A stretch of 64,000 bases of DNA from Saccharothrix algeriensis (GTDB taxonomy: Bacteria > Actinomycetota > Actinomycetes > Mycobacteriales > Pseudonocardiaceae), in the NCBI RefSeq assembly GCF_016907655.1, contig NZ_JAFBCL010000001.1, positions 6,172,001 to 6,236,000 on the forward strand, given 5' to 3'. Under the pieces are notes generated by a model. That model worked only from the letters and a program-made list of their open reading frames with translations, was not told where the DNA came from and did no database searches. Shown here one piece after another: positions 1 to 64,000 of this stretch (within the stretch, counting starts at the first letter, position 1; each line of letters starts with the position of its first letter). A program made the translations under genes and the position numbers.

Positions 1-78
1 GGGTCAACACTGGGCCGACCGCGCCGGCACGTCGGCCGAACGGGTAACCCGACTGCCGCCGGATCCGACAACACGACC

Positions 79-999
79 GTGAATGGGAACAACCTGTCCC
101 CCGGGCGCTTCACGGGCAACGCCGTGCAGGTCGGCCGTGACGTGACCGGCGACGTGGTCTTCCACCGGCCGCGGCACGCCTCGACCGCGTGGTTCGCGTT
201 CGCCGCCGTGGCGCTGCTGGGGCTGGCGCTGGTCGCGGTGTGGCGGGTCGACGCCCTGCGCGTCACCGCGGTGGCGGGCGCGCCGCGCCCGGCGTCGGCC
301 GCCGGGACCGGCCTCACCGCGACACCGCCGGGGAGGGTCCCCCCGGACCCGCAGCGGGCGCTGGCGCCGCTGGACATCACCACCCGGGAGGCGGTCCCGC
401 AGACGTGCCGCCACGGGCGCGTCGTCCCGGAGACGCGGTCTACGACGATCCCGGTGCGCCAACCGGAGCTGTGGCCGCCGGACTCGGTGCTGGGCGACGG
501 CGGCCACGTCGAGGTCACCGTCCAGGGCCGCCACGGCACCGCGGTCGTGCTCCACTCCGTGCGGGTCGAGGTGGTGTCGCGCCGCCCGCCGATGCGGGGC
601 GCCTACCTGCCCGGCATCTGCGGCAGCAGCCGATCACCGCGCCACTTCGACGTGGACCTCGCGCAGCGGGCCCCGAAGGCGGTGCCCAGGCCCGGTCGCG
701 ACGGTCCCACCGTCCACCCCGCGGTGCCCTTCCCCTTCGTGGTCAGCTCGACCGACCCCGAGGTGCTGGTGTTCACCGGCCTCTCGCCGGACGAGGACGT
801 CGAGTGGCGGCTGCACCTGCGGTGGTCCTCGGCGGGGGAGACGAGGGAGACGCGGGTGGACGACGACGGCAGGCCGTTCCGGACCACCTCCACCAGGGCG
901 GCGGAGCCGTGGTGCTGGACGTACGAGGGCCTCGGCGGGAACAGCGGCTGGGCGGCTCCGGGGGTGCTCACCGGGGAGGACGTCCACTGTCCGGGGTGA
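79..999 (+). CDS. Membrane-anchored protein of unknown function
   Basis: 306 residues from a GTG. The first 30 residues contain a polar stretch ending VQVGRDVTGDV, a motif I have seen at the front of other actinomycete proteins. One hydrophobic segment follows at about residues 38-58, and the remaining 250 residues are predicted to lie outside the cytoplasm. The C-terminal half is rich in beta-type segments and has several cysteines (about residues 109, 180, 277 and 304) that could form disulphides. I recognise no catalytic motif. Codon use matches the neighbours. The gene is monocistronic, with the chitinase promoter region downstream. Function unknown; the topology is inferred from hydrophobicity only. 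Confidence 0.65.
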   Translation: MNGNNLSPGRFTGNAVQVGRDVTGDVVFHRPRHASTAWFAFAAVALLGLALVAVWRVDALRVTAVAGAPRPASAAGTGLTATPPGRVPPDPQRALAPLDITTREAVPQTCRHGRVVPETRSTTIPVRQPELWPPDSVLGDGGHVEVTVQGRHGTAVVLHSVRVEVVSRRPPMRGAYLPGICGSSRSPRHFDVDLAQRAPKAVPRPGRDGPTVHPAVPFPFVVSSTDPEVLVFTGLSPDEDVEWRLHLRWSSAGETRETRVDDDGRPFRTTSTRAAEPWCWTYEGLGGNSGWAAPGVLTGEDVHCPG

Positions 1000-1190
1000 C
1001 GCGGCCGGCGCCCGACCGGTGGTGGTCCGCACGCGGGGGACCCGGGCCGGGCGACTGAGCGCCGCGTGACGACACCTTCGCGCGCAGTGGCGGTCCGGTG
1101 GGCCACGCGTTCCGCGCGCCCATCGGACCTGCCCGGATCCGGGGCCGTTGCTGCGTCCGCCGCTCCCGATTGCGCCGTCCGGCCGTAGCT

Positions 1191-1227
1191 GTGGTCTAGA
1201 CCTCCATCTAGCGTGGTCTGGACCTTA
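1191..1227 (+). promoter_or_regulatory. Two DasR-like boxes (dre) ahead of the chitinase gene
   Basis: Two near-palindromic boxes, GTGGTCTAGACCTCC (1191-1205) and GTGGTCTGGACCTTA (1213-1227), lie 22 bp apart, about two helical turns. They match the DasR-responsive element ACTGGTCTAGACCACT known from Streptomyces chitinase and N-acetylglucosamine genes. The second box ends 29 bp before the chitinase ATG. Inferred role: repression by a GntR-family DasR regulator, relieved by amino-sugar phosphates. Confidence 0.75.
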
Positions 1228-1256
1228 CCGTCGTCGCTGCCAGTGCAAGGAGAACC

Positions 1257-2561
1257 ATGTCGATGAAGAGATGGGGAGCCGCCCTCGTGGCCGGCGCCTT
1301 GTCCATCGGGTTGACGGTCGCCGCGTCCCCGGCCCAGGCCCACGACCGCCACGGCGGCAGCTCCGCCCGCACCGTCGGGTACTACACGCAGTGGAGCTTC
1401 AAGGACCGCGGCATCCCGCTCCGCTACATAGTCGACAACGGCACCGCGGCCAAGCTCACCCACCTCAACTACGCCTTCGGCCTGCTCGACGAGAAGGGTG
1501 GTTGCGTCAGCTCCGACCCGGTGGCCGACTACCAGCGGCAGTTCACCGCGGAGCAGTCCGTCAGCGGCAAGGCCGACGTGCCCGGCCAGGCGCTGGCGGG
1601 CAACCTGAACCAGATCAAGCAGCTCAAGAAGAAGTTCCCCAAGCTGCGCGTCTACATCTCGCTCGGCGGCTGGACGGGCTCGAAGTACTTCTCCAACGCC
1701 GCGCTCACCCCGCAGTCGCGCGCGGCGCACGTGAAGTCCTGCATCGACCTGTGGCTCAAGGGCAACCTGCCGGGCGCGCCCGCCGGCGCGGCCAAGGGCG
1801 TGTTCGACGGCATCGACCTGGACTGGGAGTGGCCGGCCACCCCGGGCGAGGTCGGCAACGTCGTGCGCCCCGAGGACAAGCAGAACTTCACCAAGCTGCT
1901 GCGCGAGTACCGCGTGCAGCTGTTCAAGCAGAGCATCAGGGACCGCAAGCTCTACGACCTGACCGCGTTCCTGCCCGCCAACCGCGAGGCGATGGACCGC
2001 GGGTACGAGCTCGCCGAGGTCTACAAGCTGCTGACCTTCGCCACCGTGCAGGGCTACGACTACCACGGCACCTGGGAGAGGACCACCAACCAGCAGTCGG
2101 CGATCCGCGTGCCCGAGGGCGACCCGACCACGCCCAAGGACAGCGGTGAGATCGTCGTCGACGCGCACATCCAGCGCGGCGCGCCGCCGCACAAGATCAC
2201 GCTCGGCGTGCCGTACTACGGTCGCGGCTGGACCGGTGTGACCAACCAGAACAACGGGCTGTTCCAGCAGTCCACCGGCGCCGCCCCGGGCACCTACGAG
2301 GCGGGCTTCGAGGACTACCGCACGCTCAAGACCCTGCTGGAGAGCGGGAAGTTCAAGCTCTACCGGGACGAGAAGGCCGGCCACGCCTGGCTGTTCGACG
2401 GCAACACGTTCTGGAACTACGACGACCCGACCGAGCTCAAGCGCAAGGGCAAGTTCATCCGCGACCGCAAGCTCGGCGGCGCGATGATCTGGTCGCTGGA
2501 CGGCGACACGCCGCAGGGCGAGCTGATCAAGGGGCTGCACGCCGGTCTGAACCGGCGCTGA
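1257..2561 (+). CDS. Secreted GH18 chitinase
   Basis: 434 residues. A Sec signal peptide (positively charged start, hydrophobic core, cleavage near ASPAQA at about residue 28) precedes a single GH18 TIM barrel with no chitin-binding domain. The catalytic DxxDxDxE motif is FDGIDLDWEW with Glu191 as acid/base; LGGWTGSKYF near residue 136 is the second conserved GH18 strand motif. The role is extracellular hydrolysis of chitin by the substrate-assisted retaining mechanism. AAGGAG at 1247-1252 serves the ATG at 1257 or, with better spacing, the in-frame ATG at 1263. Two DasR-like boxes lie upstream and a hairpin terminator follows. Family assignment is firm; endo versus exo mode cannot be read from sequence. 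Confidence 0.95.
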   Translation: MSMKRWGAALVAGALSIGLTVAASPAQAHDRHGGSSARTVGYYTQWSFKDRGIPLRYIVDNGTAAKLTHLNYAFGLLDEKGGCVSSDPVADYQRQFTAEQSVSGKADVPGQALAGNLNQIKQLKKKFPKLRVYISLGGWTGSKYFSNAALTPQSRAAHVKSCIDLWLKGNLPGAPAGAAKGVFDGIDLDWEWPATPGEVGNVVRPEDKQNFTKLLREYRVQLFKQSIRDRKLYDLTAFLPANREAMDRGYELAEVYKLLTFATVQGYDYHGTWERTTNQQSAIRVPEGDPTTPKDSGEIVVDAHIQRGAPPHKITLGVPYYGRGWTGVTNQNNGLFQQSTGAAPGTYEAGFEDYRTLKTLLESGKFKLYRDEKAGHAWLFDGNTFWNYDDPTELKRKGKFIRDRKLGGAMIWSLDGDTPQGELIKGLHAGLNRR

Positions 2562-2574
2562 GCACCACCGCGTT

Positions 2575-2609
2575 CGCGGGGGGCGGGCCGAGGCGGCCCG
2601 CCCCCCGCG
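2575..2609 (+). terminator. Hairpin terminator after the chitinase gene
   Basis: Perfect 15-bp inverted repeat (arms 2575-2589 and 2595-2609) with a 5-nt loop, starting 14 bp after the chitinase stop. There is no U-tract, as is common for actinobacterial terminators. Confidence 0.8.
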
Positions 2610-2745
2610 GGCGTCCCGGGCCCGCCGTGCGGCGGGAACGGGCGTCGACGGCGCGGGGGCGCGCCGGTGAACAGTCGGGACCGGGCGGCTGACCGGTGGG
2701 CGGCGGACCTTGTGCGGGCGGGGGGCTGCTTGCAGCATCGCCCTC

Positions 2746-3684
2746 GTGAAAATGCGAAAATTGATCGCGTTGGCCGCCCTGCCGGCCCTGGTGCTGGTCG
2801 GGACGCCCTCCCCGGCGGTCGCCGCGCCGACCGCGCCGAAGATCGCTTCGTACAACGCGTTCCTGCTGTCCCGGGCGCTGTACCCGAACTGGGGCCAGCT
2901 CGACCGCGCCGACCTGGTGCACCGGACGGGCGTGCTCGCCGGTCAGGACGTCGTCGTGCTCCAGGAGCTGTTCGACAACACCGCGGGCGACCGGCTGCTG
3001 GCGAACCTGGCCGGCGACTACCCGCACCGCACGCCCACGGTCGGCCGGACCCGGTCCGGCTGGGACGCCACCGCGGGCTCCTACCGCGACGCGGCCGCGG
3101 AGGACGGCGGCGTCGCGATCGCCAGCCGGTGGCCGATCACCAGGCGGGTCCAGCACGTCTACCGCGACGGCTGCGGCGCCGACCGGCTGGCCAACAAGGG
3201 CTTCGCCTACGTCCGCCTCGCCGCGCCCACCGGCCCGGTGCACGTCATCGGCACCCACGCGCAGGCCGAGGACCCCGCCTGCGCCACCGCTCCCGGCTCC
3301 GTCCGCGCCGGGCAGCGCGCCGAGATCGCGGCTTTCGTCGCGGCCGAGCGCATCCCGGCCGGTGAGCCGCTCTACGTCGCCGGCGACCTCAACGTGATCC
3401 GGGACAGCGCCGAGTACCCGGTGATGCTGGCCGACCTCGGGGCCGCCGCGCCGGTGTTCACCGGCCACCGGCACTCCTGGGACTGCGCCGACAACAGCGT
3501 CTGCCGGGACCAGTACGGGCCCGAGCACGCCCCCGAGCACCTGGACTACGTCCTGACCCTCCGAGGTCCGAGGCTGGCGAACGAGACCCGCCGGGTGAAG
3601 AGTCCGGTGTGGACGGTCACCTCCTGGTTCACCACCCACTCCTACACCGACTACTCCGACCACTACCCGGTGTTCGCCTCCTGA
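2746..3684 (+). CDS. Secreted sphingomyelinase C (EEP fold)
   Basis: 312 residues from the GTG at 2746; a longer frame opens at 2710, but 2746 places a normal signal peptide (VKMRKLIALAALPALVLVG, cleaved near AVAA) at the N-terminus. The mature part has the endonuclease/exonuclease/phosphatase fold: SYNAFLL, the metal ligand Glu in VVLQELFDN (about Glu74), EDGGVAI, a GTHAQ block, AGDLNV, LDYVL and the catalytic pair in SDHYPV. The order and spacing, including LYPNWGQLDRADL and CGADRLANKGF, fit bacterial Mg-dependent sphingomyelinases, which hydrolyse sphingomyelin to ceramide and phosphocholine. It is monocistronic. Substrate range (sphingomyelin versus other phospholipids) is not provable here. 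Confidence 0.88.
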   Translation: MKMRKLIALAALPALVLVGTPSPAVAAPTAPKIASYNAFLLSRALYPNWGQLDRADLVHRTGVLAGQDVVVLQELFDNTAGDRLLANLAGDYPHRTPTVGRTRSGWDATAGSYRDAAAEDGGVAIASRWPITRRVQHVYRDGCGADRLANKGFAYVRLAAPTGPVHVIGTHAQAEDPACATAPGSVRAGQRAEIAAFVAAERIPAGEPLYVAGDLNVIRDSAEYPVMLADLGAAAPVFTGHRHSWDCADNSVCRDQYGPEHAPEHLDYVLTLRGPRLANETRRVKSPVWTVTSWFTTHSYTDYSDHYPVFAS

Positions 3685-3810
3685 TCCCGGGCCGGCCCGG
3701 ACGCGCCCGGCGGCGGTCGGCGCGCCCGGGCCGCAGGCGTCCCGGGCCCCGCGCGGCGGACGCCGTGGCGGGTCGGCTCATGCGGAGCACGGGCCCGCGC
3801 CGGCGTTCCG

Positions 3811-4460
3811 GTGGGGTACCGGGTGGGGCACGCGCGAAGTCGCGGCGAACCGCTGTCGGTGCGGTTGCGGGCCGCGACGCGGTACGAGCACGAGCGGGCC
3901 GAGGCGTCGCCGTTCCCGGCGGGCCTGCCGGACCGGGGCGCGTGGGCGGCCTTGCCCGGCCGGAGCCACCACTTCCGCACCGCGCTGGAACAGGCGGGCG
4001 AGGTGTGGCGGCACGACGGGGTGGTGGGGCCGTTCGTCCGCCCCGCCCCGCCGCGCTCGAAGCCGACCTGGCCTGGCTCGCCGGCAGCGGACCGGTTCAC
4101 CGCGCCCGACCCGCTGCCCGCGACCCGGCGGTACGTCGACCGCTGTGCCCCGGCTCGCCGACGGCGTTCGTCGCGCACCACTGCACCCGCTACCTCGGCG
4201 ACCTGTTCGGCGGGCGGGTCATCCGGCGCGGGCTCGCCGCGCACCTCGGGCTGACCGGCGACGGCGCGCGGTCCTCGCGTTCGACGGCATCCCCGGGCCC
4301 GAGCCGTTCCGAGGCGGCTGCCGGACACCGCGCCGTGGGACGCGCGCGGCAGGCGGCCGTGGTCGCCGAGGCGAACGGGTGTTCCGGCTCAACCGCGCGG
4401 TGTTCGCCGACCTCGCGGAGGCCGCGGGCGTGCCGGGCACGCCGCCCGCCCGCGTGGTCA
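3811..4460 (+). pseudogene. Heme oxygenase (HmuO-like) pseudogene, multiply frameshifted
   Basis: Heme oxygenase sequence is spread over all three forward frames in the correct order. Frame 1 gives EPLSVRLRAATRYEHERAEA (with the proximal heme His) and VGPFVRPA. Frame 3 gives AALEADLAWLAGSG. Frame 1 gives PLPATRRYVDR. Frame 3 gives FVAHHCTRYLGDLFGGRVIR and GLTGDGAR. Frame 2 gives AFDGIPGPEPF, frame 3 RQAAVVAEAN and frame 2 VFRLNRAVFADLAEAAG. About six single-base indels separate the blocks, mostly in GC runs. Almost the whole family length is recoverable, so the damage is recent or is sequence error. The intact protein would cleave heme to biliverdin, iron and CO. The 3' end meets the convergent frameshifted membrane gene. 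Confidence 0.75.
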
Positions 4461-4960
4461 GCCGGGGAAACCGGTCACGTGCGGGGACTCGTGGCGGACG
4501 ATCGCGACGAAACCGGGCGCCGCGGTGGACGACTCCACCACCACCCGCCGCTGCGCCACCGGCGCGGCGACCGCGGCCACCACGACCGCGACCGCGGCGG
4601 TCACGGCCCACCAGCGCCCGGCCGCCGCGCGCGGCCCGTCCCCCCGGCCGTCGAGCCGTCGCCGCAGGAAGGCCGCGACCAGCACCGCGACCGCCCCACC
4701 GCCAGCACCGCCGGACCCGGGCCGGTGATCCCCGAGCGGGTCTCCACCACGAACCAGTACAGGACGTAGCCGGTCATCAGCACGGCCAGCGTGCGCTGCC
4801 CCCCGATCCAGCGCACCAGCACGAAGAAGGCCACCACCGCCACCACCGCGGCGACGGTGAAGATCGTCCAGCCCGCCTCCTCCCGTCCCGCGCCGTCCCC
4901 CGGCACCAGGGCCACCGCCGCGCACAGCCACCCGGCCGCGACGAGCACCACCACGATCAT
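4458..4960 (-). pseudogene. Small polytopic membrane protein, frameshifted
   Basis: It starts at an ATG (4960-4958) behind GGAGG at 4970-4966 and encodes MIVVVLVAAGWLCAAVAL, then two further hydrophobic segments including FTVAAVVAVVAFFVLVRWI. Near 4690-4700 the coding frame switches: the following segments AVAVLVAAFLRRRLDGRGD and AVTAAVAVVVAAVAAPVA lie in a different frame that runs to a stop at 4460-4458. The span is 503 bp, not a multiple of three, consistent with one indel. The repaired product would be about 167 residues with four or five membrane helices and no recognisable family. It lies tail to tail with the heme oxygenase pseudogene, so either the stretch is decaying or the base calls here are poor. 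Confidence 0.5.
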
Positions 4961-5188
4961 CGGAACCTCCCCGCCCACCTCGACGCGCCTCCGTCCGCCC
5001 CGGTTTCGGCCCTCACCCGACCGGAGCAACACCCGGCGCCGCCGGGGGCGGTCCGCCGACCGGTTATGTCCTTTGTGGACTGCGCAGTCGGTGCGGTGCG
5101 AGCGGTCTCCGCGCTACTCGACGGGAGCCGGGAGGCCCGGTGACGCGCCGAGCGGAAACCGGGGTGCGGGTGACCGGCGAGGTGGTGT

Positions 5189-6067
5189 GTGATCAGGGTC
5201 GTGGCCGTTGCGCTGGGTGAGCCGGGGATCGACGGGGTGGACGAGGCAGCGGGCGCGCTGCGGGAGTGGCAGCACGAGGGGGCGCCGATGCAGCTGCACC
5301 CCGGAGACCTGGGCTGGTTCCTGCGGTTCGGCCCGCAGGCGACGGCCGCGGCGGTGCGGACCTGGAGCCGGGACGGGCGGGTGCTCGCCGTCGGGCTGCT
5401 GGACGGCCCCGCGCTGCTGCGGTTGGCGACCGCGCCGGACGCCCTGCGGGACGAGGAGGTGGCGCGGCGGCTGGTCGAGGACCTGACCGAGCCGGGGCGC
5501 GGCGTGCTGGGGGAGGGGAAGGCGTGCGTCGAGGCGCCGACGGGCTCGCTGGTCGGGGACCTGCTGCCCGAGTGCGGCTGGCGGGCCGACGAGCCGTGGA
5601 CGCCGCTGCGCCGCGACCTCGCGGAGCCGGTGGAGGACCCGGGCGTGCGGATCGAGGTGGTCGGGCCGGAGCGGGCGCACGTGCGGGCCGCGGTGCAGCG
5701 GGCGTCGTTCGACGGGTCGACGTTCACCGACGAGCGCTGGCGCGCGATGGCGGCCGGGTCGCCGTACGCCGACGCCCGGTGCCTGGTCGCGCACGACGAG
5801 CGGGGCGAGGCGGTGGCGGCGGTGACGGTGTGGTCGGCCGGTCCGGGCAAGCCCGGGTTGCTGGAGCCGATGGGCGTGCACCGCGAGCACCGCGGGCACG
5901 GCTACGGCAGGGCGATCACCCTCGCCGCCGCGGCCGCGCTGCGGGAGCTGGGCTCGTCGAGCGCGGTCGTCTGCACCCCGGGCTCGAACGTCGGCGCCGT
6001 CGCCACCTACCGGTCGGCCGGCTTCCGGCAGCGCCCCGAGGTCCGGGACCGGTGCCGGGACGCCTGA
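5189..6067 (+). CDS. GNAT-family N-acetyltransferase
   Basis: 292 residues from a GTG; an alternative downstream start is possible because the ribosome site is weak. The C-terminal half (about residues 150-290) is a GNAT domain. The acetyl-CoA pyrophosphate loop is HREHRGHGYGRA near residues 231-242, preceded by the strand GLLEPMGV. The N-terminal half looks like a degenerate second GNAT unit, a common bipartite arrangement in actinomycetes. The acceptor substrate is unknown. A long perfect hairpin follows the stop. Confidence 0.85.
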   Translation: MIRVVAVALGEPGIDGVDEAAGALREWQHEGAPMQLHPGDLGWFLRFGPQATAAAVRTWSRDGRVLAVGLLDGPALLRLATAPDALRDEEVARRLVEDLTEPGRGVLGEGKACVEAPTGSLVGDLLPECGWRADEPWTPLRRDLAEPVEDPGVRIEVVGPERAHVRAAVQRASFDGSTFTDERWRAMAAGSPYADARCLVAHDERGEAVAAVTVWSAGPGKPGLLEPMGVHREHRGHGYGRAITLAAAAALRELGSSSAVVCTPGSNVGAVATYRSAGFRQRPEVRDRCRDA

Positions 6068-6110
6068 GCGCCGGCGGGCCGCGCGGTACCGGCTTGCTCG
6101 GACAACACCG

Positions 6111-6156
6111 CGGTGGTCACCCGCGACGACGAACCCGTCGTCGCGGGTGACCACCG
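6111..6156. terminator. Bidirectional hairpin terminator, 21-bp perfect stem
   Basis: Arms 6111-6131 and 6136-6156 are perfectly complementary around the loop AACC. It lies between the forward acetyltransferase (stop 6067) and the reverse secreted protein (stop 6290), so it can serve both directions. Confidence 0.85.
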
Positions 6157-6289
6157 GAATCGACTTCCCCGACAACCGGCTGCGCCGTGCCGGGAATGCG
6201 GCCCGGGGTCGGAAATCGACCAGTGGTGGAAACGTCCTACCCTTTGCCGCCGGAATGCGTCGACGTAATTCGGGTCGACGCTCGGAGTG

Positions 6290-6664
6290 CTAGACCACGC
6301 GCAGGTAGAGCTTGACGACCTTGCCGCTGTGGCTCTTGTCGAAGCTCACCCGCTTGCCGTTGCCCCCCGCGCGAACGGTGCCGAAACTCGCACCGTCCCC
6401 CCACGCGCCGTACACCTCGGCGGCCTTGCCGTCCGCCTTGGTGTCCTTCACCCAGCCCTGCGCCCGGACCCGACCGCCACCGCAGGTGATGGTCCAGCCG
6501 GCCGCGCCGCCCCTGACCGAGGGGTCGTAGGTGTCCCCGCAGGTGCCCTGGATGACGATCACCCCCGGGTCGGGTGCCGCCGCCGCGGCGGTCCCCGCCA
6601 TCGCGCTCGCGACCGCCAGCCCCGTCAACCCCGCGACGAGCCCTGCCCTTGCCGTCTTCCGCAT
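6290..6664 (-). CDS. Small secreted protein of unknown function
   Basis: 124 residues. The ATG at 6664 is preceded by GAGGGGGA; the open frame continues upstream to 6805, but only the shorter form begins with a proper signal peptide (MRKTARAGLVAGLTGLAVAS, cleaved near AGTAAAAA). The mature part of about 95 residues holds two cysteines (in GTCGDTYD and ITCGGGRV) likely to form one disulphide, is rich in Gly and Lys, and ends KVVKLYLRVV. The size suggests a small all-beta secreted protein. No enzyme motif is visible and I do not recognise the family. Confidence 0.7.
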   Translation of the reverse strand: MRKTARAGLVAGLTGLAVASAMAGTAAAAAPDPGVIVIQGTCGDTYDPSVRGGAAGWTITCGGGRVRAQGWVKDTKADGKAAEVYGAWGDGASFGTVRAGGNGKRVSFDKSHSGKVVKLYLRVV

Positions 6665-7075
6665 TGTTGTTCCCCCTCTTCGGTCACGGCCCCCGCTGGT
6701 TTCCGGAGACCGCTCGGACCCAGGATGGGCCCGCTGTGCGCCGCTGCGGGGAGAAATCGTCGAAGTGCCGCCGGAAAGCCGTGTCGGAGCCGCCACGAGG
6801 ACCACCGCCCAAGTGCGGAACAGAGCATTTCCGCCGCGCAGGCTGGAATATCCGCGCAGACCGGAACGCCGGCCACCGGCCCGGGTCGCGCGGTGCCGTC
6901 CGACGCCGCATTCCGGAGGAATTCACCCTGCGCGGCGGCATGGGCATCACGCGCTCGTGGGGTGGTTGTCCCTCGAACAGGTCGGAGTCGTCGGTGGCGG
7001 GCGCCCGGCGGGTAGCTCCGGGGGAGGGAGCTGTCCATGCCGCGCTCCCGAGCCACCACGGAACGGAGATTCACC
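6665..7075. other. Divergent intergenic region, 411 bp
   Basis: It separates the reverse secreted protein from the forward 39-residue peptide gene and must hold both promoters. Beyond the ribosome site GGAACGGAG at 7060-7068 before the peptide gene I find no convincing -35/-10 pair, long repeat or further small gene. Confidence 0.4.
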
Positions 7076-7195
7076 ATGGGTTTCACCGACGTGTTCAGCG
7101 ACGACGACGATGACGACCGCCTGACGCTGACCGCCGACGAGCAGGAGCTGCTGGCCGGGATCGAGGACGGGCAACCGCAGGCCGCCCCGCGGTAG
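7076..7195 (+). CDS. 39-residue acidic peptide, candidate RiPP precursor
   Basis: An ATG behind AACGGAG encodes a 39-residue peptide that begins MGFTDVFS, continues with six Asp in a row, then RLTLTADEQELLAGIEDG and a short tail QPQAAPR. The middle should form an amphipathic helix, as RiPP leaders often do. A gene for a YcaO enzyme begins 85 bp downstream on the same strand. Unlike azole-forming precursors, the C-terminus has no Cys, Ser or Thr, so standard heterocyclisation of a C-terminal core is unlikely. Thr/Ser occur only in the first half. That it is the YcaO substrate is inferred from size, acidity and position; it could instead be a small partner protein. Confidence 0.65.
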   Translation: MGFTDVFSDDDDDDRLTLTADEQELLAGIEDGQPQAAPR

Positions 7196-7202
7196 TCCGG
7201 GA

Positions 7203-7236
7203 GCGGGTGGGGGGTCTCACGCGGCCCTCCACCCGC
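7203..7236 (+). terminator. Hairpin between the small peptide gene and the YcaO gene
   Basis: Arms 7203-7214 and 7225-7236 give a 12-bp GC stem with one G-U pair and a 10-nt loop, 7 bp after the peptide stop. Inferred role: partial termination or mRNA stabilisation that favours peptide over enzyme. Confidence 0.5.
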
Positions 7237-7280
7237 GCCACCGGGCACCGGGCCAGCGCACCGCCGTCGGAGGGACCGCC

Positions 7281-8546
7281 ATGTCGCACGTCGTGATCGA
7301 CACCGAGGCCGAGCGCGCGGGCGCGCGGTCCGGCGAGCGGGCCGTGGACCTCGCCCGCGCCTGGTCGCACGGCAACCGGGCGCTCGCCGAACTCGGGCTG
7401 ACCGCCCACCTGACCCCCGTGCCGCCCGGCGACCCGGGCGCGTGGCGGTGCGTCCTGCGCCGCGACGGCGAACCCGTCGTCGGGGGCGACGGCTCCGGCA
7501 AGGGCGCCTCCCCCGCGGCGCGGGTCGGCGCGCTGTTCGAGGCGTTGGAGCACCACCTCAGCAGGGACCTGCCGGCCGACGGGGTGCGGGTGCTCGGCGC
7601 GCACGAGGCCGCCGACGGCCTGGCCGGCGACGCCGCGTTCGCGGTGCTCGCCGCGGGACCGGACCGCCCGCTGGCGTGCCTGCCCTACCGCGACCTGCTC
7701 GACGGCTCCGAGCGCGCTCTGCCGGTGTTCCTGTCCGCGCCCGACCACCTCAGGCGCGACCGCGCCGCGCAGCGGGCCGCGCTCGGCGACACCTACGACT
7801 ACTCCGCGGCCCGCCGCTACTCCCTCAACAGCGGTTGGGCCGCCGGCACCACCCCGGTCGAGGCGGCGGTGCACGCGATCAACGAGATCATCGAGCGCGA
7901 CGCGATGTCGCTGCTGCTCGTCGAGCGCTTCCTGGTCCGCCGGCCCGCGCCGCTGCGCGTGACCCGCCCCGACACCCTGCCCGACGACCTGGCCGCGCTG
8001 CACCGCCGGGCCGAGGACCTGCTCGGGCAGCCGGTGCACCTGGTCGACATGACCACCGACCTCGGCGTGCCCGCCTACTGGGCCCACACCGCCGCGCCGG
8101 CCGGCCGGCCCGCGCGGGTGCGCGGGTGCGGGGCGTCGCTGTCGGCCCGCTACGCCGCCGAGCGCGCGCTGACCGAGCTGGTCCAGATCCACAGCATCGC
8201 CACCCACGAGGCCGACCCCCGCGCCGGGCGCGTCCCGCGCACCACCGCCCACCCGGCGCTGCACCGCTGCTACCTGGCCGACCTGACCGCGCCGGGGAGG
8301 GTCCGGCCCGTCGCCTTCGCCGACACCGACGCCCCCGCCACACCGCAGGACCACCTCGACGCCCTGCTGCGCCTGCTCGACCGGGCCGGCTACCGCGCCT
8401 GGGCCTGGCAGCGGCACGTCACCGACCACCTGGCCGTGCTCAACACCTGCGTCCCCGGGATGGAGCGCTTCATGCTCGTCACCGACGGGGCGCTGGTCCT
8501 GCCCGGTCGGCGCGGCCTGGACCACCGGGCGGCGGCGTCGTCCTGA
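7281..8546 (+). CDS. YcaO-domain enzyme (ATP-dependent peptide backbone modification)
   Basis: 421 residues, ATG behind GGAGGG. It carries the YcaO ATP-binding signatures: GKGASPAARVGALFEALEHH at 74-93 and NSGWAAGTT...NEIIERDA at 183-208, then ERALTELVQ, which fits the conserved E/Q motif. YcaO proteins activate backbone amides with ATP to make azolines, thioamides or amidines. No ThiF/E1-like leader-binding partner, dehydrogenase or TfuA is encoded nearby, and the C-terminus lacks the PxPxP end typical of azoline-forming YcaOs. It is therefore a stand-alone type, more like amidine- or thioamide-associated forms or a housekeeping form. The 39-residue peptide upstream is the obvious candidate substrate. 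YcaO assignment is firm; the chemistry is not determined. Confidence 0.88.
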   Translation: MSHVVIDTEAERAGARSGERAVDLARAWSHGNRALAELGLTAHLTPVPPGDPGAWRCVLRRDGEPVVGGDGSGKGASPAARVGALFEALEHHLSRDLPADGVRVLGAHEAADGLAGDAAFAVLAAGPDRPLACLPYRDLLDGSERALPVFLSAPDHLRRDRAAQRAALGDTYDYSAARRYSLNSGWAAGTTPVEAAVHAINEIIERDAMSLLLVERFLVRRPAPLRVTRPDTLPDDLAALHRRAEDLLGQPVHLVDMTTDLGVPAYWAHTAAPAGRPARVRGCGASLSARYAAERALTELVQIHSIATHEADPRAGRVPRTTAHPALHRCYLADLTAPGRVRPVAFADTDAPATPQDHLDALLRLLDRAGYRAWAWQRHVTDHLAVLNTCVPGMERFMLVTDGALVLPGRRGLDHRAAASS

Positions 8547-8612
8547 CGGGCGGGACCGGGCCGGCCCCGGCGGCGCGGTCGCCGGGGGAGCGCGCCGCCG
8601 ACCCGGCCCGGG

Positions 8613-9500
8613 TCAGCGCCGCAGCCGGGTGAGGTCGAGGTGGGGCAGGCGGTCGGGGTCGGACAGGACGTCGATCCCGGCGATCCGCTCCTCGACGACG
8701 GTGAAGCGCATGATCGAGAACAGCTCGCCGTCGACGGTGTTGACCAGCCCGGCCACGCCGTCGACCAGCGCGGGGCGGGTGGCGCAGCGGGTGGCCATGC
8801 GCCGGAAGGTGGCCAACTGCCCGGCCACGGCCGCGGCGCCGCGCAGGACCCGCACCCCGCCGGGGAGCGCCCTGCCGCCGTCGACGCGCAGCGCGACGTC
8901 GGGGTCGAGCAGCGCCAGCAGGGCGTCGAGGTCGCCGCCGCGGGCGGCGGCCAGGAAGGCGTCGACGACGCGGCGGTGGGCGGCGGGTGCGGGCCGGGTG
9001 GCGGGCGGCGCGCCCCGGACGCGCAGGCGGGCCCGGCTGGCGAGCTTCCTGGCCGCGGCCGGCGTGCGGTCCAGGACGGGGGCGACCTGCTCGAAGGGCA
9101 TCCCGAACAGGTCGTGCAGGACGAACGCCAGCCGTTCGGCGGGGGTGAGCGATTCCAGCACCACCAGCAGCGCCAGGCCCACCGAGTCCGCGACCAGCGC
9201 CTGCCGCTCGGGGTCGGCGACCTCGTCGGTGACGACCGGGTCGGGCAGCCGGTCGTCGAGCGGGTCCTCCCGGCGCTGCCGGCGCGCGCGCAGCACGTCC
9301 AGGCAGACCCGGCTGACGACCGTGGTCAGCCAGCCGCCGAGGTTGTCGATGTCCCCGGCCTCGGAGCGGGCCAGCCGCAGCCAGGTCTCCTGGACGGCGT
9401 CGTCGGCCTCCGCCCGCGTGCCGAGCAGCCGGTGGGCCACCGCTCCCAGGTGCTCGCGGTGCTGCTCGAAGCGCCGGGCCAGGAAATCGCTGTCGTTCAC
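8613..9500 (-). CDS. sigJ: ECF41-family RNA polymerase sigma factor
   Basis: 295 residues from the GTG at 9500 (ribosome site GAGGTGACC). Sigma-2 lies at about 8-75 (RRFEQHREHLGAVAHRLLGT, DDAVQETWLRL), sigma-4 at about 118-165 (SLTPAERLAFVLHDLFGMPF), and a SnoaL-like C-terminal domain at about 175-290. The linker RLPDP, DGGRA and DPDRL correspond to the ECF41 signatures WLPEP, DGGGK and NPDKL. In ECF41 factors the fused C-terminal domain replaces a separate anti-sigma factor and sets activity. The gene diverges from an AhpD-like gene, the classic ECF41 target arrangement, and both have matching promoters in the shared 160 bp. The symbol follows common usage for this class; the inducing signal is unknown. 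Confidence 0.9.
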   Translation of the reverse strand: MNDSDFLARRFEQHREHLGAVAHRLLGTRAEADDAVQETWLRLARSEAGDIDNLGGWLTTVVSRVCLDVLRARRQRREDPLDDRLPDPVVTDEVADPERQALVADSVGLALLVVLESLTPAERLAFVLHDLFGMPFEQVAPVLDRTPAAARKLASRARLRVRGAPPATRPAPAAHRRVVDAFLAAARGGDLDALLALLDPDVALRVDGGRALPGGVRVLRGAAAVAGQLATFRRMATRCATRPALVDGVAGLVNTVDGELFSIMRFTVVEERIAGIDVLSDPDRLPHLDLTRLRR

Positions 9501-9528
9501 GGTCACCTCTCGGGTCGGCGGTCGAATG

Positions 9529-9558
9529 GTTGACGAACGGGACGCCCGGGATGTGACC
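9529..9558 (-). promoter_or_regulatory. ECF41-type promoter of the sigma factor gene
   Basis: On the reverse strand GGTCACAT (9558-9551), 15 nt and CGTCAAC (9535-9529) match the ECF41 consensus TGTCACA-N15-17-CGTC. About 28 bp separate it from the sigma gene GTG. It implies autoregulation. Confidence 0.75.
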
Positions 9559-9592
9559 GGTAGCCCGGCCCGGCGGGTCCGCGGCGGCCGGC

Positions 9593-9622
9593 GGTCACAT
9601 CCGCGGCCCGCCACGCGTCAAC
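9593..9622 (+). promoter_or_regulatory. ECF41-type promoter of the AhpD-like gene
   Basis: GGTCACAT (9593-9600), 15 nt and CGTCAAC (9616-9622): identical in sequence and spacing to the opposing sigma factor promoter. The ATG follows 38 bp after the -10 box. Confidence 0.78.
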
Positions 9623-9660
9623 GCGGTGTCCACAGCGGAAACCGGAGAGGACCACACCCC

Positions 9661-10155
9661 ATGACCGCCACGCAGCACAACTCCCGATCGCGCCTGCCCG
9701 ACCCGACCGCGCTCGTCCCCGAGCTGGGGCAGGTCGCCGGTGCCCTGTTCAAGGCCACCGGCAACGGCTCGATCCCGCGGACCACCGTCGGCCTGGTGCA
9801 GCTGCGCGCCGGGCAGGTCGTCGGCAACACCTACCTGACCACCCTGCACTCCGGCAACCTGCGCAAGGCGGGCGAAACCGAGGAGCGCATCACCGCGGTC
9901 GCGTCCTGGCGGGACGCGCCCCACTTCAGCGAGCCCGAACGGGTCGCGCTGGCGCTGGTGGAAGCCGTGCTGACCCCCAACCCGCACGGCGAACGGGTCC
10001 CCGACGAGCTGTACGCCCGGGCATCGGCCCACTACGAGGACAAGGCGCTCGTCACGCTCATCACGGCGATCGGCCAGGTCTGCTTCTTCCTCCCCCTGGC
10101 CCTGATCGGCAAGCCACTCCCGGGTGTGCCGCCCACGCGGCAGTGGCGCGACTGA
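9661..10155 (+). CDS. Carboxymuconolactone decarboxylase/AhpD-like protein lacking the CxxC pair
   Basis: 164 residues. The helical CMD/AhpD core is recognisable: residues 52-70, QVVGNTYLTTLHSGNLRKA, align with the AhpD motif QVNGCAYCxxxHSxxLRKAGE, followed by GETEERI. Both catalytic cysteines are replaced (Asn56 and Leu59) while His63 is kept. A thiol peroxidase or disulphide reaction is therefore not expected, and the protein may have a binding role or different chemistry. It diverges from the ECF41 sigma factor, whose usual target is a CMD or oxidoreductase gene, and has a matching promoter. A hydrophobic stretch (VCFFLPLALIG) lies near the C-terminus. Family assignment is good; activity is unknown. 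Confidence 0.82.
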   Translation: MTATQHNSRSRLPDPTALVPELGQVAGALFKATGNGSIPRTTVGLVQLRAGQVVGNTYLTTLHSGNLRKAGETEERITAVASWRDAPHFSEPERVALALVEAVLTPNPHGERVPDELYARASAHYEDKALVTLITAIGQVCFFLPLALIGKPLPGVPPTRQWRD

Positions 10156-10323
10156 CGCCCGACGTGCCGGCTCGGCGGGCGGCCCGGGACCGCCGGCCGG
10201 GGCCGGTTGCGGTGCGGGGGAGGGGACCGGGCGCCGCGCGGGTCGGGCGGGCGCGGTCGGTGCCCCGCCCGCCGTCGCGCGGGGAACCGCTGCGGCGCCG
10301 TGGGGTTGCCGATTCCCCTTGTG

Positions 10324-11088
10324 TCACACGGGGGACGGGGCCAGGTCGTCGGCCGCGGCCCAGGCGGCGAGCTTCGGTCGCAGGATGCGGTAGAAGTCCG
10401 GGTGCAGGCCCATCGCGGTGTGGCTGCTGCGGATCTCGACGCACTCGGCGCTGGGGTCCTGGCACAGCTCCCACGGCGCGACGCGGTCGAGGCGGGAGGC
10501 GAAGGCCAGGGCGGGCACGGAGGGCGGCAGCTCCGCGGCGAGGGAGGCCGTGTTGGTGTGGTAGCAGGGGCCGGTGAAGCAGTCCTCGTCGAGCAGGCCG
10601 GGCACGCCGAGGGCGGACAGCCGCGTCAGCGCCCTCGCGGCCCGGACCACCCGGGGGCTGACGCCGAGCGGGTCCAGCACCGGGGAGCCGAGCGTCACCA
10701 GGCCCCGGACCAGGTCCGGCCGGCGCGCGGCGGCCAGCCGGCCGAGCCAGCCGCCGCGGCTCTGCCCCAGGACGACCACCCGTCGCCCGGTGCGCTCGAC
10801 GTGCTCTTCGAGCCGCCGTTCGATGCGGTCGACCAGCTCGCTCGTGCAGCCCACGTTGAGCCCGATCCGAGCCGGCGCGGGCCGGTACCCCCGCGCCCGC
10901 AGCCACGCCGAGGCCAGGACGAGGCTGCGGTCGCCGAACCCGAAACCGGGGACGAGCAGCACCCCGAGGCCGCCGCCCTCGTCCGGGGTCCGGTGCCGCC
11001 AGCCGGAATCGCGCAGCAGGCGGGGGACCATGCTCAGCATCACGAGCAGCGTCTGCTCGGTCTCGGCGGCCCGTTTCAGCGCTCGCAT
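10324..11088 (-). CDS. Alpha/beta hydrolase (lipase/esterase-like)
   Basis: 254 residues from the ATG at 11088 behind AGGAGG. The oxyanion region is VLLVPGFGFGD near residue 40, the nucleophile elbow GQSRGG near residue 110 (Ser112), a candidate acid lies in ASRLDRVAP and the candidate His in SSHTAMGLH near the C-terminus. There is no signal peptide, so it should be cytoplasmic. It resembles actinobacterial triacylglycerol-lipase-like hydrolases used in acyl-ester turnover. It is monocistronic and convergent with the AhpD-like gene. Substrate unknown. Confidence 0.82.
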   Translation of the reverse strand: MRALKRAAETEQTLLVMLSMVPRLLRDSGWRHRTPDEGGGLGVLLVPGFGFGDRSLVLASAWLRARGYRPAPARIGLNVGCTSELVDRIERRLEEHVERTGRRVVVLGQSRGGWLGRLAAARRPDLVRGLVTLGSPVLDPLGVSPRVVRAARALTRLSALGVPGLLDEDCFTGPCYHTNTASLAAELPPSVPALAFASRLDRVAPWELCQDPSAECVEIRSSHTAMGLHPDFYRILRPKLAAWAAADDLAPSPV

Positions 11089-11432
11089 GGCTCCTCCTGT
11101 CCACCGGCAGCCGGTGACCCGATCCCCTTCGGCGTACCCCTCCCGGCCGGCGGCAAACGGGCCGGCCGGCGGCGCCCCGTCGGCGCGGCGCGGCCCCGAC
11201 GGCCGGCACGAGGTCGGCCGTCGGGTTCGCGATTTCGTCCACAGAGGACTGACCTGGGCTGCTCCCGTTGCCCGGCAAGGAGACTGTGGTGTCGTGATGG
11301 GGACGACCACGTCGACGGGACAGACCGGGAGCCGGGCGCGCGGTGGTGGTGCGGGCGGGTTCGGCCCGTCGAACCGCTGCGCGCCCGGCCGTGACCGGAC
11401 ACCGCCCGGTCACGGCCCCGTGGCTGCGGCGG
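11089..11432. other. Intergenic region, 344 bp
   Basis: Upstream of the reverse alpha/beta hydrolase and downstream of the reverse secreted protein. It contains the hairpin at 11387-11417; otherwise I see only GC-rich sequence with no supported gene. Confidence 0.4.
11387..11417 (-). terminator. Hairpin terminator after the small secreted protein gene
   Basis: Perfect 12-bp arms (11387-11398 and 11406-11417) with a 7-nt loop, 15 bp downstream of the reverse-strand stop at 11433. Confidence 0.75.
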
Positions 11433-11861
11433 TCACCACCAGGTGGTGGAGTTGTCCGCGGTGCAGTACCCGTTCGGGTCGGCCACGTAGCACGCCCGGA
11501 AGGCGCGGTTCGGGCTCGAACTCGTCGGGTAAGCCTGCGTGTAGTTGCGGCTGCCCGCCGTGTAGGTCGAGAAGTCGTCCGCCACCCGGTCGCCGTCGAG
11601 GTCGACCTCGAAGCGGATGAACTCCGGCCCGGTGTGGTCGAGGATCCGCCCCCAGCCGTGCTGCACGCCGCCGCAGTTGCCGTGGCGCACCTGCACGACC
11701 CGGCCGCCGACCGACCGCTGCACCGCCGTGAGCGGGTTGGAGCAGGTGGCCGGGTCGCTCACCCACGGGGCGGCGGCCGAGGCCGAGGCGGTCCCGGCGG
11801 CCAGTGCGGTGGTCGCGGCGGCGATCGTCAGGACGGCCGCCGCCTTCGTCGTCTTCTTCAC
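11433..11861 (-). CDS. Small secreted protein, four cysteines, unknown function
   Basis: 142 residues from the GTG at 11861; the open frame runs further upstream, but this start gives a clean signal peptide (VKKTTKAAAVLTIAAATTAL, cleaved near ASASAA). The mature part has four cysteines (in ATCSNP, GNCGG, RACYV and GYCTA), probably two disulphides, and an acidic VDLDGDRVADD stretch that could bind calcium. It ends TTWW. No enzyme motif is seen. A hairpin terminator follows. Not recognised as a named family. Confidence 0.7.
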   Translation of the reverse strand: MKKTTKAAAVLTIAAATTALAAGTASASAAAPWVSDPATCSNPLTAVQRSVGGRVVQVRHGNCGGVQHGWGRILDHTGPEFIRFEVDLDGDRVADDFSTYTAGSRNYTQAYPTSSSPNRAFRACYVADPNGYCTADNSTTWW

Positions 11862-12197
11862 GGTTCTCCCCCTTGTCCCCGGTTCAGCGGACGCGCTCGG
11901 CACTCCGGCCCGGGTGTTCGCGGGCCGCGGTGGGACTCCGCCCGGTCGACCCGGGTGGGGTCTCGGCCGAGGGTGCGGGGGAGCCACCGGGTGGTGCCCC
12001 CTGCGACCTCGGTGTGCCGGCACGGCTCGGTGTCGTCACTCCCCGCCGACACGAGCGCCTCGCCGTCCGTACTCATAGTCCCACCCCAGGTGGGGGTAGG
12101 CATTAAGCCCTTCGGGTGAATAGGCAAGGATCAACTTGCGCAGCGTCACCCCCTGCGGTGCGCGGCGCCGCCGCCCCGGCGCGGGGCGGTTCACCGC
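11862..12197. other. Intergenic region, 336 bp
   Basis: Upstream of the reverse secreted protein and downstream of the reverse serine hydrolase. It has a local AT-richer patch near 12080-12130 that may hold the promoter of the secreted protein gene, but I cannot assign -35/-10 boxes. Confidence 0.35.
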
Positions 12198-13184
12198 CTA
12201 GCGGCCCTCCTGCCCGGTCAGCCGGGCGAGCAGGGCGAACCCGTGCCGGTCCACCGGGGCGGCCGTCGCGGACAGCAGGACGACGCCCGCGCCTGCGGCG
12301 CGGTCGAGGCCGAGCCAGCTGCGGAACCCGCCGGTGCCGCCGTTGTGCCAGGTGATGAGCCGGCCGCGGTGTTCGAGGGTGATCCAGGCGGCGCCGATGC
12401 GCACCACCCGCCCGGTGAAGTCGGCGACGGGGTCCAGGGCACTGACACCGGGCGCGGAGCGGTCGAGCAGCGCGGCGGTGAGGCGGGCCATGTCCCCGAT
12501 CGTCGCGCGCATCCCGCCGGCCGGTCCCAGCGCCTCGCCGGTCCAGGGCGGGCGTGCGCGCCCCGATCGGGTGGCGCCGACCAGCGCGCCGGGGCGCAGC
12601 TCGTCCGGGGTCGAGGGCACGTGGAGCGCGTCGAGGCCGAGGGGAGCGGCGATCCGGTCGCGGACCAGGTCCCGGAAGCTCGTGCCGGCGGCGGCGGCGA
12701 GCGCGTGGCCGAGGAGCTCGAACCCGAAGTTGGAGTACCGGGGGCGGGGCCGCTTGAGCCGCACGCCGCGCGCCTGGGCGATGAGCTGGTCGAGCGTCTC
12801 GCCGTAGGGGTTGGCGCCGGTCAGCCACAGCGCGAGGCTCCGCCGCAGGGGAGCGGCCGACGCGGGCAGGCCCGGCAGCCCCGAGCGGTGGGTGCTGATC
12901 GCGGAGAGCGCCAGGCCCGCCGCCGGCGCCGCGCCCAGCGGCAGCAGCGAGCCGAGGGTGGTCGCCGGGCCGATCTCCCCGCGTTCGAGCGCGTCGGCGT
13001 ACAGCAGGCCGGTCACCCCCTTCGAGATCGAGCCGATCTCGAAGTCCGCGTCGAGCGGCGCGCCCACTGCCGCCACCGCCGCCCCGCGGGGCGAGAGCGT
13101 GGCGGCGGCGACCACCGGGTGCCGGGAACCCATGCGCTCCACCAGTTCCCCCGCGAGCGCCTCGTCGCCCCGGACTTCCCTCAC
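12198..13184 (-). CDS. Serine hydrolase of the beta-lactamase/penicillin-binding-protein family
   Basis: 328 residues from the GTG at 13184; a start at 13133 (MGSRHPVV) is also possible because no strong ribosome site marks either. The class C beta-lactamase fold is indicated by SISK (nucleophile Ser, general base Lys) within FEIGSISKGVTGLLYADAL, the tyrosine motif YSN in RYSNFGFELLG, and WHNGGTGGFRS as the KTG equivalent. There is no export signal or lipobox, so it is probably cytoplasmic and more likely an esterase or D-aminopeptidase-like enzyme than a resistance lactamase. A HALAAAAGTSFRDLV helix is typical. Substrate unknown. Confidence 0.85.
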   Translation of the reverse strand: MREVRGDEALAGELVERMGSRHPVVAAATLSPRGAAVAAVGAPLDADFEIGSISKGVTGLLYADALERGEIGPATTLGSLLPLGAAPAAGLALSAISTHRSGLPGLPASAAPLRRSLALWLTGANPYGETLDQLIAQARGVRLKRPRPRYSNFGFELLGHALAAAAGTSFRDLVRDRIAAPLGLDALHVPSTPDELRPGALVGATRSGRARPPWTGEALGPAGGMRATIGDMARLTAALLDRSAPGVSALDPVADFTGRVVRIGAAWITLEHRGRLITWHNGGTGGFRSWLGLDRAAGAGVVLLSATAAPVDRHGFALLARLTGQEGR

Positions 13185-13374
13185 GACCGACCACCGGACA
13201 CGACGACGACCTCCTGCGATCCTGCTCCACGACGACGGTTCGACCGTACCCGCGGGAGATCCGGCCGGAATCACCTTTCGGCTGCCGTCGGCGCGACTTC
13301 GGTTCCGCTCGCGGTGGCGCGCCGGTGGTCGTTCCGGGCGCGGGCCGCGCGGGGGCACGGCGCGGTGGGTGCGC

Positions 13375-14163
13375 TCAGGCCGAAGGGTCCTTGAAGCGCA
13401 CGTACCACCCCCTGTGCGTGAAGAGGTCCCGGAACCGGGGGTTGTCGGTGAGGCCGCTGCCGCAGCAGGCGTAGTGGACCTTCGTGTGCCCGGCCTGGGC
13501 GGCGTTCACGACCAGGGCGCTCAGCGTCGTGGGCCGGTCGACGGTGATCGAGGTGCTCTCGACGTTCAGCCCGTCCGGCTTCTGGACGGTGTAGTTGATC
13601 ACCTGTTCGCCGGCGCGGTACGTCCTGGGGTAGCCCGGCGGCAGGGGCTGGACCTGGTTGCTGTCCGAGTGCTTCATCTCCAGGTCGTCCGCCGACAGGG
13701 ACGTGAGCTGCTCGACCCGGTTGGCCGGGCGGTCGTCGAAGTAGGCGCCGGGCGGCGCGTACATGATCACCTCCATCCCGTCCGGGACGGTGAAGGTCGC
13801 GGCCTTCCGGCGGCTGTTCGGGGCCTCGGGGTCGAGGTGGTTCTCGTTGAACGCGCCGTGGCCCGCGACCACCGCGCCGAACTCGCGCTGCCGGTCCTGC
13901 GCCGACTGCTCCGCCGGCCTGTCCTGCTCCAGGCCGGGGTAAGGCTCGTCCAGGTCCATGTCCGAGGGAGGCGGGGACAGGGTGGAGATCGAGCTGGCGG
14001 GGCTGGCCCGCTGCACGTTCGCCAGCATCCCGCTCACCGCGCGGTTGCCGACCTGCCGCTGGAGGTCCAGCAGGTTCTGCAGCGGGGACGCCGGAGCGGG
14101 CGCGGCGTGCCCGTGGGCCTCCTCCTGCTCGGGTGCGTTGCCGGCGGGGGTGCGCGAGCGCAC
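13375..14163 (-). CDS. Protein with eCIS-type N-terminal motif, putative injected or secreted effector
   Basis: 262 residues from the GTG at 14163 (AGGAG upstream). Residues 34-52, LQRQVGNRAVSGMLANVQR, match the LQRxxGNxAVxxLLxxxQR motif shared by proteins encoded with actinobacterial extracellular contractile injection systems and DUF4157 proteins. A disordered Pro/Ser linker follows. The C-terminal domain (about 95-262) has GHGAFNENHL, TFTVPDGMEVIMYAPPGAYF and a late YACCGSG; the first two resemble the Stv-type putative adhesin/effector domain, a tentative match. There is no signal peptide. No sheath, tube or baseplate genes occur here, so this would be an orphan cargo. It lies 215 bp downstream of the radical SAM locus on the same strand. 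Confidence 0.6.
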   Translation of the reverse strand: MRSRTPAGNAPEQEEAHGHAAPAPASPLQNLLDLQRQVGNRAVSGMLANVQRASPASSISTLSPPPSDMDLDEPYPGLEQDRPAEQSAQDRQREFGAVVAGHGAFNENHLDPEAPNSRRKAATFTVPDGMEVIMYAPPGAYFDDRPANRVEQLTSLSADDLEMKHSDSNQVQPLPPGYPRTYRAGEQVINYTVQKPDGLNVESTSITVDRPTTLSALVVNAAQAGHTKVHYACCGSGLTDNPRFRDLFTHRGWYVRFKDPSA

Positions 14164-14177
14164 GGCCGCTCCTCTCG

Positions 14178-14216
14178 TCCGGGGTCGTCATCGGGGGTCG
14201 TCATCCGGGGTCGTCG
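14178..14216. repeat. Three tandem 13-bp repeats
   Basis: Units TCCGGGGTCGTCA, TCGGGGGTCGTCA and TCCGGGGTCGTCG lie at 14178-14190, 14191-14203 and 14204-14216, immediately upstream of the eCIS-motif gene. Read on the reverse strand the first two each contain an ATG, giving very short overlapping upstream frames (one begins MTTPDDDP). Confidence 0.8.
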
Positions 14217-14378
14217 TCCGGGTGCGCTGCCGAGTGTGGCCGCCCGCCGGGCCCGGCGGACGGGGCGGGAGGGCAGACCGGGGGCGCCGCCGGTGCCCGA
14301 TGTGCCCCTCGGGCGCGCCGCGACCGGCCCACGCCGAGCGCCCGGCACGGTCGACCGCCGTGGCCGGTCGGCCATGCC

Positions 14379-15722
14379 TCAGGCGTTGCGCGGCTGCTCG
14401 CGCGCCGGGCCCGGGCGGGCGTCGGCGGCCCCGGCGACCGCCGTGCCGTCCCGCACCCGCAGGACGCAGCAGCCGGCGACGACGCAGAGCAGCCCGGCGA
14501 CGGTGAAGATCGCGTCGATCGGGCCCATCCGCAGCCCCAGCGCCGAGATCTCCGCGGACCTGGTGAGCAGCGAGCCGGCCAGGCCGATCGAGACGACCAG
14601 CGAGAGCAGGGACGCGGTCTGGCTGGTGGTGTTCACCAGCGAGTAGACCCGGCTCAGCTCGGACCGGCGCACCAGGCCGACCAGCAGCGGCACGAAGACC
14701 GCGTTGGCCGCGCCGAGCGCCGCTCCGATCCCGCAGGCGACGAGCAGGGCCGGGGTGACCGCGGTCAGCCGCGCGTAGCCGACGACCAGCAGCCCCAGCG
14801 CGAGCAGGCTCGCGCCGTACACCCGCCAGTGGCCGACCCGGTCGCCCAGCCGGCCGGCCGGCAGGCCGCCGGCGACCGCGCCGAGCGCGAGGGCGCTCTC
14901 GACGGCGCCGAACCACACGCCGTCGGCGTGCAGGTTGTACTGCACGAAGTAGACCATCAGCGCGGTCATCGCACTGGTCGCGAGGCCGGCCAGGCCGATC
15001 GCGGCCAGCAGGCCGCTGAGCGCGCGGCTGCCGAAGGCGGCCCGCAACCCGCCGACCAGCCGGTCGCGGAACCGGTCGCGGGCCTCCCGCTCGCCGCCGG
15101 CCGCCGGCGCCGCGGTCCGGAGGGAGCGGACGGCCAACCAGGACAGCAGGAACGTCGCCGCGTCGACCAGCAGCGTCGCGGCCATGCCGATGCCGAACAC
15201 GAGCAGGGCGGCCAGCGCGGGCGCGCAGATGCTCAGCACCGCGTAGGTGGTCTGGTTGTAGCCCGAGGCCCGGCCCAACCGGTCGGGCGGGACCACGTCG
15301 CGGAGCAGGACGATCCGCGCGGGGGCGTGGAACTGCGCCGCCGCCGAGGACACCACGATCACCCCGAACCCGAGCCAGAGCCGGGCGTCGACGCCCAGCC
15401 GCTCGGGCGGGGCCAGCAGGGCGAGGCCGAACAACCCGGTGACCACGCCGCGAACGGCGTCGGCGCACAGCATCACCCGCCGCTCGTCCCAGCGGTCCAC
15501 CAGGACACCGGCCACGGGCGCCACCACCAGCGACACCGCGGTCGCGGTCAGGAGCATCGCCCCGCTGACCACCGGGGCCTGCGGCCGGCCGCCCAGCAGC
15601 AGCACGCCCACCCACAGCAGCAGCGCGGTGTCGGAGACCAGGTCGCCGAACTGCGACGCCGAGTGGGCGAACCAGAGCCGGGTGAACTCCCGGTTGACCA
15701 GGACGGGGAGGCGGCTACCCAC
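14379..15722 (-). CDS. MFS transporter, probable exporter of the radical SAM RiPP
   Basis: 447 residues with about 12 hydrophobic helices. The N-terminus VNREFTRLWFAHSASQFGD is typical of the EntS/MdtH-like MFS branch. The conserved loop after helix 2 appears as GVLVDRWDERRVM and the central loop is charged (GEREARDRFRDRL). It is an inner-membrane, proton-driven exporter by family. The GTG at 15722 overlaps the radical SAM stop by 8 bp, so the two genes are translationally coupled, which is the main reason to assign it to product export or self-immunity. The substrate is inferred from context only. Confidence 0.88.
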   Translation of the reverse strand: MGSRLPVLVNREFTRLWFAHSASQFGDLVSDTALLLWVGVLLLGGRPQAPVVSGAMLLTATAVSLVVAPVAGVLVDRWDERRVMLCADAVRGVVTGLFGLALLAPPERLGVDARLWLGFGVIVVSSAAAQFHAPARIVLLRDVVPPDRLGRASGYNQTTYAVLSICAPALAALLVFGIGMAATLLVDAATFLLSWLAVRSLRTAAPAAGGEREARDRFRDRLVGGLRAAFGSRALSGLLAAIGLAGLATSAMTALMVYFVQYNLHADGVWFGAVESALALGAVAGGLPAGRLGDRVGHWRVYGASLLALGLLVVGYARLTAVTPALLVACGIGAALGAANAVFVPLLVGLVRRSELSRVYSLVNTTSQTASLLSLVVSIGLAGSLLTRSAEISALGLRMGPIDAIFTVAGLLCVVAGCCVLRVRDGTAVAGAADARPGPAREQPRNA

Positions 15723-17088
15723 GCCCGCCGGCCGGTTCGCCGCCTGCGGTGAGCCCGTTCATCCGGGCGACCAGGTCCAGCCGCTCCTGCAGGGTGAACT
15801 TCATCGGCGGGCACGGCACGTTGCCCTCGCGCCACTGCTTGGGGCACGCGCCGCCGCACACCGGCATGATCGGGCAGCCGTGGCAGGGCGTCTCACCCGC
15901 CGCGATGGCGTCGTGCCAGTCGTCGAACGGGCCGACCGGGCGGCGCTGGGCCGGCACCAGCTCGCCGACCCGGCCGAGGCCGCCGGTCGCCTCGTGCCGG
16001 GGCACGAGCGGGTGCTCCGAGCAGGAGAACACGGCCCCGGTGCTGCTGATGATCTCGGCGGACCTGGTCACCGCCGCGCACAGCTGGGTGACCGGCTCGA
16101 AGGGCAGGGCGACGAACTGCAACCCGTGCCGGCGCATCCGCTCCATCCAGGCGACCTCGCGCAGCGCGTACTCCCGGCGCGGGATCTCCCGCGCGCTGAC
16201 GTCGTTGCCCCAGGGGTACACCGGGGCGAGGTTGAAGTTGACCCGGTCGTCGGCGAAGCCGTGCTCCGCCATCAGGTCGATGTACTCGTCGACCCACTCG
16301 GAGTTCAGCACGTCGATGTTGGTCCGCAGCGTGAAGACCACTTCGTGCAGCGCCGGGTCGTCCAGCGCCGCCCGGACCGTCGCGACGATGCGGTCGAAGG
16401 AGCGCCCGCCCTGCTTGAGCGGCCGGTGCCGGTCGTGGACGCGCGGCGGGCCGTCGAGGGTGATGTCGTACTCCACGACCCGGCACTCGTCCAGGAGCAC
16501 GCGCAGCCGCTCGCCGGTCAGCAGCGTCCCGTTGGTCACCATGCGGGCGTGGTAGCCGACGCCGTTCTCCTCGGCCGACCGGATGAACGCCTCGCTGAGA
16601 CCGCGGATGGTGGGGTAGCCGAGCATCGGCTCCGCGCCGAACCACCTGATCTTGACGGCGGTGGTCGCGGGCGCCTCGATGGCGGCGAGGACCCGAGCGG
16701 CGACCGCCGCGCGGTGGTCGGGCCCGACGCCGCCGCGGACGTGCTCCTGCCCGCAGTACTCGCAGCCCATGTTGCAGTACCGGCTGGGCAGCAGGACGAA
16801 CCGCGGCTCGCTCAGGTCCGCGCACGCCGAGCGCTGGCGGTCGAGCACGGTCGTGCGCTCGTCCTCGCCGACGCCGACCAGCGCCTCGATCGACCGCAGC
16901 GCGGCCAGGGTCCGCTCGTCGACCTCGTGCAGCCGCCCGGTGAGCAGGCGGTCCGCCACGGCCGCCGGCACGCACCCCGCGGAACCGGTCCTGGTCGAGT
17001 ACAGGACGCGCATCGGTTCACCCGCGGGGTCGCGGTAGGTCCGCTCGCTCAGCACGGCGTAGGAGCTCAACATCTCGACAGGGGACAT
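15715..17088 (-). CDS. Radical SAM/SPASM peptide maturase
   Basis: 457 residues from the ATG at 17088 (ribosome site GGAGGGAA). The radical SAM core has C105-x3-C109-x2-C112 (PSRYCNMGCEYCGQEH), a WFGAEPML motif in place of GGEPL, then TNGTLL and ITLDGPPRVHD. The SPASM domain is complete: C-x13-G-x4-C around AVFSC, then C-x2-C-x5-C-x3-C in CHGCPIMPVCGGACPKQW and a last Cys in NVPC, enough for two auxiliary Fe-S clusters. Such enzymes form thioether, C-C or other crosslinks on ribosomal peptides. The gene lies 71 bp after a 27-residue Gly/Cys peptide gene and overlaps an MFS gene. The exact linkage is unknown. Confidence 0.93.
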   Translation of the reverse strand: MSPVEMLSSYAVLSERTYRDPAGEPMRVLYSTRTGSAGCVPAAVADRLLTGRLHEVDERTLAALRSIEALVGVGEDERTTVLDRQRSACADLSEPRFVLLPSRYCNMGCEYCGQEHVRGGVGPDHRAAVAARVLAAIEAPATTAVKIRWFGAEPMLGYPTIRGLSEAFIRSAEENGVGYHARMVTNGTLLTGERLRVLLDECRVVEYDITLDGPPRVHDRHRPLKQGGRSFDRIVATVRAALDDPALHEVVFTLRTNIDVLNSEWVDEYIDLMAEHGFADDRVNFNLAPVYPWGNDVSAREIPRREYALREVAWMERMRRHGLQFVALPFEPVTQLCAAVTRSAEIISSTGAVFSCSEHPLVPRHEATGGLGRVGELVPAQRRPVGPFDDWHDAIAAGETPCHGCPIMPVCGGACPKQWREGNVPCPPMKFTLQERLDLVARMNGLTAGGEPAGGRG

Positions 17089-17117
17089 GGCCGGTTCCCT
17101 CCGGGGTCGGGGTGGGA

Positions 17118-17152
17118 ACCGGCCGGGGCGGGCGAACGCCGCCCCGGCCGGT
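17118..17152 (-). terminator. Attenuator-like hairpin between precursor peptide and maturase genes
   Basis: Perfect 14-bp arms (17118-17131 and 17139-17152) around a 7-nt loop, starting 7 bp after the peptide stop on the reverse strand. Inferred role: partial termination so that peptide mRNA exceeds enzyme mRNA, as in many RiPP operons. Confidence 0.7.
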
Positions 17153-17159
17153 CGCCGGA

Positions 17160-17243
17160 TCAGCAGCCTCCGCCGCACGTGCCGTTCTTGGGGCCGTTGC
17201 CGCCGAAGTCGGGGTTGCGGTTGGTCGTGCTCAGCAGAACCAT
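17160..17243 (-). CDS. 27-residue Gly/Cys-rich peptide, candidate radical SAM RiPP precursor
   Basis: An ATG (17243-17241) behind a near-perfect AGGAGGT encodes 27 residues: start MVLLSTTNRNPDF, then a Gly/Asn-rich core GGNGPKNG ending TCGGGC-stop. The two cysteines (positions 23 and 27) enclose three glycines at the very C-terminus. The strong ribosome site, immediate position ahead of a radical SAM-SPASM gene, and the hairpin in between make it the likely substrate. The leader is unusually short (10-13 residues), so the maturase would have to recognise very little sequence; no RRE domain protein is seen nearby. Expected chemistry, such as Cys-to-alpha-carbon thioether bonding onto Gly/Asn, is inference. 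Confidence 0.8.
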   Translation of the reverse strand: MVLLSTTNRNPDFGGNGPKNGTCGGGC

Positions 17244-17882
17244 GGGACCTCCTCGTGGATCAGTACCGCCGGCGGGGCGCCGGCGGGGAACCGGACCGGC
17301 TCGTGACCGTCGAGGGCGGCGGCCCGCCCGCGCCGGCGGGGGACGTCCCGGCGGCGAACGGGGCCCGGCCACGAGCCGGTGGGGGACGGCTGTCGAGGCG
17401 TCGCGCCGGTCGGCGCTGCTCGGCGGGTGGCGGCCGAACCGCCGGCCGACCGGCGGACGTCAGGGCAGCGGTGTCGGCGCGCTCACCCGCGGCGCCACTC
17501 GGTGCCGCGGGGTCTGCGCACCGCCCGGCGGCCGGCGGGCCCCGCGCGCCCGCCCGGCGTCGACGGCGCTCCGGGTCCGCCCTGCCTCGACCGTGTCACC
17601 GGCATGTGTCGCTCCACCCCTGTCGTCCGTTCCCGTCGTTCGTCCCCGCGGGGAGCGCGGTGCGCGGGGCGGTACCCCTCGTCGGTCCGACAACCGCCGG
17701 CGCGGCGCGCCCACCCCGGTGCGGTGGTCCGTTCCACCGCACCGACAGCGTGGCCGCCCGCTTCCACCCGTTAACACGACGTTCTGCGAATCCCCTGTTC
17801 AGTGGTGCCGCGCGGGGCGGCGGCGGGCCTAGACAGGAGTCCTCCACGGCGCCCCGGGCCCACCGGGGGGAGGGGCTGGGTG
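17244..17882. other. Divergent intergenic region, 639 bp
   Basis: Lies between the reverse RiPP precursor and the forward SARP gene. It must hold both promoters. It is AT-richer near 17760-17800 (GTTAACACGACGTTCTG). I find no clear heptamer direct repeats of the SARP type and no further gene I can support. Confidence 0.4.
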
Positions 17883-20762
17883 ATGGCGGCGGAGCTGCGG
17901 GTGCTGGGCGAGGTCGAGGTCCTGGCCGACGGGGCGCGGGTGGAGCTCGGGCACGCCCGGCAGCGGTGCGTGCTGGCGGCGCTGCTGGTCCAGGCCAACC
18001 AGGTGGTCGCCACCGGTCGGCTGGTGGACCGGGTCTGGGGCGAGCACCCGCCCCGGCGGGCCCGGCAGCTGGTCAGCAACTACCTGTCCCTCCTGCGCGC
18101 CCTGCTGGCCGCCGGCGGTGTCGCGGGGGAGGTGGCCATCCAGCGGCGCGCCGGCGGCTACGTCCTGCTGGTCGACCCCGACCGCGTCGACCTGCACCGG
18201 TTCCGCCGCCTGGTCGCCGAGGCCCGCGCCGACCCCGACCCGGCCCGCGCGCTGGAGCTGCTGGAGCGGGCCGCGGGGACGTGGCGGGGCGAGGCGCTGG
18301 CCGGCCTGGACACCCCGTGGACCGCCGCGGTGCGCCAGGAGCTGGAGCGCGAGCGGTTCGCCGCGGACACCGACCGCCTCGACCGGGCGCTGCGGGCCGG
18401 GCGGCACGTCGCGCTGCTGCCCGAGCTGACCGCCCGCGCCGCCGCGCACCCGCTGGACGAGCACGTGGCCGCGCAGCTCATGCTCGCCCTCTACCGCGCG
18501 GGCCGCCAGGCCGACGCCCTGGACCACCACCGGCGGCTGCGCGCCCGGCTGGCCGACGAGCTGGGCGCCGACCCCGGACCGGACCTGCGGCGCCTCCACC
18601 AGCGCATCCTGGCCGCGGACCCCGCCCTGGCCGCCCCCGCGGCGGGACCGGGCCGGCCGGTGGCGACGCCCCGCCAGCTGCCGGCCGCGCCCGCGGTGTT
18701 CACCGGCCGCGCCCGCGAACTGGCCGAGCTGGACCGCGCCCTGCCCGCCGCCGCGCCGCCCCCCGCCGGCGAGGGCCCGGGGCCGGGCGCGGCCGGGGTG
18801 GTGGTCTCGGTGATCGGCGGCGCGGGCGGGGTCGGCAAGACCTGGTTGGCGCTGGTCTGGGCGCACCGCAACCTGCACCGCTTCCCCGACGGGCAGCTGT
18901 TCGTCGACCTGCGCGGTTTCAGCCCCGCCGGGCGGCCGACCGAGCCGGTCGACGCCGTGCGCGGGTTCCTCGCCGCCCTCGGCGCGGACCCGGACGCGCT
19001 GCCGGCGGACCTGAACGCCCTGGCCGCCCTGTACCGCAGCCTGGTCGCGGGCAGGCGGGTGCTGGTGGTGCTGGACAACGCCGCGACCGCCGAGCAGGTC
19101 GTGCCGCTGCTGCCGGGCAGCGCGTCGTGCGCCGTGCTGGTCACCGGCCGCGTGGTGCTGCCCTCCCTGATCGACCGGCACGGCGCCCGGCACCTGTCGC
19201 TGGGCGCGCTCTCCCGCGAGGAGTCCCGCGCGCTGCTGGCGCGTCGGCTCGGGGGCCGGCGGGTCGGGGCCGACCCGGGGGTGGTCGAGGAGTTGATCGG
19301 CCTGTGCGGGCGGCACCCGCTGGCGTTGGCGATCACCGCCCGGCACGCCGCCACCCGGCCGGGCATCCCGCTGGCGGAGTTCGCCGCGGAGCTGCGGGAA
19401 CCGGGCCTGGCGGCGCTGGACCACGACACCGATCCCGCGGCCAGCCTGCCCGCGGTGCTGTCCTGGTCCCTGCGCCGCCTCACCGAGGAGCAGCGGACGG
19501 TGTTCGCGCTGCTCGGCACCACCCCCGGCCCGGACGCCGACCTGCCCGCCGCCGCGTCGCTCACCGGCCTGCCCGAGGCGCGGGCGCGCCGGGTCCTGCG
19601 CGTGCTGGAGGACCACTCGCTGCTCGACCGGCGCCCGCACGGGCGCTACGCCATGCACGACCTGGTCCGCGCCTACGCCGCCACCCTCGCCCGCGACCTC
19701 CCGGAGCCGGTGCGGCGGGCCGCCCTGGAGCGGGTGGTCGACTTCTACCGGCACACCGCGCACACCGCCGACCACCTGCTGTACGCGCTGCGCCCGGTGG
19801 TCCGGCTCGCCCCTCCCGCCCCCGGCTCCCGCCCGCTGCCGCTGCCCGACCAGCGGGCCGCGCTGGCCTGGCTGGACGCCCACCACCCCCACCTGCTGGC
19901 CGCCCAGCACATCGCCGCGGGCCACCGCCACCACGAGGCCGTGTGGCACCTGGCCTGGACGCTGAACACCTTCCACCTGCGCCGCGGGCACCGCCAGGAC
20001 GAGCTGGCCGTGTGGCGGGCCGCCGTCGACGCCGCCGAGCACCTGCCCGACCCCGCCGCCCTCATCCACGCCCGCCGGCGCCTCGGCCACGCCCACGCCG
20101 AGCTGGGGCGGCACGAGGAGGCCGTCGCGCACCTGCACCACGCCCTCGCCGTGGCCGAGCACCACGACGTCCCCGTCCAGCAGGCCCGGACCCACCACGC
20201 CCTCGCGTGGGCCTGGGAGCAGCGCGCGGACCACCGGCAGGCCCTGGAGCACGCCCGCCGCGCCCTGGACCTCTACCGCGGCCTGGACCAGCCGGTGTGG
20301 GAAGCCGACGCGCTCAACACGGTGGGCTGGCACGAAGCCCACCTGGGCGAGTACGACACCGCCCGCGACCACTGCCGGGCCGCCCTCGCCCTGCACCGGC
20401 GGCACCAGGACTCCGACGGCGTGGCCGACGACCTGGACAGCCTGGGCTTCATCGACCACCGCACCGGCCGCCACCAGCGGGCCGTCGACCACTACCGGCA
20501 GGCCCTGGACCTCTACCGCGATGTCGGCAACACGACCGAGGCCGTCGACACCCTCGACTACCTCGGCCACCCCTACGCCGCTCTCGGCCAGCACACCCGG
20601 GCGCGCGCCGCCTGGCAGGAGGCCCTGGACCTGTACCGGCGACTGGGCCGCGACACCGACGCCGAGCGCGTCCGGAAGCAGCTCGACGACCTGGACGCGG
20701 CGCAGGAGCCCGTCGGGTCGCCGACCCCGTCCGCCCGGCCCCTCGACGCCGGCTGCCGGTGA
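17883..20762 (+). CDS. SARP-family regulator with NB-ARC and TPR domains (AfsR-like)
   Basis: 959 residues from the ATG at 17883 (a GTG lies directly before it at 17880; GGGGAGGGG upstream). Residues 1-90 are an OmpR-type winged helix (LRVLGEVEVLADG, LVDRVWGEHPPRRARQLVSN). About 95-245 is the bacterial transcriptional activator domain. About 280-560 is an NB-ARC ATPase with P-loop GGAGGVGKTW and Walker B RVLVVLDNA. The C-terminal 350 residues are TPR-like helical repeats (for example the repeated ALDLYR motifs). SARPs activate natural-product operons by binding direct repeats; the ATPase and TPR part is a signal-dependent switch. The divergent position beside the radical SAM peptide operon suggests it controls that operon, which is inference. 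Confidence 0.92.
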   Translation: MAAELRVLGEVEVLADGARVELGHARQRCVLAALLVQANQVVATGRLVDRVWGEHPPRRARQLVSNYLSLLRALLAAGGVAGEVAIQRRAGGYVLLVDPDRVDLHRFRRLVAEARADPDPARALELLERAAGTWRGEALAGLDTPWTAAVRQELERERFAADTDRLDRALRAGRHVALLPELTARAAAHPLDEHVAAQLMLALYRAGRQADALDHHRRLRARLADELGADPGPDLRRLHQRILAADPALAAPAAGPGRPVATPRQLPAAPAVFTGRARELAELDRALPAAAPPPAGEGPGPGAAGVVVSVIGGAGGVGKTWLALVWAHRNLHRFPDGQLFVDLRGFSPAGRPTEPVDAVRGFLAALGADPDALPADLNALAALYRSLVAGRRVLVVLDNAATAEQVVPLLPGSASCAVLVTGRVVLPSLIDRHGARHLSLGALSREESRALLARRLGGRRVGADPGVVEELIGLCGRHPLALAITARHAATRPGIPLAEFAAELREPGLAALDHDTDPAASLPAVLSWSLRRLTEEQRTVFALLGTTPGPDADLPAAASLTGLPEARARRVLRVLEDHSLLDRRPHGRYAMHDLVRAYAATLARDLPEPVRRAALERVVDFYRHTAHTADHLLYALRPVVRLAPPAPGSRPLPLPDQRAALAWLDAHHPHLLAAQHIAAGHRHHEAVWHLAWTLNTFHLRRGHRQDELAVWRAAVDAAEHLPDPAALIHARRRLGHAHAELGRHEEAVAHLHHALAVAEHHDVPVQQARTHHALAWAWEQRADHRQALEHARRALDLYRGLDQPVWEADALNTVGWHEAHLGEYDTARDHCRAALALHRRHQDSDGVADDLDSLGFIDHRTGRHQRAVDHYRQALDLYRDVGNTTEAVDTLDYLGHPYAALGQHTRARAAWQEALDLYRRLGRDTDAERVRKQLDDLDAAQEPVGSPTPSARPLDAGCR

Positions 20763-20973
20763 GCGCGGCGCGCCCGCGGAACGCGTTTCCCCCGTCGGCG
20801 CGGAATGCTCGCCGACCGGGACCGGCCGACCGGTCGCGCGGTAGCCCGCGGTAGGCGCCCCGGCACGGTGAGCACCGCCCGGCCGGCCCGATCGCCGCTG
20901 GTCGGAGCCCCGGCGCACGGGTCGAAGCCCGCAGGGTGCCCGTTCCCCCGTGATTGAACCAATTGTGGGGAAG

Positions 20974-20998
20974 TTCGCGGAATCGGTTGGTCCGCGAA
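20974..20998. repeat. Inverted repeat 8-9-8 in the stress operon promoter
   Basis: TTCGCGGA (20974-20981) and TCCGCGAA (20991-20998) are perfect complements around a 9-bp spacer and overlap the -35 region of the SigB-like promoter, so they may be an operator. Confidence 0.5.
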
Positions 20999-21011
20999 AC
21001 CTGGGGGGTAC
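20985..21011 (+). promoter_or_regulatory. SigB-type stress promoter
   Basis: GGTTG (20985-20989), 16 nt, GGGTAC (21006-21011). It fits the actinobacterial general-stress sigma consensus of a GTT-type -35 and GGGTA(C/T) -10. The start codon of the first operon gene follows 41 bp after the -10 box. Confidence 0.55.
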
Positions 21012-21052
21012 GTGGACGGTGGGACCGAGAGCAACTACCGAAGGAGAAACCG

Positions 21053-21886
21053 GTGACTGACACCCGAGGCCGGTCCACTGGGCCGGACAGCACGGTGGAA
21101 GCGGTGGCCTCCACGGCGTCGCAGGAGGGCAGTGCCGTCGCCCAGCACGCGAAGGGCGCGGCCGCGGATGTCGCCTCCACCGCGAAGGAGCAGACCCGGC
21201 AGGTCGCCCACGAGGCGAAGCGGCAGACCGGGGAGGTCGTCGACGACGTGCGCCGGCGCATCGGCCGGGAGGCCGACGACCAGGCGCGACGAGTGTCGCA
21301 GGGGATCACCAAGCTCGCCGACGAGCTGTCCTCGATGGCCGAGCACTCCTCCGAGGGCTCGCCGGCCGCGGGTGCGCTGCGCCAGGTCGCGGACACCGGC
21401 CGCCAGGCCGCGCGCTTCCTCGACGAGCGCGGCGCGGGGGGCCTGCTGGAGAGCGCCCAGGACTTCGCGCGGCGCAAGCCCGGGACGTTCCTCCTGGGCG
21501 CCGCCGTGGCCGGCTTCCTGGTGGGCCGCGTGGTGAAGAGCGCCGGCGGGTCGTCGGGCTCGCCGCAGGGCACGGGCCCGGCCGGGCGACCGGACGTGGC
21601 GCGAGGCGAGCAGGTGGGCGCCGGGCAGCCCGGCTTCGACCGGCCGGGCTTCGGCCCGGTGGGTTCCGGTCCGGTAGGCCCCGGTCCGGTGGGTTCCGGT
21701 CCGGTGGGCACCGGTCCGACGGGTGTCGGCCAGCACGCCGCGCCGCCCCCCGCCCCGACCACGCAGTTCCCGCCGACGGCGCCGGTCCCGTCCGGGCCCG
21801 TGCCGCCGCCCGTCACCGACCCGTCGGCTCCGCTGGGTCCGCGGCACACCACGCCAGGGGGAGGCTCCGCGCATGTCCAGCCCTGA
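21053..21886 (+). CDS. Helical membrane-associated stress protein with repeat tail
   Basis: 277 residues from the GTG at 21053 (AAGGAG at 21040-21045). Residues 1-155 are a long Ala/Glu/Arg amphipathic helix region (AKEQTRQVAHEAKRQTGEVV), apolipoprotein- or LEA-like. One hydrophobic segment (FLLGAAVAGFLVGRVV) follows, then a Gly/Pro tail with five GPVGS-type pentads encoded by a 15-bp tandem repeat. It probably lines the membrane with the tail exposed. It is the first gene of an operon with Holin-X and DUF3618 proteins, a set common in actinomycetes and associated with osmotic or desiccation stress. Molecular function unknown. Confidence 0.75.
   Translation: MTDTRGRSTGPDSTVEAVASTASQEGSAVAQHAKGAAADVASTAKEQTRQVAHEAKRQTGEVVDDVRRRIGREADDQARRVSQGITKLADELSSMAEHSSEGSPAAGALRQVADTGRQAARFLDERGAGGLLESAQDFARRKPGTFLLGAAVAGFLVGRVVKSAGGSSGSPQGTGPAGRPDVARGEQVGAGQPGFDRPGFGPVGSGPVGPGPVGSGPVGTGPTGVGQHAAPPPAPTTQFPPTAPVPSGPVPPPVTDPSAPLGPRHTTPGGGSAHVQP
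21653..21727 (+). repeat. Five tandem 15-bp repeats coding GPVGx pentads
   Basis: Five in-frame 15-bp units (21653, 21668, 21683, 21698, 21713), consensus GGTCCGGTGGGTTCC, encode GPVGS, GPVGP, GPVGS, GPVGT and GPTGV. Copy number is likely variable between strains. Confidence 0.85.
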
Positions 21887-22304
21887 AGCCGAGTACCCGC
21901 GCGTGGCCGGAGCGGCGCCGGTGGACGACCAGACCTCCCTGGGCGAGCTGGTCGGTGAGCTGGCCAACGACCTGTCCCGGTTGATGCGCCAGGAGCTCGA
22001 ACTGGCCAAGGCGGAACTGCGCGAGGAGGCGGCCAAGGCGGGCAAGGCCGCCGGGATGCTCGGCGCGGCGGGTTTCGCCGGGTACATGACCGTGGTCCTG
22101 CTCAGCTTCGCCCTGGCGTTCGGCCTGTCGTACGCGGTGGGCCTCGGGTGGGCGACGCTGATCGTCGGCGTCCTCTGGGGCATCGCGGGCGCCGTGCTCT
22201 ACAGCGCGGGCCGCTCCAGGCTGAAGTCCGTTTCCCCCAAGCCGAAGCGCACCATCGAAACCCTGAAGGAGGATGCGGAATGGGCACGTCACCCGACCGG
22301 ATAA
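21873..22304 (+). CDS. Holin-X family (phage holin superfamily III) membrane protein
   Basis: 143 residues. The ATG at 21873 overlaps the previous stop by 14 bp, with a GGGGGAGG site upstream. The charged amphipathic N-terminus LVGELANDLSRLMRQELELA and two hydrophobic segments (AAGMLGAAGFAGYMTVVLLS and TLIVGVLWGIAGAVLYSAG) are the Actinobacterial Holin-X pattern. Despite the name, these chromosomal proteins are not part of prophages; they accompany DUF3618 proteins in envelope stress operons. No lysis genes are nearby. It is translationally coupled to the next gene by a 25-bp overlap. Confidence 0.85.
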   Translation: MSSPEAEYPRVAGAAPVDDQTSLGELVGELANDLSRLMRQELELAKAELREEAAKAGKAAGMLGAAGFAGYMTVVLLSFALAFGLSYAVGLGWATLIVGVLWGIAGAVLYSAGRSRLKSVSPKPKRTIETLKEDAEWARHPTG

Positions 22305-22945
22305 GGCAGGAGATCGACCAGACCCGCGCCGAACTCGTGGCCGACACGAACCGGATCGTGGACCGCACGAGCCCGAAGCGCATCGTGCAGCGGCGCACCA
22401 GGAGCGTGCGCCACGGACTGACCACCCTCAGGGAGAAGGTTATGGGCACCATGCCGCAGGCGACGCCCGGTGGCGCGCCGGGGCGCGAGCAGGGCTTGGG
22501 GCAGACCGTGCAGGACAAGGCGCACAGCGCCGCCGAGACCGTGTCGGAGACGGCGGGCCAGGCGGCCCAGGCCGTCCGGGAGGCGCCGGAGCAGGCGATG
22601 CGCCAGGCCCAGGGCAACCCGCTGGCCGCCGGGCTGGTCGCGTTCGGGGCCGGCCTCCTGGCCGCGTCCCTGCTGCCCGCGACCCGCGCCGAGCAGGACG
22701 CGGTGCGCCAGGTGGGGGAGCGGGCCGCGGAGTACGTGGAACCGGTCAAGGAGGCCCTCGCCGAGACCGGGCAGCGGCTGAAGGAGGAGGTGGGCGGCAC
22801 CGTGCAGGAAGCCGCCCAGCAGGTCGGCCAGACCGCGAACGAGGCCGCCCGCACCACGGCCGAGCAGGCCAAGGACGCGTCCGCCGACGTGGCGGGCCAC
22901 GCTCGCGAGTCGGGGCAGACGGTCGTGCAGGACGCGCGCGGCTGA
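22280..22945 (+). CDS. DUF3618 membrane-anchored helical protein
   Basis: 221 residues; ATG at 22280 behind AAGGAGG, inside the end of the Holin-X gene. The N-terminus TSPDRIRQEIDQTRAELV is the DUF3618 signature. A central hydrophobic segment (AAGLVAFGAGLLAASLLP, about 110-127) is flanked by long charged amphipathic helices rich in Ala, Glu and Gln, resembling LEA-like or coiled-coil linkers. Probably a structural membrane-stress protein working with the two upstream products. A hairpin terminator closes the operon. Confidence 0.82.
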   Translation: MGTSPDRIRQEIDQTRAELVADTNRIVDRTSPKRIVQRRTRSVRHGLTTLREKVMGTMPQATPGGAPGREQGLGQTVQDKAHSAAETVSETAGQAAQAVREAPEQAMRQAQGNPLAAGLVAFGAGLLAASLLPATRAEQDAVRQVGERAAEYVEPVKEALAETGQRLKEEVGGTVQEAAQQVGQTANEAARTTAEQAKDASADVAGHARESGQTVVQDARG

Positions 22946-22961
22946 CGTGCGCGGCCCGGCG

Positions 22962-22991
22962 GGGCGGGAAGGGCGGCAGCCCTTCCCGCCC
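22962..22991 (+). terminator. Hairpin terminator of the Holin-X/DUF3618 operon
   Basis: Perfect 12-bp arms (22962-22973 and 22980-22991) around a 6-nt loop, 16 bp after the stop. Confidence 0.8.
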
Positions 22992-23145
22992 GCAGCGGTG
23001 CGCGGGTGCGCGTGCTCCGTCCCGCCGTTCCGGGCCGTACCCGCGGTGACGCCCCGGGGATCCCGGCGGCTCCGGACGCCCCGCGCCCGTTTCCCCGCCG
23101 CCGGTGGACCCCGGCCGGCCCCGAGCCGGAGCCGCCGCCGTCGGA

Positions 23146-23679
23146 CTACGCCGCCGGCGCCCGGCCGGCGGCGCGCGGGTCGAGCAGCGCGCGTGCGGTG
23201 AAGAACGCGACCCCGCCGAGCAGGACGACCACCGCGAGGAGCGCGAGGTAGGCGGCCGCGCCCGCGGTGAACGGGACCTGTCGGGGCCCGCTGTTCAGGA
23301 TCATCAGGTGCAGGAAGCAGGCGGAGGCGGCGCAGAAGACCGCCCCGCCCCACAACGCGCCGAGCACCCGCTTGGTGACACCCGCCCGGTTCACGTCGAG
23401 GTGTCCACCGTGGACGGAAGAGCGGGCGCCGGTGAGTGTCGTGCCGGACAGCAACAGCCACAACGCCGCCAGAGCCCCCATCATGACGCCGATCGCGCTG
23501 ATCGGGTGGTACGAGGTGGGCAGGCGCAGGCCGACGACGACCAGCGCTACGCCGAGGACCGGCGCACCACCGGCCAGGGCCGGCCCGATCACCCCGCACC
23601 GCGCCCGGACGTGCGCGGCCCGCCGGGCGGAGATCCGCACGAGCAGCGGTGGCGGGCCGCTCCCGATCGGGATGATCAC
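23146..23679 (-). CDS. Four-helix membrane protein of unknown function
   Basis: 177 residues from the GTG at 23679 (GGAAGG upstream); the frame remains open to 23778. Four hydrophobic segments are visible, including GGAPVLGVALVVVGL, IGVMMGALAALWLLLSG, GGAVFCAASACFLHLMIL and YLALLAVVVLLGGVAFF. Loops are short and both ends are charged. There is no recognisable transporter or enzyme motif. It diverges from the nitrate transporter gene and converges on the stress operon. Function unknown. Confidence 0.65.
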   Translation of the reverse strand: MIIPIGSGPPPLLVRISARRAAHVRARCGVIGPALAGGAPVLGVALVVVGLRLPTSYHPISAIGVMMGALAALWLLLSGTTLTGARSSVHGGHLDVNRAGVTKRVLGALWGGAVFCAASACFLHLMILNSGPRQVPFTAGAAAYLALLAVVVLLGGVAFFTARALLDPRAAGRAPAA

Positions 23680-24078
23680 CGGCCGGCCTTCCGCCCCACG
23701 TCGATGTCGCAGCCCTTGCAGGGGGCGTTCGGCCTGTGGCGTCGCGTCACGAACGGAGGATATGTCGTCTCCGTCCACTCACGACGAAGGTGGTGACCGG
23801 TGCGCGGCGCGCGGGTCGGCGGCGCGCGGGGTGCGGAGGGGAGTGGAGGGGGGCTGACCTGGTCCGTTGCGCCGGTTCAGCTGGCGTGCCCCGGTGGTGT
23901 GGTGATCGTCGTGGCGGGTGGGGGCGGTGGTCGGCGCCCGCCGGGGGCCGCGGTCCCGGCCGTGGTCGGGTGGCCCGGGTTCGAGTTGCCCGCCGGTCGG
24001 AGCGTGGACACGATGGCGCGAACGAGGGCCGAGACCGCCGATGACCTCGACACGCGGCACGACGAGGAGAAGGCAGCA
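23680..24078. other. Divergent intergenic region, 399 bp
   Basis: Upstream of both the reverse membrane protein and the nitrate operon. I cannot identify a clear FNR-, NarL- or GlnR-type site by eye. An alternative narK start (ATG 24013) lies inside it. Confidence 0.35.
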
Positions 24079-25338
24079 GTGGAGCAGCCTGGCTCGCCAC
24101 CGACGGCATCCGGCGGCCCGCCGACCACCGGGCGGCGGGCGCTGATGCTGGGCCTGGCCACGGTCGGGTTCGCGATCAACTTCTGGGCGTGGGCGCTGCT
24201 GAGCCCGCTCGGCCCGCTGTTCCACGACTCCCTGGGGCTGACCGCGTTCCAGGAGGCGCTGCTGGTGGCGGTGCCCGTGGTGGTCGGGTCGGTGGGGCGC
24301 ATCCCGGTGGGCGCGCTGACCGACCGGTTCGGCGGGCGGGTGATGTTCCCGCTGGTGTCGGCGGCCACGATCGTGCCGGTGCTGTTCCTCGGGCTGCTCG
24401 GGCACGGGTCGCTAGCCGCGCTGCTGGTCGGGGGCTTCCTGCTCGGGGTGGGCGGCACGGCGTTCGCGGTGGGGGTGCCGTTCGTCAACGCCTGGTTCCC
24501 GCCCGAGCGGCGCGGCCTGGCGATCGGGGTCTTCGGCGCGGGCATGGGCGGCACCGCGGTCAGCGCCCTGACCACCGTGCAGCTGGTGGACGCCCGCGGC
24601 GTGGCGGCGCCGTTCCTGGTGACGGCCGCGGTGCTGGCGGTGTACGCGGTCGTCGCGGCCCTGCTGCTGCGCGACGCGCCGGGGCGGACCGCGCCGACCG
24701 CACCGGCGGCGCGCCGCCTGGCCGGCGCCGCCCGGCTGCCGGTGACCTGGCAGGCGTCCTGGCTGTACGCGGTGGCCTTCGGCGGCTACGTGGCGTTCTC
24801 GGTCTACCTGCCCGCCTACCTCAAGACCTCCTACGGGCTCACCCAGGCCGACGCGGCCGGGCGGATGGCCGGGTTCGTGCTGCTCGCGGTGGTGATGCGC
24901 CCGGTCGGCGGCTGGCTGTCCGACCGGTTCGGCCCGATCCGGGTGCTGGTCGCGGTCTTCGCCGTGGTCGTGGTCGGCGCGGCGGTGCAGGCGGCCACGC
25001 CGGTGCTGATGCCGGTGGGCACGATCGCGTTCCTGTCCCTGGCCGGCGCGCTCGGCGCGGGCAGCGGCGCGGTGTTCGCGCTGGTCGCGCTGCTGGCGCC
25101 GGGGAACGCGGTCGGCTCGGTCACCGGGGTGGTCGGCGCGGCCGGCGGCCTGGGCGGGTTCATCCCGCCGCTGGTCATGGGCGCCCTCTACGGCGCGTTC
25201 GGCTCCTACGCGCTCGGGCTGGCCGCGCTGGCGGTGGTCGCCGCGCTCACCCTCGCGTTCACGGTGACGACCGTCCGGCGATCGCTGCACGCCCACCAGC
25301 GGCGGCCGGAGCGGTCGGCGGGAGCGCGGCGTGCGTGA
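24079..25338 (+). CDS. narK: Nitrate/nitrite MFS transporter NarK
   Basis: 419 residues from the GTG at 24079, chosen for the GAGGAGAAGG site just upstream; an ATG at 24013 would add 22 residues. Twelve hydrophobic helices. The two Gly-rich nitrate-signature regions are present, in GGTAFAVGVPFVNAWFPPER with GVFGAGMGGT after it, and GVVGAAGGLGGF in the second half. The MFS loop RIPVGALTDRFGGR follows helix 2. It should import nitrate and/or export nitrite. It leads the narGHJI operon with 60 bp to narG. Confidence 0.92.
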   Translation: MEQPGSPPTASGGPPTTGRRALMLGLATVGFAINFWAWALLSPLGPLFHDSLGLTAFQEALLVAVPVVVGSVGRIPVGALTDRFGGRVMFPLVSAATIVPVLFLGLLGHGSLAALLVGGFLLGVGGTAFAVGVPFVNAWFPPERRGLAIGVFGAGMGGTAVSALTTVQLVDARGVAAPFLVTAAVLAVYAVVAALLLRDAPGRTAPTAPAARRLAGAARLPVTWQASWLYAVAFGGYVAFSVYLPAYLKTSYGLTQADAAGRMAGFVLLAVVMRPVGGWLSDRFGPIRVLVAVFAVVVVGAAVQAATPVLMPVGTIAFLSLAGALGAGSGAVFALVALLAPGNAVGSVTGVVGAAGGLGGFIPPLVMGALYGAFGSYALGLAALAVVAALTLAFTVTTVRRSLHAHQRRPERSAGARRA

Positions 25339-25398
25339 GCGCGGAGCGGGCCCGCCGCGCCCCCTGCCCGACCCGGACCGCCAGGAGGACCGACCACG

Positions 25399-28300
25399 GT
25401 GAGCACCCACCCCGCACCCGACGCCGCCGACCCGACCCCCGACCCGGTCCCCGGCCTGGACACCGGGCTGACCGAGGCGCTGATCCGGACCCGCCGGTTC
25501 TTCACCCGCGCCGAGGTCTCCCCGGACCTGCGCGCGCTGCACCGGGTCGGCGGGCGGCAGGCCGACGAGTTCTACCGGGACCGGTGGAGCCACGACAAGG
25601 TGGTGCGCTCCACCCACGGCGTGAACTGCACCGGGTCGTGCTCGTGGAAGGTCTACGTCAAGGACGGGATCATCACCTGGGAGGCGCAGCAGACCGACTA
25701 CCCGTCCGCGGGACCGGACCGGCCCGAGTACGAGCCGCGCGGCTGCCCGCGCGGGGCGGCGTTCTCCTGGTACACCTACTCGCCCACGCGGGTGCGCTAC
25801 CCGTACGTGCGCGGCGTGCTGCTGGAGCTGTACCGGGAGGCGCGGTCCCGCCTCGGCGACCCCGTCCTGGCCTGGGCCGACGTCGTCGAGGACCCCGAGC
25901 GGGCCCGCCGCTACAAGGCCGCGCGCGGCCGGGGCGGGCTGGTCCGGGCGTCCTGGGACGAGGCGGTGGAGCTGGTCGCCGCCGCCCACGTGCACACGAT
26001 CAAGACCTACGGGCCCGACCGCGTCGCCGGGTTCTCCCCGATCCCGGCCATGTCGATGGTCTCCCACGCCTCCGGCGCGCGGTTCGTGTCGCTGCTGGGC
26101 GGGGCGATGCTGTCGTTCTACGACTGGTACGCCGACCTGCCGGTCGCCTCGCCGCAGGTCTTCGGCGACCAGACCGACGTGCCGGAGTCCGGCGACTGGT
26201 GGGACGCCGGCTACCTGGTCATGTGGGGCTCCAACCTCCCGGTCACCCGCACGCCGGACGCGCACTGGATGGCCGAGGCCCGCTACCGCGGCCAGAAGGT
26301 CGTGGCGGTGGCCCCGGACTACGCCGACAACGTCAAGTTCGCCGACGAGTGGCTCGCCGCCCGGCCCGGCACCGACGGCGCGCTGGCCATGGCCATGGGC
26401 CACGTCGTCCTGCGCGAGTTCTTCGTCGACCGGCGGGTGCCGTACTTCACCGACTACGTCAAGCGCTACACCGACCTGCCCTTCCTGGTCCGGCTCGACG
26501 AGCACGACGGGGTCCACCGGCCGGGCAAGTTCCTCACCGCCGCCGACCTGCCCGCCCACGCCGACCAGGAGCACGCGGCGTTCAAGACCGTCCTGCTCGA
26601 CGCGGCCACCGGCGAGCCCGCGGTGCCCGGCGGCTCGCTCGGCTTCCGCTACGGCGAGCAGGGCGCGGGCCGCTGGAACCTGGACCTGGGCGACGTCGAC
26701 CCGCTGCTGACGGTCCTGGCCGAGCCGGCCGACGCGGGGCGAACCGGCGCGGGGGCGGCGGGCGGGGCGTCGCCGCCGGTGGAGTCGGTGGTCGTGGAGC
26801 TGCCCCGCTTCGACCGCCCGGACGGCGCGCCGGCCACCCTGTGGCGGGGCGTTCCCGTGCGCCGGGTCGGCGGGCACCTGGTGACCACGGTGTTCGACCT
26901 GCTGCTGGCGCAGTACGGCGTCCACCGCCCGGGGCTGCCCGGCCGCTGGCCCAGGGGCTACGACGACGCCGAGCAGCCGTGCACGCCGGCCTGGCAGGAG
27001 GCGATCACCGGCGTGCCCGCGCGGGCGGCGGCGCGGATCGGGCGGGAGTTCGCGGCCAACGCCGAGGAGACCCGCGGCCGGTCCATGATCATCATGGGCG
27101 CCGGGGCCAACCACTGGTTCCACTCCGACACCATCTACCGGGCGTTCCTGGCGCTGACCGCGCTCACCGGCTGCCAGGGCGTCAACGGCGGCGGGTGGGC
27201 GCACTACGTCGGGCAGGAGAAGTGCCGCCCGGTCACCGGCTGGTCGCAGCTGGCCTTCGGCCTGGACTGGGCGCGCCCGCCGCGGCAGATGATCCAGACC
27301 GCCTACTGGTACCTGCACACCGACCAGTTCCGCTACGACCGGTTCGGCGCCGACACCCTGGCCTGCGCCACCGCCGGCGGGCGGCTGGCGGGCCGGACCA
27401 CCGCGGACGTGATCGCCCAGTCCGCGCGGATGGGCTGGATGCCCTCCTACCCCACGTTCGACCGCAACCCGCTGGACCTGGCCGACGAGGCCGAGCGGGC
27501 CGGCGCGCCCGCGGGCGAGCACGTGGTGGCGGAGCTGAAGGCCGGGCGGCTGCGGTTCGCCTGCGAGGACCCGGACTCGCCGCGGAACTTCCCGCGGGTG
27601 CTCAGCGTCTGGCGGGCCAACCTGCTCGGCTCGTCGGGCAAGGGCAACGAGTACTTCCTGCGGCACCTGCTGGGCGCGGACGACTCGCTGCGCGCGGAGC
27701 AGACCCCGCCCGGCGCCCGGCCGGAGGAGGTGGTCTGGCACGAGGAGGCGCCGGTCGGCAAGCTGGACCTGCTGCTGTCGCTGGACTTCCGCATGACCAG
27801 CACCACGATCTTCTCCGACGTCGTGTTGCCCGCCGCCACGTGGTACGAGAAGCACGACCTGAACACCACCGACATGCACCCCTTCGTGCACTCGTTCAAC
27901 CCCGCGATCGCGCCGCCCTGGCAGGCCCGCACCGACTGGGCGGCCTTCCAGGCCATCGCCGAGACCTTCAGCGGGCTCGCCGCCGGCCACCTCGGGACGC
28001 GCCGGGACGTCGTGGCCACCCCGCTGCTGCACGACACCCCCGACGAGCTGGCCACCCCGCACGGCGTGGTGCGCGACTGGAAGGCCGGCGAGTGCGAGCC
28101 GGTCCCCGGCGTCACCATGCCCAGGATCACGGTGGTGGAGCGCGACTACACCGCGATCGCGGCGAAGATGGGTGCGCTGGGCCCGCTGGTCGACTCGCTG
28201 GGCGCGACGACCAAGGGCGTCACCTTCCGGGTCGAGCGGGAGGTCGAGCGCCTGCGGCGCGCGAACGGCGCCATCCGCGGAGGACCGGCCGACGGCCGCC

Positions 28301-29175
28301 CGTCGCTGGTCCGGGACGTGCACGCCTGCGAGGCGATCCTCGCCCTGTCGGGCACCACGAACGGCCACCTGGCCACCCAGGGCTTCCGCACCGTCGAGCA
28401 GCGGACCGGGACCCGGCTGGCGGACCTGGCCGCCGAGCACGAGGGCAGGCTGATCACCTTCGCCGACACGCAGTCCGCCCCCGTCCCGGTCATCACCTCC
28501 CCGGAGTGGTCGGGCAGCGAGACCGGCGGGCGCCGCTACTCGCCGTTCACGATCAACGTCGAGCGCCTCAAGCCCTGGCACACCCTCAGCGGGCGCCAGC
28601 ACTTCTTCCTCGACCACGACTGGATGGCCGAGCTGGGCGAGCAGCTGCCGGTGTACCGGCCGCCGCTGGACATGACCGCGCTGTTCGACGAGCCGCGCGT
28701 CGGCGAGCAGGACGAGCGGGGGCTCGCGGTGCGCTACCTGACGCCGCACTCGAAGTGGTCGATCCACTCGGAGTACCAGGACAACCTGCTCATGCTCAGC
28801 CTGTCGCGCGGCGGGCCGACAATCTGGCTGTCCAAAGAGGACGCCGCCCGGATCGGGGTGGCCGACAACGACTGGATCGAGGCGGTCAACCGCAACGGCG
28901 TCGTCGTGGCCCGCGCGGTCGTCTCCCACCGGATGCCCCGGGGCACCGTCTACATGCACCACGCCCAGGACCGGCTCATCGACGTCCCCCGCTCCGAGAC
29001 CTCCGGCAGGCGCGGCGGCATCCACAACTCCCTGACCCGGCTGCTGATCAAGCCCAGCCACCTCATCGGCGGCTACGGCCAGCTGTCCTTCGCGTTCAAC
29101 TACCTCGGCCCCACGGGCAACCAGCGCGACGAGGTCACGGTCATCCGCCGCCGCGGCCAGGAGGTGACCTACTGA
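25399..29175 (+). CDS. narG: Respiratory nitrate reductase alpha subunit NarG
   Basis: 1258 residues from the GTG at 25399 (AGGAGG upstream), full length for the family. The FS0 cluster ligands are His73, Cys77, Cys81 and Cys116 (HGVNCTGSCSW, RGCPRG). The Mo ligand Asp lies in SFYDWYADLP (about Asp242), followed by QTDVPESGDWWDAGY and PVTRTPDAHW, which contact the Mo-bisMGD cofactor. It reduces nitrate to nitrite on the cytoplasmic face with electrons from quinol via NarH and NarI. No Tat signal, as expected for membrane-bound NarG. Its stop overlaps the narH ATG by one base. Confidence 0.97.
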   Translation: MSTHPAPDAADPTPDPVPGLDTGLTEALIRTRRFFTRAEVSPDLRALHRVGGRQADEFYRDRWSHDKVVRSTHGVNCTGSCSWKVYVKDGIITWEAQQTDYPSAGPDRPEYEPRGCPRGAAFSWYTYSPTRVRYPYVRGVLLELYREARSRLGDPVLAWADVVEDPERARRYKAARGRGGLVRASWDEAVELVAAAHVHTIKTYGPDRVAGFSPIPAMSMVSHASGARFVSLLGGAMLSFYDWYADLPVASPQVFGDQTDVPESGDWWDAGYLVMWGSNLPVTRTPDAHWMAEARYRGQKVVAVAPDYADNVKFADEWLAARPGTDGALAMAMGHVVLREFFVDRRVPYFTDYVKRYTDLPFLVRLDEHDGVHRPGKFLTAADLPAHADQEHAAFKTVLLDAATGEPAVPGGSLGFRYGEQGAGRWNLDLGDVDPLLTVLAEPADAGRTGAGAAGGASPPVESVVVELPRFDRPDGAPATLWRGVPVRRVGGHLVTTVFDLLLAQYGVHRPGLPGRWPRGYDDAEQPCTPAWQEAITGVPARAAARIGREFAANAEETRGRSMIIMGAGANHWFHSDTIYRAFLALTALTGCQGVNGGGWAHYVGQEKCRPVTGWSQLAFGLDWARPPRQMIQTAYWYLHTDQFRYDRFGADTLACATAGGRLAGRTTADVIAQSARMGWMPSYPTFDRNPLDLADEAERAGAPAGEHVVAELKAGRLRFACEDPDSPRNFPRVLSVWRANLLGSSGKGNEYFLRHLLGADDSLRAEQTPPGARPEEVVWHEEAPVGKLDLLLSLDFRMTSTTIFSDVVLPAATWYEKHDLNTTDMHPFVHSFNPAIAPPWQARTDWAAFQAIAETFSGLAAGHLGTRRDVVATPLLHDTPDELATPHGVVRDWKAGECEPVPGVTMPRITVVERDYTAIAAKMGALGPLVDSLGATTKGVTFRVEREVERLRRANGAIRGGPADGRPSLVRDVHACEAILALSGTTNGHLATQGFRTVEQRTGTRLADLAAEHEGRLITFADTQSAPVPVITSPEWSGSETGGRRYSPFTINVERLKPWHTLSGRQHFFLDHDWMAELGEQLPVYRPPLDMTALFDEPRVGEQDERGLAVRYLTPHSKWSIHSEYQDNLLMLSLSRGGPTIWLSKEDAARIGVADNDWIEAVNRNGVVVARAVVSHRMPRGTVYMHHAQDRLIDVPRSETSGRRGGIHNSLTRLLIKPSHLIGGYGQLSFAFNYLGPTGNQRDEVTVIRRRGQEVTY

Positions 29176-30869
29176 TGCGCGTCATGGCCCAGCTGGCGAT
29201 GGTGATGAACCTCGACAAGTGCATCGGGTGCCACACCTGCTCGGTCACCTGCAAGCAGGCGTGGACCAACCGCTCCGGCGTCGAGTACGTCTGGTTCAAC
29301 AACGTCGAGACCCGGCCGGGCCAGGGCTACCCGCGCTCCTACGAGGACCAGGAGCGCTGGCGGGGCGGCTGGGCGCTGGGCCGCCGCGGGCGGCTGCGGC
29401 TCAAGGGTGGCGGGCGGCTGCGCAAGCTGCTGACCATCTTCAGCAACCCCAAGCTCCCCGGCATCGACGACTACTACGAGCCGTGGACCTACGACTACGA
29501 CAGCCTCACCGACGCGCCGCTGCAGGAGCACACCCCGGTCGCCCGGCCGCGGTCGCTGCTCAGCGGCGAGCCCACCCGGATCACGTGGTCGGCGAACTGG
29601 GACGACAACCTCGGCGGGTCGCCGGACCACGGCCACCGGGACCCGCTGCTCAAGGGCATCGCCGACAAGGTGAGGTTCGAGTTCGAGCAGACCTTCATGT
29701 TCTACCTGCCGCGGATCTGCGAGCACTGCCTCAACCCCTCGTGCGCCGCGTCCTGCCCCTCGGGGGCGATCTACAAGCGCAGCGAGGACGGCATCGTGCT
29801 GGTCGACCAGGACCGCTGCCGCGGCTGGCGCATGTGCGTCTCGGGCTGCCCGTACAAGAAGGTCTACTTCAACCACCGCACCGGCAAGGCCGAGAAGTGC
29901 ACCTTCTGCTTCCCCCGCGTGGAAGTCGGCATCCCCACCGTCTGCGCCGAGACCTGCGTCGGGCGCCTGCGCTACATCGGCCTCGTGCTCTACGACGCCG
30001 ACGAAGTCCTCAAGGCCGCCTCGACGCCGGACGAGAAGGACCTCTGCGAGGCGCAGCGCCGGGTGTTCCTCGACCCGGACGACCCGGAGGTGGCCCGCGA
30101 GGCCGAACGCGCGGGGATCCCGCACGACTGGGTCGAGGCCGCCCGGCGCTCCCCGGTCCGCGCGCTGATCACCACGTTCAAGGTCGCCCTGCCGCTGCAC
30201 CCGGAGTACCGCACCCTGCCGATGGTCTGGTACATCCCGCCGCTGTCGCCGGTGGTCGACGTCGTCCGCGACACCGGCCACGACGCCGAGGACCACGGCA
30301 ACCTGTTCGCCGCCATCGAAGCCCTGCGCATCCCGGTCGAGTACCTGGCGCGGCTGTTCACCGCGGGCGACGTCGCGCCGGTCGACGCGGTGCTGCGCCG
30401 CCTGGCCGCGATGCGCAGCTACATGCGCGACATCAACCTGGGCCGCGAACCCCGCGAGGCCATCGCCACCGAGGTCGGCATGACCGGCGAGCAGGTCTAC
30501 GACCTGTACCGGCTGCTCGCCCTGGCGAAGTACGACGAGCGCTACGTCATCCCGCCCGCCCACGCCGAACAGGCCCACGGCCTGGAGGAGCTGGCCACCG
30601 AGTGCAGCCTGGACTACGAGGGCGGCCCCGGGATGGGCGGCTCCGGGCCGTTCGGCGAGAACTCCGGCGGCGCCTCGCCGATCGCGGTGGAGAACTTCCG
30701 GATGCTGCGCGACCGGCAGACCAGCGACACCACGGCCGCCCCCGTGGACAGGGGCAGCCGCGTCAACCTGCTCAACTGGGACGGCAAGGGCCGCCCCGAC
30801 GGGCTGTTCCCGCCCCGGCGGCCACCGGGCGGCGGCGACCCGGCCGGCGAGGTGGAGCCGAAGCCGTGA
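29175..30869 (+). CDS. narH: Respiratory nitrate reductase beta subunit NarH
   Basis: 564 residues. The ATG at 29175 shares one base with the narG stop. Four ferredoxin-type cysteine groups are present: CIGCHTCSVTC at 16-26, CEHCLNPSCAASCPSG, CRGWRMCVSGCP and CTFCFPRVEVGIPTVCAETC. The Trp in CRGWRMC replaces a cysteine, the hallmark of the [3Fe-4S] centre in NarH. It carries electrons from NarI heme to NarG. The C-terminal tail beyond the family core is Pro/Gly-rich. The stop overlaps the narJ GTG (GTGA). Confidence 0.97.
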   Translation: MRVMAQLAMVMNLDKCIGCHTCSVTCKQAWTNRSGVEYVWFNNVETRPGQGYPRSYEDQERWRGGWALGRRGRLRLKGGGRLRKLLTIFSNPKLPGIDDYYEPWTYDYDSLTDAPLQEHTPVARPRSLLSGEPTRITWSANWDDNLGGSPDHGHRDPLLKGIADKVRFEFEQTFMFYLPRICEHCLNPSCAASCPSGAIYKRSEDGIVLVDQDRCRGWRMCVSGCPYKKVYFNHRTGKAEKCTFCFPRVEVGIPTVCAETCVGRLRYIGLVLYDADEVLKAASTPDEKDLCEAQRRVFLDPDDPEVAREAERAGIPHDWVEAARRSPVRALITTFKVALPLHPEYRTLPMVWYIPPLSPVVDVVRDTGHDAEDHGNLFAAIEALRIPVEYLARLFTAGDVAPVDAVLRRLAAMRSYMRDINLGREPREAIATEVGMTGEQVYDLYRLLALAKYDERYVIPPAHAEQAHGLEELATECSLDYEGGPGMGGSGPFGENSGGASPIAVENFRMLRDRQTSDTTAAPVDRGSRVNLLNWDGKGRPDGLFPPRRPPGGGDPAGEVEPKP

Positions 30870-31507
30870 CCCCCGCCGACACCCACCGCGCCACCGCCTG
30901 GCAGGTCCAGTCGCTGGCGATGGGCTACCCCGACGACCGGTTCCTGGACCGGCTGCCGCTGCTGCGGGCCGCGACCCGGACGCTGCCCGCCCCGCTCGCC
31001 GCGCCGCTGACCGCGTTCTTCGAGCACGTGGCGGCCACACCGCCGACCGACCTCGCCGCGGACTACGTGGCGACCTTCGACCACCGCAAGCGGTTCAGCC
31101 CCTACCTCACCTACTTCGCCTACGGCGACACCCGCAAGCGCGGCCTGGCCCTGCTGCGGTTCAAGCACGCCTACCGCGCCGCGGGGCTGGTGGTCGACGA
31201 CGGCGAGCTGCCCGACCACCTCGCGGTCGTGCTGGAGTTCGCCGCCACCGGCGACCCGGCGGCGGGGCGACGGCTGCTGGTCGAGCACCGCGCCGGCCTG
31301 GAGCTCATCCGCCTGGGCCTGCGGGAGACCGGCTCGCCGTGGGCGCACGTCCTGGAGTCGGTGTCCGCGACCCTGCCGTCGCTGGGCCGGCGCGAGCGGG
31401 AGGCCGTCGCCCGCCTGGCCGCCGAGGGACCTCCCGAGGAGGAGGTCGGCCTCGCGCCGTTCGCCCCGCCCGAGTACATGCCGCCACCGCGAGGAGACCG
31501 CCGATGA
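30866..31507 (+). CDS. narJ: Nitrate reductase assembly chaperone NarJ
   Basis: 213 residues from the GTG at 30866, overlapping the narH stop as GTGA. All-helical TorD/NarJ family, with the conserved stretch YVATFDHRKRFSPYLTYFAY and GDTRKRG followed by LPDHLAVVLEF. It binds apo-NarG and guides insertion of the molybdenum cofactor and membrane attachment; it is not part of the final enzyme. The stop overlaps narI as ATGA. Confidence 0.95.
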   Translation: MTPADTHRATAWQVQSLAMGYPDDRFLDRLPLLRAATRTLPAPLAAPLTAFFEHVAATPPTDLAADYVATFDHRKRFSPYLTYFAYGDTRKRGLALLRFKHAYRAAGLVVDDGELPDHLAVVLEFAATGDPAAGRRLLVEHRAGLELIRLGLRETGSPWAHVLESVSATLPSLGRREREAVARLAAEGPPEEEVGLAPFAPPEYMPPPRGDRR

Positions 31508-32292
31508 CCCCGCCGATGACGCTGTGGCAGCCCCTCGCCCGGCAAGCCGGAGCCGCGACGTCGAGCACCCTGGACGTCATGCTGTGGGTCGTGGTGCCCT
31601 ACGTGTCCATAGCGGTGTTCGTCGTCGGCCACGTCTGGCGCTACCGCTACGACAAGTTCGGCTGGACCACCCGCTCGTCCCAGCTCTACGAGAACCGGTT
31701 GCTCAGGCTGGGCAGCCCGCTGTTCCACTTCGGCATCCTGCTGGTCGCCCTGGGCCACGTCGGCGGCCTGCTCGTCCCGAAGTCCTGGACGGAGGCGGCG
31801 GGGGTGAGTGACACCGCCTACCACGCCGTCGCCGTCGGGCTCGGCGCGCTGGCCGGGGCGTGCACCCTGGCCGGCGCGGCGATCCTGGTCTACCGCCGCC
31901 GCACCGTCGGCCCGGTGTTCTCGGCCACCACCCGCAACGACAAGGCCATGTACGTGCTGCTGGTGGGCACCATCGTGCTCGGCCTGGGCACCACGGTGCT
32001 GGGCAACCTCACCGAGCACCCCCACGACTACCGCGAGACGGTGTCGCCGTGGTTCCGGTCGATCTTCTCCCTGCAGCCCCGGCCGGACCTGATGGCCGCC
32101 GCGCCGCTGGGTTTCCGGCTGCACGCGCTGTCGGCGTGGGCGCTGTTCGCGTTCTGGCCCTTCAGCCGCCTGGTGCACGTGTTCTCCATGCCGCTGGGCT
32201 ACCTCACCCGGCCCTACATCGTCTACCGCAGCCGCGACGAGCGGCAACCGGGCACCCACGCGCCCCGGCGGGGCTGGGAGCGCGCGCGATGA
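31504..32292 (+). CDS. narI: Nitrate reductase gamma subunit NarI (diheme cytochrome b)
   Basis: 262 residues, ATGA overlap with narJ. Five hydrophobic helices. The four heme-ligand histidines have NarI spacing: His75 and His85 (LFHFGILLVALGH), His207 and His225 (RLHALSAWALFAFWPF then RLVHVF); the 10- and 18-residue gaps equal those in E. coli NarI. It oxidises quinol at the outer side of the membrane and passes electrons to NarH. The N-terminus is about 20 residues longer than E. coli NarI. Overlaps the cupin gene as ATGA. Confidence 0.97.
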   Translation: MTPPMTLWQPLARQAGAATSSTLDVMLWVVVPYVSIAVFVVGHVWRYRYDKFGWTTRSSQLYENRLLRLGSPLFHFGILLVALGHVGGLLVPKSWTEAAGVSDTAYHAVAVGLGALAGACTLAGAAILVYRRRTVGPVFSATTRNDKAMYVLLVGTIVLGLGTTVLGNLTEHPHDYRETVSPWFRSIFSLQPRPDLMAAAPLGFRLHALSAWALFAFWPFSRLVHVFSMPLGYLTRPYIVYRSRDERQPGTHAPRRGWERAR

Positions 32293-32621
32293 GCGACCGC
32301 GCCGCCACCGCGCTCGGGGCACTGGCCCCGGAACTGCTCGCCGAGGCCCACCGGCACGCCGCCCGCCGCGCCGCCCGGACGCTGGTGTCCGGGACCTCGC
32401 AACGGGTCACGCTCATCGCCCTGGCCAAGGGCGCCGAACTGGCCGAGCACGACTCGCCCCCGGCCGCCACCCTCCACGTGCTCACCGGGACCGTGCGCCT
32501 GCACACCCACCAGGACGGGTGGACGCTGGACAGCGGGCACCTCACGGCCGTCCCGCCGCAGCGGCACGGGCTGACCGCCCTGACCGACGCCGTCGTCCTG
32601 CTCACCGTGGCGCTGCGCTGA
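32289..32621 (+). CDS. Small cupin-domain protein at the end of the nar operon
   Basis: 110 residues, ATGA overlap with narI, so translated with the nitrate reductase. A single beta-barrel cupin: LAKGAELAEHDSPPAATLHVL is the first cupin motif region with His54 but without the full HxH-E set; GHLTAVPPQRHGLTALTD is the second. Metal binding is therefore uncertain. The first 30 residues are helical. Cupins of this type sit at the end of nar operons in other actinomycetes as far as I recall; a role in sensing or protecting against nitrite/NO is speculation. Confidence 0.78.
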   Translation: MSDRAATALGALAPELLAEAHRHAARRAARTLVSGTSQRVTLIALAKGAELAEHDSPPAATLHVLTGTVRLHTHQDGWTLDSGHLTAVPPQRHGLTALTDAVVLLTVALR

Positions 32622-32736
32622 CCCGCCGCTCCCGGGCGGGACCACGCCTCGGCGGCGGCGAACAGCAGCGGGGTGGTGGCGCCGCGGCGGGCGCCACCCC
32701 GGCCACCGGCCGGGTCCCGCGGCCCGCGCGGTCGCG

Positions 32737-33018
32737 TCAGACCTGCGGGTAGACGCCGAAGTGGACCCGGCCGGCCCGGTTCCGGCGCACGTCCAGCACC
32801 TTGTCCGACAACACCCGCGCGGCTCGGGGGTCGAGGAAGACGCGGGTGTCGTCGCGGACGACGACCACGTCGTCGGCCTCGGGGTGCGGCCGCATCGACA
32901 GGTCGAAGGCGCGGTCCTGGTCGGCCGCGGTGATCCGCAGGCCGCCCTGGCGGCCCACGCCGGTGGCGGCGGTCAGCTCGTCGATGGCCTGGACGGCCGT
33001 GCTGTCGAGGTCGAGCAT
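32737..33018 (-). CDS. HesB-like (A-type Fe-S carrier fold) protein without cysteines
   Basis: 93 residues. The fold signature is clear: MLDLDSTAVQAIDELT, GGLRITAADQDRAFDLSM, VFLDPRAARVLSDKVLDV and VHFGVY match HesB/IscA-like proteins. The three cluster-ligand cysteines of that family are all missing; the protein has no Cys at all. It cannot carry a cluster in the usual way. Such cysteine-free HesB homologues are found in actinomycetes and have no known function. It diverges from the universal stress protein gene, with the nar operon converging on it. Confidence 0.78.
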   Translation of the reverse strand: MLDLDSTAVQAIDELTAATGVGRQGGLRITAADQDRAFDLSMRPHPEADDVVVVRDDTRVFLDPRAARVLSDKVLDVRRNRAGRVHFGVYPQV

Positions 33019-33252
33019 CTCGATCCCCTCCGTCGGTCGGGTCCGGTCGCGCCGAGGCTAGGCGACCGCTCGCGCGTCCGAGCGCGACCGCCGCGCACCG
33101 CAAGGAGAACGTCAGGATCGGGGGTGGCGCGGCCCCGGCCGCGGGGGGCGCGCCTTGCGATCACCTGTCATCGTCGGCGGAATCGGGTCGTGCCGGGCGA
33201 CAACGGGTACCCGCCCGGTGCAGGGACTCGATCGACGCGGCGGAGGAAGGTC

Positions 33253-34167
33253 ATGGACGAGACGAGCGGCGGTGCGGTCGTGGTCGGTGTCGACGGGACC
33301 GAGCCCTCGGAGCGGGCCGCGCTGTGGGCGGCCCGGCGGGCGGCGGTGTTCGGCGGGCCGGTGGTGCTGGTGCACGGGTTGCGGTGGCCGGTGTACGCGC
33401 AGGCGCACCTGCACGTGCCGGGAGGCGTCGGCGCCCTCGAACCCGACGTCACCCACGAGCCGATGCGGCGGTGGGCCCAGGAGGTGCTCGACGACCTCGC
33501 CCGGCGCTGCCACGAGGCGAGCGGCGTCGAGGTGCGCACCGAGGTCGCCTCGGGGGAACCGGAGGAAGCGCTGGCCCGCGCCGCCGACCCGGTCGCGTTC
33601 GTGGTGGTCGGGCACTCGGACCACGGCGGCGTGGCCCGGTTCCTGCTGGGCTCCACCGCGCAGCGGCTCGCCCGGTCGTGCCCGTGGCCGGTCGTGGTGG
33701 TGCGCGACGAGGCGGCCTGCGACGAGCGGCGCGCCCGCGGACCGGTCGTGGTCGGCGTGGACGGCTCGCCGGTCAGCGCCCGCGCCCTGCGGTTCGCGTT
33801 CGGGTTCGCCGCCCGGCACGGCGTCGAGGTCGTGGTGCTGCACGCCTCCGACGCCACGACGACCGCGGCGGCCGAACCGGAGCGGACCCGGGAGGAGGAC
33901 GCGCTGCGCGAGGGGACCGGCCCGGTGGGCTCGGAGTTGGCGCGGTGCGCGCGGCTGCACCCCGACGTGCCGCACCGGCTGGTGGACACCCCGGGCCCGC
34001 CGACCGACGCGCTGCTCGCCGCCTCCGCCGAATCGGGCCTGCTGGTCGTCGGCAGCCACGGCAAGGGGGCGGTGCGCCGGGCGGTGCTGGGCTCGGTCAG
34101 CCACGCCCTGGTCGACGGCGCCCCGTGCCCGGTCGCCGTGCTGCCCCCGCGGACCGGCGGGAGCTGA
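33253..34167 (+). CDS. Universal stress protein, tandem UspA domains
   Basis: 304 residues, ATG behind GGAGGAAGG. Two UspA domains: residues 1-150 and 160-300, each starting with a VVVGVDG strand. ATP-binding G-x2-G-x9-G-S/T motifs are complete in both: GHSDHGGVARFLLGST and GSHGKGAVRRAVLGSV. ATP-binding Usp proteins act in dormancy, hypoxia and nitrosative stress; its position next to the nitrate reductase operon fits low-oxygen physiology. A GGGTAC sequence at 33205-33210 could be a stress-sigma -10 box, but the -35 is poor. Confidence 0.92.
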   Translation: MDETSGGAVVVGVDGTEPSERAALWAARRAAVFGGPVVLVHGLRWPVYAQAHLHVPGGVGALEPDVTHEPMRRWAQEVLDDLARRCHEASGVEVRTEVASGEPEEALARAADPVAFVVVGHSDHGGVARFLLGSTAQRLARSCPWPVVVVRDEAACDERRARGPVVVGVDGSPVSARALRFAFGFAARHGVEVVVLHASDATTTAAAEPERTREEDALREGTGPVGSELARCARLHPDVPHRLVDTPGPPTDALLAASAESGLLVVGSHGKGAVRRAVLGSVSHALVDGAPCPVAVLPPRTGGS

Positions 34168-34397
34168 CCGGACCGCGCCGCGTCCGCCGGGCGCGGCGCC
34201 GCCGGCGGCCCGGTGACGGCGCTCCGGGACACTGCCCCGGCCCGCGCCGTCGAGCGCCCGGCGGCGCGGGCCGCTCACCCGACCTTGCGGTTGCCGGTCT
34301 TTTCCCGACCCGGGGGCGCGGTGCGGGGCGAACGGGGGGTAGGGACGGCGGGACGGCCGCGTCACGGGTGGCGCGGCCCACGACAGGAGGTGCTCGG

Positions 34398-35243
34398 GTG
34401 CTACCGCGGTGGTCCCCAGGAGCCGGGTACGAGACCGGGCGCGGGGCGGGGCGCGACGTCGGGGTCCCGAACCCCGGCGTCACCCCGCCCGCCGACGCGC
34501 CCTTCCGCCCCGGCGGTGTGCGCGCGGGGCTGACGGCGCTGGGCGTCTTCGCGGTCGCCCAGCTGGTCATGCTGCCGGTGTCGGGGCTGGTGCTGGCGCT
34601 GTTCGTGCTGGCCGACCCGGACGCGCTGGCCGGCGACCGGTTGCCGCCGTGGCCGCTGCTGGCCCTGCTGGTCGTGCCGGCGTCGGTGGGGGCGCTGACC
34701 GCCGTGGCGGGCACCGCCCTGGCCGGTCGCGGGCCGCGGGCCGGGCGCGTGCGCCGCGAGCTGGCGCTGCGCTGGGACTGGTCGGCCCTCGGGACCGGGC
34801 TGGTGCTGGGCCTGGGCGGCCTGCTGCTGACCGTCCCGGCGGCGTGGGCGTGGGCGGCGTGGGTCGGTGACGACCGGGCCGGCTCGGTGGTGGGCGACGC
34901 GTTCGCGGGCCGGCAGCTCGGCCTGCTGCCGGCCGCGGTGGCGTTCCTGGCCGTGTGGCTGGTCGCGCCGCTGGTGGAGGAGGTGCTGTTCCGCGGTGTG
35001 CTGTGGCGGGCGCTGGAGCACTGGGGCTGGAACCGCTGGGTGGTCTTCGCCGTGACGACGGCGGTGTTCTCGGTGGCGCACCTGGAACTGCTGCGCACCC
35101 CGCTGCTGGTGGTGCTGTCCATCCCGATCGGCCTGGCGCGCCTGGTCACCGGCAACGTGCTCGCCGGTGTGGTGGCCCACCAGGTGAACAACTTCCTGCC
35201 CGCCGCCGGGATCTTCCTGGCCACCAGCGGCGTGGTGGGCTGA
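34398..35243 (+). CDS. CPBP-family intramembrane metalloprotease
   Basis: 281 residues from the GTG at 34398 behind AGGAGG. About eight hydrophobic segments. The CPBP/Rce1 motifs are present: EEVLFRGVLW (EExxxR), then FSVAHLELL (FxxxH) and VVAHQVNN (HxxN). These form a glutamate/histidine active site inside the membrane. Bacterial members process or degrade membrane proteins, sometimes bacteriocin immunity. The long Gly/Pro-rich cytoplasmic N-terminus (about 45 residues) is not conserved. It converges on the P450 gene with an 11-bp gap. Substrate unknown. Confidence 0.88.
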   Translation: MLPRWSPGAGYETGRGAGRDVGVPNPGVTPPADAPFRPGGVRAGLTALGVFAVAQLVMLPVSGLVLALFVLADPDALAGDRLPPWPLLALLVVPASVGALTAVAGTALAGRGPRAGRVRRELALRWDWSALGTGLVLGLGGLLLTVPAAWAWAAWVGDDRAGSVVGDAFAGRQLGLLPAAVAFLAVWLVAPLVEEVLFRGVLWRALEHWGWNRWVVFAVTTAVFSVAHLELLRTPLLVVLSIPIGLARLVTGNVLAGVVAHQVNNFLPAAGIFLATSGVVG

Positions 35244-35254
35244 GCGCCGCCCGC

Positions 35255-36640
35255 TCACGAGGGCCGGGGCTCCCGCCGGGGGTCGACGGGCCGGACGTCG
35301 AACCGGAGGCGGAAGTGGTCCAGCGAGCCGGGCAGGGGCGCGACCGGGCCCAGCAGCCGCGGGTGGGTCAGGCGGAAGTCGTGGCGGCGCAGCAGGTCGG
35401 CCAGGATCGCGGTGGTGGTCAGCAGGACCAGGTTCTCGCCGGGGCAGCGGCTGCCGCCGCGGCTGAAGGGCAGCAGCGCCCACTGCTCCTCGCCCCGCCC
35501 GTCCAGCCACACCTCCGGGTGGAAGCGGTCGGGCTGGGCGAGCACCCGCTCGTCGCGGTGGAAGTATGGGCTGGAGACCACGACGTTGGTGCCGGCCGGC
35601 AGCTTCCCGCCCCGCCAGTCGAGGTCGTCGCCCACCCGGCGCACGACGGACGGGATGATGGGCCACAGCCGGACCGACTCCAGCACGGTGGCGCGCAGGC
35701 GCGTCAGCGCGAGCACGTCGCGCGGCCCGTGCTCGGCCAGCTCGGCCCGCATCAGGTCCAGCTCGGCCCGGTGGCTGCCCAGCAGCGCCAGCGCGCGGAT
35801 CGCGGCCCGCGCGGCGGCGTCGAAGCCGAACAGCCAGTGCGGGACCTGCCCGTCGGGGTCGGCCTCCGCCGGGGCGTGCGCGGAGCGGGCGATCGCGGCG
35901 AGGCTGCCCGGCTCGGCGCGGTCCAGGTGCTCGCGCAGCCGCGCGGTGAACGCCCGGTGGGTCCGGCGGCGCCGGCGCCCCGCGGCCATCCAGTTGCCGC
36001 TGCGGCGCAGCGCGGCCAGCAGCTCGGTCAGCTCGTGGTCCTCGACCGCGCCGCTGCCCAGGACGACCCGGCGCGCGATCCGCCAGCAGCAGGGGGAGAA
36101 CTCCTCCCAGGTGAGCCGGCCCGTGCGGTCCAGCCGGGCCGACAGGGCGGCCACCTCCTGGGCCACGCCGGTCAGGAACGCGCCCGCCTCCCGGTGCTCG
36201 GGCCGGTCGGAGTCCAGCACGAGGTCGTTGACGCGGCGGCGCGCGGCGCGCCGGTCGGCCGACGACACCAGGACGGCCGTGGGCTCGAAGTGCCCCAGCG
36301 CCTCGCGCTTCATCGGCGCGGCCGGTGTGAGCAGGTGCGCGGGCTCGGTGAACACCCGGCGCACGTCGTGCGGCGAGAGCACGTAGGCCAGGCGCAGGCC
36401 GGGCAGCCGCACCAGCAGCGGACCGTCGCCGTAGCGCTCCCGCATCCGCCGCAGCAGCTCGCCGGAGCGGTCCTGCAGGCCCAGCGCCGCGGACAGGCGG
36501 ACCACCGCCCGCCGCCGGGCGGTCACCCCCTCGGCGATCCAGGGCAGCGCCACTCCCGCGGCGATGCGGAGCGCGTCCGGCACGGAGGCGCGGGGGAGCG
36601 GCCCGCCGGCGGTGTCGGCTCCGCGTTCGCCTGGGTTCAT
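35255..36640 (-). CDS. Cytochrome P450 with atypical I-helix
   Basis: 461 residues from the ATG at 36640, whose GGAGG site touches the ATG directly; a GTG at 36583 is an alternative. The heme loop FSRGGSRCPGENLVLL holds the Cys ligand. ExxR is ESVR in ATVLESVRLWP. The I-helix reads WLFGFDAAARAAIRALALL: the acid is kept but the proton-delivery Thr is Ala, as in P450s that use peroxide or have reorganised oxygen activation. There is no membrane anchor beyond a moderately hydrophobic N-terminus. No ferredoxin partner is adjacent. Substrate unknown. Confidence 0.9.
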   Translation of the reverse strand: MNPGERGADTAGGPLPRASVPDALRIAAGVALPWIAEGVTARRRAVVRLSAALGLQDRSGELLRRMRERYGDGPLLVRLPGLRLAYVLSPHDVRRVFTEPAHLLTPAAPMKREALGHFEPTAVLVSSADRRAARRRVNDLVLDSDRPEHREAGAFLTGVAQEVAALSARLDRTGRLTWEEFSPCCWRIARRVVLGSGAVEDHELTELLAALRRSGNWMAAGRRRRRTHRAFTARLREHLDRAEPGSLAAIARSAHAPAEADPDGQVPHWLFGFDAAARAAIRALALLGSHRAELDLMRAELAEHGPRDVLALTRLRATVLESVRLWPIIPSVVRRVGDDLDWRGGKLPAGTNVVVSSPYFHRDERVLAQPDRFHPEVWLDGRGEEQWALLPFSRGGSRCPGENLVLLTTTAILADLLRRHDFRLTHPRLLGPVAPLPGSLDHFRLRFDVRPVDPRREPRPS

Positions 36641-36755
36641 CCTCCCAAGGTCGGCGCTGCCGGTGGTGAGGGCAATGGTGCGCTCGTCTCGGGTCACGCG
36701 GCCCGGGACGGGCCCCGCGGCGCCGGGTCCCGCCGCCGCGCCCGGACGAGGCGGA

Positions 36756-36803
36756 CGGCAGAGCCCGCGCACCTGCCGGTCGGCAGGTGCGCGGGCTCTG
36801 CCG
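36756..36803. terminator. Perfect 23-bp hairpin terminator
   Basis: Arms 36756-36778 and 36781-36803 are fully complementary with only GT between them. It lies 7 bp downstream of the reverse-strand DUF2938 stop and upstream of the P450 gene, and so separates the two transcripts. Confidence 0.88.
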
Positions 36804-36810
36804 CGTCAGC

Positions 36811-37323
36811 TCAGCACCCGTTGCGCGGTCGCGCCAACCGGGTCAGGGCGTTGCCCGCCAGGTACAGGCCCACGCCGTAGAACGCGTGGGCGCGCACGCT
36901 GCGCAGGCGCGCCACCGTGGGGTCCGGGGTCTTGGACGCCGCCACGCCCATGCCGAAGGCCGGCTGCATGATGAACCAGGGCGCGGCCGTCGTGGCCAGC
37001 CCGGCGATCATGGCCGGCACCAGCGTGGGGTGCCGGGACCACGTGGGGTGGGTGGCGACCAGCGCGCCGGCGAACGCGGTGCCGATGCTGTAGTGGGCGA
37101 CCCAGCCGATCTCGCGCTCGTGCGGCACCGGCTCCGCCGTGCGGATGTTGTCGTGCTTCAGCTTCCCCTCGCGCATGTGGCCGATCCAGCGGCCCAGCAG
37201 GCGGTAGTCGAGCGGCTCCACGCCGGTCAGCTTGCGCACGACCTCGCCACCGAGGTCCATGACCGCGGTGGCGCCGACTCCGATGGCCACGGAGCGGGCG
37301 AGCATCGACAACAGTCTGGACAT
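36811..37323 (-). CDS. DUF2938 membrane protein
   Basis: 170 residues, ATG at 37323 behind GGAGAGAC. About four hydrophobic segments (for example SVAIGVGATAVMDLGG and HYSIGTAFAGALVA). The motifs DYRLLGRWIGHM and EPVPHEREIGWVAHYSIG are those of DUF2938, an uncharacterised family that often sits next to a rhodanese-ArsR gene, as it does here with 47 bp between. It probably handles a reactive sulfur or related small molecule at the membrane, which is inferred from the partner only. Confidence 0.85.
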   Translation of the reverse strand: MSRLLSMLARSVAIGVGATAVMDLGGEVVRKLTGVEPLDYRLLGRWIGHMREGKLKHDNIRTAEPVPHEREIGWVAHYSIGTAFAGALVATHPTWSRHPTLVPAMIAGLATTAAPWFIMQPAFGMGVAASKTPDPTVARLRSVRAHAFYGVGLYLAGNALTRLARPRNGC

Positions 37324-37370
37324 GTCTCTCCTTCACTGGAACCAGGTGGTTGATGCCGGCCGCATCGGGC

Positions 37371-38036
37371 TCAGGACGTGCCGACGGACAGCGGCTTGCC
37401 CGCCAACTGCCACTCCAGGATGCCGTCGGCCAGCCGGTAGGCGCGGAACCCGCGAGCGGTCAGCAGCCGGACGGCGTCGTGGGAGAACGCGCAGTAGACA
37501 CCGCGGCAGTAGGCCACGATCTCGCGCTCGGGGGGGAGCTCGTCGAGCCGCTCGGCCAGCTCGCCCATGGGGATGGAGATCGCGCCCGGGATGTGCCCCG
37601 CCGAGAACTCCTCCTCGGGCCGGACGTCGACCACGATCGCCTGGCCGGCCTCGACCCGGCGCAGCAGCTCCTCCCGGTCGATCTCCTCGGTGTCGTCCGG
37701 TCCGAGGTAGCGGCGCGCCGACGCGTCGACCCCGGGCGACTGCGCCGCGGCGACCGTGAGCAGCCGGCAGTACAGCTCGGCGACGTCGGGTCCGCCGATG
37801 TGGTGGCGGATCGTGGTGCCCTCGCGCACCGTCGTGACCAGGCCGGCCTGCTTGAGGACCTGGAGGTGGGCCGAGGTGGTGGTCACGTTGAGCTCGGCCG
37901 ACCGCGCCAGCTCGACCACCCCGCGCGGGCGCTGCACGAGCAGGTCGATCAGCTCCAGGCGCTTGCCGTTGCCCAGCGCCTTGCCGACGCGCGCCAGCTC
38001 CTCGAACAGGGCGGAACGGGACCGTTCAGCGTCCAC
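37371..38036 (-). CDS. ArsR-family regulator fused to a rhodanese domain
   Basis: 221 residues from the GTG at 38036 (AAGGTG upstream); the frame stays open further upstream but the alignment starts here. Residues 10-95 form an ArsR winged helix (LGNGKRLELIDLLVQRPRGV, LNVTTTSAHLQVLKQAGLV). Residues 110-215 are a rhodanese domain with active loop AYCRGVYCAFSHDA (Cys-x4-Cys). Such fusions are thought to sense reactive sulfur species by persulfidation. The gene precedes DUF2938 in one operon and has a sigma-70 promoter overlapped by a TTCCATGGAA palindrome, a candidate autoregulatory operator. Confidence 0.92.
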   Translation of the reverse strand: MDAERSRSALFEELARVGKALGNGKRLELIDLLVQRPRGVVELARSAELNVTTTSAHLQVLKQAGLVTTVREGTTIRHHIGGPDVAELYCRLLTVAAAQSPGVDASARRYLGPDDTEEIDREELLRRVEAGQAIVVDVRPEEEFSAGHIPGAISIPMGELAERLDELPPEREIVAYCRGVYCAFSHDAVRLLTARGFRAYRLADGILEWQLAGKPLSVGTS

Positions 38037-38404
38037 TCGGCACCTTAAACCTCGTCTTCCACGATTCCATGGAACAGTGTACCTTCGGCTCGGTGCGAGG
38101 CCAAGTCGAATGCGGACCGCGGTCGACCGCGCCCCGGTGGCGCGCCGGTCCGCCGGCCCGCCGCGGTCGGGCCGCACCCGGCCGGACGTCGCCGTCGAGC
38201 GCGTTCGACCGTCCACTTCGGACATCCGGCGGATTCCCGAAGCGCCGGCCGCCACCTCTCCGCACGTCACCCGCGTCCGGACCGCCCACGAACCCCTGAG
38301 GGTGCTTCCGCGCGCCGCGGCGGTGCCCGACGATCGGGCGGGGCGGGGCCGCGCCACCGGCGGCCCCGGTCTCGGCTGAGCCGATTCCCTATTGGAGGAC
38401 AGAG
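38037..38404. other. Divergent intergenic region, 368 bp
   Basis: Between the rhodanese-ArsR gene and the forward O-methyltransferase. It holds the promoter at 38065-38104 and the GGAGGA site at 38394-38399; the rest shows no supported gene. Confidence 0.45.
38065..38104 (-). promoter_or_regulatory. Sigma-70 promoter with palindromic operator for the rhodanese-ArsR operon
   Basis: On the reverse strand TTGGCC (38104-38099), 17 nt, TACACT (38081-38076). The perfect palindrome TTCCATGGAA (38065-38074) covers the expected transcription start, a position suited to ArsR repression. Confidence 0.65.
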
Positions 38405-39466
38405 ATGGCGGAAACCGACGACGAGCGGGCCGGCGCGCGCAGCCTGCTGATGCAGCGGCTGTTCGGCTCCCGCGTCACCGAGGTGCTGGCCGCCATGGCC
38501 AGGTTGGACCTCGCCGACGCGATCGGGGACGGCATCGCCGACGTGCACGATCTCGCCCGGTCCTGCGACCTGCCCGCGGACGGGCTGCACCGGTTGCTGC
38601 GGGCCCTGGCCGGCCTGGGGATGTGCGAGGAGAGCGAGCCCGGCAAGTTCGCGCTCACCGCGAGCGGCGCGTTGCTGCGCAAGGACCACCCGGAATCCGT
38701 GTACGACTTCGCGCGCTTCCACACCGCGCCGGAGACCACGCGGCCGTGGACGAACCTGGAGCAGGCACTGCGCACCGGGCGCCCCACCTTCGACGAGCAC
38801 TTCGGCAGCCCGCTGTACGAGTACATGGCCGGGCACCCGGAGCTGTCGGCGCGGTTCGCCGCGGCGATGCGGGGCGAGAGCCTCGCCACCGCCGACACGA
38901 TCGCCGAGCACTACGACTTCAGCCCCTACCGCACGGTGACCGACGTCGGCGGCGGCGACGGCACGCTGATCACCGCGATCCTGCGCCGCCACCCCGACCT
39001 GCGCGGGACGATCTTCGAGACGCCGGAGATCGCGGAGCGGGCGGCCGAGCGCGTGCGGGCCGCCGGGCTGCACGACCGCTGCGCGGTCGTCAGCGGCGAC
39101 TTCTTCGACCTCGTGCCGGGCGGCGCGGACCTGTACCTGGTCAAGAGCACCCTGCACAACTGGGACGACGAGCACGTGGTCCGCATCCTGAGCAGCTGCC
39201 GGACCGCCCTGGCCGACCGCGGGCGGCTGCTCGTCATCGACGTGGTGCTGCCCGACCGGGCCGAGCCCGACCCGGCCGAGCTGAACCCCTACGTCAAGGA
39301 CCTGCAGATGCTGGTGCTCCTCGGCGGCCGGGAGCGCACCCGCGCCCACCTCGACCGGCTGTGCGCGCGCGCCGGGCTGGTCATCGACCGCGTGCTCCCG
39401 CTGCCCCCGCACGTCGGGCTGAGCCTGACCGAGGTGGTGCCGGCGCCGGCCGGCCCCACCCCCTGA
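38405..39466 (+). CDS. SAM-dependent O-methyltransferase
   Basis: 353 residues, ATG behind GGAGGA. The N-terminal dimerisation/winged-helix domain is at 10-110 (MARLDLADAIGDGIADVHDL, LPADGLHRLLRALA). The Rossmann domain carries motif I VTDVGGGDG near residue 180 and GDFFD. The catalytic His sits in KSTLHNWDDE, the plant/bacterial natural-product OMT pattern (methoxy transfer to phenol or enol hydroxyls). It is monocistronic with its own terminator; no biosynthetic core is adjacent, so the acceptor is unknown. It could serve a pathway encoded elsewhere. Confidence 0.9.
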   Translation: MAETDDERAGARSLLMQRLFGSRVTEVLAAMARLDLADAIGDGIADVHDLARSCDLPADGLHRLLRALAGLGMCEESEPGKFALTASGALLRKDHPESVYDFARFHTAPETTRPWTNLEQALRTGRPTFDEHFGSPLYEYMAGHPELSARFAAAMRGESLATADTIAEHYDFSPYRTVTDVGGGDGTLITAILRRHPDLRGTIFETPEIAERAAERVRAAGLHDRCAVVSGDFFDLVPGGADLYLVKSTLHNWDDEHVVRILSSCRTALADRGRLLVIDVVLPDRAEPDPAELNPYVKDLQMLVLLGGRERTRAHLDRLCARAGLVIDRVLPLPPHVGLSLTEVVPAPAGPTP

Positions 39467-39496
39467 CCGGGGGCGGCCCGCCGCACCGGCATCGCG

Positions 39497-39530
39497 GCGT
39501 TCCCGGCCGGCGGCCACCGGCCGGGAACGC
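39497..39530 (+). terminator. Hairpin terminator after the O-methyltransferase
   Basis: Perfect 14-bp arms (39497-39510 and 39517-39530) with a 6-nt loop, 30 bp after the stop. Confidence 0.8.
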
Positions 39531-39637
39531 GCCCTCGGCGACCGGCGGGCCGCGACCGTCCACTCAGGACCGCCCCGGGGCGGGGGCCCCGGCGGAGCGC
39601 CGGGTGGCGGCGCGCCGCCCCGTCCGGCGCTCCGGGG

Positions 39638-41683
39638 TCACTGGCTCTGGCCGCCCACCGGTGACAGCGAGTCGATCGCGCGCTCGACGGCCGACGCCAT
39701 GGTCTTCATGTAGGTGGCGCTGATGTGGCTGTCGTCGAGGTAGACGTGGACGTTGCCGATGACCGGCGGGCAGTGGTCCCCGGGGCAGAAGTAGTCGCTG
39801 AAGTCCAGGAACTCCACGTTCGACGGCAGGTCCGGGATGCTCGCGTACGGTGGCTCCGGGCTGAGCAGGGTGGCCCGCGGGGCGCCGCACCGGGGCGCTG
39901 CGGCGCCGTGGGTGCTCGCGCACTCCGAGGGCTTGAACGGGTGGCGCGGGTTGTCGCGCACCGCCGCCACGGCGATCCCGGCCTCCTCCAGCTTCCGCCA
40001 CTGGGCGACGAACCCCGGCGGCGTCTCCTCGGTGAGCCCGGCCCGGACGTCCCGGGTGCCGTTGGTCAGCACGAGGTCGGGCCGCAGGGACAGGATCTTG
40101 TCGAAGGCGTCGGCGTTCCACCGGAGGCACTTGGCGTCGCCGGGCATCGCGTTGGACTCGGCCGAGAACGGGCAGGCGCCCTTGTTCATCGCGACGACCT
40201 CCCAGTTCCGCTGCCGCGCGACCTGCCCCAGGGCGGCGAGGTACTGCTGCATGTGCGAGTCGCCGACGACCACGATCCGCTTGTCGGGCGTGCCGGTGAC
40301 GGGGCTGTGGCAGTACGTCAGCTCCTTGTTGTACGGCGCCGTGGTGCAGGTGCTGCCCTCCAGGCCCGCGAAGTCCTTCGGCAGGGCGACCAGCGGCGGC
40401 ACGACGGAGGCGTCGTCCGAGCCCCAGTACCGGAAGCCCGGTTCGAGGGCCGCGGCGCCGGGGTGGTCCGGGTCGTCGACGGCGGCGGCGTGGGAGGAGG
40501 CTTGGCGCTCGGCGACCACCTGCCAGCAGCCGGCCGCGACGAGGACGGGGGCCATCGCGAGGCCGGCGAAGCGGTAGGCGCCCCAGCGCGTGGCCGAGCC
40601 GGGGGACGACCGGCGCACGGGCTGCTCCACCAGGTGGTGGGTCAGCACGGCCAGCGCCAGCGACAGGCCGACGATGCCGAGGCCGCCGCGCAGCCCGGCG
40701 CCGGTCCGGTCGTGGACGACGAGGTAGAACACCAGCACCGGCCAGTGCCACAGGTAGAGGGCGTAGCTGAGGTCGCCCAGGTAGCGCAGGGGGCGGGTGG
40801 ACAGCAGCCGGTCGGCGCCGAACCTGCTGCCGGACGAGCCGGTGGCGATCACCGCCGCGGCGCACAGCGTCGGCCACAGCGCGGCGTAGCCGGGGAAGGC
40901 GCTGCCCACCCGCAGGACGAGGCCGCAGGCGACCAGCCCGAGCAGGCCGAGCCAGCCCAGGACGAGCCGGACCGGGGCGCTCGGGGCGAACGCCGCGGTG
41001 GCCAGCGCCAGCAGCCCGCCGAGGGCGAACTCCCAGGCCCTGGTCAGCGAGTGGAAGTAGGCCAGCGGCTGGTCGACGGCGGTCAGCGCCACCGAGCAGG
41101 CGAGCGAGGCGGCGAACACCACCAGCAGCAAGGCGCCCACGGCGCGCCGCGGCGCGTGGCCGGCGCGGCGGGCCACGGCGACGACCAGCGCCACCAGCAG
41201 CGGCCAGAGCAGGTAGAACTGCCCCTGGATGGACAGCGACCAGAAGTGCTGGACGGCGCTGGCCTCGTTGTGCCGGCCGAAGTAGTCGGCGGCGTCCGCG
41301 ACGAGCTGCCAGTTCTCCAGGTACAGCGCGGCGGCGACCACCTCGCGGATGGTCTGGAACCACTGGTTCTCCGGCAGCAGCACGACGCCGGCGACCAGGA
41401 CGGCCGCCAGGACGGTCAGCGCGGCGGGGAACAGCCGCGTGATCATCCGCCCCCACAGCGGCCGGAACTCGATGCCGCCGCCGGCCGCCGCGCGCAGCAG
41501 TTGGCCGGTCACCAGGAAGCCGGAGATCAGGAAGAACACGTCCACGCCGCCGGACACCCGGCCCAGCCAGACGTGGTAGACGACGACCAGGGCCGCGGCG
41601 ACGCCGCGCAGCCCCTGCAGCTCCGGTCGGAACCGGCGGGTGGACGAGCGGGGCGGGGCGGACGCCGCGGTGGTCGTGGGCAC
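39638..41683 (-). CDS. OafA/OatA-type membrane acyltransferase with C-terminal SGNH domain
   Basis: 681 residues from the GTG at 41683 (GGAG six bases upstream); the frame stays open to 41737. The acyltransferase-3 part spans about 20-370 with ten or so helices and the conserved RPELQGLRGVAAALVVVYHV (His) and GVDVFFLISGFLV. The extracytoplasmic SGNH hydrolase part (about 440-680) has VVVGDSHMQQYLA (Ser) and YLDDSHISATYM (Asp/His). Such fusions move acetyl or other acyl groups across the membrane onto peptidoglycan or surface glycans. A free Cys pair around the SGNH domain suggests disulphides. Acceptor unknown. Confidence 0.9.
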   Translation of the reverse strand: MPTTTAASAPPRSSTRRFRPELQGLRGVAAALVVVYHVWLGRVSGGVDVFFLISGFLVTGQLLRAAAGGGIEFRPLWGRMITRLFPAALTVLAAVLVAGVVLLPENQWFQTIREVVAAALYLENWQLVADAADYFGRHNEASAVQHFWSLSIQGQFYLLWPLLVALVVAVARRAGHAPRRAVGALLLVVFAASLACSVALTAVDQPLAYFHSLTRAWEFALGGLLALATAAFAPSAPVRLVLGWLGLLGLVACGLVLRVGSAFPGYAALWPTLCAAAVIATGSSGSRFGADRLLSTRPLRYLGDLSYALYLWHWPVLVFYLVVHDRTGAGLRGGLGIVGLSLALAVLTHHLVEQPVRRSSPGSATRWGAYRFAGLAMAPVLVAAGCWQVVAERQASSHAAAVDDPDHPGAAALEPGFRYWGSDDASVVPPLVALPKDFAGLEGSTCTTAPYNKELTYCHSPVTGTPDKRIVVVGDSHMQQYLAALGQVARQRNWEVVAMNKGACPFSAESNAMPGDAKCLRWNADAFDKILSLRPDLVLTNGTRDVRAGLTEETPPGFVAQWRKLEEAGIAVAAVRDNPRHPFKPSECASTHGAAAPRCGAPRATLLSPEPPYASIPDLPSNVEFLDFSDYFCPGDHCPPVIGNVHVYLDDSHISATYMKTMASAVERAIDSLSPVGGQSQ

Positions 41684-42204
41684 GAGCGACTCCAGGGCAC
41701 GGTCGGGCAGGGACGCCGACCAGACTTCCCGGCACACCAGCGGTCCCGCGTCGAAGCGGGCACCGACACCCCACCGTACCGAGCCGGGCGCACCGCGCCC
41801 GACGGGGGTCGGCCGCCCGGACCGGGCGGGTGGTCGCGCGCGGCGCCCGATCGCGCTCCCCGCCGGCGGTCCGCAGGCCGCCGGCCTGCGGCGAACCGGG
41901 TGGTGGCCACTCAGGTGCCCGGCGGGTCGGCGCCGGCGACCGCCCGGCGCCGGTGGGCGACGCCACAGGGGGATCGCCGCACGGCCCGGGGCGGCGCGCC
42001 GCGGACCACTCGACCGGGCGCGCGCGGACCGGCGGCGCCGGGCCGCAGGTGGTGCTCGACGGCGTCGGCGGGGCGGAGGCGTTCACCGCGATCGCGGAGG
42101 GCGGCCGGTTCTCCGCCCGCGGGGCGGCCGGTGGGGGGTTCGCGCCGGCCGCACCGACCCCCGACCGGCTCCGGCGCGTGCCCGGCAGCCGGTCGGGGGC
42201 CCGG
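41684..42204. other. Intergenic region, 521 bp
   Basis: Between the reverse acyltransferase and the reverse HAF-repeat protein. It is uniformly very GC-rich. No frame shows coding quality and no hairpin stands out. The acyltransferase promoter should be here; an earlier start at 41737 is possible. Confidence 0.4.
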
Positions 42205-43338
42205 TCACAGGACCCACTTGACGGCGTGCCACGTGCCGCCGGCCACCTCGGCGGCGCCGACCACGACGCCGCGGTCGTTCACGTCGCGCGCGCCGCTGCT
42301 CGGGCCGCCGAGCGACGGCAGCCGCGTGTGGGAGTCCTCGTCGGCCCCCCAGAGCATCGCGCGGCCGGTCGGGCCGGCGCCCTTGGTCGTGCCGACGGCC
42401 GTGCCCGCGCGGTTGGCGGTGGCGATCGCGTAGTTGACGGACAGGAACTCCGCCTCGGTGGTGCCGGGGCGCCAGCGGGCGCCGTGCAGGCGGCCCCGGT
42501 CCGAGCGGGCGCCCAGGACCGTGCCGTCCTCGCCGATGCCGGTGGCCCGCAGGTCGGCCCCCAGGTCCGTGCCGCGGCCGGCGGGGTCGAAGCGGACGGC
42601 GTGGGAGCGCCCGTCGCGGTCGACGGCGGTGGCGGCGACGACGCCGGCGTCGTCGATGCCCGCGGCGAAGCCCTCGGTCGAGCCGTCGAACGCCAGCGGC
42701 GTGACGCCGCCGTCGGGCGTCCAGACCACCGGGTGCAGCCCGGGGTCCGGGCCGCCGCGGCCGGAGTAGCCGACGACCAGGCCCGCGCTGTTGACGTCGG
42801 ACGCCTGGGACAGCCGGTCGCCGGGCAGCTCGGCGAGCCGGACGACGCGCCCGGAGCGGTCCCACGCCACCGCGTGCTGGTCGTCGCGGTCGGCCCCGAC
42901 CGACACGCCGACCACCGTGCCCGACTCGTTGATCGCCCGCGCGCGGGTCTCCACGTGGCCGGGCAGCGGGGGCAGGTGCTCGATCACGCCGTCGACCCAG
43001 CGGACCGCGCGCTGCGGCCCGCCCTCGGCGGAGGAGTGGCCGTACACCACGCCGGAGTCGGTGATCCCGCTCGCGGTGCTCGCCACGTCGCCGGGCAGGG
43101 TCCCGAGGTCGGTGATCCTGCCGTCGGGCGTCCACGACACGGCGCGGAGGGGGCTGTCGCCGGCCCCGGTGCTCGAGTGGCCGACCACGACGCCGGCGTC
43201 GTTGACCCCGGTGGCGTGGCTGCGGTCGCCGCCGGGCAGCACGCCCAGGTCGACGGCCCGCGCGGTGGCGGACGCGTGGGCGGGAGCCGCCGCGGAGGTG
43301 AGCACGACGGCGGCGATGACGCTGAGCAGTCGGCGCAT
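42205..43338 (-). CDS. Secreted HAF-repeat protein
   Basis: 377 residues. Signal peptide MRRLLSVIAAVVLTSAAAPA (cleaved near AHASA), then about seven repeats of 45-50 residues with the pattern LGxLPG-G-x-SxAxGVNDxGxVVGxS, for example DLGVLPGGDRSHATGVNDAG and DLGTLPGDVASTASGITDSG. These are HAF-type extracellular repeats (named for the His-Ala-Phe variant) that probably build a beta-propeller. No catalytic residues can be pointed to. Likely a secreted binding or surface protein; function unknown for the family. Confidence 0.88.
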   Translation of the reverse strand: MRRLLSVIAAVVLTSAAAPAHASATARAVDLGVLPGGDRSHATGVNDAGVVVGHSSTGAGDSPLRAVSWTPDGRITDLGTLPGDVASTASGITDSGVVYGHSSAEGGPQRAVRWVDGVIEHLPPLPGHVETRARAINESGTVVGVSVGADRDDQHAVAWDRSGRVVRLAELPGDRLSQASDVNSAGLVVGYSGRGGPDPGLHPVVWTPDGGVTPLAFDGSTEGFAAGIDDAGVVAATAVDRDGRSHAVRFDPAGRGTDLGADLRATGIGEDGTVLGARSDRGRLHGARWRPGTTEAEFLSVNYAIATANRAGTAVGTTKGAGPTGRAMLWGADEDSHTRLPSLGGPSSGARDVNDRGVVVGAAEVAGGTWHAVKWVL

Positions 43339-43703
43339 GGCCCCACGCTAACGCCGGCCGCGGATCGCCGGTAGTGACCACACGTCGGCACCCCCACGAC
43401 CCCGGTCGGAGCAGGATTCCCCGTCGTACAAGGGATTCCTCCCGACCGGAACACCGCCGCGGCGGGGGTCCGCCGCCGCGGGGGCGCCCCCGGCCGCCGG
43501 CCCGACCGGCGCGGTGCGGGCAGCGGGCCGCCGGGGGGCCGTACCGCCGGACCACGACGACGCCGGTCCCCGCCGCCGGGTGTGGCAGGATTTCCGCGGT
43601 GCCTCGGCCGGGGCCCCACCCGAGGGGCGGCCGGTCGTGGCGGTCCCGCCGGCACGGTGGTGGCCGCCCGGTCCGCCGGTCGGTTCAGGGAGGGATGACG
43701 GAC
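43339..43703. other. Divergent intergenic region, 365 bp
   Basis: Between the reverse HAF-repeat gene and the forward nitrilase-family gene. An AT-richer patch at 43420-43450 is the only promoter-like stretch. No gene supported. Confidence 0.4.
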
Positions 43704-44663
43704 ATGCGTATCCAGGCCGCGAGCGTGCAGTTCTGCCACCGCGCGGGGGACAAGGAGCACAACCTCGCCACGATCGCCCGGTTCGTGGCGGAGGCCGCGG
43801 CGCGGGGTGTGCAACTGGTCGTGTTCCCGGAGATGTGCATCACCGGCTACTGGCACGTCGTCGGCATGGACCGGCCCGGTATCGAGGCGCTGGCCGAGAG
43901 CGTGCCGGACGGGCCGAGCACCACGGCGCTGCTGGCGCTGGCCCGCGAGCACGGCGTGGTCATCGGGGCGGGGCTGCTCGAAGCCGACGGCGACGCCCTG
44001 CACAACAGCTACGTGGTGGCCGAGCCGGACGGCAGCTGGCACGTCCACCGCAAGCTGCACGCGTTCGAGAGCGAGCACATCACCCCGGGGGACCGCTACA
44101 CCGTCTTCGCCTCCACCCTGGGCTGCACCCTGGGCGTCCTGATCTGCTACGACAACAACATCGTCGAGAACGCCCGGATGACGGCCCTGCTCGGCGCCGA
44201 CATCCTCCTCGCGCCGCACCAGACGGGCGGCGTGGCGTCCAGGAGCCCGCACGCCATGGGCACGATCGACCCCGCCCTGTGGGAGGCCAGGCACAGCGAC
44301 CCGGAGGCCGTCGAGGCGGAGTTCCGCGGTGACAAGGGCCGGGGCTGGCTGATGCGGTGGCTGCCGGCCCGGGCCCACGACAACGGCATGTTCCTGGTGT
44401 TCTCCAACGGGGTCGGGCTCGACCACGGCGAGGTCCGCACCGGCAACGCCATGCTCATCGACTGCTACGGCCGCATCATCGCCGAGACCTGGCGGGCCCG
44501 CGACGAGATGGTCTGCGGCGAGCTGGACCTGTCCCTGCTGGCCCGCAGCACCGGCCGCCGGTGGCTGCGGGGCCGCCGCCCCGAGCTCTACCGCGCCCTG
44601 GCGGAGCCGACCGGCCGGGAGCTGGGACCGGTCGAGGCCCGCTTCTCACCGGAACCGACCTGA
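43704..44663 (+). CDS. Carbon-nitrogen hydrolase (nitrilase superfamily)
   Basis: 319 residues from the ATG at 43704; an ATG at 43695 touches its GGAGGG site and is less likely. The catalytic triad is Glu43 (VVFPEMCITGY), Lys117 (HVHRKLHAF) and Cys148 (GVLICYDNNI). It is an amidase-type member, cleaving a carbon-nitrogen bond by a thioimidate/acyl-enzyme. The insert SRSPHAMGTIDPALWEARH after the Cys and the length fit aliphatic or N-carbamyl amidase subgroups; true nitrilases differ around the Cys. Substrate unknown. It converges on the nat gene with a 12-bp gap. Confidence 0.9.
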   Translation: MRIQAASVQFCHRAGDKEHNLATIARFVAEAAARGVQLVVFPEMCITGYWHVVGMDRPGIEALAESVPDGPSTTALLALAREHGVVIGAGLLEADGDALHNSYVVAEPDGSWHVHRKLHAFESEHITPGDRYTVFASTLGCTLGVLICYDNNIVENARMTALLGADILLAPHQTGGVASRSPHAMGTIDPALWEARHSDPEAVEAEFRGDKGRGWLMRWLPARAHDNGMFLVFSNGVGLDHGEVRTGNAMLIDCYGRIIAETWRARDEMVCGELDLSLLARSTGRRWLRGRRPELYRALAEPTGRELGPVEARFSPEPT

Positions 44664-44675
44664 CCGCACGGCGCG

Positions 44676-45524
44676 TCACCCGCGCTCGGGCCGGAGCGCG
44701 AGCCGGGTTTCGTGCTGGCGGCAGGCTTTGTCCCACAGGCTCGTGACGTCGACGCCGTCGAGCGGGACGCGGAACCCGTCGGCCAGGATCGCGGCGAACT
44801 CGTCCTCCGAGGCGAGCACCCGCGTGGTGCGCCCGTTCGGGACGCCGGGCCCGGCGTCGACGACCGTGCGGGACCGCAGCACGGTGGTGGTGTCGACCCC
44901 GGAGCGCCCGGCCAGGAGGGTCTGGACGAACACGGAGTCCGGTGACCCCACCCGCCACGCGCACGCCTCGGCGAAGTCCGCCACGTCCAGGGGGGCGGTC
45001 CGCAGGTCGAAGGACGTGAAGGCCATGCGCGGGTGGTGGCGGAACTGCCACAGGTCGCCGTCGAGGCGCCGCACCTCGTACCGGAACCGGTGCTGCCGGT
45101 GCACGCCGGGGCGCAGGGGCACGGGCAGCAGGAACCCGTCCATCAGCCCGACGTCGGCGAGCCAGCGCTCGCCGTCCAGGTCGACCAGCAGCGGCATGTG
45201 GTTGCGCCAGGCGGACTCGCCGCGGACCTCCCGGTCCACAGCGGCCTCGACGGCGGTGACGGAGAAGCCGAGCGCCCGCAGGACCAGCGCCAGCGCGGCG
45301 TTCTGCTCGTAGCAGAACCCGCCGCGCCGGCGGGCGACGAACTTGTCGATCAGGGCGTCGGGTTCGAGGGACAGCGGGCGGCCGAGCTGGATGTCGACGT
45401 TCTCGTACGGCACCGCGCTCGCCCAGGCGCGGTGCACGGCCCGCAGCCCCGCCAGGTCGGCGCGCACCGGCGCGTCGACCCCGATGCGCGCGAGCGCGGC
45501 ACGCAGGTCGAGCCCGGCGCTCAC
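44676..45524 (-). CDS. nat: Arylamine N-acetyltransferase
   Basis: 282 residues. The catalytic triad has classic spacing: Cys71 in RRRGGFCYEQN, His109 in RNHMPLLVDL and Asp124 in WLADVGLMDG. Enzymes of this family transfer acetyl from acetyl-CoA to arylamines or hydrazines, and in actinomycetes related ones act in amide closure of ansamycin polyketides (RifF-like) or in cholesterol-derived acyl-CoA metabolism. No ansamycin genes are seen nearby, so a detoxifying or metabolic role is more likely. Confidence 0.94.
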   Translation of the reverse strand: MSAGLDLRAALARIGVDAPVRADLAGLRAVHRAWASAVPYENVDIQLGRPLSLEPDALIDKFVARRRGGFCYEQNAALALVLRALGFSVTAVEAAVDREVRGESAWRNHMPLLVDLDGERWLADVGLMDGFLLPVPLRPGVHRQHRFRYEVRRLDGDLWQFRHHPRMAFTSFDLRTAPLDVADFAEACAWRVGSPDSVFVQTLLAGRSGVDTTTVLRSRTVVDAGPGVPNGRTTRVLASEDEFAAILADGFRVPLDGVDVTSLWDKACRQHETRLALRPERG

Positions 45525-45799
45525 CGGCTCGGCACCGGCGCGCCGCGGTCTTCCCCGACCCGGCGCAGCCGGTGGTCGGCCGGCGTCCGGTCCGATCGCC
45601 CGCGACCGGGTGGGCGAACCGCGGTGAGGTGGCGAAACCGGTCGTGCGCGGCAGTGGGGCGTCCGGGCGGGTGTGCCGTCACCAGCCGAGCATACGACGG
45701 CGGCCCGTGCGCGAAGCGGACGTCCTCCTCCGGCCGGCGTGGCCGCCGTCGACCGGCGCGGTGACCACCACGGGCGGAAGTCCTGTCAGGACGGGGGAA

Positions 45800-46624
45800 T
45801 CAGCCCTTGAGGCCGTAGAAGTGCAGCGGTGAGTTGGGCCGGTAGCCGATCCGCCGGTACACCGGCGCGCCGGCCGCGGTCGCGTGCAGGGTGGTGCGAG
45901 TCAGGCCGGTGGCCCGCCCGCTCTCGTGCAGGGCTTTGCGCGTCACCGCCTCGCCGTAGCCCCTGCGCTGCCAGTCCGGGTCGGTGGCCACCAGCGCGAC
46001 GAACAGGCGGCCGTCCACTTCGACGCTTCCCGCGCACGCCACGGGAACACCGTCGCGCACCCCCAGGTAGGCGTGGACCTCGTCCTTCCACAGGGCCGAG
46101 CCGGCGAGCCCGTCACGGCCCTGGTCCGGGGCGAAGCCGTAGGCGCGCGAGTTGAGGTCCGCCAGGGCGTGCAGGTGCTCGTCGGTGGTCACGCGCACGA
46201 ACGCCAGGTCGGGGTGGCTCGGCTCGGCGAGGGGCAGCAGGTCACCCGCCATCCCCTGCCCGGAGAAGGCGTGCCCGAGCCCCGCCCGCTCCGCCGCCGC
46301 GCCCAACCCGGCCCGCGCGTCCTCGGCCAGCAGGTCCTCGAAGAGCCACAGGAAACCGGGGTGGCGCTTGGCGCGCATGATGTCGGCGGCCTGCTCCAGG
46401 CGTCGGCCGAGGAGCCCGGCGTCCGCGCCGACGTCGGTCAGGGTCACGCAGTTCCAGAACGGGAACCGGCAGTCGGCCCAGCGCACGGCGATGCCCGGGA
46501 GGTCGCGCACGTCGCCGCCGGGGTCCCGGTCGAGCACCATCGCGCGCCAAGCCCCCGCGAGCTGCTCCACCGATTCGACCGAGTCCGCGAGATCGACCAC
46601 CAGGACTCCCTCGGGTTCCGCCAC
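45800..46624 (-). CDS. GNAT-family N-acetyltransferase
   Basis: 274 residues from a GTG; the ribosome site is weak. Bipartite: the N-terminal half (1-135) contains AVRWADCRFPFWNCVTLTDV and resembles a degenerate GNAT. The C-terminal half has the acetyl-CoA loop DPDWQRRGYGEAVTR near residue 215 and ends APVYRRIGYRPNSPLHFYG, a typical GNAT beta-bulge end. Substrate unknown. It lies alone on the reverse strand with gaps of about 275 and 360 bp on either side. Confidence 0.86.
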   Translation of the reverse strand: MAEPEGVLVVDLADSVESVEQLAGAWRAMVLDRDPGGDVRDLPGIAVRWADCRFPFWNCVTLTDVGADAGLLGRRLEQAADIMRAKRHPGFLWLFEDLLAEDARAGLGAAAERAGLGHAFSGQGMAGDLLPLAEPSHPDLAFVRVTTDEHLHALADLNSRAYGFAPDQGRDGLAGSALWKDEVHAYLGVRDGVPVACAGSVEVDGRLFVALVATDPDWQRRGYGEAVTRKALHESGRATGLTRTTLHATAAGAPVYRRIGYRPNSPLHFYGLKG

Positions 46625-46985
46625 TGCCGAGCCGTGCGCGCCGGCACGGGTGCCGGCACCTTATCGGACGGGAGCCGCGGAGCGGTCCGCGGCGCACCCC
46701 GGTGCGCGGCAGGACGGGCCGGCGGGCGTGCGCCGCGCGCAGTGCTGCCGGGCGCGGTGCTGCCGGGCGCGCGTTCCTGCGGTGGCGCTCTCGCCGCGCG
46801 GGGCGGCGAGATGCGGCGCGTCGTGCGGTGGGTGGCCGCCGGCCCCGCCGCCCACGCGGTGGCGCCGTCGCGCCGAGGCCCCGCGGTGACGGGGCGGCGT
46901 GCGGTGATCCCGGCCGCAGGCGCCGCCGGCTCCGGTGAGCGGCTGTGCCGGCCGGGCGCGGGGCCCGGCGGCGGGGGAGCGCCCC
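46625..46985. other. Intergenic region, 361 bp, with a perfect 15-bp tandem duplication
   Basis: Between two reverse genes (MFS pump and acetyltransferase). It contains GTGCTGCCGGGCGCG twice in direct tandem at 46742-46756 and 46757-46771. I see no coding frame of real quality. Confidence 0.5.
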
Positions 46986-48356
46986 TCAGCTCGGTCGGCC
47001 GCGGTCGGGCGCCCTGCTGCCCCTGCGCAGCCCGGACGCCGTCGCGATGGTCGCGGCGGCGAGCGCGGTCAGGGCGACGAACGGCCAGACGGGCCCGTCG
47101 CCGGCCGACCCCCGGGACAGCAGGACGGCCGTCGCGGCGGCGCCGAGGGCGGCGCCGAGTCGCTGGACGATGTTGACCAGGGTGGTGGCGTCGCCCATGC
47201 GCTCGGCGGTGACCGCGGTGTAGGCGGCGGTGACCGCGGGCAGTTGCGCCCAGGCCAGGGCGCCGCCGCGCAGCACCAGGTCGGCGACGAGGACCGGCGC
47301 GGGCAGCCGGTCGAGCAGGGCCAGCGGCGCGGTGGTGGCGGTGAGCGCGACCGCGCCCGCCACGGCCACCGGCCCGGCTCCCCAGCGGTCGGTGGCCCAC
47401 CCGGCGAAGTACAGGGCGACGGCGGTGCCCGCGCCCGTGGCCAGCAGCAGGAAACCCGTGGTCCCGACGTCGGTCCCGGTCCGCGCGTGCAGGACCAGCG
47501 GCAGCGCCAGCAGGCCGCCGTGCAGGGCCGCGCCGGTCAGGCCCGCCGTGGTGGCCGCGGTGGCGAACACCGGTCGGCGCAGCAGCGACAGGTCGAGCAG
47601 CGGCGCGGCCGTCCGGGTGGCGTGCCGGGTGAAACCGGCGGTCAGCACCCCTCCCGCGGCCACGGCGGCCACCGCCGGCCCGGTCGCCGCGCCGGCGCCG
47701 ACCTCCGTGGCGCCGTAGAGCAGCAGCGCGAGCCCGGGGGTGAGCGCGAGCAGCCCGACCACGTCCAGCCGGCGGGTCCGGTCGCGCCGCCCGCCGGGGA
47801 CGAGCCGGGGCGCCAGGGCCAGCACGGCGAGGCCGACGGGCACGTTGAGCCAGAACACCGCGCGCCACGACAGCGCCTCCACCAGCAGCCCGCCCACCGC
47901 CGGGCCGAGGGCCGGCCCCAGGGCGATCACCGCGCCCAGGGCGCTGAACAGCCTGCCGAGCTGGTCGGGTCGGGCGACCACGCCCAGGACGGCCTGCCCG
48001 GCGGGCACCATCAGGCCCCCGGCCAGCCCCTGCACGACCCGGGCGGCGACCAGCGCCCCCGCCGACCCGGCCAGGGCGCACAGCGCGGAGGCCGCCACGA
48101 ACACCGCCACCGCCGCCGCCCAGACCCGGCCGTGGCCGTGGCGGGCGCCCAGCCACGCCGAGGCGGGCAGCGACCCGGCCAGGGCGAGCAGGTAGCCGGT
48201 GAAGACCCACTGCACCACCGGCAGCGTCGAGCCGAAGTCGGCGCGCACGGGCTCCACGGCGAGGGCGACGACGGTGGAGTCCAGCATCGCCATGAAGGCG
48301 CCCGCCCCGGTGACGGCGGCGATGCCCCAGACGCGTCCGGGGATGGGTTCGGTCAT
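46986..48356 (-). CDS. MFS multidrug efflux pump (DHA2/EmrB-QacA type)
   Basis: 456 residues from the ATG at 48356 (GGAG upstream). About 14 hydrophobic helices as in the DHA2 family. Motif D1 is GAFMAMLDSTVVALAVEPV, motif A the loop SAWLGARHGHGRVW, and motif C the Pro/Gly-rich ALGPALGPAVGGLL. It exports drugs by proton antiport. The divergent TetR gene shares a 73-bp promoter region with a palindromic operator, so the pump is presumably induced by its own substrates. Confidence 0.92.
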   Translation of the reverse strand: MTEPIPGRVWGIAAVTGAGAFMAMLDSTVVALAVEPVRADFGSTLPVVQWVFTGYLLALAGSLPASAWLGARHGHGRVWAAAVAVFVAASALCALAGSAGALVAARVVQGLAGGLMVPAGQAVLGVVARPDQLGRLFSALGAVIALGPALGPAVGGLLVEALSWRAVFWLNVPVGLAVLALAPRLVPGGRRDRTRRLDVVGLLALTPGLALLLYGATEVGAGAATGPAVAAVAAGGVLTAGFTRHATRTAAPLLDLSLLRRPVFATAATTAGLTGAALHGGLLALPLVLHARTGTDVGTTGFLLLATGAGTAVALYFAGWATDRWGAGPVAVAGAVALTATTAPLALLDRLPAPVLVADLVLRGGALAWAQLPAVTAAYTAVTAERMGDATTLVNIVQRLGAALGAAATAVLLSRGSAGDGPVWPFVALTALAAATIATASGLRRGSRAPDRGRPS

Positions 48357-48396
48357 CGGCGCTCCGGTGGGCGGGCGGGTGCGGTGGCCGTGTTTT

Positions 48397-48414
48397 ATCG
48401 TACCGCTGTACGAC
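48397..48414. promoter_or_regulatory. TetR operator with overlapping divergent promoters
   Basis: TCGTAC-cgct-GTACGA (48398-48413) is a perfect 6-4-6 palindrome between the divergent pump and regulator genes. It overlaps candidate -10 boxes TACGAT (reverse, 48402-48397, for the pump) and TACGAC (48409-48414, for tetR), so one bound dimer could block both. Confidence 0.65.
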
Positions 48415-48429
48415 GAAAAGGGGTGCGCG

Positions 48430-49029
48430 ATGCCGAAGCGGGTCGACCACGGGCAACGCCGGCGCGAGCTGGCCGAGGCGCTGGTGCGCTGCGCCCGGAC
48501 CAGGCCGCTGCACGCCATCGGGTACCGGGAGGTCGCCGCGGAGGCGGGCGTGTCGACCAACCTGGTGCAGTACTACTTCCCGACCAAGGAGCAGCTGCTG
48601 CACGGCGGGCTGGCGCACCTGCGCGCGGTCCTGGCGCAGCGGCTGCGCGACCGCCTGCCCGGGAGCGCCGGCGACGACGACCCGGTGCGCCGCATCCGGC
48701 TGGTCCTGCGCGAACTGCTGCCCCTCGACCCGGTCAGCGCGGACCTGTACCGCGTGCACGCCGCCTACGCCGCCCTCGCGCTCACCGACCCCGCCCTGGC
48801 GGCCCGACCGCACACCGCGGGCCCCGACGAGATCCACCCCGAGCTGACCGCCCTGCTCACCGCCGCCCTGCCCCCGCACGTCGACCCGCACCTGGCGGCG
48901 GCGGCCCTGCTCGGCGCGGTCACCGGCCTGTCGGCCTACACCGCGTCCGGGTACCTCACCGGCGAGCAGGCCGCGCGAGCGCTCGACCAGCACCTCGACC
49001 TGGTCCTGGCGGCCCGTCGGCCGGGGTGA
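48430..49029 (+). CDS. TetR-family repressor of the adjacent efflux pump
   Basis: 199 residues. The helix-turn-helix at about 28-50 reads AIGYREVAAEAGVSTNLVQY followed by YFPTKEQLL. The C-terminal ligand domain is helical (RRIRLVLRELLPLDPVSADL). It is divergent from the DHA2 pump with a palindromic operator between. The leader is very short, the ATG lying about 15 bp after the likely -10 box. Assignment as local repressor rests on arrangement. Confidence 0.9.
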   Translation: MPKRVDHGQRRRELAEALVRCARTRPLHAIGYREVAAEAGVSTNLVQYYFPTKEQLLHGGLAHLRAVLAQRLRDRLPGSAGDDDPVRRIRLVLRELLPLDPVSADLYRVHAAYAALALTDPALAARPHTAGPDEIHPELTALLTAALPPHVDPHLAAAALLGAVTGLSAYTASGYLTGEQAARALDQHLDLVLAARRPG

Positions 49030-49047
49030 TCGCGCGCCGCCGGGTGG

Positions 49048-49386
49048 TCAGGCGGTGAGGGCGGCGGCGGTGTCGGGGTAGAGGGCGAAGACCCGGTCGA
49101 GGCCGACGAGGCGGATCGTGCGCAGGGTGCGGGCGGGGACGGCGGCCAGCGCGATGTCGGCCCGGGCGGCCAGGGCCAGGTTGCGGGCGGCGAGCAGGGC
49201 GGTGAGGCCGCTGGAGTCGCAGAACCGCAGCCGCGACAGGTCCAGGACCAGGCGCTGGCCCGCCCGCAGGGGCAGCGCGGCGGCCAGCGCGCGCAGCTCG
49301 TCGGCGGTGCCGTGGTCCAGGTCCCCGGCGACGTGCAGCACCGGGCCGGTCGCGGTGTCGCGGGTGGTGATCGCGAGCGGGCTCAT
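49048..49386 (-). CDS. STAS-domain anti-sigma factor antagonist
   Basis: 112 residues, the ATG overlapping the PP2C stop as ATGA. STAS fold: GPVLHVAGDLDHGTADELRA, LVLDLSRLRFCDSSGLTALL. The phosphorylation site is Ser58/Ser59 in CDSSG, as in RsbV/SpoIIAA. When dephosphorylated it would bind an anti-sigma kinase and free a stress sigma factor. The upstream-coupled phosphatase is its likely activator. No RsbW-like kinase or sigma factor gene is in the window. Confidence 0.92.
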   Translation of the reverse strand: MSPLAITTRDTATGPVLHVAGDLDHGTADELRALAAALPLRAGQRLVLDLSRLRFCDSSGLTALLAARNLALAARADIALAAVPARTLRTIRLVGLDRVFALYPDTAAALTA

Positions 49387-50660
49387 CGTGGCCCGTCCGC
49401 GGCGGCGCCCGGCGCGGGGACGCCGAGGGCGAGCAGGGCGGTGTCGTCGTCCAGGCCGTCGCCGAAGCCGTCCAGCAGGCCGGTCAGCGCCTCGACCAGC
49501 GCGCGGGGCGACGCCCCGGCGTAGCCGGCGGCGAACTCCTGGAGGGCTTCCTCCCCGTACAGGGCGCGCTCGGGGCCGATGCGGGCCTCGGTGAGGCCGT
49601 CGGTGTAGAGCAGGAGCGCGTCGCCGGGGGACAGGGTGGTGGTGGCGGGGGTGAAGGTGGGGTCGGGCAGGACGCCGACGAGGACGCCGCCGGGGGTGGG
49701 CAGGAAGTCGCAGTCGCCGTTCGCGCGCAGGACCAGCGCCGGGGGGTGCCCGCCGGAGGCCAGCCGGACGGTGAAGCGGTCGCCGCCGGGTTCGGCCTCC
49801 AGGGTGCCGACGACGGCGGTGCAGAAGCGGGGGTCGCCGGCGCTGTAGCGCTCGAGCAGCACGGTGTTCAGCGTGGTCAGCACGGCGACCGGGTCGGGGT
49901 CGTGCAGGGCCGCGGCGTGCAGGGTGTAGCGGGTCAGCGAGGTGACCGCGGCGGCCTTCGGCCCCTTGCCGCACACGTCGCCGAGGAAGAACGCCCAGCG
50001 CCCGCCGCCGAGGGGGAACAGGTCGTAGAAGTCGCCGCCGAGCTGGTCGGGCGAGGCGGTGTGGTAGTGGGCGACGGCCTCCAGGCCGGGCACGGTCGGC
50101 AGCGCGGCCGGCAGCAGGCTCCGCTGCAGCACCGCCAGCGCCTCCTGGAGCCTGCCGCGGTCGGTCTCGGCCTGCCGGCGGGCCTGCTCGGCCTCCTGCC
50201 GGCGGCGCAGCAGCTCCTGCTCGTAGGCGTGGCGGTCGCGGGCGTCGAAGACGGTGGTGCGGATCAGCAGCGGCTCGCCGTCCCCGCCGCGCTTGACCGC
50301 GGAGGAGACCAGCACCGGCAGCCGGCCGCCCTCGCCGGTCCGCAGCTCCAGGGCGATGCCGCCGACGCTGCCCTGCATCCGCAGCAGCGGCGCGAAGTGC
50401 GTCTCGTGGTAGAGCCGCCCGCCCACGGTGAGCAGGTCGGCGAACCGCATCCGCCCCACCACCTCGTCGCGGGTGAGGCCGAGCCAGCCCAGCAGGGTGG
50501 CGTTGACCTTGGCGATCGTGCCGTCCATCAGCGTGGACAGGTAGCCGCACGGCGCGGTCTCGTACAGCTCCTCGGCGCTGTCCTCCAGCAGCGCGGCGAA
50601 CACCGCGTCCGTGCCGCCGGCGCCCCTGGGCTCGGGCTCGTGCCCGGTCCCGCACATCAT
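49383..50660 (-). CDS. rsbP: PAS-PP2C phosphatase, RsbP-like
   Basis: 425 residues from the ATG at 50660, which overlaps the hydrolase stop as ATGA. The PAS domain spans about 30-140 (YETAPCGYLSTLMDGTIAKV, LGLTRDEVVGRMRFADLL). A Glu/Arg coiled coil at 140-175 links to a SpoIIE-type PP2C domain (about 190-420) with metal-binding motifs LGGDFYDLF, FFLGDVCGKGPKAA and LLYTDGLTEAR, ending LDDDTALLAL. It is flanked by an RsbQ-like hydrolase and a STAS protein, the RsbQ-RsbP order known from Bacillus subtilis energy-stress signalling. It would dephosphorylate the STAS product when activated by the hydrolase. Confidence 0.92.
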   Translation of the reverse strand: MMCGTGHEPEPRGAGGTDAVFAALLEDSAEELYETAPCGYLSTLMDGTIAKVNATLLGWLGLTRDEVVGRMRFADLLTVGGRLYHETHFAPLLRMQGSVGGIALELRTGEGGRLPVLVSSAVKRGGDGEPLLIRTTVFDARDRHAYEQELLRRRQEAEQARRQAETDRGRLQEALAVLQRSLLPAALPTVPGLEAVAHYHTASPDQLGGDFYDLFPLGGGRWAFFLGDVCGKGPKAAAVTSLTRYTLHAAALHDPDPVAVLTTLNTVLLERYSAGDPRFCTAVVGTLEAEPGGDRFTVRLASGGHPPALVLRANGDCDFLPTPGGVLVGVLPDPTFTPATTTLSPGDALLLYTDGLTEARIGPERALYGEEALQEFAAGYAGASPRALVEALTGLLDGFGDGLDDDTALLALGVPAPGAAADGPR

Positions 50661-51460
50661 CGCCGCCTCGCCAGGAACTCCAGGATCGCCGCGCTGGTGG
50701 CCTCCGGCGCGGACAGCTGCGGGCAGTGCCCGGTGGCGTCCAGGGTGACCAGCTCCGACCCGGGGATGGCCGCGTGCACGAACGCGCCGACCTCGCGCGG
50801 GGCGATCGCGTCGTGGGCGCACTCCAGCACCAGCGTGGGCACGCGCACCGACGCCAGGTCCGACCGGGAGTCGGACAGGAAGGTGGTGCGGGCGAACACG
50901 CGGGCCATGTCCGGGTCGGTGGCGCAGAAGCTGTTGGTCAGCTCCCGGCCCAGCTCGGGCCGCTCCGGGTTGCCCATGATCACCGGCGCCATCGCCGACG
51001 ACCAGCCCAGGTAGTTCGACTCCAGCGACGCCAGCAGCTCGTCGACGTCCTCGGCGCTGAACCCGCCGCGGTAGCCGACGTCGTCGACGTAGCGCGGCGA
51101 GGGGGCGACCATCACCAGCGCCCCGATGTGCTCGGGGGCCTGCCGGGCGGCCAGCACCCCGATCATCGCGCTGACCGAGTGGCCCACGAACACCGCGTCG
51201 CGCAGGTCCAGCGCCCGGCACACCTCCACCGCGTCCTGCGCGTAGCCGGCCAGGTCCCGGTAGCGCTCCTCGCGGAAGGCCGACAGGTCCGACCGGCCCG
51301 CCCCCACGTAGTCGAACAGCACCACCCGGTGGGCCTCGGCCAGCGCCGGCGCGGTCAGCCGCCACAGGTTCTGGTCGCACCCGAACCCGTGGGCCAGCAC
51401 CACCGCCGGTCCCTGCGGGTCACCCGTGACGGTGACGTTGTTCCTGCGGATGACGTCCAT
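50657..51460 (-). CDS. rsbQ: RsbQ-like alpha/beta hydrolase, stress-signal partner of RsbP
   Basis: 267 residues from the ATG at 51460; an ATG at 51469 abuts its ribosome site AAAGG and is less likely. The N-terminal NNVTVTGDPQGPAVVLAHGF, then GFGCDQNLW, RVVLFDYVGAGRSDLSAF and LNYIGW-like SNYLGW match RsbQ closely along its length. The triad is Ser95 (VGHSVSA), Asp217 (ECAHDAIAP) and His245 (ATGHCPQLS), almost the RsbQ numbering. RsbQ, like the plant receptors D14/KAI2, hydrolyses a small hydrophobic signal and activates its partner. Here it is translationally coupled to the PAS-PP2C gene. Confidence 0.93.
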   Translation of the reverse strand: MDVIRRNNVTVTGDPQGPAVVLAHGFGCDQNLWRLTAPALAEAHRVVLFDYVGAGRSDLSAFREERYRDLAGYAQDAVEVCRALDLRDAVFVGHSVSAMIGVLAARQAPEHIGALVMVAPSPRYVDDVGYRGGFSAEDVDELLASLESNYLGWSSAMAPVIMGNPERPELGRELTNSFCATDPDMARVFARTTFLSDSRSDLASVRVPTLVLECAHDAIAPREVGAFVHAAIPGSELVTLDATGHCPQLSAPEATSAAILEFLARRR

Positions 51461-51566
51461 GGTCGCCATCCTTTCAGCCGCGCCGCGCCGCCACACCCCC
51501 CGACCGCGCGCCCGGTCGGCGCGGGTGTCTCCACCGGCTCCTCCGGAACCCCATTGCCATACACCT

Positions 51567-51589
51567 TGTTCGGACGACCTGTTCGGACG
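51567..51589 (+). promoter_or_regulatory. Direct repeat in the amidohydrolase promoter region
   Basis: TGTTCGGACG occurs at 51567-51576 and 51580-51589 (13-bp period), 42 bp upstream of the start codon. Candidate binding site for the TetR regulator encoded just after the amidohydrolase. Confidence 0.5.
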
Positions 51590-51631
51590 TAGAGTCCGGG
51601 CCTCTCGTCAGCGCGGATGAGGAGGAACCGG

Positions 51632-53362
51632 ATGAGCAGGGACGACCGGGCCACGCTGTTCCACGGCGGCCGAGTGGTCACGATGCGGGAGGACGGCGCC
51701 GTCGCGGAGGCGATCGTCGTGCAGGACGGCCGGGTGGTGGCCACCGGCGCCGAGCAGGACATGCGCGCCGCGGCGGGCGACCACGCCAGGACCGTCGACC
51801 TGGCGGGCGCCACCGTCATGCCGGGGCTGGTCGACACGCACCCGCACCTGATCCACTGGAACGGCATCAAGCGGTCGGTCGTGGACCTGTCCGACTGCCG
51901 CGACCACGGCGAGATCGCCGCGCGGATCGCCGCCGCCGCGGCGCGGACGCCCAAGGGGCAGTGGATCCGCTGCTCCCCGGTCGGGGAACCGCACTACTTC
52001 CTGCGCCGCTCCTACCGGGACCTGGCCGAGGGCGAGCTGCCGACCCGGCGGCTGCTCGACGCCGCCGCGCCCGACCACCCGGTCTGGATCCAGGCGTGGG
52101 CCCCGGTGAACCCGGCCGTGACGGTGCTGAGCACGCGGGGGCTGTGGAACATCCAGGTCTCCCGGAACACCCCCGACCGGGTCGGCCGGGTCTCGGTGGA
52201 GAAGGACGCGGACGGCGAGCCCACCGGCCGGCTGCTCGGGCCGGTGAACAACTACTACAACAACGAACCGTGGTGGGACTCCGTGCTGGCCCGCATCGAC
52301 GGGGTGTCCCCGGAGGACTGGTACGAGGGCGCCCGCAGCGGGATGGCCGAGGCGAACCGCGGGGGCGTCACGACCGTCTTCGAGGGGCACATGATGGACT
52401 GGCCGCTCATCGACGTCTACCGGCAGCACGGCAACGCGGGCACCCTGACCACCCGGGTCCTGTGCACGCCCGACGCCGAGCCGCACGGCCTGCCCACCTC
52501 CGTCCCGCTGACGGAGGCCGAGCTGGTCCAGCGGCTGGAACTGGCCTACCGCGTCCAGGACCTCTCCGGCGACCTGTTCCGCACGGAGAGCTTCCTGTGC
52601 TCGCGGGGCGGGCCGTTCAACCCCGGCATGATGATCCTCAACCGGAGCCACCGCGGCCCCTACGGCGAGTGGACGAAGGGCGTGGAGTTCATCCCGGAGT
52701 GGAAGGGCCGGCTCATGGTCGAGTTCGCGGCCGAGCGCGGGATGCGGATGAACCTCATCTCGGTGGCCGACCGCGAGCACGACGTCGCGCTGGAGCACCT
52801 GGAGACCGCCCGGCGCAGGTTCGGCGACTTCTCCGACCGGCAGTGGACCCTGCAGCACGCCTACTTCATGACCGACGAGCAGTGCCGGCGCTACCGCGAC
52901 CTGGGGTTCCAGATCACCACCAGCACGTCCTTCTCGCACTTCAAGATGCACACCTTCCGGGAGCGGCTGGGCAGCGACAGCCTGCGGGACCTGATCCCGC
53001 TGCGGCGCGAGCTGGACCACGGCTTCGAGGTCGGCTGCGGCACCGACTGGGGGCCCTCGAACGTGTTCGAGCACATCGCCTTCGCGCAGACCCACCGCGG
53101 CGTGTTCGGCGACCGCAACGACGGCCCGGCCCAGGTGATCAGCCGGGAGCAGGCGCTGGCCACCTGGACCCGGTCGGCCGCGCGGGTCCTGCGCTGGGAG
53201 GGGATCGGCACCCTGGAGGCGGGCAAGCACGCCGACCTGATCGTCGTCGACCGCGACCCGCTCACGACCCCGACCGACGACCTGAAGGACACGAGGGTGC
53301 ACCTGACCATGCTCGGCGGGCGGCCGGTGCACGACGAGGGCGTCCTGCACGACGTCCTCTAG
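51632..53362 (+). CDS. Metal-dependent amidohydrolase (YtcJ-like)
   Basis: 576 residues from the ATG at 51632 (AGGAGG at 51620-51625; an earlier ATG at 51617 lies before that site). The amidohydrolase fold is shown by the small beta-sandwich at both ends (TLFHGGRVVTM and GTLEAGKHADLIVVDRDPL), VMPGLVDTHPHLI with the HxH metal ligands, QHAYF and CGTDWGPSN with the late Asp ligand. YtcJ-type members hydrolyse amide or related bonds in xenobiotics and secondary metabolites. A direct repeat precedes it and a TetR gene follows 39 bp downstream; the pair is probably a substrate-induced unit. Substrate unknown. Confidence 0.9.
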   Translation: MSRDDRATLFHGGRVVTMREDGAVAEAIVVQDGRVVATGAEQDMRAAAGDHARTVDLAGATVMPGLVDTHPHLIHWNGIKRSVVDLSDCRDHGEIAARIAAAAARTPKGQWIRCSPVGEPHYFLRRSYRDLAEGELPTRRLLDAAAPDHPVWIQAWAPVNPAVTVLSTRGLWNIQVSRNTPDRVGRVSVEKDADGEPTGRLLGPVNNYYNNEPWWDSVLARIDGVSPEDWYEGARSGMAEANRGGVTTVFEGHMMDWPLIDVYRQHGNAGTLTTRVLCTPDAEPHGLPTSVPLTEAELVQRLELAYRVQDLSGDLFRTESFLCSRGGPFNPGMMILNRSHRGPYGEWTKGVEFIPEWKGRLMVEFAAERGMRMNLISVADREHDVALEHLETARRRFGDFSDRQWTLQHAYFMTDEQCRRYRDLGFQITTSTSFSHFKMHTFRERLGSDSLRDLIPLRRELDHGFEVGCGTDWGPSNVFEHIAFAQTHRGVFGDRNDGPAQVISREQALATWTRSAARVLRWEGIGTLEAGKHADLIVVDRDPLTTPTDDLKDTRVHLTMLGGRPVHDEGVLHDVL

Positions 53363-53401
53363 GATCGGCGCCATGCTCCCCGGTCAGGCGCGCGGGCACT
53401 G

Positions 53402-54031
53402 ATGCCGCCCAGGCGCGCGTCCCGCGGCGACCTGCGCGACGGGTCGGTCGAGGTCGCCATCGTGGACGCGGTCGGCAGGCTCCTGGCCGACCGGTCCATC
53501 GAGGACGTGGCGGTCTCCGACGTCCTCGGCGAGGCCGGGGTGTCGCGGGCGACGTTCTACTTCTACTTCGAGTCCAAGCACGCCGTGGTCGCCGCGCTGT
53601 TCGAGCGCGTCCTCGGCGAGGTGTACGCGGAGTTCGAGCGGCACTGGCTCGAAGTGGACGCCGCGGCCGGGGACGCCGCCGAATCCCTGCACGTGGCGCT
53701 GAGCGCGGTGTACCGCGTCTTCCTGGCGCACGGCCCCGTGCTGCGCACGGTCGCGCGCGCCTACCCCGAGCAGCCCGAGCTGGCCCGCGCCTTCGAGGGC
53801 GTGATGGACCGCCTGATCGCCGGCGCGGCGGCGAAGATCGAGGCCGACCGGGCGGCCGGCGTCGCGCCGGCCGGCCGCGACGCCGGCGAGCTGGCCTCCA
53901 CCCTGGTGTGGATGAACGAGCGGTGCTTCTACGTCCACTCGCTGCGGCCGGACCGGGGGTGGTCCTCCGCGGAGGCCATGACCGGGTCGCTGGCGCAGGT
54001 CTGGGCCTCGGCCATCTACCGGCCGGCCTGA
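53402..54031 (+). CDS. TetR-family regulator next to the amidohydrolase
   Basis: 209 residues. HTH at about 36-62: SIEDVAVSDVLGEAGVSRAT, then FYFYFESKHAVVAAL. The C-terminal helices (LAHGPVLRTVARAYPEQPEL, STLVWMNERCFYVHSL) resemble the EthR-type ligand pocket. It is co-directional with and 39 bp after the amidohydrolase gene and probably co-transcribed, so it likely controls the direct-repeat promoter at 51567. Confidence 0.9.
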   Translation: MPPRRASRGDLRDGSVEVAIVDAVGRLLADRSIEDVAVSDVLGEAGVSRATFYFYFESKHAVVAALFERVLGEVYAEFERHWLEVDAAAGDAAESLHVALSAVYRVFLAHGPVLRTVARAYPEQPELARAFEGVMDRLIAGAAAKIEADRAAGVAPAGRDAGELASTLVWMNERCFYVHSLRPDRGWSSAEAMTGSLAQVWASAIYRPA

Positions 54032-54396
54032 GCGGGCGCCCGGCCCGCCCGCCCGGGAGAGAAGCGTCACGCGGCGGCCGTGGCGGCGGACACCGGCCGG
54101 CGTGGCGGCGACCCCGGGTGCGACCAGGGGAGATCGGCCCGCGCCCGGGCGCGTGAGCAGCGCGGCGACCGCGCCCCGCGGTGGCGCCGCCGCCACCCCC
54201 GGGACGGGCGGAGTGTGCAATCACACACCCCGGTGGAAGATCAAATGTGCGGTTCCTGTCATCCGCGGTGAGCGGTCGTGCCAGCATTTCGGGTCATGGA
54301 CCCACACGTCGCCTACCTCCCCGCCGTTGCCGACCCCCGTTCGCGGGGCCGGCGTGCGCGAGGACCGATCACCGGGTCGACGAGGCGGGTCGGCCC
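54032..54396. other. Intergenic region, 365 bp
   Basis: Upstream of the mannosyltransferase operon. It contains GTGTG-caat-CACAC at 54213-54226, a short palindrome that could be an operator, in an AT-richer patch (54213-54300) likely to hold the promoter. No gene supported. Confidence 0.4.
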
Positions 54397-56094
54397 GTGA
54401 CCGGTGGGGTGACCGCGGGTGGTGAACCGGCGACCGCCCTGGTGAGCCGCCCGGGCGCGTGGCGGTCGGCGCTCCGGCAGGTCCCGCTGCGGGTGGTGCG
54501 GCCGGGTGTGCTCGGCGCGCTGCTGATCACCGTCGGCGGGGTCGGCGCCGGCGCGGTCGTGCACCGCGACCCGCTGCTGAGCGGCACCGTCCTGAACGTG
54601 GTGCGCTACGGCCACGGGCGCGACCTGGCGACCGCGGTGCTGTTCGCCGGGCTGGCGCTCATGGTCGTGTCGTGGGTCCGGCTCGGCCGGCTGGCGCGCG
54701 CGGACGGCATCAGCGGTCGCGGGGTGGCGCTGGCCGCCGCCGCCTGGACCGCGCCGCTGCTCATCGCGCCGCCGCTGTACAGCCGCGACGCCTACAGCTA
54801 CCTGGCCCAGGGCGCGGTCGCCCTGCGCGGGTTCGACCCCTACACGACCGGCGCGTCCGCGCTGACCCTGCCGCTGGGCGGGAACGTGGCGTCGCTGTGG
54901 CAGGACACGCCGTCGCCCTACGGGCCGCTGTTCCTCCTGCTGGCCAAGTCGGTTGTCGCCGTGATCGGCGACAACGTGATCATCGGCGTGGTCCTCATGC
55001 GACTGGCCGTGCTGGGCGGGCTGGTGCTGCTCGCCTGGGCGATGCCCGGCCTCACCCGGCGCCTCGGCGGGCGCGTCCCGGTGGCGCTGTGGCTGACCGT
55101 GGCCAACCCGCTGGTGCTCGCCGTGGGCATCGGCGGCGCGCACAACGACATCCTGATGGTCGGCCTGATGGCGGTCGGCGTGCTGATGGTGCTCGACGGC
55201 AGGCACGTGCGCGGGTTCGCGGTGGTCGCCCTGGCGACCGCGGTGAAGGCCACGGCGGTGCTGGTGGTCCCGTTCCTGGTGTGGGTGTGGGTGGCGCGGC
55301 TGCCCGGTCCCGCCCGGCACCGCTTCCTCAAGGCGTGCGCGGTGGGCGGGGCCGCCTTCGTCGGCGTGTTCGCCCTGTCCACCCTGGCGGCCGGGGTGGA
55401 CCTGGGGTGGGTCGACGTGCTGCGGTCCCAGACCCCGCTGCTGACCTGGATGTCACTGCCCTGCGCGGCGGCCGAACTCGCCTTCCACTCGGTGGGGCAC
55501 TACTTCGGCGGCGTGTCCCGCGAGGACTTCCTGGACTTCTTCCGTGGCGCCGGGGTCTACCTCCTCGCCGCGGTGCTCCTGCGCCAGTGGTGGCAGGCCC
55601 GGGTGGGCGGCGTGGAGGCGGTCCGCCGCGCCGCGATCGCCCTGCTCGCCGCCACCGTGCTCGCCCCGTCGGTGCTCCCGTGGTACTTCACCTGGGCGCT
55701 GGCGGTCGCCGCCGCGTTCGCGTGGAAGGACCGCTGGCTCGCCGTCGCGGCCGGCGTCTCGGTGTGGATGGTGCTGGTGACCCTGCCCGACGGCACGATC
55801 GTCGCGCGGTGGCACTACGGGTCGGTGAACCCGGTGCTGTGGTGGTCCTACCTGGCCGTGACCGTGCTGATCGGCGTGTGGGTGGGCATGGCCCTGCTCC
55901 AGCGCGGGGCCGAGGAGGCGCCCGGCGGGCAGGCGGCCCGGTCCGCCGTGGACGGCGCCCGCGGTCCGGCCGTCGTGGACGGTCCCGGTGGTCCGGGCGC
56001 GGTGGCCGACGCGGTGGCCGACGAGGTGGAGGTGGGCGGGCAGCGCCGGGCCCGGCGCCCCGAACCGGGCCTCAAGGGGGACGGCGGTGGCTGA
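54397..56094 (+). CDS. MptB-like polyprenol-phosphomannose-dependent mannosyltransferase (GT-C)
   Basis: 565 residues from the GTG at 54397; a GTG at 54409 is an alternative. About 13 hydrophobic helices. The GT-C signature loop is PPLYSRDAYSYLAQGAV, with the catalytic acid in the first extracytoplasmic loop, followed by PYGPLFLLL and a central GGAHNDILMVGLM. This matches the alpha-1,6-mannosyltransferase family (MptA/MptB) that extends lipomannan/lipoarabinomannan-type glycans from polyprenyl-phosphate mannose. A hydrophilic Gly/Pro tail of about 60 residues is unusual. It overlaps the next GT gene by 8 bp. Confidence 0.88.
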   Translation: MTGGVTAGGEPATALVSRPGAWRSALRQVPLRVVRPGVLGALLITVGGVGAGAVVHRDPLLSGTVLNVVRYGHGRDLATAVLFAGLALMVVSWVRLGRLARADGISGRGVALAAAAWTAPLLIAPPLYSRDAYSYLAQGAVALRGFDPYTTGASALTLPLGGNVASLWQDTPSPYGPLFLLLAKSVVAVIGDNVIIGVVLMRLAVLGGLVLLAWAMPGLTRRLGGRVPVALWLTVANPLVLAVGIGGAHNDILMVGLMAVGVLMVLDGRHVRGFAVVALATAVKATAVLVVPFLVWVWVARLPGPARHRFLKACAVGGAAFVGVFALSTLAAGVDLGWVDVLRSQTPLLTWMSLPCAAAELAFHSVGHYFGGVSREDFLDFFRGAGVYLLAAVLLRQWWQARVGGVEAVRRAAIALLAATVLAPSVLPWYFTWALAVAAAFAWKDRWLAVAAGVSVWMVLVTLPDGTIVARWHYGSVNPVLWWSYLAVTVLIGVWVGMALLQRGAEEAPGGQAARSAVDGARGPAVVDGPGGPGAVADAVADEVEVGGQRRARRPEPGLKGDGGG

Positions 56095-57331
56095 ACGCGC
56101 GCTGCTCCGGTTCGCGCCGCTGGTGCTGCTGCTGTCGCTCGGCTGGTACGCGTGGACGCTGGGACCCCCGGACGGCTGGGGCATGATCGACCTCAAGGTC
56201 TACTGGACCCTGGCGCCGAACCTGCTCGACGACCGGCTGTACTCGATCGACATGCCGTTCACGGCCGACTTCCCGCTGCCGTTCACCTACCCGCCGTTCG
56301 CGGCGCTGGTCTTCCTCCCGCTGTCGTGGCTGCCGTGGCTCGCCGCCCGCGTGCTGTGGCAGGTGCTGTCCCTGGTGTGCCTGTGGTGGCTGGTCCGCAC
56401 CGCGCTGCGGCTGGTGGCCGCGAAGTCCGGGCAGGACTGGGACGCCACCTGGTCGCGCCGGGCGGCGCTGTGGACCGCGCTGGCCCTGTGGTGCGAGCCG
56501 GTCCGCAAGACCCTCGACTTCGGACAGGTCAACCTGGTGCTCATCGCCGGCGTGCTGGCGGCGATGACGGCCACCCGCCAGGCGGTGGCCGGCCTCGGCG
56601 TCGGCGTCGCGGCGGGGCTGAAGCTGACCCCCGCGATCTCCTCGCTGTACTTCCTGGCCACCCGCAGGTTCGCCGCCGCCGCCTGGTCGGCGGCCGGGTT
56701 CGCGCTCACCGCGGTCCTGGGCCTGCTCGCCTCGGCGGCCGACTCGTGGCGCTACTGGTTCGAGCTGCTGGGCGCGGCCGACCGGGTGGGCCCGGTGGGC
56801 TCGGCGATCAACCAGTCGCTGCGGGGCGCGCTGTCGCGCAGCTTCGGCCACGACGTGGGCACGTCCTGGCCGTGGCTGCTCGCGGTGGCGGTGTCCGCGG
56901 TGCTGGTCGGGTTCGCGCTGCGCGCCGCGACGCGGGCGGGCGACGCGCTGGCCGCCGTGGTGGCCGTGCAGCTGTTCGGCCTGCTGCTCTCGCCGATCTC
57001 CTGGAGCCACCACTGGGTGTGGGTGGTGCCCCTGGTGCTGTGGATCGCCTACGGCGCGGCCCGCCGCGGCCCGCTCGCGCTGTCCCTGGCCGCGGCCTGG
57101 GTCCTGGTCACCGGCGCGGACCTGATCACGTTCCTGCTCGACCGGCAGCCCAGCATCTGGGAGATCCCCCGGCCCTGGCCGCTGGCCGCGCTCGGGTGGT
57201 GCTACCCGCTGCTCGGGCTGATCACCCTCGCGGTGCTGCCCAGGCTGCTGCGCGCCGGCGGCGCCGCGCCGCGGCGGGAGGTCGGGCCACCGCTCGTCGA
57301 GACCTCGGAGGCCGGGCGCCGTGCGGGCTGA
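56087..57331 (+). CDS. GT87 (DUF2029) polyprenyl-phosphate mannosyltransferase, first copy
   Basis: 414 residues from the GTG at 56087 (AAGGGGGA upstream), overlapping the MptB-like stop. About ten helices. GT87 markers: catalytic Asp region MIDLKVYWTLAP, LPFTYPPFAALVF, DFGQVNLVL, NQSLRGALSR and SPISWSHHWVW. PimE and related GT87 enzymes add mannose to phosphatidylinositol mannosides or lipoglycans on the outer membrane leaflet. It is a tandem paralogue of the following gene, with which it overlaps by 11 bp. Confidence 0.9.
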   Translation: MAERALLRFAPLVLLLSLGWYAWTLGPPDGWGMIDLKVYWTLAPNLLDDRLYSIDMPFTADFPLPFTYPPFAALVFLPLSWLPWLAARVLWQVLSLVCLWWLVRTALRLVAAKSGQDWDATWSRRAALWTALALWCEPVRKTLDFGQVNLVLIAGVLAAMTATRQAVAGLGVGVAAGLKLTPAISSLYFLATRRFAAAAWSAAGFALTAVLGLLASAADSWRYWFELLGAADRVGPVGSAINQSLRGALSRSFGHDVGTSWPWLLAVAVSAVLVGFALRAATRAGDALAAVVAVQLFGLLLSPISWSHHWVWVVPLVLWIAYGAARRGPLALSLAAAWVLVTGADLITFLLDRQPSIWEIPRPWPLAALGWCYPLLGLITLAVLPRLLRAGGAAPRREVGPPLVETSEAGRRAG

Positions 57332-58631
57332 ACCGACGTCGCGCCGCGCGCTGCTCGCGGCCTGGGAGCGGCGGCTGTGCGCCGCGGCGCCGTGGCTGCT
57401 GGTGGTCTCCGCGCTGGTGCGCACCTGGACGATCGTCACCGGGTTCGGCAACGAGACGATCGACCTGTACGTGTACTGGGCGCTGGCGCCGCACGTGCTG
57501 GCCGACGACCTGTACCAGGTCACCTCGCCGAACTCGCCGCCGGACTTCCCGCTGCCGTTCACCTACCCGCCGTTCGGCGCGCTGGTGTTCCTGCCGGTGA
57601 GCGGGCTGCCGTGGGTCGTGGCGCAGTGGACGTGGCGGCTGCTGTCCGGGCTGTGCCTGTACTGGATGGTGCGGGTGGCCCTGCGCCACGTGGCCGGCGC
57701 GGGCTGGACCGCGGACGCCCCGCTGTGGCGGCGGCGCGCGCTGCTGTGGACCGCGGCGCTGCTGTGGCTGCAGCCGGTCTACCACACGTTCGAGTTCGGG
57801 CAGATCAACCTGGTGCTGTCGGCGGTCGTGCTCGCGGCCATGCTGGCCGGGAACCCGCGGCTGGCCGGCGCCGGGGTCGGCTTCGCGGCGGGCGTGAAGC
57901 TCGTGCCGGCGGTCTCCGGGTTGTACTTCCTGGCCACCGGCCGGATCGCCGCGGCCCTGTGGTCGGTGGCGGCGTTCGCGCTCAGCGTCGGCCTCGGCTT
58001 CGCCGTGGACCCGGAGCAGGCCGAGCACTACTGGTTCGGCCTGCTGGGCGACGCGAGCCGGGTGGGCCCGGTCGCCACCGCGCACAACCAGTCGCTGCGC
58101 GCCGCGCTGTCGCGCACCTTCGGCCACGACGTGGGCACGTCCTGGCCGTGGCTCGTCGCCGTCGCGGTGGCGGCGGTGCTCACCGGCTTCGCGCTGCGCA
58201 CGGCGGTCCGGTCCGGTGACGCGCTGCTCGGCGTGCTGGTCGTGCAGTTCTTCGGGCTGCTGGTGTCGCCGATCTCGTGGGACCACCACTGGGTGTGGGT
58301 GGCGCCGCTGCTGATCTGGCTGCTCCACACCCGCGGCACGCCGTGGCTGCGGGGCTGGCTGCTGGTGCTGTGGTGCCCGGTGATGTTCTACGACCTCATC
58401 GCCTTCCAGCTGCGCCGGCAGGAGACGATCTGGACGATCAGCCGGCCCGGCCACCTCTCCGCGATCGGGTGGGCCTACCCGCTGCTCGCGCTGCTCACCC
58501 TGGCCGGGATCGCGTTCGTCCTCGGGAGGCGGTCGGCGGCCGGGTCCGCGCCACCGGAGGGCGCCGCCGGGGCGCCGCGGCGCGACGTGGCGACGTCGGC
58601 CGGGTCGGGCGGCGGTTCGCCGCGTCCCTGA
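57321..58631 (+). CDS. GT87 (DUF2029) polyprenyl-phosphate mannosyltransferase, second copy
   Basis: 436 residues from the GTG at 57321. Same topology and motifs as the preceding gene: TIDLYVYWALAP, LPFTYPPFGALVF, EFGQINLVL, NQSLRAALSR, SPISWDHHWVW. The two genes share DNA tracts of 30 bp or more without mismatch (around 56851/58121 and 56268/57543), a sign of duplication with possible gene conversion. It probably adds a further mannose, or the same step with a different acceptor. It completes a three-gene overlapping operon for cell-envelope mannan. Confidence 0.9.
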   Translation: MRAEPTSRRALLAAWERRLCAAAPWLLVVSALVRTWTIVTGFGNETIDLYVYWALAPHVLADDLYQVTSPNSPPDFPLPFTYPPFGALVFLPVSGLPWVVAQWTWRLLSGLCLYWMVRVALRHVAGAGWTADAPLWRRRALLWTAALLWLQPVYHTFEFGQINLVLSAVVLAAMLAGNPRLAGAGVGFAAGVKLVPAVSGLYFLATGRIAAALWSVAAFALSVGLGFAVDPEQAEHYWFGLLGDASRVGPVATAHNQSLRAALSRTFGHDVGTSWPWLVAVAVAAVLTGFALRTAVRSGDALLGVLVVQFFGLLVSPISWDHHWVWVAPLLIWLLHTRGTPWLRGWLLVLWCPVMFYDLIAFQLRRQETIWTISRPGHLSAIGWAYPLLALLTLAGIAFVLGRRSAAGSAPPEGAAGAPRRDVATSAGSGGGSPRP

Positions 58632-58763
58632 GGCGCGGTCGGGCAGCCTCGCGGGCGGTCGCCCACAACCACCCGATCGTGTCTCCTCGCACGGGGCCGG
58701 CAGCCACTTCCGGGCGACTACTGTCACGCGGCGACGTGGTGCCCAGCGAAGGGATTGCGTGCC

Positions 58764-59699
58764 ATGCGACGACTGCCGGCGGTGCTCGCCGTGCTCCTGC
58801 TGCTCCTGCTGCCGGCGGAGGTCTCGGCGACACCGGGTGACCCGGGGTCCCTGGCGGGGGCGGCGGCGCTGGCCAACGCCGCGCTGCGCCCGGACACCCC
58901 GCCCCCCGGGGCGAACAACTGGTCCTGCGTGCCCCCGCCCGAGCACCCCCGGCCGGTGGTGCTGGTGCACGCCACGTTCTCGAACATGACCTACAACTGG
59001 TTCGCGCTCTCGCCGCTGCTGGCCGAGCGCGGGTACTGCGTCTTCGCGTTCAACTACGGCCAGCGGCCCGGCCGGGTGGTCGGGCTGCCGGGGTCGCGCC
59101 TGCCCGGCGGCGTCGCGCCCGTCGCGGAGTCGGCCGCCGAGCTGGCGGCGTTCGTCGAGGAGGTGGCGGCGCGCACCGGCGCGCCGCGGGTCGACCTCGT
59201 CGGGCACAGCCAGGGCGGCCTCATGCCGCGCCACTACCTGAAGTTCCTCGGCGGCGCGGCCAGGGTGCACCACCTGGTCGGCCTCGCGCCGCCCAACCAC
59301 GGCACCTCGGTGGTCGGCCTGGCGCGGCTGCCCGGCGCGCCCGAGCTGCTCGCCGCCGGCCTCGGCCGGTCGGTGGCCGACCAGGTCGTCGGCTCGGAGT
59401 TCCTGCGCGCGCTCAACGCGGGCGGCGACACCGTGCCGGGCGTGCGCTACACGGTGATCGCCACCCGCTACGACGAGGTCGTCACCCCCTACACCTCGGC
59501 CTTCCTCGACGGCCCGCGGGTCACCAACATCACCCTGCAACGGCTGTGCGGCCCGGCCCAAGCCTCCGAGCACCTCGCCGTCCCGTTCGACCCGGCGGTC
59601 CTGCGGCACGTCCTCAACGCGCTGGACCCCGCCCACGCCCGGCCGGCGACGTGCGGCCTGGCGCTGCCGGTCGTCGGCGGCCTGGCCGCGGTCAGATGA
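58764..59699 (+). CDS. Secreted lipase/esterase (alpha/beta hydrolase)
   Basis: 311 residues from the ATG at 58764 (GAAGGGA upstream; a TTG lies at 58755). Signal peptide MRRLPAVLAVLLLLLLPA, cleaved near EVSA. HATFSNMTYNWF forms the oxyanion region, VGHSQGG holds Ser149, Asp lies in TRYDEVVTPY and His in SEHLAVPF. This is the actinobacterial class 2 triacylglycerol lipase pattern. Cysteines at 55, 92 and near the C-terminus suggest disulphides. Its stop overlaps the convergent cholesterol oxidase stop by 8 bp. Confidence 0.9.
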   Translation: MRRLPAVLAVLLLLLLPAEVSATPGDPGSLAGAAALANAALRPDTPPPGANNWSCVPPPEHPRPVVLVHATFSNMTYNWFALSPLLAERGYCVFAFNYGQRPGRVVGLPGSRLPGGVAPVAESAAELAAFVEEVAARTGAPRVDLVGHSQGGLMPRHYLKFLGGAARVHHLVGLAPPNHGTSVVGLARLPGAPELLAAGLGRSVADQVVGSEFLRALNAGGDTVPGVRYTVIATRYDEVVTPYTSAFLDGPRVTNITLQRLCGPAQASEHLAVPFDPAVLRHVLNALDPAHARPATCGLALPVVGGLAAVR

Positions 59700-61296
59700 T
59701 CGTGCCGACGTCCTGGGCGACGATGCGGTCCAGGCAGCGCTCGGCGAGGGCGGTGATGGTCCAGGAGGGGTTGCAGCAGGCGGTGGAGCCGGGGATGAGG
59801 GAGCCGTCGGTGACGTAGAGGCCGGGGTTGTCGTGGACCCGGCCGTGGGGGTCGCAGACCGGGCCGATCACCGCGCCGCCCAGCGGGTGGAAGGTGTTGG
59901 GGTCCACCGGCTGGACCGGGGCGAACACCCCGCCGCTGGTCAGCGCCATCCGCGTGACCAGGGCGTCGATGGCGACCTCCGGCTCCACGTCGGAGGTCGG
60001 CGGCCACACCAGCTGCGCGGAGTCGGTGAGCGGGTCGTAGTGGAACGCGCCGTGCCCGTTCGGGATCGCCATGCCCGCCACGTACATCGAGAACGTCTCG
60101 ACGTCGAACGGCGCGGGCGGGTGGAACAGGGTCGCGGGGCCGGTGGGCGCGTCCCAGTCCAGCGCCGCGATGGCGGTCGGGCCGCCTTGGTGCGGCAGGG
60201 TGAACTCCAGCGGTTCGGTGCGCAGGAAGACCCGGTCGCCGTTGGTGCCCCAGTACCGGCCGACGTCGGGCGGCAGGCTCGGCATCGTCCCGGAGCCCTT
60301 GGCGCGCACCAGCAGCTTGGAGGTGTTGGCCGACCCGGCGTTGAGCAACACGGTGTCGGTGTGCACCACGACGTTCTCCTGCACCACGCCGTCGGTGTCG
60401 ATGCGGTGGCAGCGCAGCACGTACCGGGTCGTGCTGCCCGGCGCCAGCTCCTTGACCACGTGCAGCGGGGCGATGGTGACCAGGCCGGTGGCCACCGCCT
60501 CGGCCAGGTAGGTCTTGTCCACCGAGTACCGGGCGCCGTTGTTGACCCCGTACAGGTACTCGCCGTGCGAGGACCAGGGCGGCAGGTCGCCGCGCAGCTC
60601 GGCGCGGATCACGTCCCAGTTCATCGGCTGCAGCACGCGCACCCCGTCGGTGCCGGCCCGCTCGGCGTCGGCCAGGAACTTCCTGGAGGAGGTGTAGCGG
60701 ACGTGGTTGAGGATGTCGTCGGGAGTCGGCGACATGTGCAGCATCGCGGCGACCCTGGGGTAGTAGACGGCGGCCATCTCGCCGTAGTCCACCGATGAGG
60801 GCATCACCCTGGTGAACAGCTCCTCCGAGGGCTGCAACGAGATCCCCTCGTAGTGCAGGGAACCGCCGCCGACGCCCGCGCCGCACAGGACGCTCATCCC
60901 CAGCCCGCGCACGCGCTCGACCAGACCGGTGTAGGGCTTGAACACGGCGGGCGGCGACGAGGGCACCACCGGCGTCGACTCCAGCCAGCTCACCCGCCGG
61001 TCGGGGTGGTAGAAGCGCGGGAAGGTGTTGTCGTTGGGCACGCTGGTCCACCAGCGGCCCCGTTCCACGACGAGGGTGCGCACGCCGGCGCGGGCCAGCC
61101 GCAGGGCCGCGACGCCGCCGCCGAACCCGCTGCCCACCACGACGGCCCGGTAGTGCTCGTCGCGCGTCGGCGCGGGCGCGGGGAAGCCGACGGAGGGCTG
61201 GGCGGCCTCCGCGGCCTCGCCCAGCCCGATGGTCGCTGCGGTGGCGCCGACGCCGGCCAGGAAGCCGCGCCGGGAGATGCGTTGTCCGGTGGTCAT
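59692..61296 (-). CDS. Secreted cholesterol oxidase (GMC oxidoreductase)
   Basis: 534 residues, ATG behind AAAGGA. Tat signal with RISRRGFLAGVG. The FAD-binding motif is AVVVGSGFGGGVAALRLARA (51-70), followed by GVGGGSLHYEGISLQP. The C-terminal GMC block FHPLGGAVIGPVCDPHG, then YVTDGSLIPGSTACCNPSWT, is diagnostic for the cholesterol oxidase branch with non-covalent FAD. It oxidises the 3-beta-hydroxyl of sterols to 3-keto with isomerisation and releases H2O2. Export folded with FAD via Tat is expected. It diverges from the PfaD gene and converges on the lipase. Confidence 0.93.
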   Translation of the reverse strand: MTTGQRISRRGFLAGVGATAATIGLGEAAEAAQPSVGFPAPAPTRDEHYRAVVVGSGFGGGVAALRLARAGVRTLVVERGRWWTSVPNDNTFPRFYHPDRRVSWLESTPVVPSSPPAVFKPYTGLVERVRGLGMSVLCGAGVGGGSLHYEGISLQPSEELFTRVMPSSVDYGEMAAVYYPRVAAMLHMSPTPDDILNHVRYTSSRKFLADAERAGTDGVRVLQPMNWDVIRAELRGDLPPWSSHGEYLYGVNNGARYSVDKTYLAEAVATGLVTIAPLHVVKELAPGSTTRYVLRCHRIDTDGVVQENVVVHTDTVLLNAGSANTSKLLVRAKGSGTMPSLPPDVGRYWGTNGDRVFLRTEPLEFTLPHQGGPTAIAALDWDAPTGPATLFHPPAPFDVETFSMYVAGMAIPNGHGAFHYDPLTDSAQLVWPPTSDVEPEVAIDALVTRMALTSGGVFAPVQPVDPNTFHPLGGAVIGPVCDPHGRVHDNPGLYVTDGSLIPGSTACCNPSWTITALAERCLDRIVAQDVGTII

Positions 61297-61592
61297 CTTC
61301 CGGTCCTTTCCGTGTCCCGGGGAGGGGGTCCCCTGACGATCTGCGCTGCCGGGGCGGGTGGCAATGAAGCGGGAGACTCCGGCCGGAAAGCCCGGACCAT
61401 CCGGCCGCCGCGCCGCCCGCGGCCGGTGTTCGGGCTGGTCGCCGGGGTGCGCCCGAGGGGGCGCGCCCCGGCGTCACGCTTCCGGGCCGGCACCTGCAGG
61501 CGACTTATGCGCCCGGCCCGGCCCCCGCAGACTTCGGACCAGCGACACCGCTGCGGGGTGACACCCGATCACGGAGAGGACGGTGACGGCTG

Positions 61593-63275
61593 ATGGCAGC
61601 CAGCCCCGATGTCCGGCCGCAGGCGCACGGGCGCGAGGACGGCGCGCACTCCCGGAGGGGCTCGGCTGGGCCGGCGGTGTCCGACGCGCCGGCGCCCGAC
61701 CGGCCGCGGCACGACGAGCGGGCGCTGGGCGGGCCGGCGTTCGACGAGGCGGGGATCGTGGCGGCCACCCGGCGGTTCCGGGAGCGGGCGCACCTCGTGG
61801 TCGCCGACGGGCGGGTCGGCGTGGCCTTCGACGGCGACACCGGGCTGCCGCCGGGCGGCCACGTGGGCACGCTGCCCCCGCTGTACCCGGAGTGGCTGGG
61901 CGACCGCTCGTTCTGCCAGGTGCACGGCGTGCGCTTCCCCTACGTGGTCGGGGAGATGGCCAACGGCATCGCCACCACCGGCATGGTCGCCGCGGCGGCC
62001 CGCGCGGGCCTGCTGGGCTTCTTCGGCGCAGCGGGCCTGCCCGTCGCCGCCGTCGACCGGGCGCTGGACGAGCTGACCGCGACACCGGGCGAGCACGCGC
62101 CGTGGGGCGTGAACCTCATCCGCTCGCCCAACGAGCCGGCGGTCGAGGACCGGGTCGCGGACCTGTTGCTGCGCCGGGGGGTCCGCCGCGTGTCGGTGTC
62201 GGCGTTCACCGAGCCGACCGCCGCCGTGGTGCGGTGCGCGGCGACCGGCCTGCGGCGCGGGCCGCACGGCGTGCACCGCCGCGTGCGGCTGTTCCCCAAG
62301 GTCTCCCACCCGGTCGTCGCCGAGCGGTTCCTGTCACCCGCCCCCGCCGCGCTGCTGCGGGCGCTGGTGGACGCCGGGCAGCTGACGCGCGAGGAGGCCG
62401 AGCTGGCGGCCCGCGTGCCGCTGGCCGAGGACATCACCGTCGAGGGCGACAGCGGCGGCCACACCGACAACCGGCCCCTGGTCGCGCTGCTGCCCGCCAT
62501 CACGGCGCTGCGCGACGAGGTGGTGCGCCGCTACGGCTACCGGGAGCCGGTCCGGATCGGCGCCGCGGGCGGCCTGGGCACGCCGGTCGGCGTCGCGGCG
62601 GCCTTCGCGCTCGGCGCGGCCTACGTGCTGACCGGGTCGGTCAACCAGGCCGCGGTGGAGTCCGGGCTCTCCGCCGACGCCAAGGACATGCTCGCCGCCG
62701 CGGACCTCGCCGACGTGGTGATGGCCCCGGCCGCCGACCTGTTCGAGTACGGCGGCAAGGTGCAGGTCCTGCGCCGCGGCACCATGTACGCGACCAGGGC
62801 CGCCAAGCTCTACGAGCTCTACGTGGGCCACCCGTCGCTGGAGGAGATCCCGGACCGGGTGCGGCACAAGCTCGAACGCGAGGTGCTGCACGCCTCGGTC
62901 GAGGAGGTCTGGGAGCAGACCACCCGGTACTGGCAGGCGACCGACCCCGGCGAGCTGCTGCGCGCGCAGGCCGAGCCGAAGCACCGGATGGCGCTGCTGT
63001 TCCGCTGGTACCTGGGCAAGGCCAGCCACTGGGCGATCGACGGCGAGCGCGCCCGCCGCGCCGACTACCAGGTGTGGTGCGGCCCGGCGATGGGCGCGTT
63101 CAACCGGTGGGCCGCCGGCAGCCACCTCGCCCCGGTCGCCAACCGCTCGGTGGGGGAGATCGGGCTGAACCTGCTGGAGGGCGCCGCGGTCGCCACCAGG
63201 GCGCAGCAGCTGCGCAGCCACGGCCTCCCCGTGCCCGCGCGGGCGTTCTCGTCCCCGCCGCGCCGACTGGCCTGA
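61593..63275 (+). CDS. PfaD-family enoyl reductase for PUFA/polyketide synthase
   Basis: 560 residues from the ATG at 61593. Family core: FCQVHGVRFPYVVGEMANGI, GLLGFFGAAGLP, PWGVNLIRSPNEPAVEDRVA, then VEGDSGGHTDNRP, IGAAGGLGTPVGVAAAFALG and DMLAAADLADVVMAPAADLF. This is the FMN-dependent TIM-barrel trans-enoyl reductase (PfaD/OleD-like) used in trans by PUFA synthases and trans-AT or polyene-type PKSs. The N-terminal 50 residues are disordered. It is followed 32 bp later by a ketosynthase gene, so it probably leads the synthase operon. Confidence 0.94.
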   Translation: MAASPDVRPQAHGREDGAHSRRGSAGPAVSDAPAPDRPRHDERALGGPAFDEAGIVAATRRFRERAHLVVADGRVGVAFDGDTGLPPGGHVGTLPPLYPEWLGDRSFCQVHGVRFPYVVGEMANGIATTGMVAAAARAGLLGFFGAAGLPVAAVDRALDELTATPGEHAPWGVNLIRSPNEPAVEDRVADLLLRRGVRRVSVSAFTEPTAAVVRCAATGLRRGPHGVHRRVRLFPKVSHPVVAERFLSPAPAALLRALVDAGQLTREEAELAARVPLAEDITVEGDSGGHTDNRPLVALLPAITALRDEVVRRYGYREPVRIGAAGGLGTPVGVAAAFALGAAYVLTGSVNQAAVESGLSADAKDMLAAADLADVVMAPAADLFEYGGKVQVLRRGTMYATRAAKLYELYVGHPSLEEIPDRVRHKLEREVLHASVEEVWEQTTRYWQATDPGELLRAQAEPKHRMALLFRWYLGKASHWAIDGERARRADYQVWCGPAMGAFNRWAAGSHLAPVANRSVGEIGLNLLEGAAVATRAQQLRSHGLPVPARAFSSPPRRLA

Positions 63276-63307
63276 CAACGAGCACGCGAGCCTTCGAGGT
63301 GGAGACG

Positions 63308-64000
63308 ATGAGCGAGCCTTCCTACCCGCGCCAGGTCCCCGTCGCGGTCGTCGGCGTCGGCGCGCTGCTGCCGGGGTGCGAGGACGTCGAGGACTTCTGG
63401 CGGGCCGTGCTGACCGGTCGGGACCTGATCGGCGACGTGCCGGCGACGCACTGGCTGCTGGAGGACTACTACGACCCCGACCCGGCCGCGGTGGACAAGA
63501 CCTACGGCCGCCGGGGCGCCTTCCTGCGCCCGACGGAGTTCGACACCCTGGCGTTCGGGATACCGCCCAAGGCGCTGCCGGCGACCGACTCCACCCAGCT
63601 GCTGTCGCTGGTGGTCGTGGAACGGCTGCTCGCCGACGCCTTCGACGGCCGCCCGCCGCCCGACCGCGAGCGCGTCGGCGTCGTGCTGGGCACCGCGGCG
63701 GTGGAACTGCTCTACACCATGGCCGCGCGGCTGCAGCGCCCCGTGTGGCTCAAGGCCCTGCGCGAGAGCGGCATCGCCGAACCGCAGGCGCAGCGGATCT
63801 GCGACCGGATCGCCGACCACTACCCCGAGTGGCAGGAGGAGAGCTTCCCGGGACTGCTGGGCAACGTCGTCGCGGGCCGCGTCGCCAACCGGTTCGACTT
63901 CCACGGGGCCAACTTCATCACCGACGCGGCCTGCGCCAGCTCGCTGGCCGCGATCTCGACGGCGGTCGACCAGCTGGCGCTGGGCCAGGCCGACGTCGTG
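63308..64000 (+). CDS. PUFA/iterative polyketide synthase, ketosynthase N-terminus (cut by window end)
   Basis: 231 residues visible from the ATG at 63308 (GGTGGAGACG upstream), still open at the window edge. The KS condensing domain begins at once: VPVAVVGVGALLPGCEDVED, then ATHWLLEDYYDPDP and VGVVLGTAAVEL. The active-site loop is ITDAACASSLAAI with Cys209. The sequence type (DSTQLLSL, LGNVVAGRVANRF) is that of PfaA-like PUFA synthases and related iterative PKSs, agreeing with the PfaD gene before it. Other domains and product lie outside the window. Confidence 0.92.
   Translation, partial: MSEPSYPRQVPVAVVGVGALLPGCEDVEDFWRAVLTGRDLIGDVPATHWLLEDYYDPDPAAVDKTYGRRGAFLRPTEFDTLAFGIPPKALPATDSTQLLSLVVVERLLADAFDGRPPPDRERVGVVLGTAAVELLYTMAARLQRPVWLKALRESGIAEPQAQRICDRIADHYPEWQEESFPGLLGNVVAGRVANRFDFHGANFITDAACASSLAAISTAVDQLALGQADVV

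Follow-up and report, generated by a model that had tools for sequence, protein, structure and literature searches.

The described system that comes closest to the locus reported here is the streptococcal ranthipeptide pair NxxcA/NxxcB. According to the accessible text of the two reports, the SPASM radical SAM enzyme NxxcB links Cys23 to the beta-carbon of Asn20 within the N-x-x-C core of NxxcA (PMC8326336, PMC13361665). Non-alpha thioether chemistry, of the kind proposed below, is also described in the openly available portions of the literature for PapB/freyrasin and the SCIFF ranthipeptides. Their spacing between cysteine and acceptor differs from the one considered here, that of PapB being CxxxD.

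We analyzed a stretch of 64,000 nt from Saccharothrix algeriensis (GCF_016907655.1, NZ_JAFBCL010000001.1, positions 6,172,001-6,236,000, forward strand), hereafter called the window. It likewise encodes an N-x-x-C peptide and a SPASM radical SAM enzyme, and by coincidence even the Asn20/Cys23 numbering is that given for NxxcA in the accessible text. The likeness is one of peptide motif and enzyme type. The window system differs from NxxcA/NxxcB in its actinomycete host, its short leader, the second cysteine in NxxCGxxC and the MFS gene in the operon. The following features were assigned:

14379..15722, minus strand: MFS transporter, 447 aa (PF07690/PF05977)
15715..17088, minus strand: radical SAM/SPASM peptide maturase, 457 aa (PF04055, alignment and clade tree)
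17118..17152, minus strand: RNA hairpin between precursor stop and maturase start, 15-bp stem without a T-run (computed fold)
17160..17243, minus strand: precursor peptide gene, 27 aa (NxxC motif; four relatives have short precursors that match it)
17248..17253, minus strand: ribosome-binding site AGGAGG with a 4-base spacer before the precursor ATG (sequence)
17802..20762, plus strand: divergent AfsR-like regulator, 986-aa ORF (similarity to the neighbour of the related locus L055)

The precursor, MVLLSTTNRNPDFGGNGPKNGTCGGGC, reads from an ATG at 17243 to a stop ending at 17160. It starts with MVLLSTT..., has a very short leader and carries the motifs N20-G-T-C23 and G24-G-G-C27. The preliminary description had proposed a short peptide gene with a strong ribosome site, a full radical SAM-SPASM maturase and an MFS gene overlapping the latter by 8 bp, and each of these elements was confirmed: AGGAGG lies four bases before the ATG, the maturase matches PF04055 and possesses an invariant cysteine set, and the 8-bp overlap is present. 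The 27-codon gene, the maturase gene and the MFS gene form one operon. The peptide has a single match within the S. algeriensis genome and none to a Pfam or NCBIfam model in a profile scan. Of the 77 short ORFs in the window that are preceded by a ribosome site, two have an [N/D]xxC tail, one being the precursor and the other lying at 769-999 on the plus strand.

A short frame in GC-rich DNA, enclosed moreover by a 70-aa frame (17160-17372), could be a chance ORF, in which case the maturase would modify another protein. We rejected this reading as extremely improbable on the grounds of the matching peptides that four relatives encode in the equivalent position, the codon composition (third-position GC 0.89) and the background rate of NxxC-tailed frames, which is only 8 in 947,890 strand-bases, with five of these eight (L038, L042, L052, L054, L059) themselves resembling precursors.

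The radical SAM motif CxxxCxxC of the maturase is formed by C105/C109/C112, and these residues together with C337, C356, C402, C405, C411, C415 and C426 do not vary across the 58 aligned sequences, which comprise the window maturase and 57 from at least 80 loci after exclusion of near-duplicates and frameshifted rows. For the first ~95 residues, where a fused RRE might lie, sequence searches of Pfam and PDB returned nothing relevant. The best NCBIfam model for the window maturase is TIGR04463 (rSAM_vs_C_rich), yet its score of 165 bits is far below the cut-off of 525. The same model is the best one for 10 further members scanned singly (169-201 bits) and matches all 58 aligned sequences, and none of the 11 members scanned singly reaches the cut-off of any listed full-length NCBIfam model. 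The window maturase matches the PapB and SCIFF maturase models only weakly (69.8 of 340 and 39.3 of 425 bits, respectively). The earlier statement that the precursor matches no known class holds insofar as the peptide matches no Pfam or NCBIfam model and the maturase scores far below the curated cut-off. It does not hold for the NxxC motif, which matches the streptococcal class in the accessible text of its reports (PMC8326336, PMC13361665).

Relatives of the maturase were collected by an alignment-based scan of genome contigs, which yielded at least 80 loci, while a protein-only scan of the contigs detected none. Among the matches listed, four other actinomycete maturases are 51-62% identical to that of the window, each with a gene for a peptide of 28-32 residues upstream and an MFS gene downstream. 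They form one clade with the window maturase (support 100/99 in a tree of 45 rows), and among the matches listed the order precursor-maturase-MFS is kept in all five members, so that a short precursor beside a SPASM gene is a conserved arrangement throughout the clade. Four of the five peptides share the start M-[IV]-x-L-x-T, and four end in NxxCGxxC (KNGTCGGGC, KNVGCGSLC, KNGVCGNGC and GNGVCGAGC); member L111 carries NCGC/NCSC instead and the shared start is missing. The small Gly/Cys frame with a conserved C-terminus, which the preliminary description had named as its test, is thus present beside homologous maturases. There is strong support for a radical SAM RiPP that has a dedicated transporter.

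The unit conserved across the wider family is NxxC, not CGGGC or GxGPKNG as had been suggested. Among the loci listed, 31 of 38 actinomycete precursors from an automatic pick (31 of 37 without L125, a duplicate of L050 and motif miss that passed the filter) have Asn at position -3 of a cysteine in their C-terminal region, compared with at most 8 of 38 at each of 15 other offsets and a mean of 5.2 (maximum 13) in 2000 rounds of residue shuffling. The rest of the precursor varies greatly, and the Asn three residues before the cysteine is kept. The seven picks without NxxC comprise three with DxxC, one in the wrong frame (L027, whose other ORF ends in NNNCLC) and three that look spurious. The picks stem from 82 loci, reduced to 51 by removal of 31 redundant ones. 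Thirteen of the 51 gave no automatic candidate, and the five Kutzneria-type loci (L012-L015, L019) are without a plausible precursor, which counts against the explanation given below; they have no precursor upstream and no real-looking [ND]xxC-tailed ORF in 18 kb. One maturase (L020, 27% identical) was excluded as a different family.

An NxxC-tailed ORF lies just upstream of the maturase in 29 of 41 loci, a set including near-duplicates and near-identical Streptomyces, versus 0.0033 expected per upstream interval. The cross-locus precursor comparison (L012/L014 left out; L027, L059, L111, L038, L042 and L052 set by hand; L125 kept) draws on related rather than independent loci, and its P value therefore overstates the significance. 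Further loci carry NxxC in five of six cases, not all independent since L163 repeats the precursors of L030, and both plasmid records have an NxxC precursor. At more distant loci, a relaxed rule applied without a control found an upstream ORF whose final 40 residues include NxxC in 15 of 39 cases, L090 and L095 among them looking spurious, and none in 24. Some peptides of Bacteroidota relatives repeat the motif: all six cysteines of the Spirosoma peptide L067 are in NQLC, NSTC, NTSC, NTSC, NGTC and NSNC, and the Runella peptide L064 contains NVSC, NKGC and NTGC.

Because the motif equals the N-x-x-C of NxxcA that is bonded by NxxcB, we infer an Asn20-Cys23 thioether. The earlier proposal of a thioether on Gly or Asn remains our best guess. 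We consider it reasonably probable that the operon yields a small exported peptide with an Asn20-Cys23 thioether ring, likely at the beta-carbon. The maturase would recognise the very short leader, its 5'-deoxyadenosyl radical would abstract a hydrogen from Asn20, and the Cys23 sulfur would bond to Asn20, most likely at the beta-carbon as with NxxcB. Cys27 might be bonded likewise to Gly24, three residues before it, and this speculative second ring, suggested by one conserved glycine, could form at the alpha-carbon only. A protease encoded elsewhere would remove the leader.

The same operon might instead make a sactipeptide, with sulfur bonded to the alpha-carbon of Asn20 and/or Gly24, which we regard as unlikely. 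A glycine at -3 of the second cysteine can indeed bond at the alpha-carbon only, and the sister Streptomyces precursor L022 passes the 'aroma-sacti cluster' model (68.1 bits, cut-off 30). However, the bond is at the beta-carbon in the sole N-x-x-C peptide with a structure reported in the accessible literature, L022 stays below the cut-off of the StsA-related model (25.1 of 75), and the window peptide matches neither model. SPASM enzymes are versatile in their chemistry, and epimerisation, oxidation or C-C bond formation would leave two cysteines, four apart with glycine between them, that could form a disulfide or bind a metal. This seems quite improbable to us, as the Asn at -3 recurs amid changing peptides and a disulfide or metal site needs no such Asn.

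Among the matches listed, maturases of the 'aroma-sacti' sister clade (NF045560, mostly Streptomyces) are 49-51% identical to that of the window and, as there, the precursor ends in N-x-x-C and an MFS gene is nearby. Unlike the window, these loci have precursors of 62-68 aa, a C-terminal cysteine accompanied by an adjacent HFCD flavoprotein, and B12 radical SAM enzymes (L027) and an S8 protease (L022) nearby. The NF045560 and NF045559 leader domains are absent from the window peptide and from that of L110, which has no NCBIfam match. Decarboxylation of the window peptide by an HFCD enzyme was rejected for want of a nearby gene: three HFCD queries gave no tblastn match in the 64-kb window. Three PF02441 genes lie elsewhere in the S. 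algeriensis genome.

A more far-reaching proposal, which we hold to be doubtful, is that one enzyme would form both rings on an almost leaderless precursor (Asn20 Cbeta-S-Cys23 and Gly24 Calpha-S-Cys27), giving a mixed ranthi/sactipeptide. The family would follow an acceptor-x-x-Cys rule (N, D or G), and in sister clades an HFCD flavoprotein would decarboxylate the C-terminal ring cysteine, so that an AviCys-like ring would arise by a radical route without lanthionine enzymes.

The MFS protein would probably export the product, judging from its position and co-occurrence. A matching MFS gene is present in 31 of 59 loci among those listed. It occurs in none of the 11 entries, from 8 distinct places, whose leader resembles a signal peptide and is absent from 17 further loci, the flanks of L109-L143 covering 1.5 kb only. 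Its absence from several loci that likewise lack a signal-peptide leader counts against the explanation. The computed hairpin may set the ratio of precursor to maturase, holding the former above the enzyme level. The stretch 17095-17165 folds with a z of -3.5, and all 26 folded precursor-maturase gaps, the window included, fold better than shuffles, the sole reference in place of other intergenic gaps (z -1.6 to -5.5; L012, L014, L027 and L059 were dropped, and of the 34 gaps left, 8 were too short for folding). NxxcA/NxxcB are marked by Rgg/SHP quorum regulation. The regulator beside the window operon, from its sequence character, is presumably of the BTAD type. Over 931 aa it shares 44.6% identity with the gene that runs divergently from the precursors of L055. 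Within the clade it has a match at 1e-6 in L145 only, where it is not adjacent. It is a possible cluster regulator that is not fixed in the clade.

A literature search, mostly outside subscription journals, returned no paper on this precursor/maturase group. We consider the group genuinely new and its chemistry probably of a known kind. A compact, testable operon of peptide, enzyme and transporter is hereby defined within a large maturase group, for which Asn-x-x-Cys is a candidate unifying substrate rule. The HFCD flavoproteins beside sister-clade maturases suggest a second route to AviCys-like rings. If the rule is true, it would become possible to predict many precursor genes whose shortness keeps them out of the usual annotation, and studies of the enzyme would find a convenient substrate in the nearly leaderless peptide.

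The candidate locus of the window comprises three genes on the reverse strand:

17243-17160, reverse strand: precursor gene of 27 codons, read from the sequence
17088-15715, reverse strand: radical SAM/SPASM maturase gene (457 aa), from the sequence and a family search
15722-14379, reverse strand: MFS gene (447 aa), the start of which overlaps the maturase end by 8 bp

The precursor gene encodes MVLLSTTNRNPDFGGNGPKNGTCGGGC, is preceded by AGGAGG with a 4-base spacer to its ATG, and has a GC content of 0.50, 0.61 and 0.89 at the three codon positions. The genome is a single contig of 6.88 Mb, in which the peptide has a single match and the second match to the maturase query is weak (34% over 149 residues, radical SAM core). 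Downstream of the MFS gene, 13375-14163 (reverse strand) encodes a protein that matches the Stv adhesin domain PF21527 (E 1.3e-16), carries an N-terminal LQRQVGNRAV stretch and gave no tblastn match among loci L012-L101 (L-numbers denote loci of other genomes with a related maturase, flanks included).

The preliminary description had proposed, as a check, to look for a small peptide frame beside homologous maturases elsewhere, and this check is positive in the four nearest relatives L136, L109, L110 and L111 (maturase identity 62%, 56%, 53% and 51%), since each carries a short peptide gene upstream of the maturase and an MFS gene downstream. Their peptides are, in that order, MIKLSTATPATGVMPLPPEKNGVCGNGC (GTG start, written as M), MINLVTSTWNSDDFEMANDVKNVGCGSLC, MIKLATSNNATPAATGRGNGVCGAGCATQPN and MLKMKAANTNPENRNRGVNCGCHGGNCSCQVE. 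The last one deviates: it lacks the L-x-T start and, where the others have NxxCGxxC, shows NCGC and NCSC. In all five members, the window included, the MFS gene follows directly on the same strand with an overlap or a gap of at most about 40 bp. A maximum-likelihood tree of 45 rows unites the five in one clade (support 100/99), within which the window pairs with L136 (99/93).

To count the NxxC motif across Actinomycetota, 82 loci were thinned to 51 at a maturase identity below 85%, and precursors were picked by a script blind to Asn (upstream ORF, ribosome site, Cys within the last 16 residues, best codon bias). A pick was obtained in 38 loci and none in 13. Asn stood at position -3 of a Cys in 31 of the 38 picks and in at most 8 at each of 15 other offsets, as compared with a mean of 5.2 and a maximum of 13 when the last 19 residues were shuffled in 2000 rounds. 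The seven picks lacking NxxC comprise three with DxxC (two of which are one duplicated locus), one taken in a wrong frame and three of spurious appearance. By a further count, 29 of 41 loci had an NxxC-tailed ORF just upstream of the maturase; the remainder of these loci, 947,890 strand-bases in all, held 8 such ORFs, of which five resemble precursors themselves. Further loci had an upstream NxxC ORF in five of six cases, the exception being L164, and these six are not all independent because the L163 precursors duplicate those of L030. Both plasmid records found also carry it: in Streptomyces plasmid L158 (NZ_CP108437.1) an unlisted short ORF ending at 2839 with the tail DLNGNC precedes the radical SAM gene, and in the Rhizobium etli record NSGC stands 19 residues from the C-terminus of a protein annotated as hypothetical.

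The same N-x-x-C motif occurs in NxxcA of Streptococcus orisratti, in which NxxcB is reported to bond the Asn20 beta-carbon to Cys23 (PMC8326336, PMC13361665); the comparison made here is one of peptide motifs. Because Asn20 and Cys23 are joined in NxxcA, we expect by analogy that the window peptide acquires an Asn20-Cys23 thioether, which would be formed by radical SAM chemistry with the SPASM clusters. The SPASM cluster cysteines are invariant in 58 aligned sequences. Cys27 may perhaps form a similar ring with Gly24, a guess based on one conserved residue. The window spacing N-x-x-C-x-x-x-C recurs in the distant loci L088, L082, L094 and L093 (NVACDSGC, NIACDTSC, NIGCNTGC and NGACDTSC, respectively). 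There, position -3 of the second Cys is occupied by D or N, whereas four of the five members of the clade have G.

Among the 39 distant loci (L063-L101), a relaxed, uncontrolled scan for upstream ORFs with NxxC within 40 residues of their end was positive for 15, although two of these hits look spurious, and negative for 24. One Spirosoma peptide (L067) contains NQLC, NSTC, NTSC, NTSC, NGTC and NSNC, with Asn at -3 of each of its Cys residues, and a Runella locus (L064) contains NVSC, NKGC and NTGC. Tandem precursor genes with repeated NxxC, up to six per peptide, lie 80-620 bp upstream of the maturase in L067 and in Runella L064/L065. In a Roseibium relative (L090), a 112-aa ORF, HU-like by eye, stops 110 bp ahead of the maturase and ends in KVNVC, with Asn at -2, not -3. 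The Kutzneria-type loci L012-L015 and L019 have a conserved maturase and no recognisable precursor; all five share a TACGTAGATGTGCGTATAC element just upstream.

A matching MFS gene was present in 31 of 59 loci with wide flanks and in 0 of 11 entries whose precursor leader resembles a signal peptide, a label assigned by eye (8 distinct places: L046, L047, L055, L056, L060-L062, L153). This absence fits a role of the MFS protein as exporter, although the pattern is not strict because another 17 of the 59 loci also had no MFS match. Leaders of Sec/Tat signal-peptide appearance precede NxxC cores in L055 (5644-5889), L056, L060-L062, L046, L047 and L121; those with wide flanks all lack an MFS gene.

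In sister clades, 13 of the 18 loci with a precursor terminating in [N/D]xxC-COOH have an HFCD-type flavoprotein (PF02441) close to the maturase, and none of the 22 other loci does. It was assigned by Pfam for L022 and L040 and by tblastn for the remaining loci, for example:

L022 7362-7958: HFCD-type flavoprotein (PF02441), Pfam
L149 8096-8692: HFCD-type flavoprotein (PF02441), tblastn
L040 9487-10272: HFCD-type flavoprotein (PF02441), Pfam

This restriction suggests that an AviCys-like ring may be formed there by a radical route, which stays a lead, given the kinship among these loci and the limited flank length of some. L027 (1304-12245) combines an NxxC precursor, maturase, HFCD, MFS and YcaO enzyme with a protein related to the S8 protease of L022 and with two radical SAM enzymes of the B12-binding type.

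The 71-base gap between precursor and maturase in the window holds a hairpin (the stretch folds at -47 kcal/mol, z -3.5). Where the gap is long enough to fold, in 26 loci, it is more stable than its own shuffles in all 26 (mean z -2.8; z < -2 in 19), a comparison that had no control with other gaps. Divergent from the precursor in the window and L055 lies a regulator (44.6% identity over 931 aa), which we take to be BTAD-like from its sequence character; it is no fixed partner across the five-member clade.

The window maturase is rare. At 1e-20 it was found in 10 of 390 genomes of the family, its own included, with no second genome of the genus among these 10. When 394 genomes were drawn evenly from the class, 2 had it at 1e-40, again counting its own. 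At 1e-60, counts were 29 of 354 for the family of a Salinispora genome; draws from the genus to which a Streptomyces genome belongs and from the family that includes a Sphaerisporangium genome gave 9 of 392 and 6 of 250, respectively. Relatives of genome G1355 gave 2 of 150, both loci found before. An alignment-based scan of contigs from 84,980 species detected at least 557 maturase relatives, of which the best 80 were retained; these include Actinomycetota, Bacteroidota, Pseudomonadota, planctomycetes and one cyanobacterium.

The best of the 25 of 42 families listed for the window maturase is TIGR04463, at 165 bits against a cut-off of 525, and ten further members scanned singly likewise gave TIGR04463 as best (169-201 bits, among matches listed to 1e-35). 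The peptide had no Pfam or NCBIfam match, and our literature search found no paper on this maturase/precursor group. We regard the system as a radical SAM RiPP of the predicted thioether kind, the motif of which looks familiar, with a new short-leader type of precursor and a three-gene operon that is conserved.
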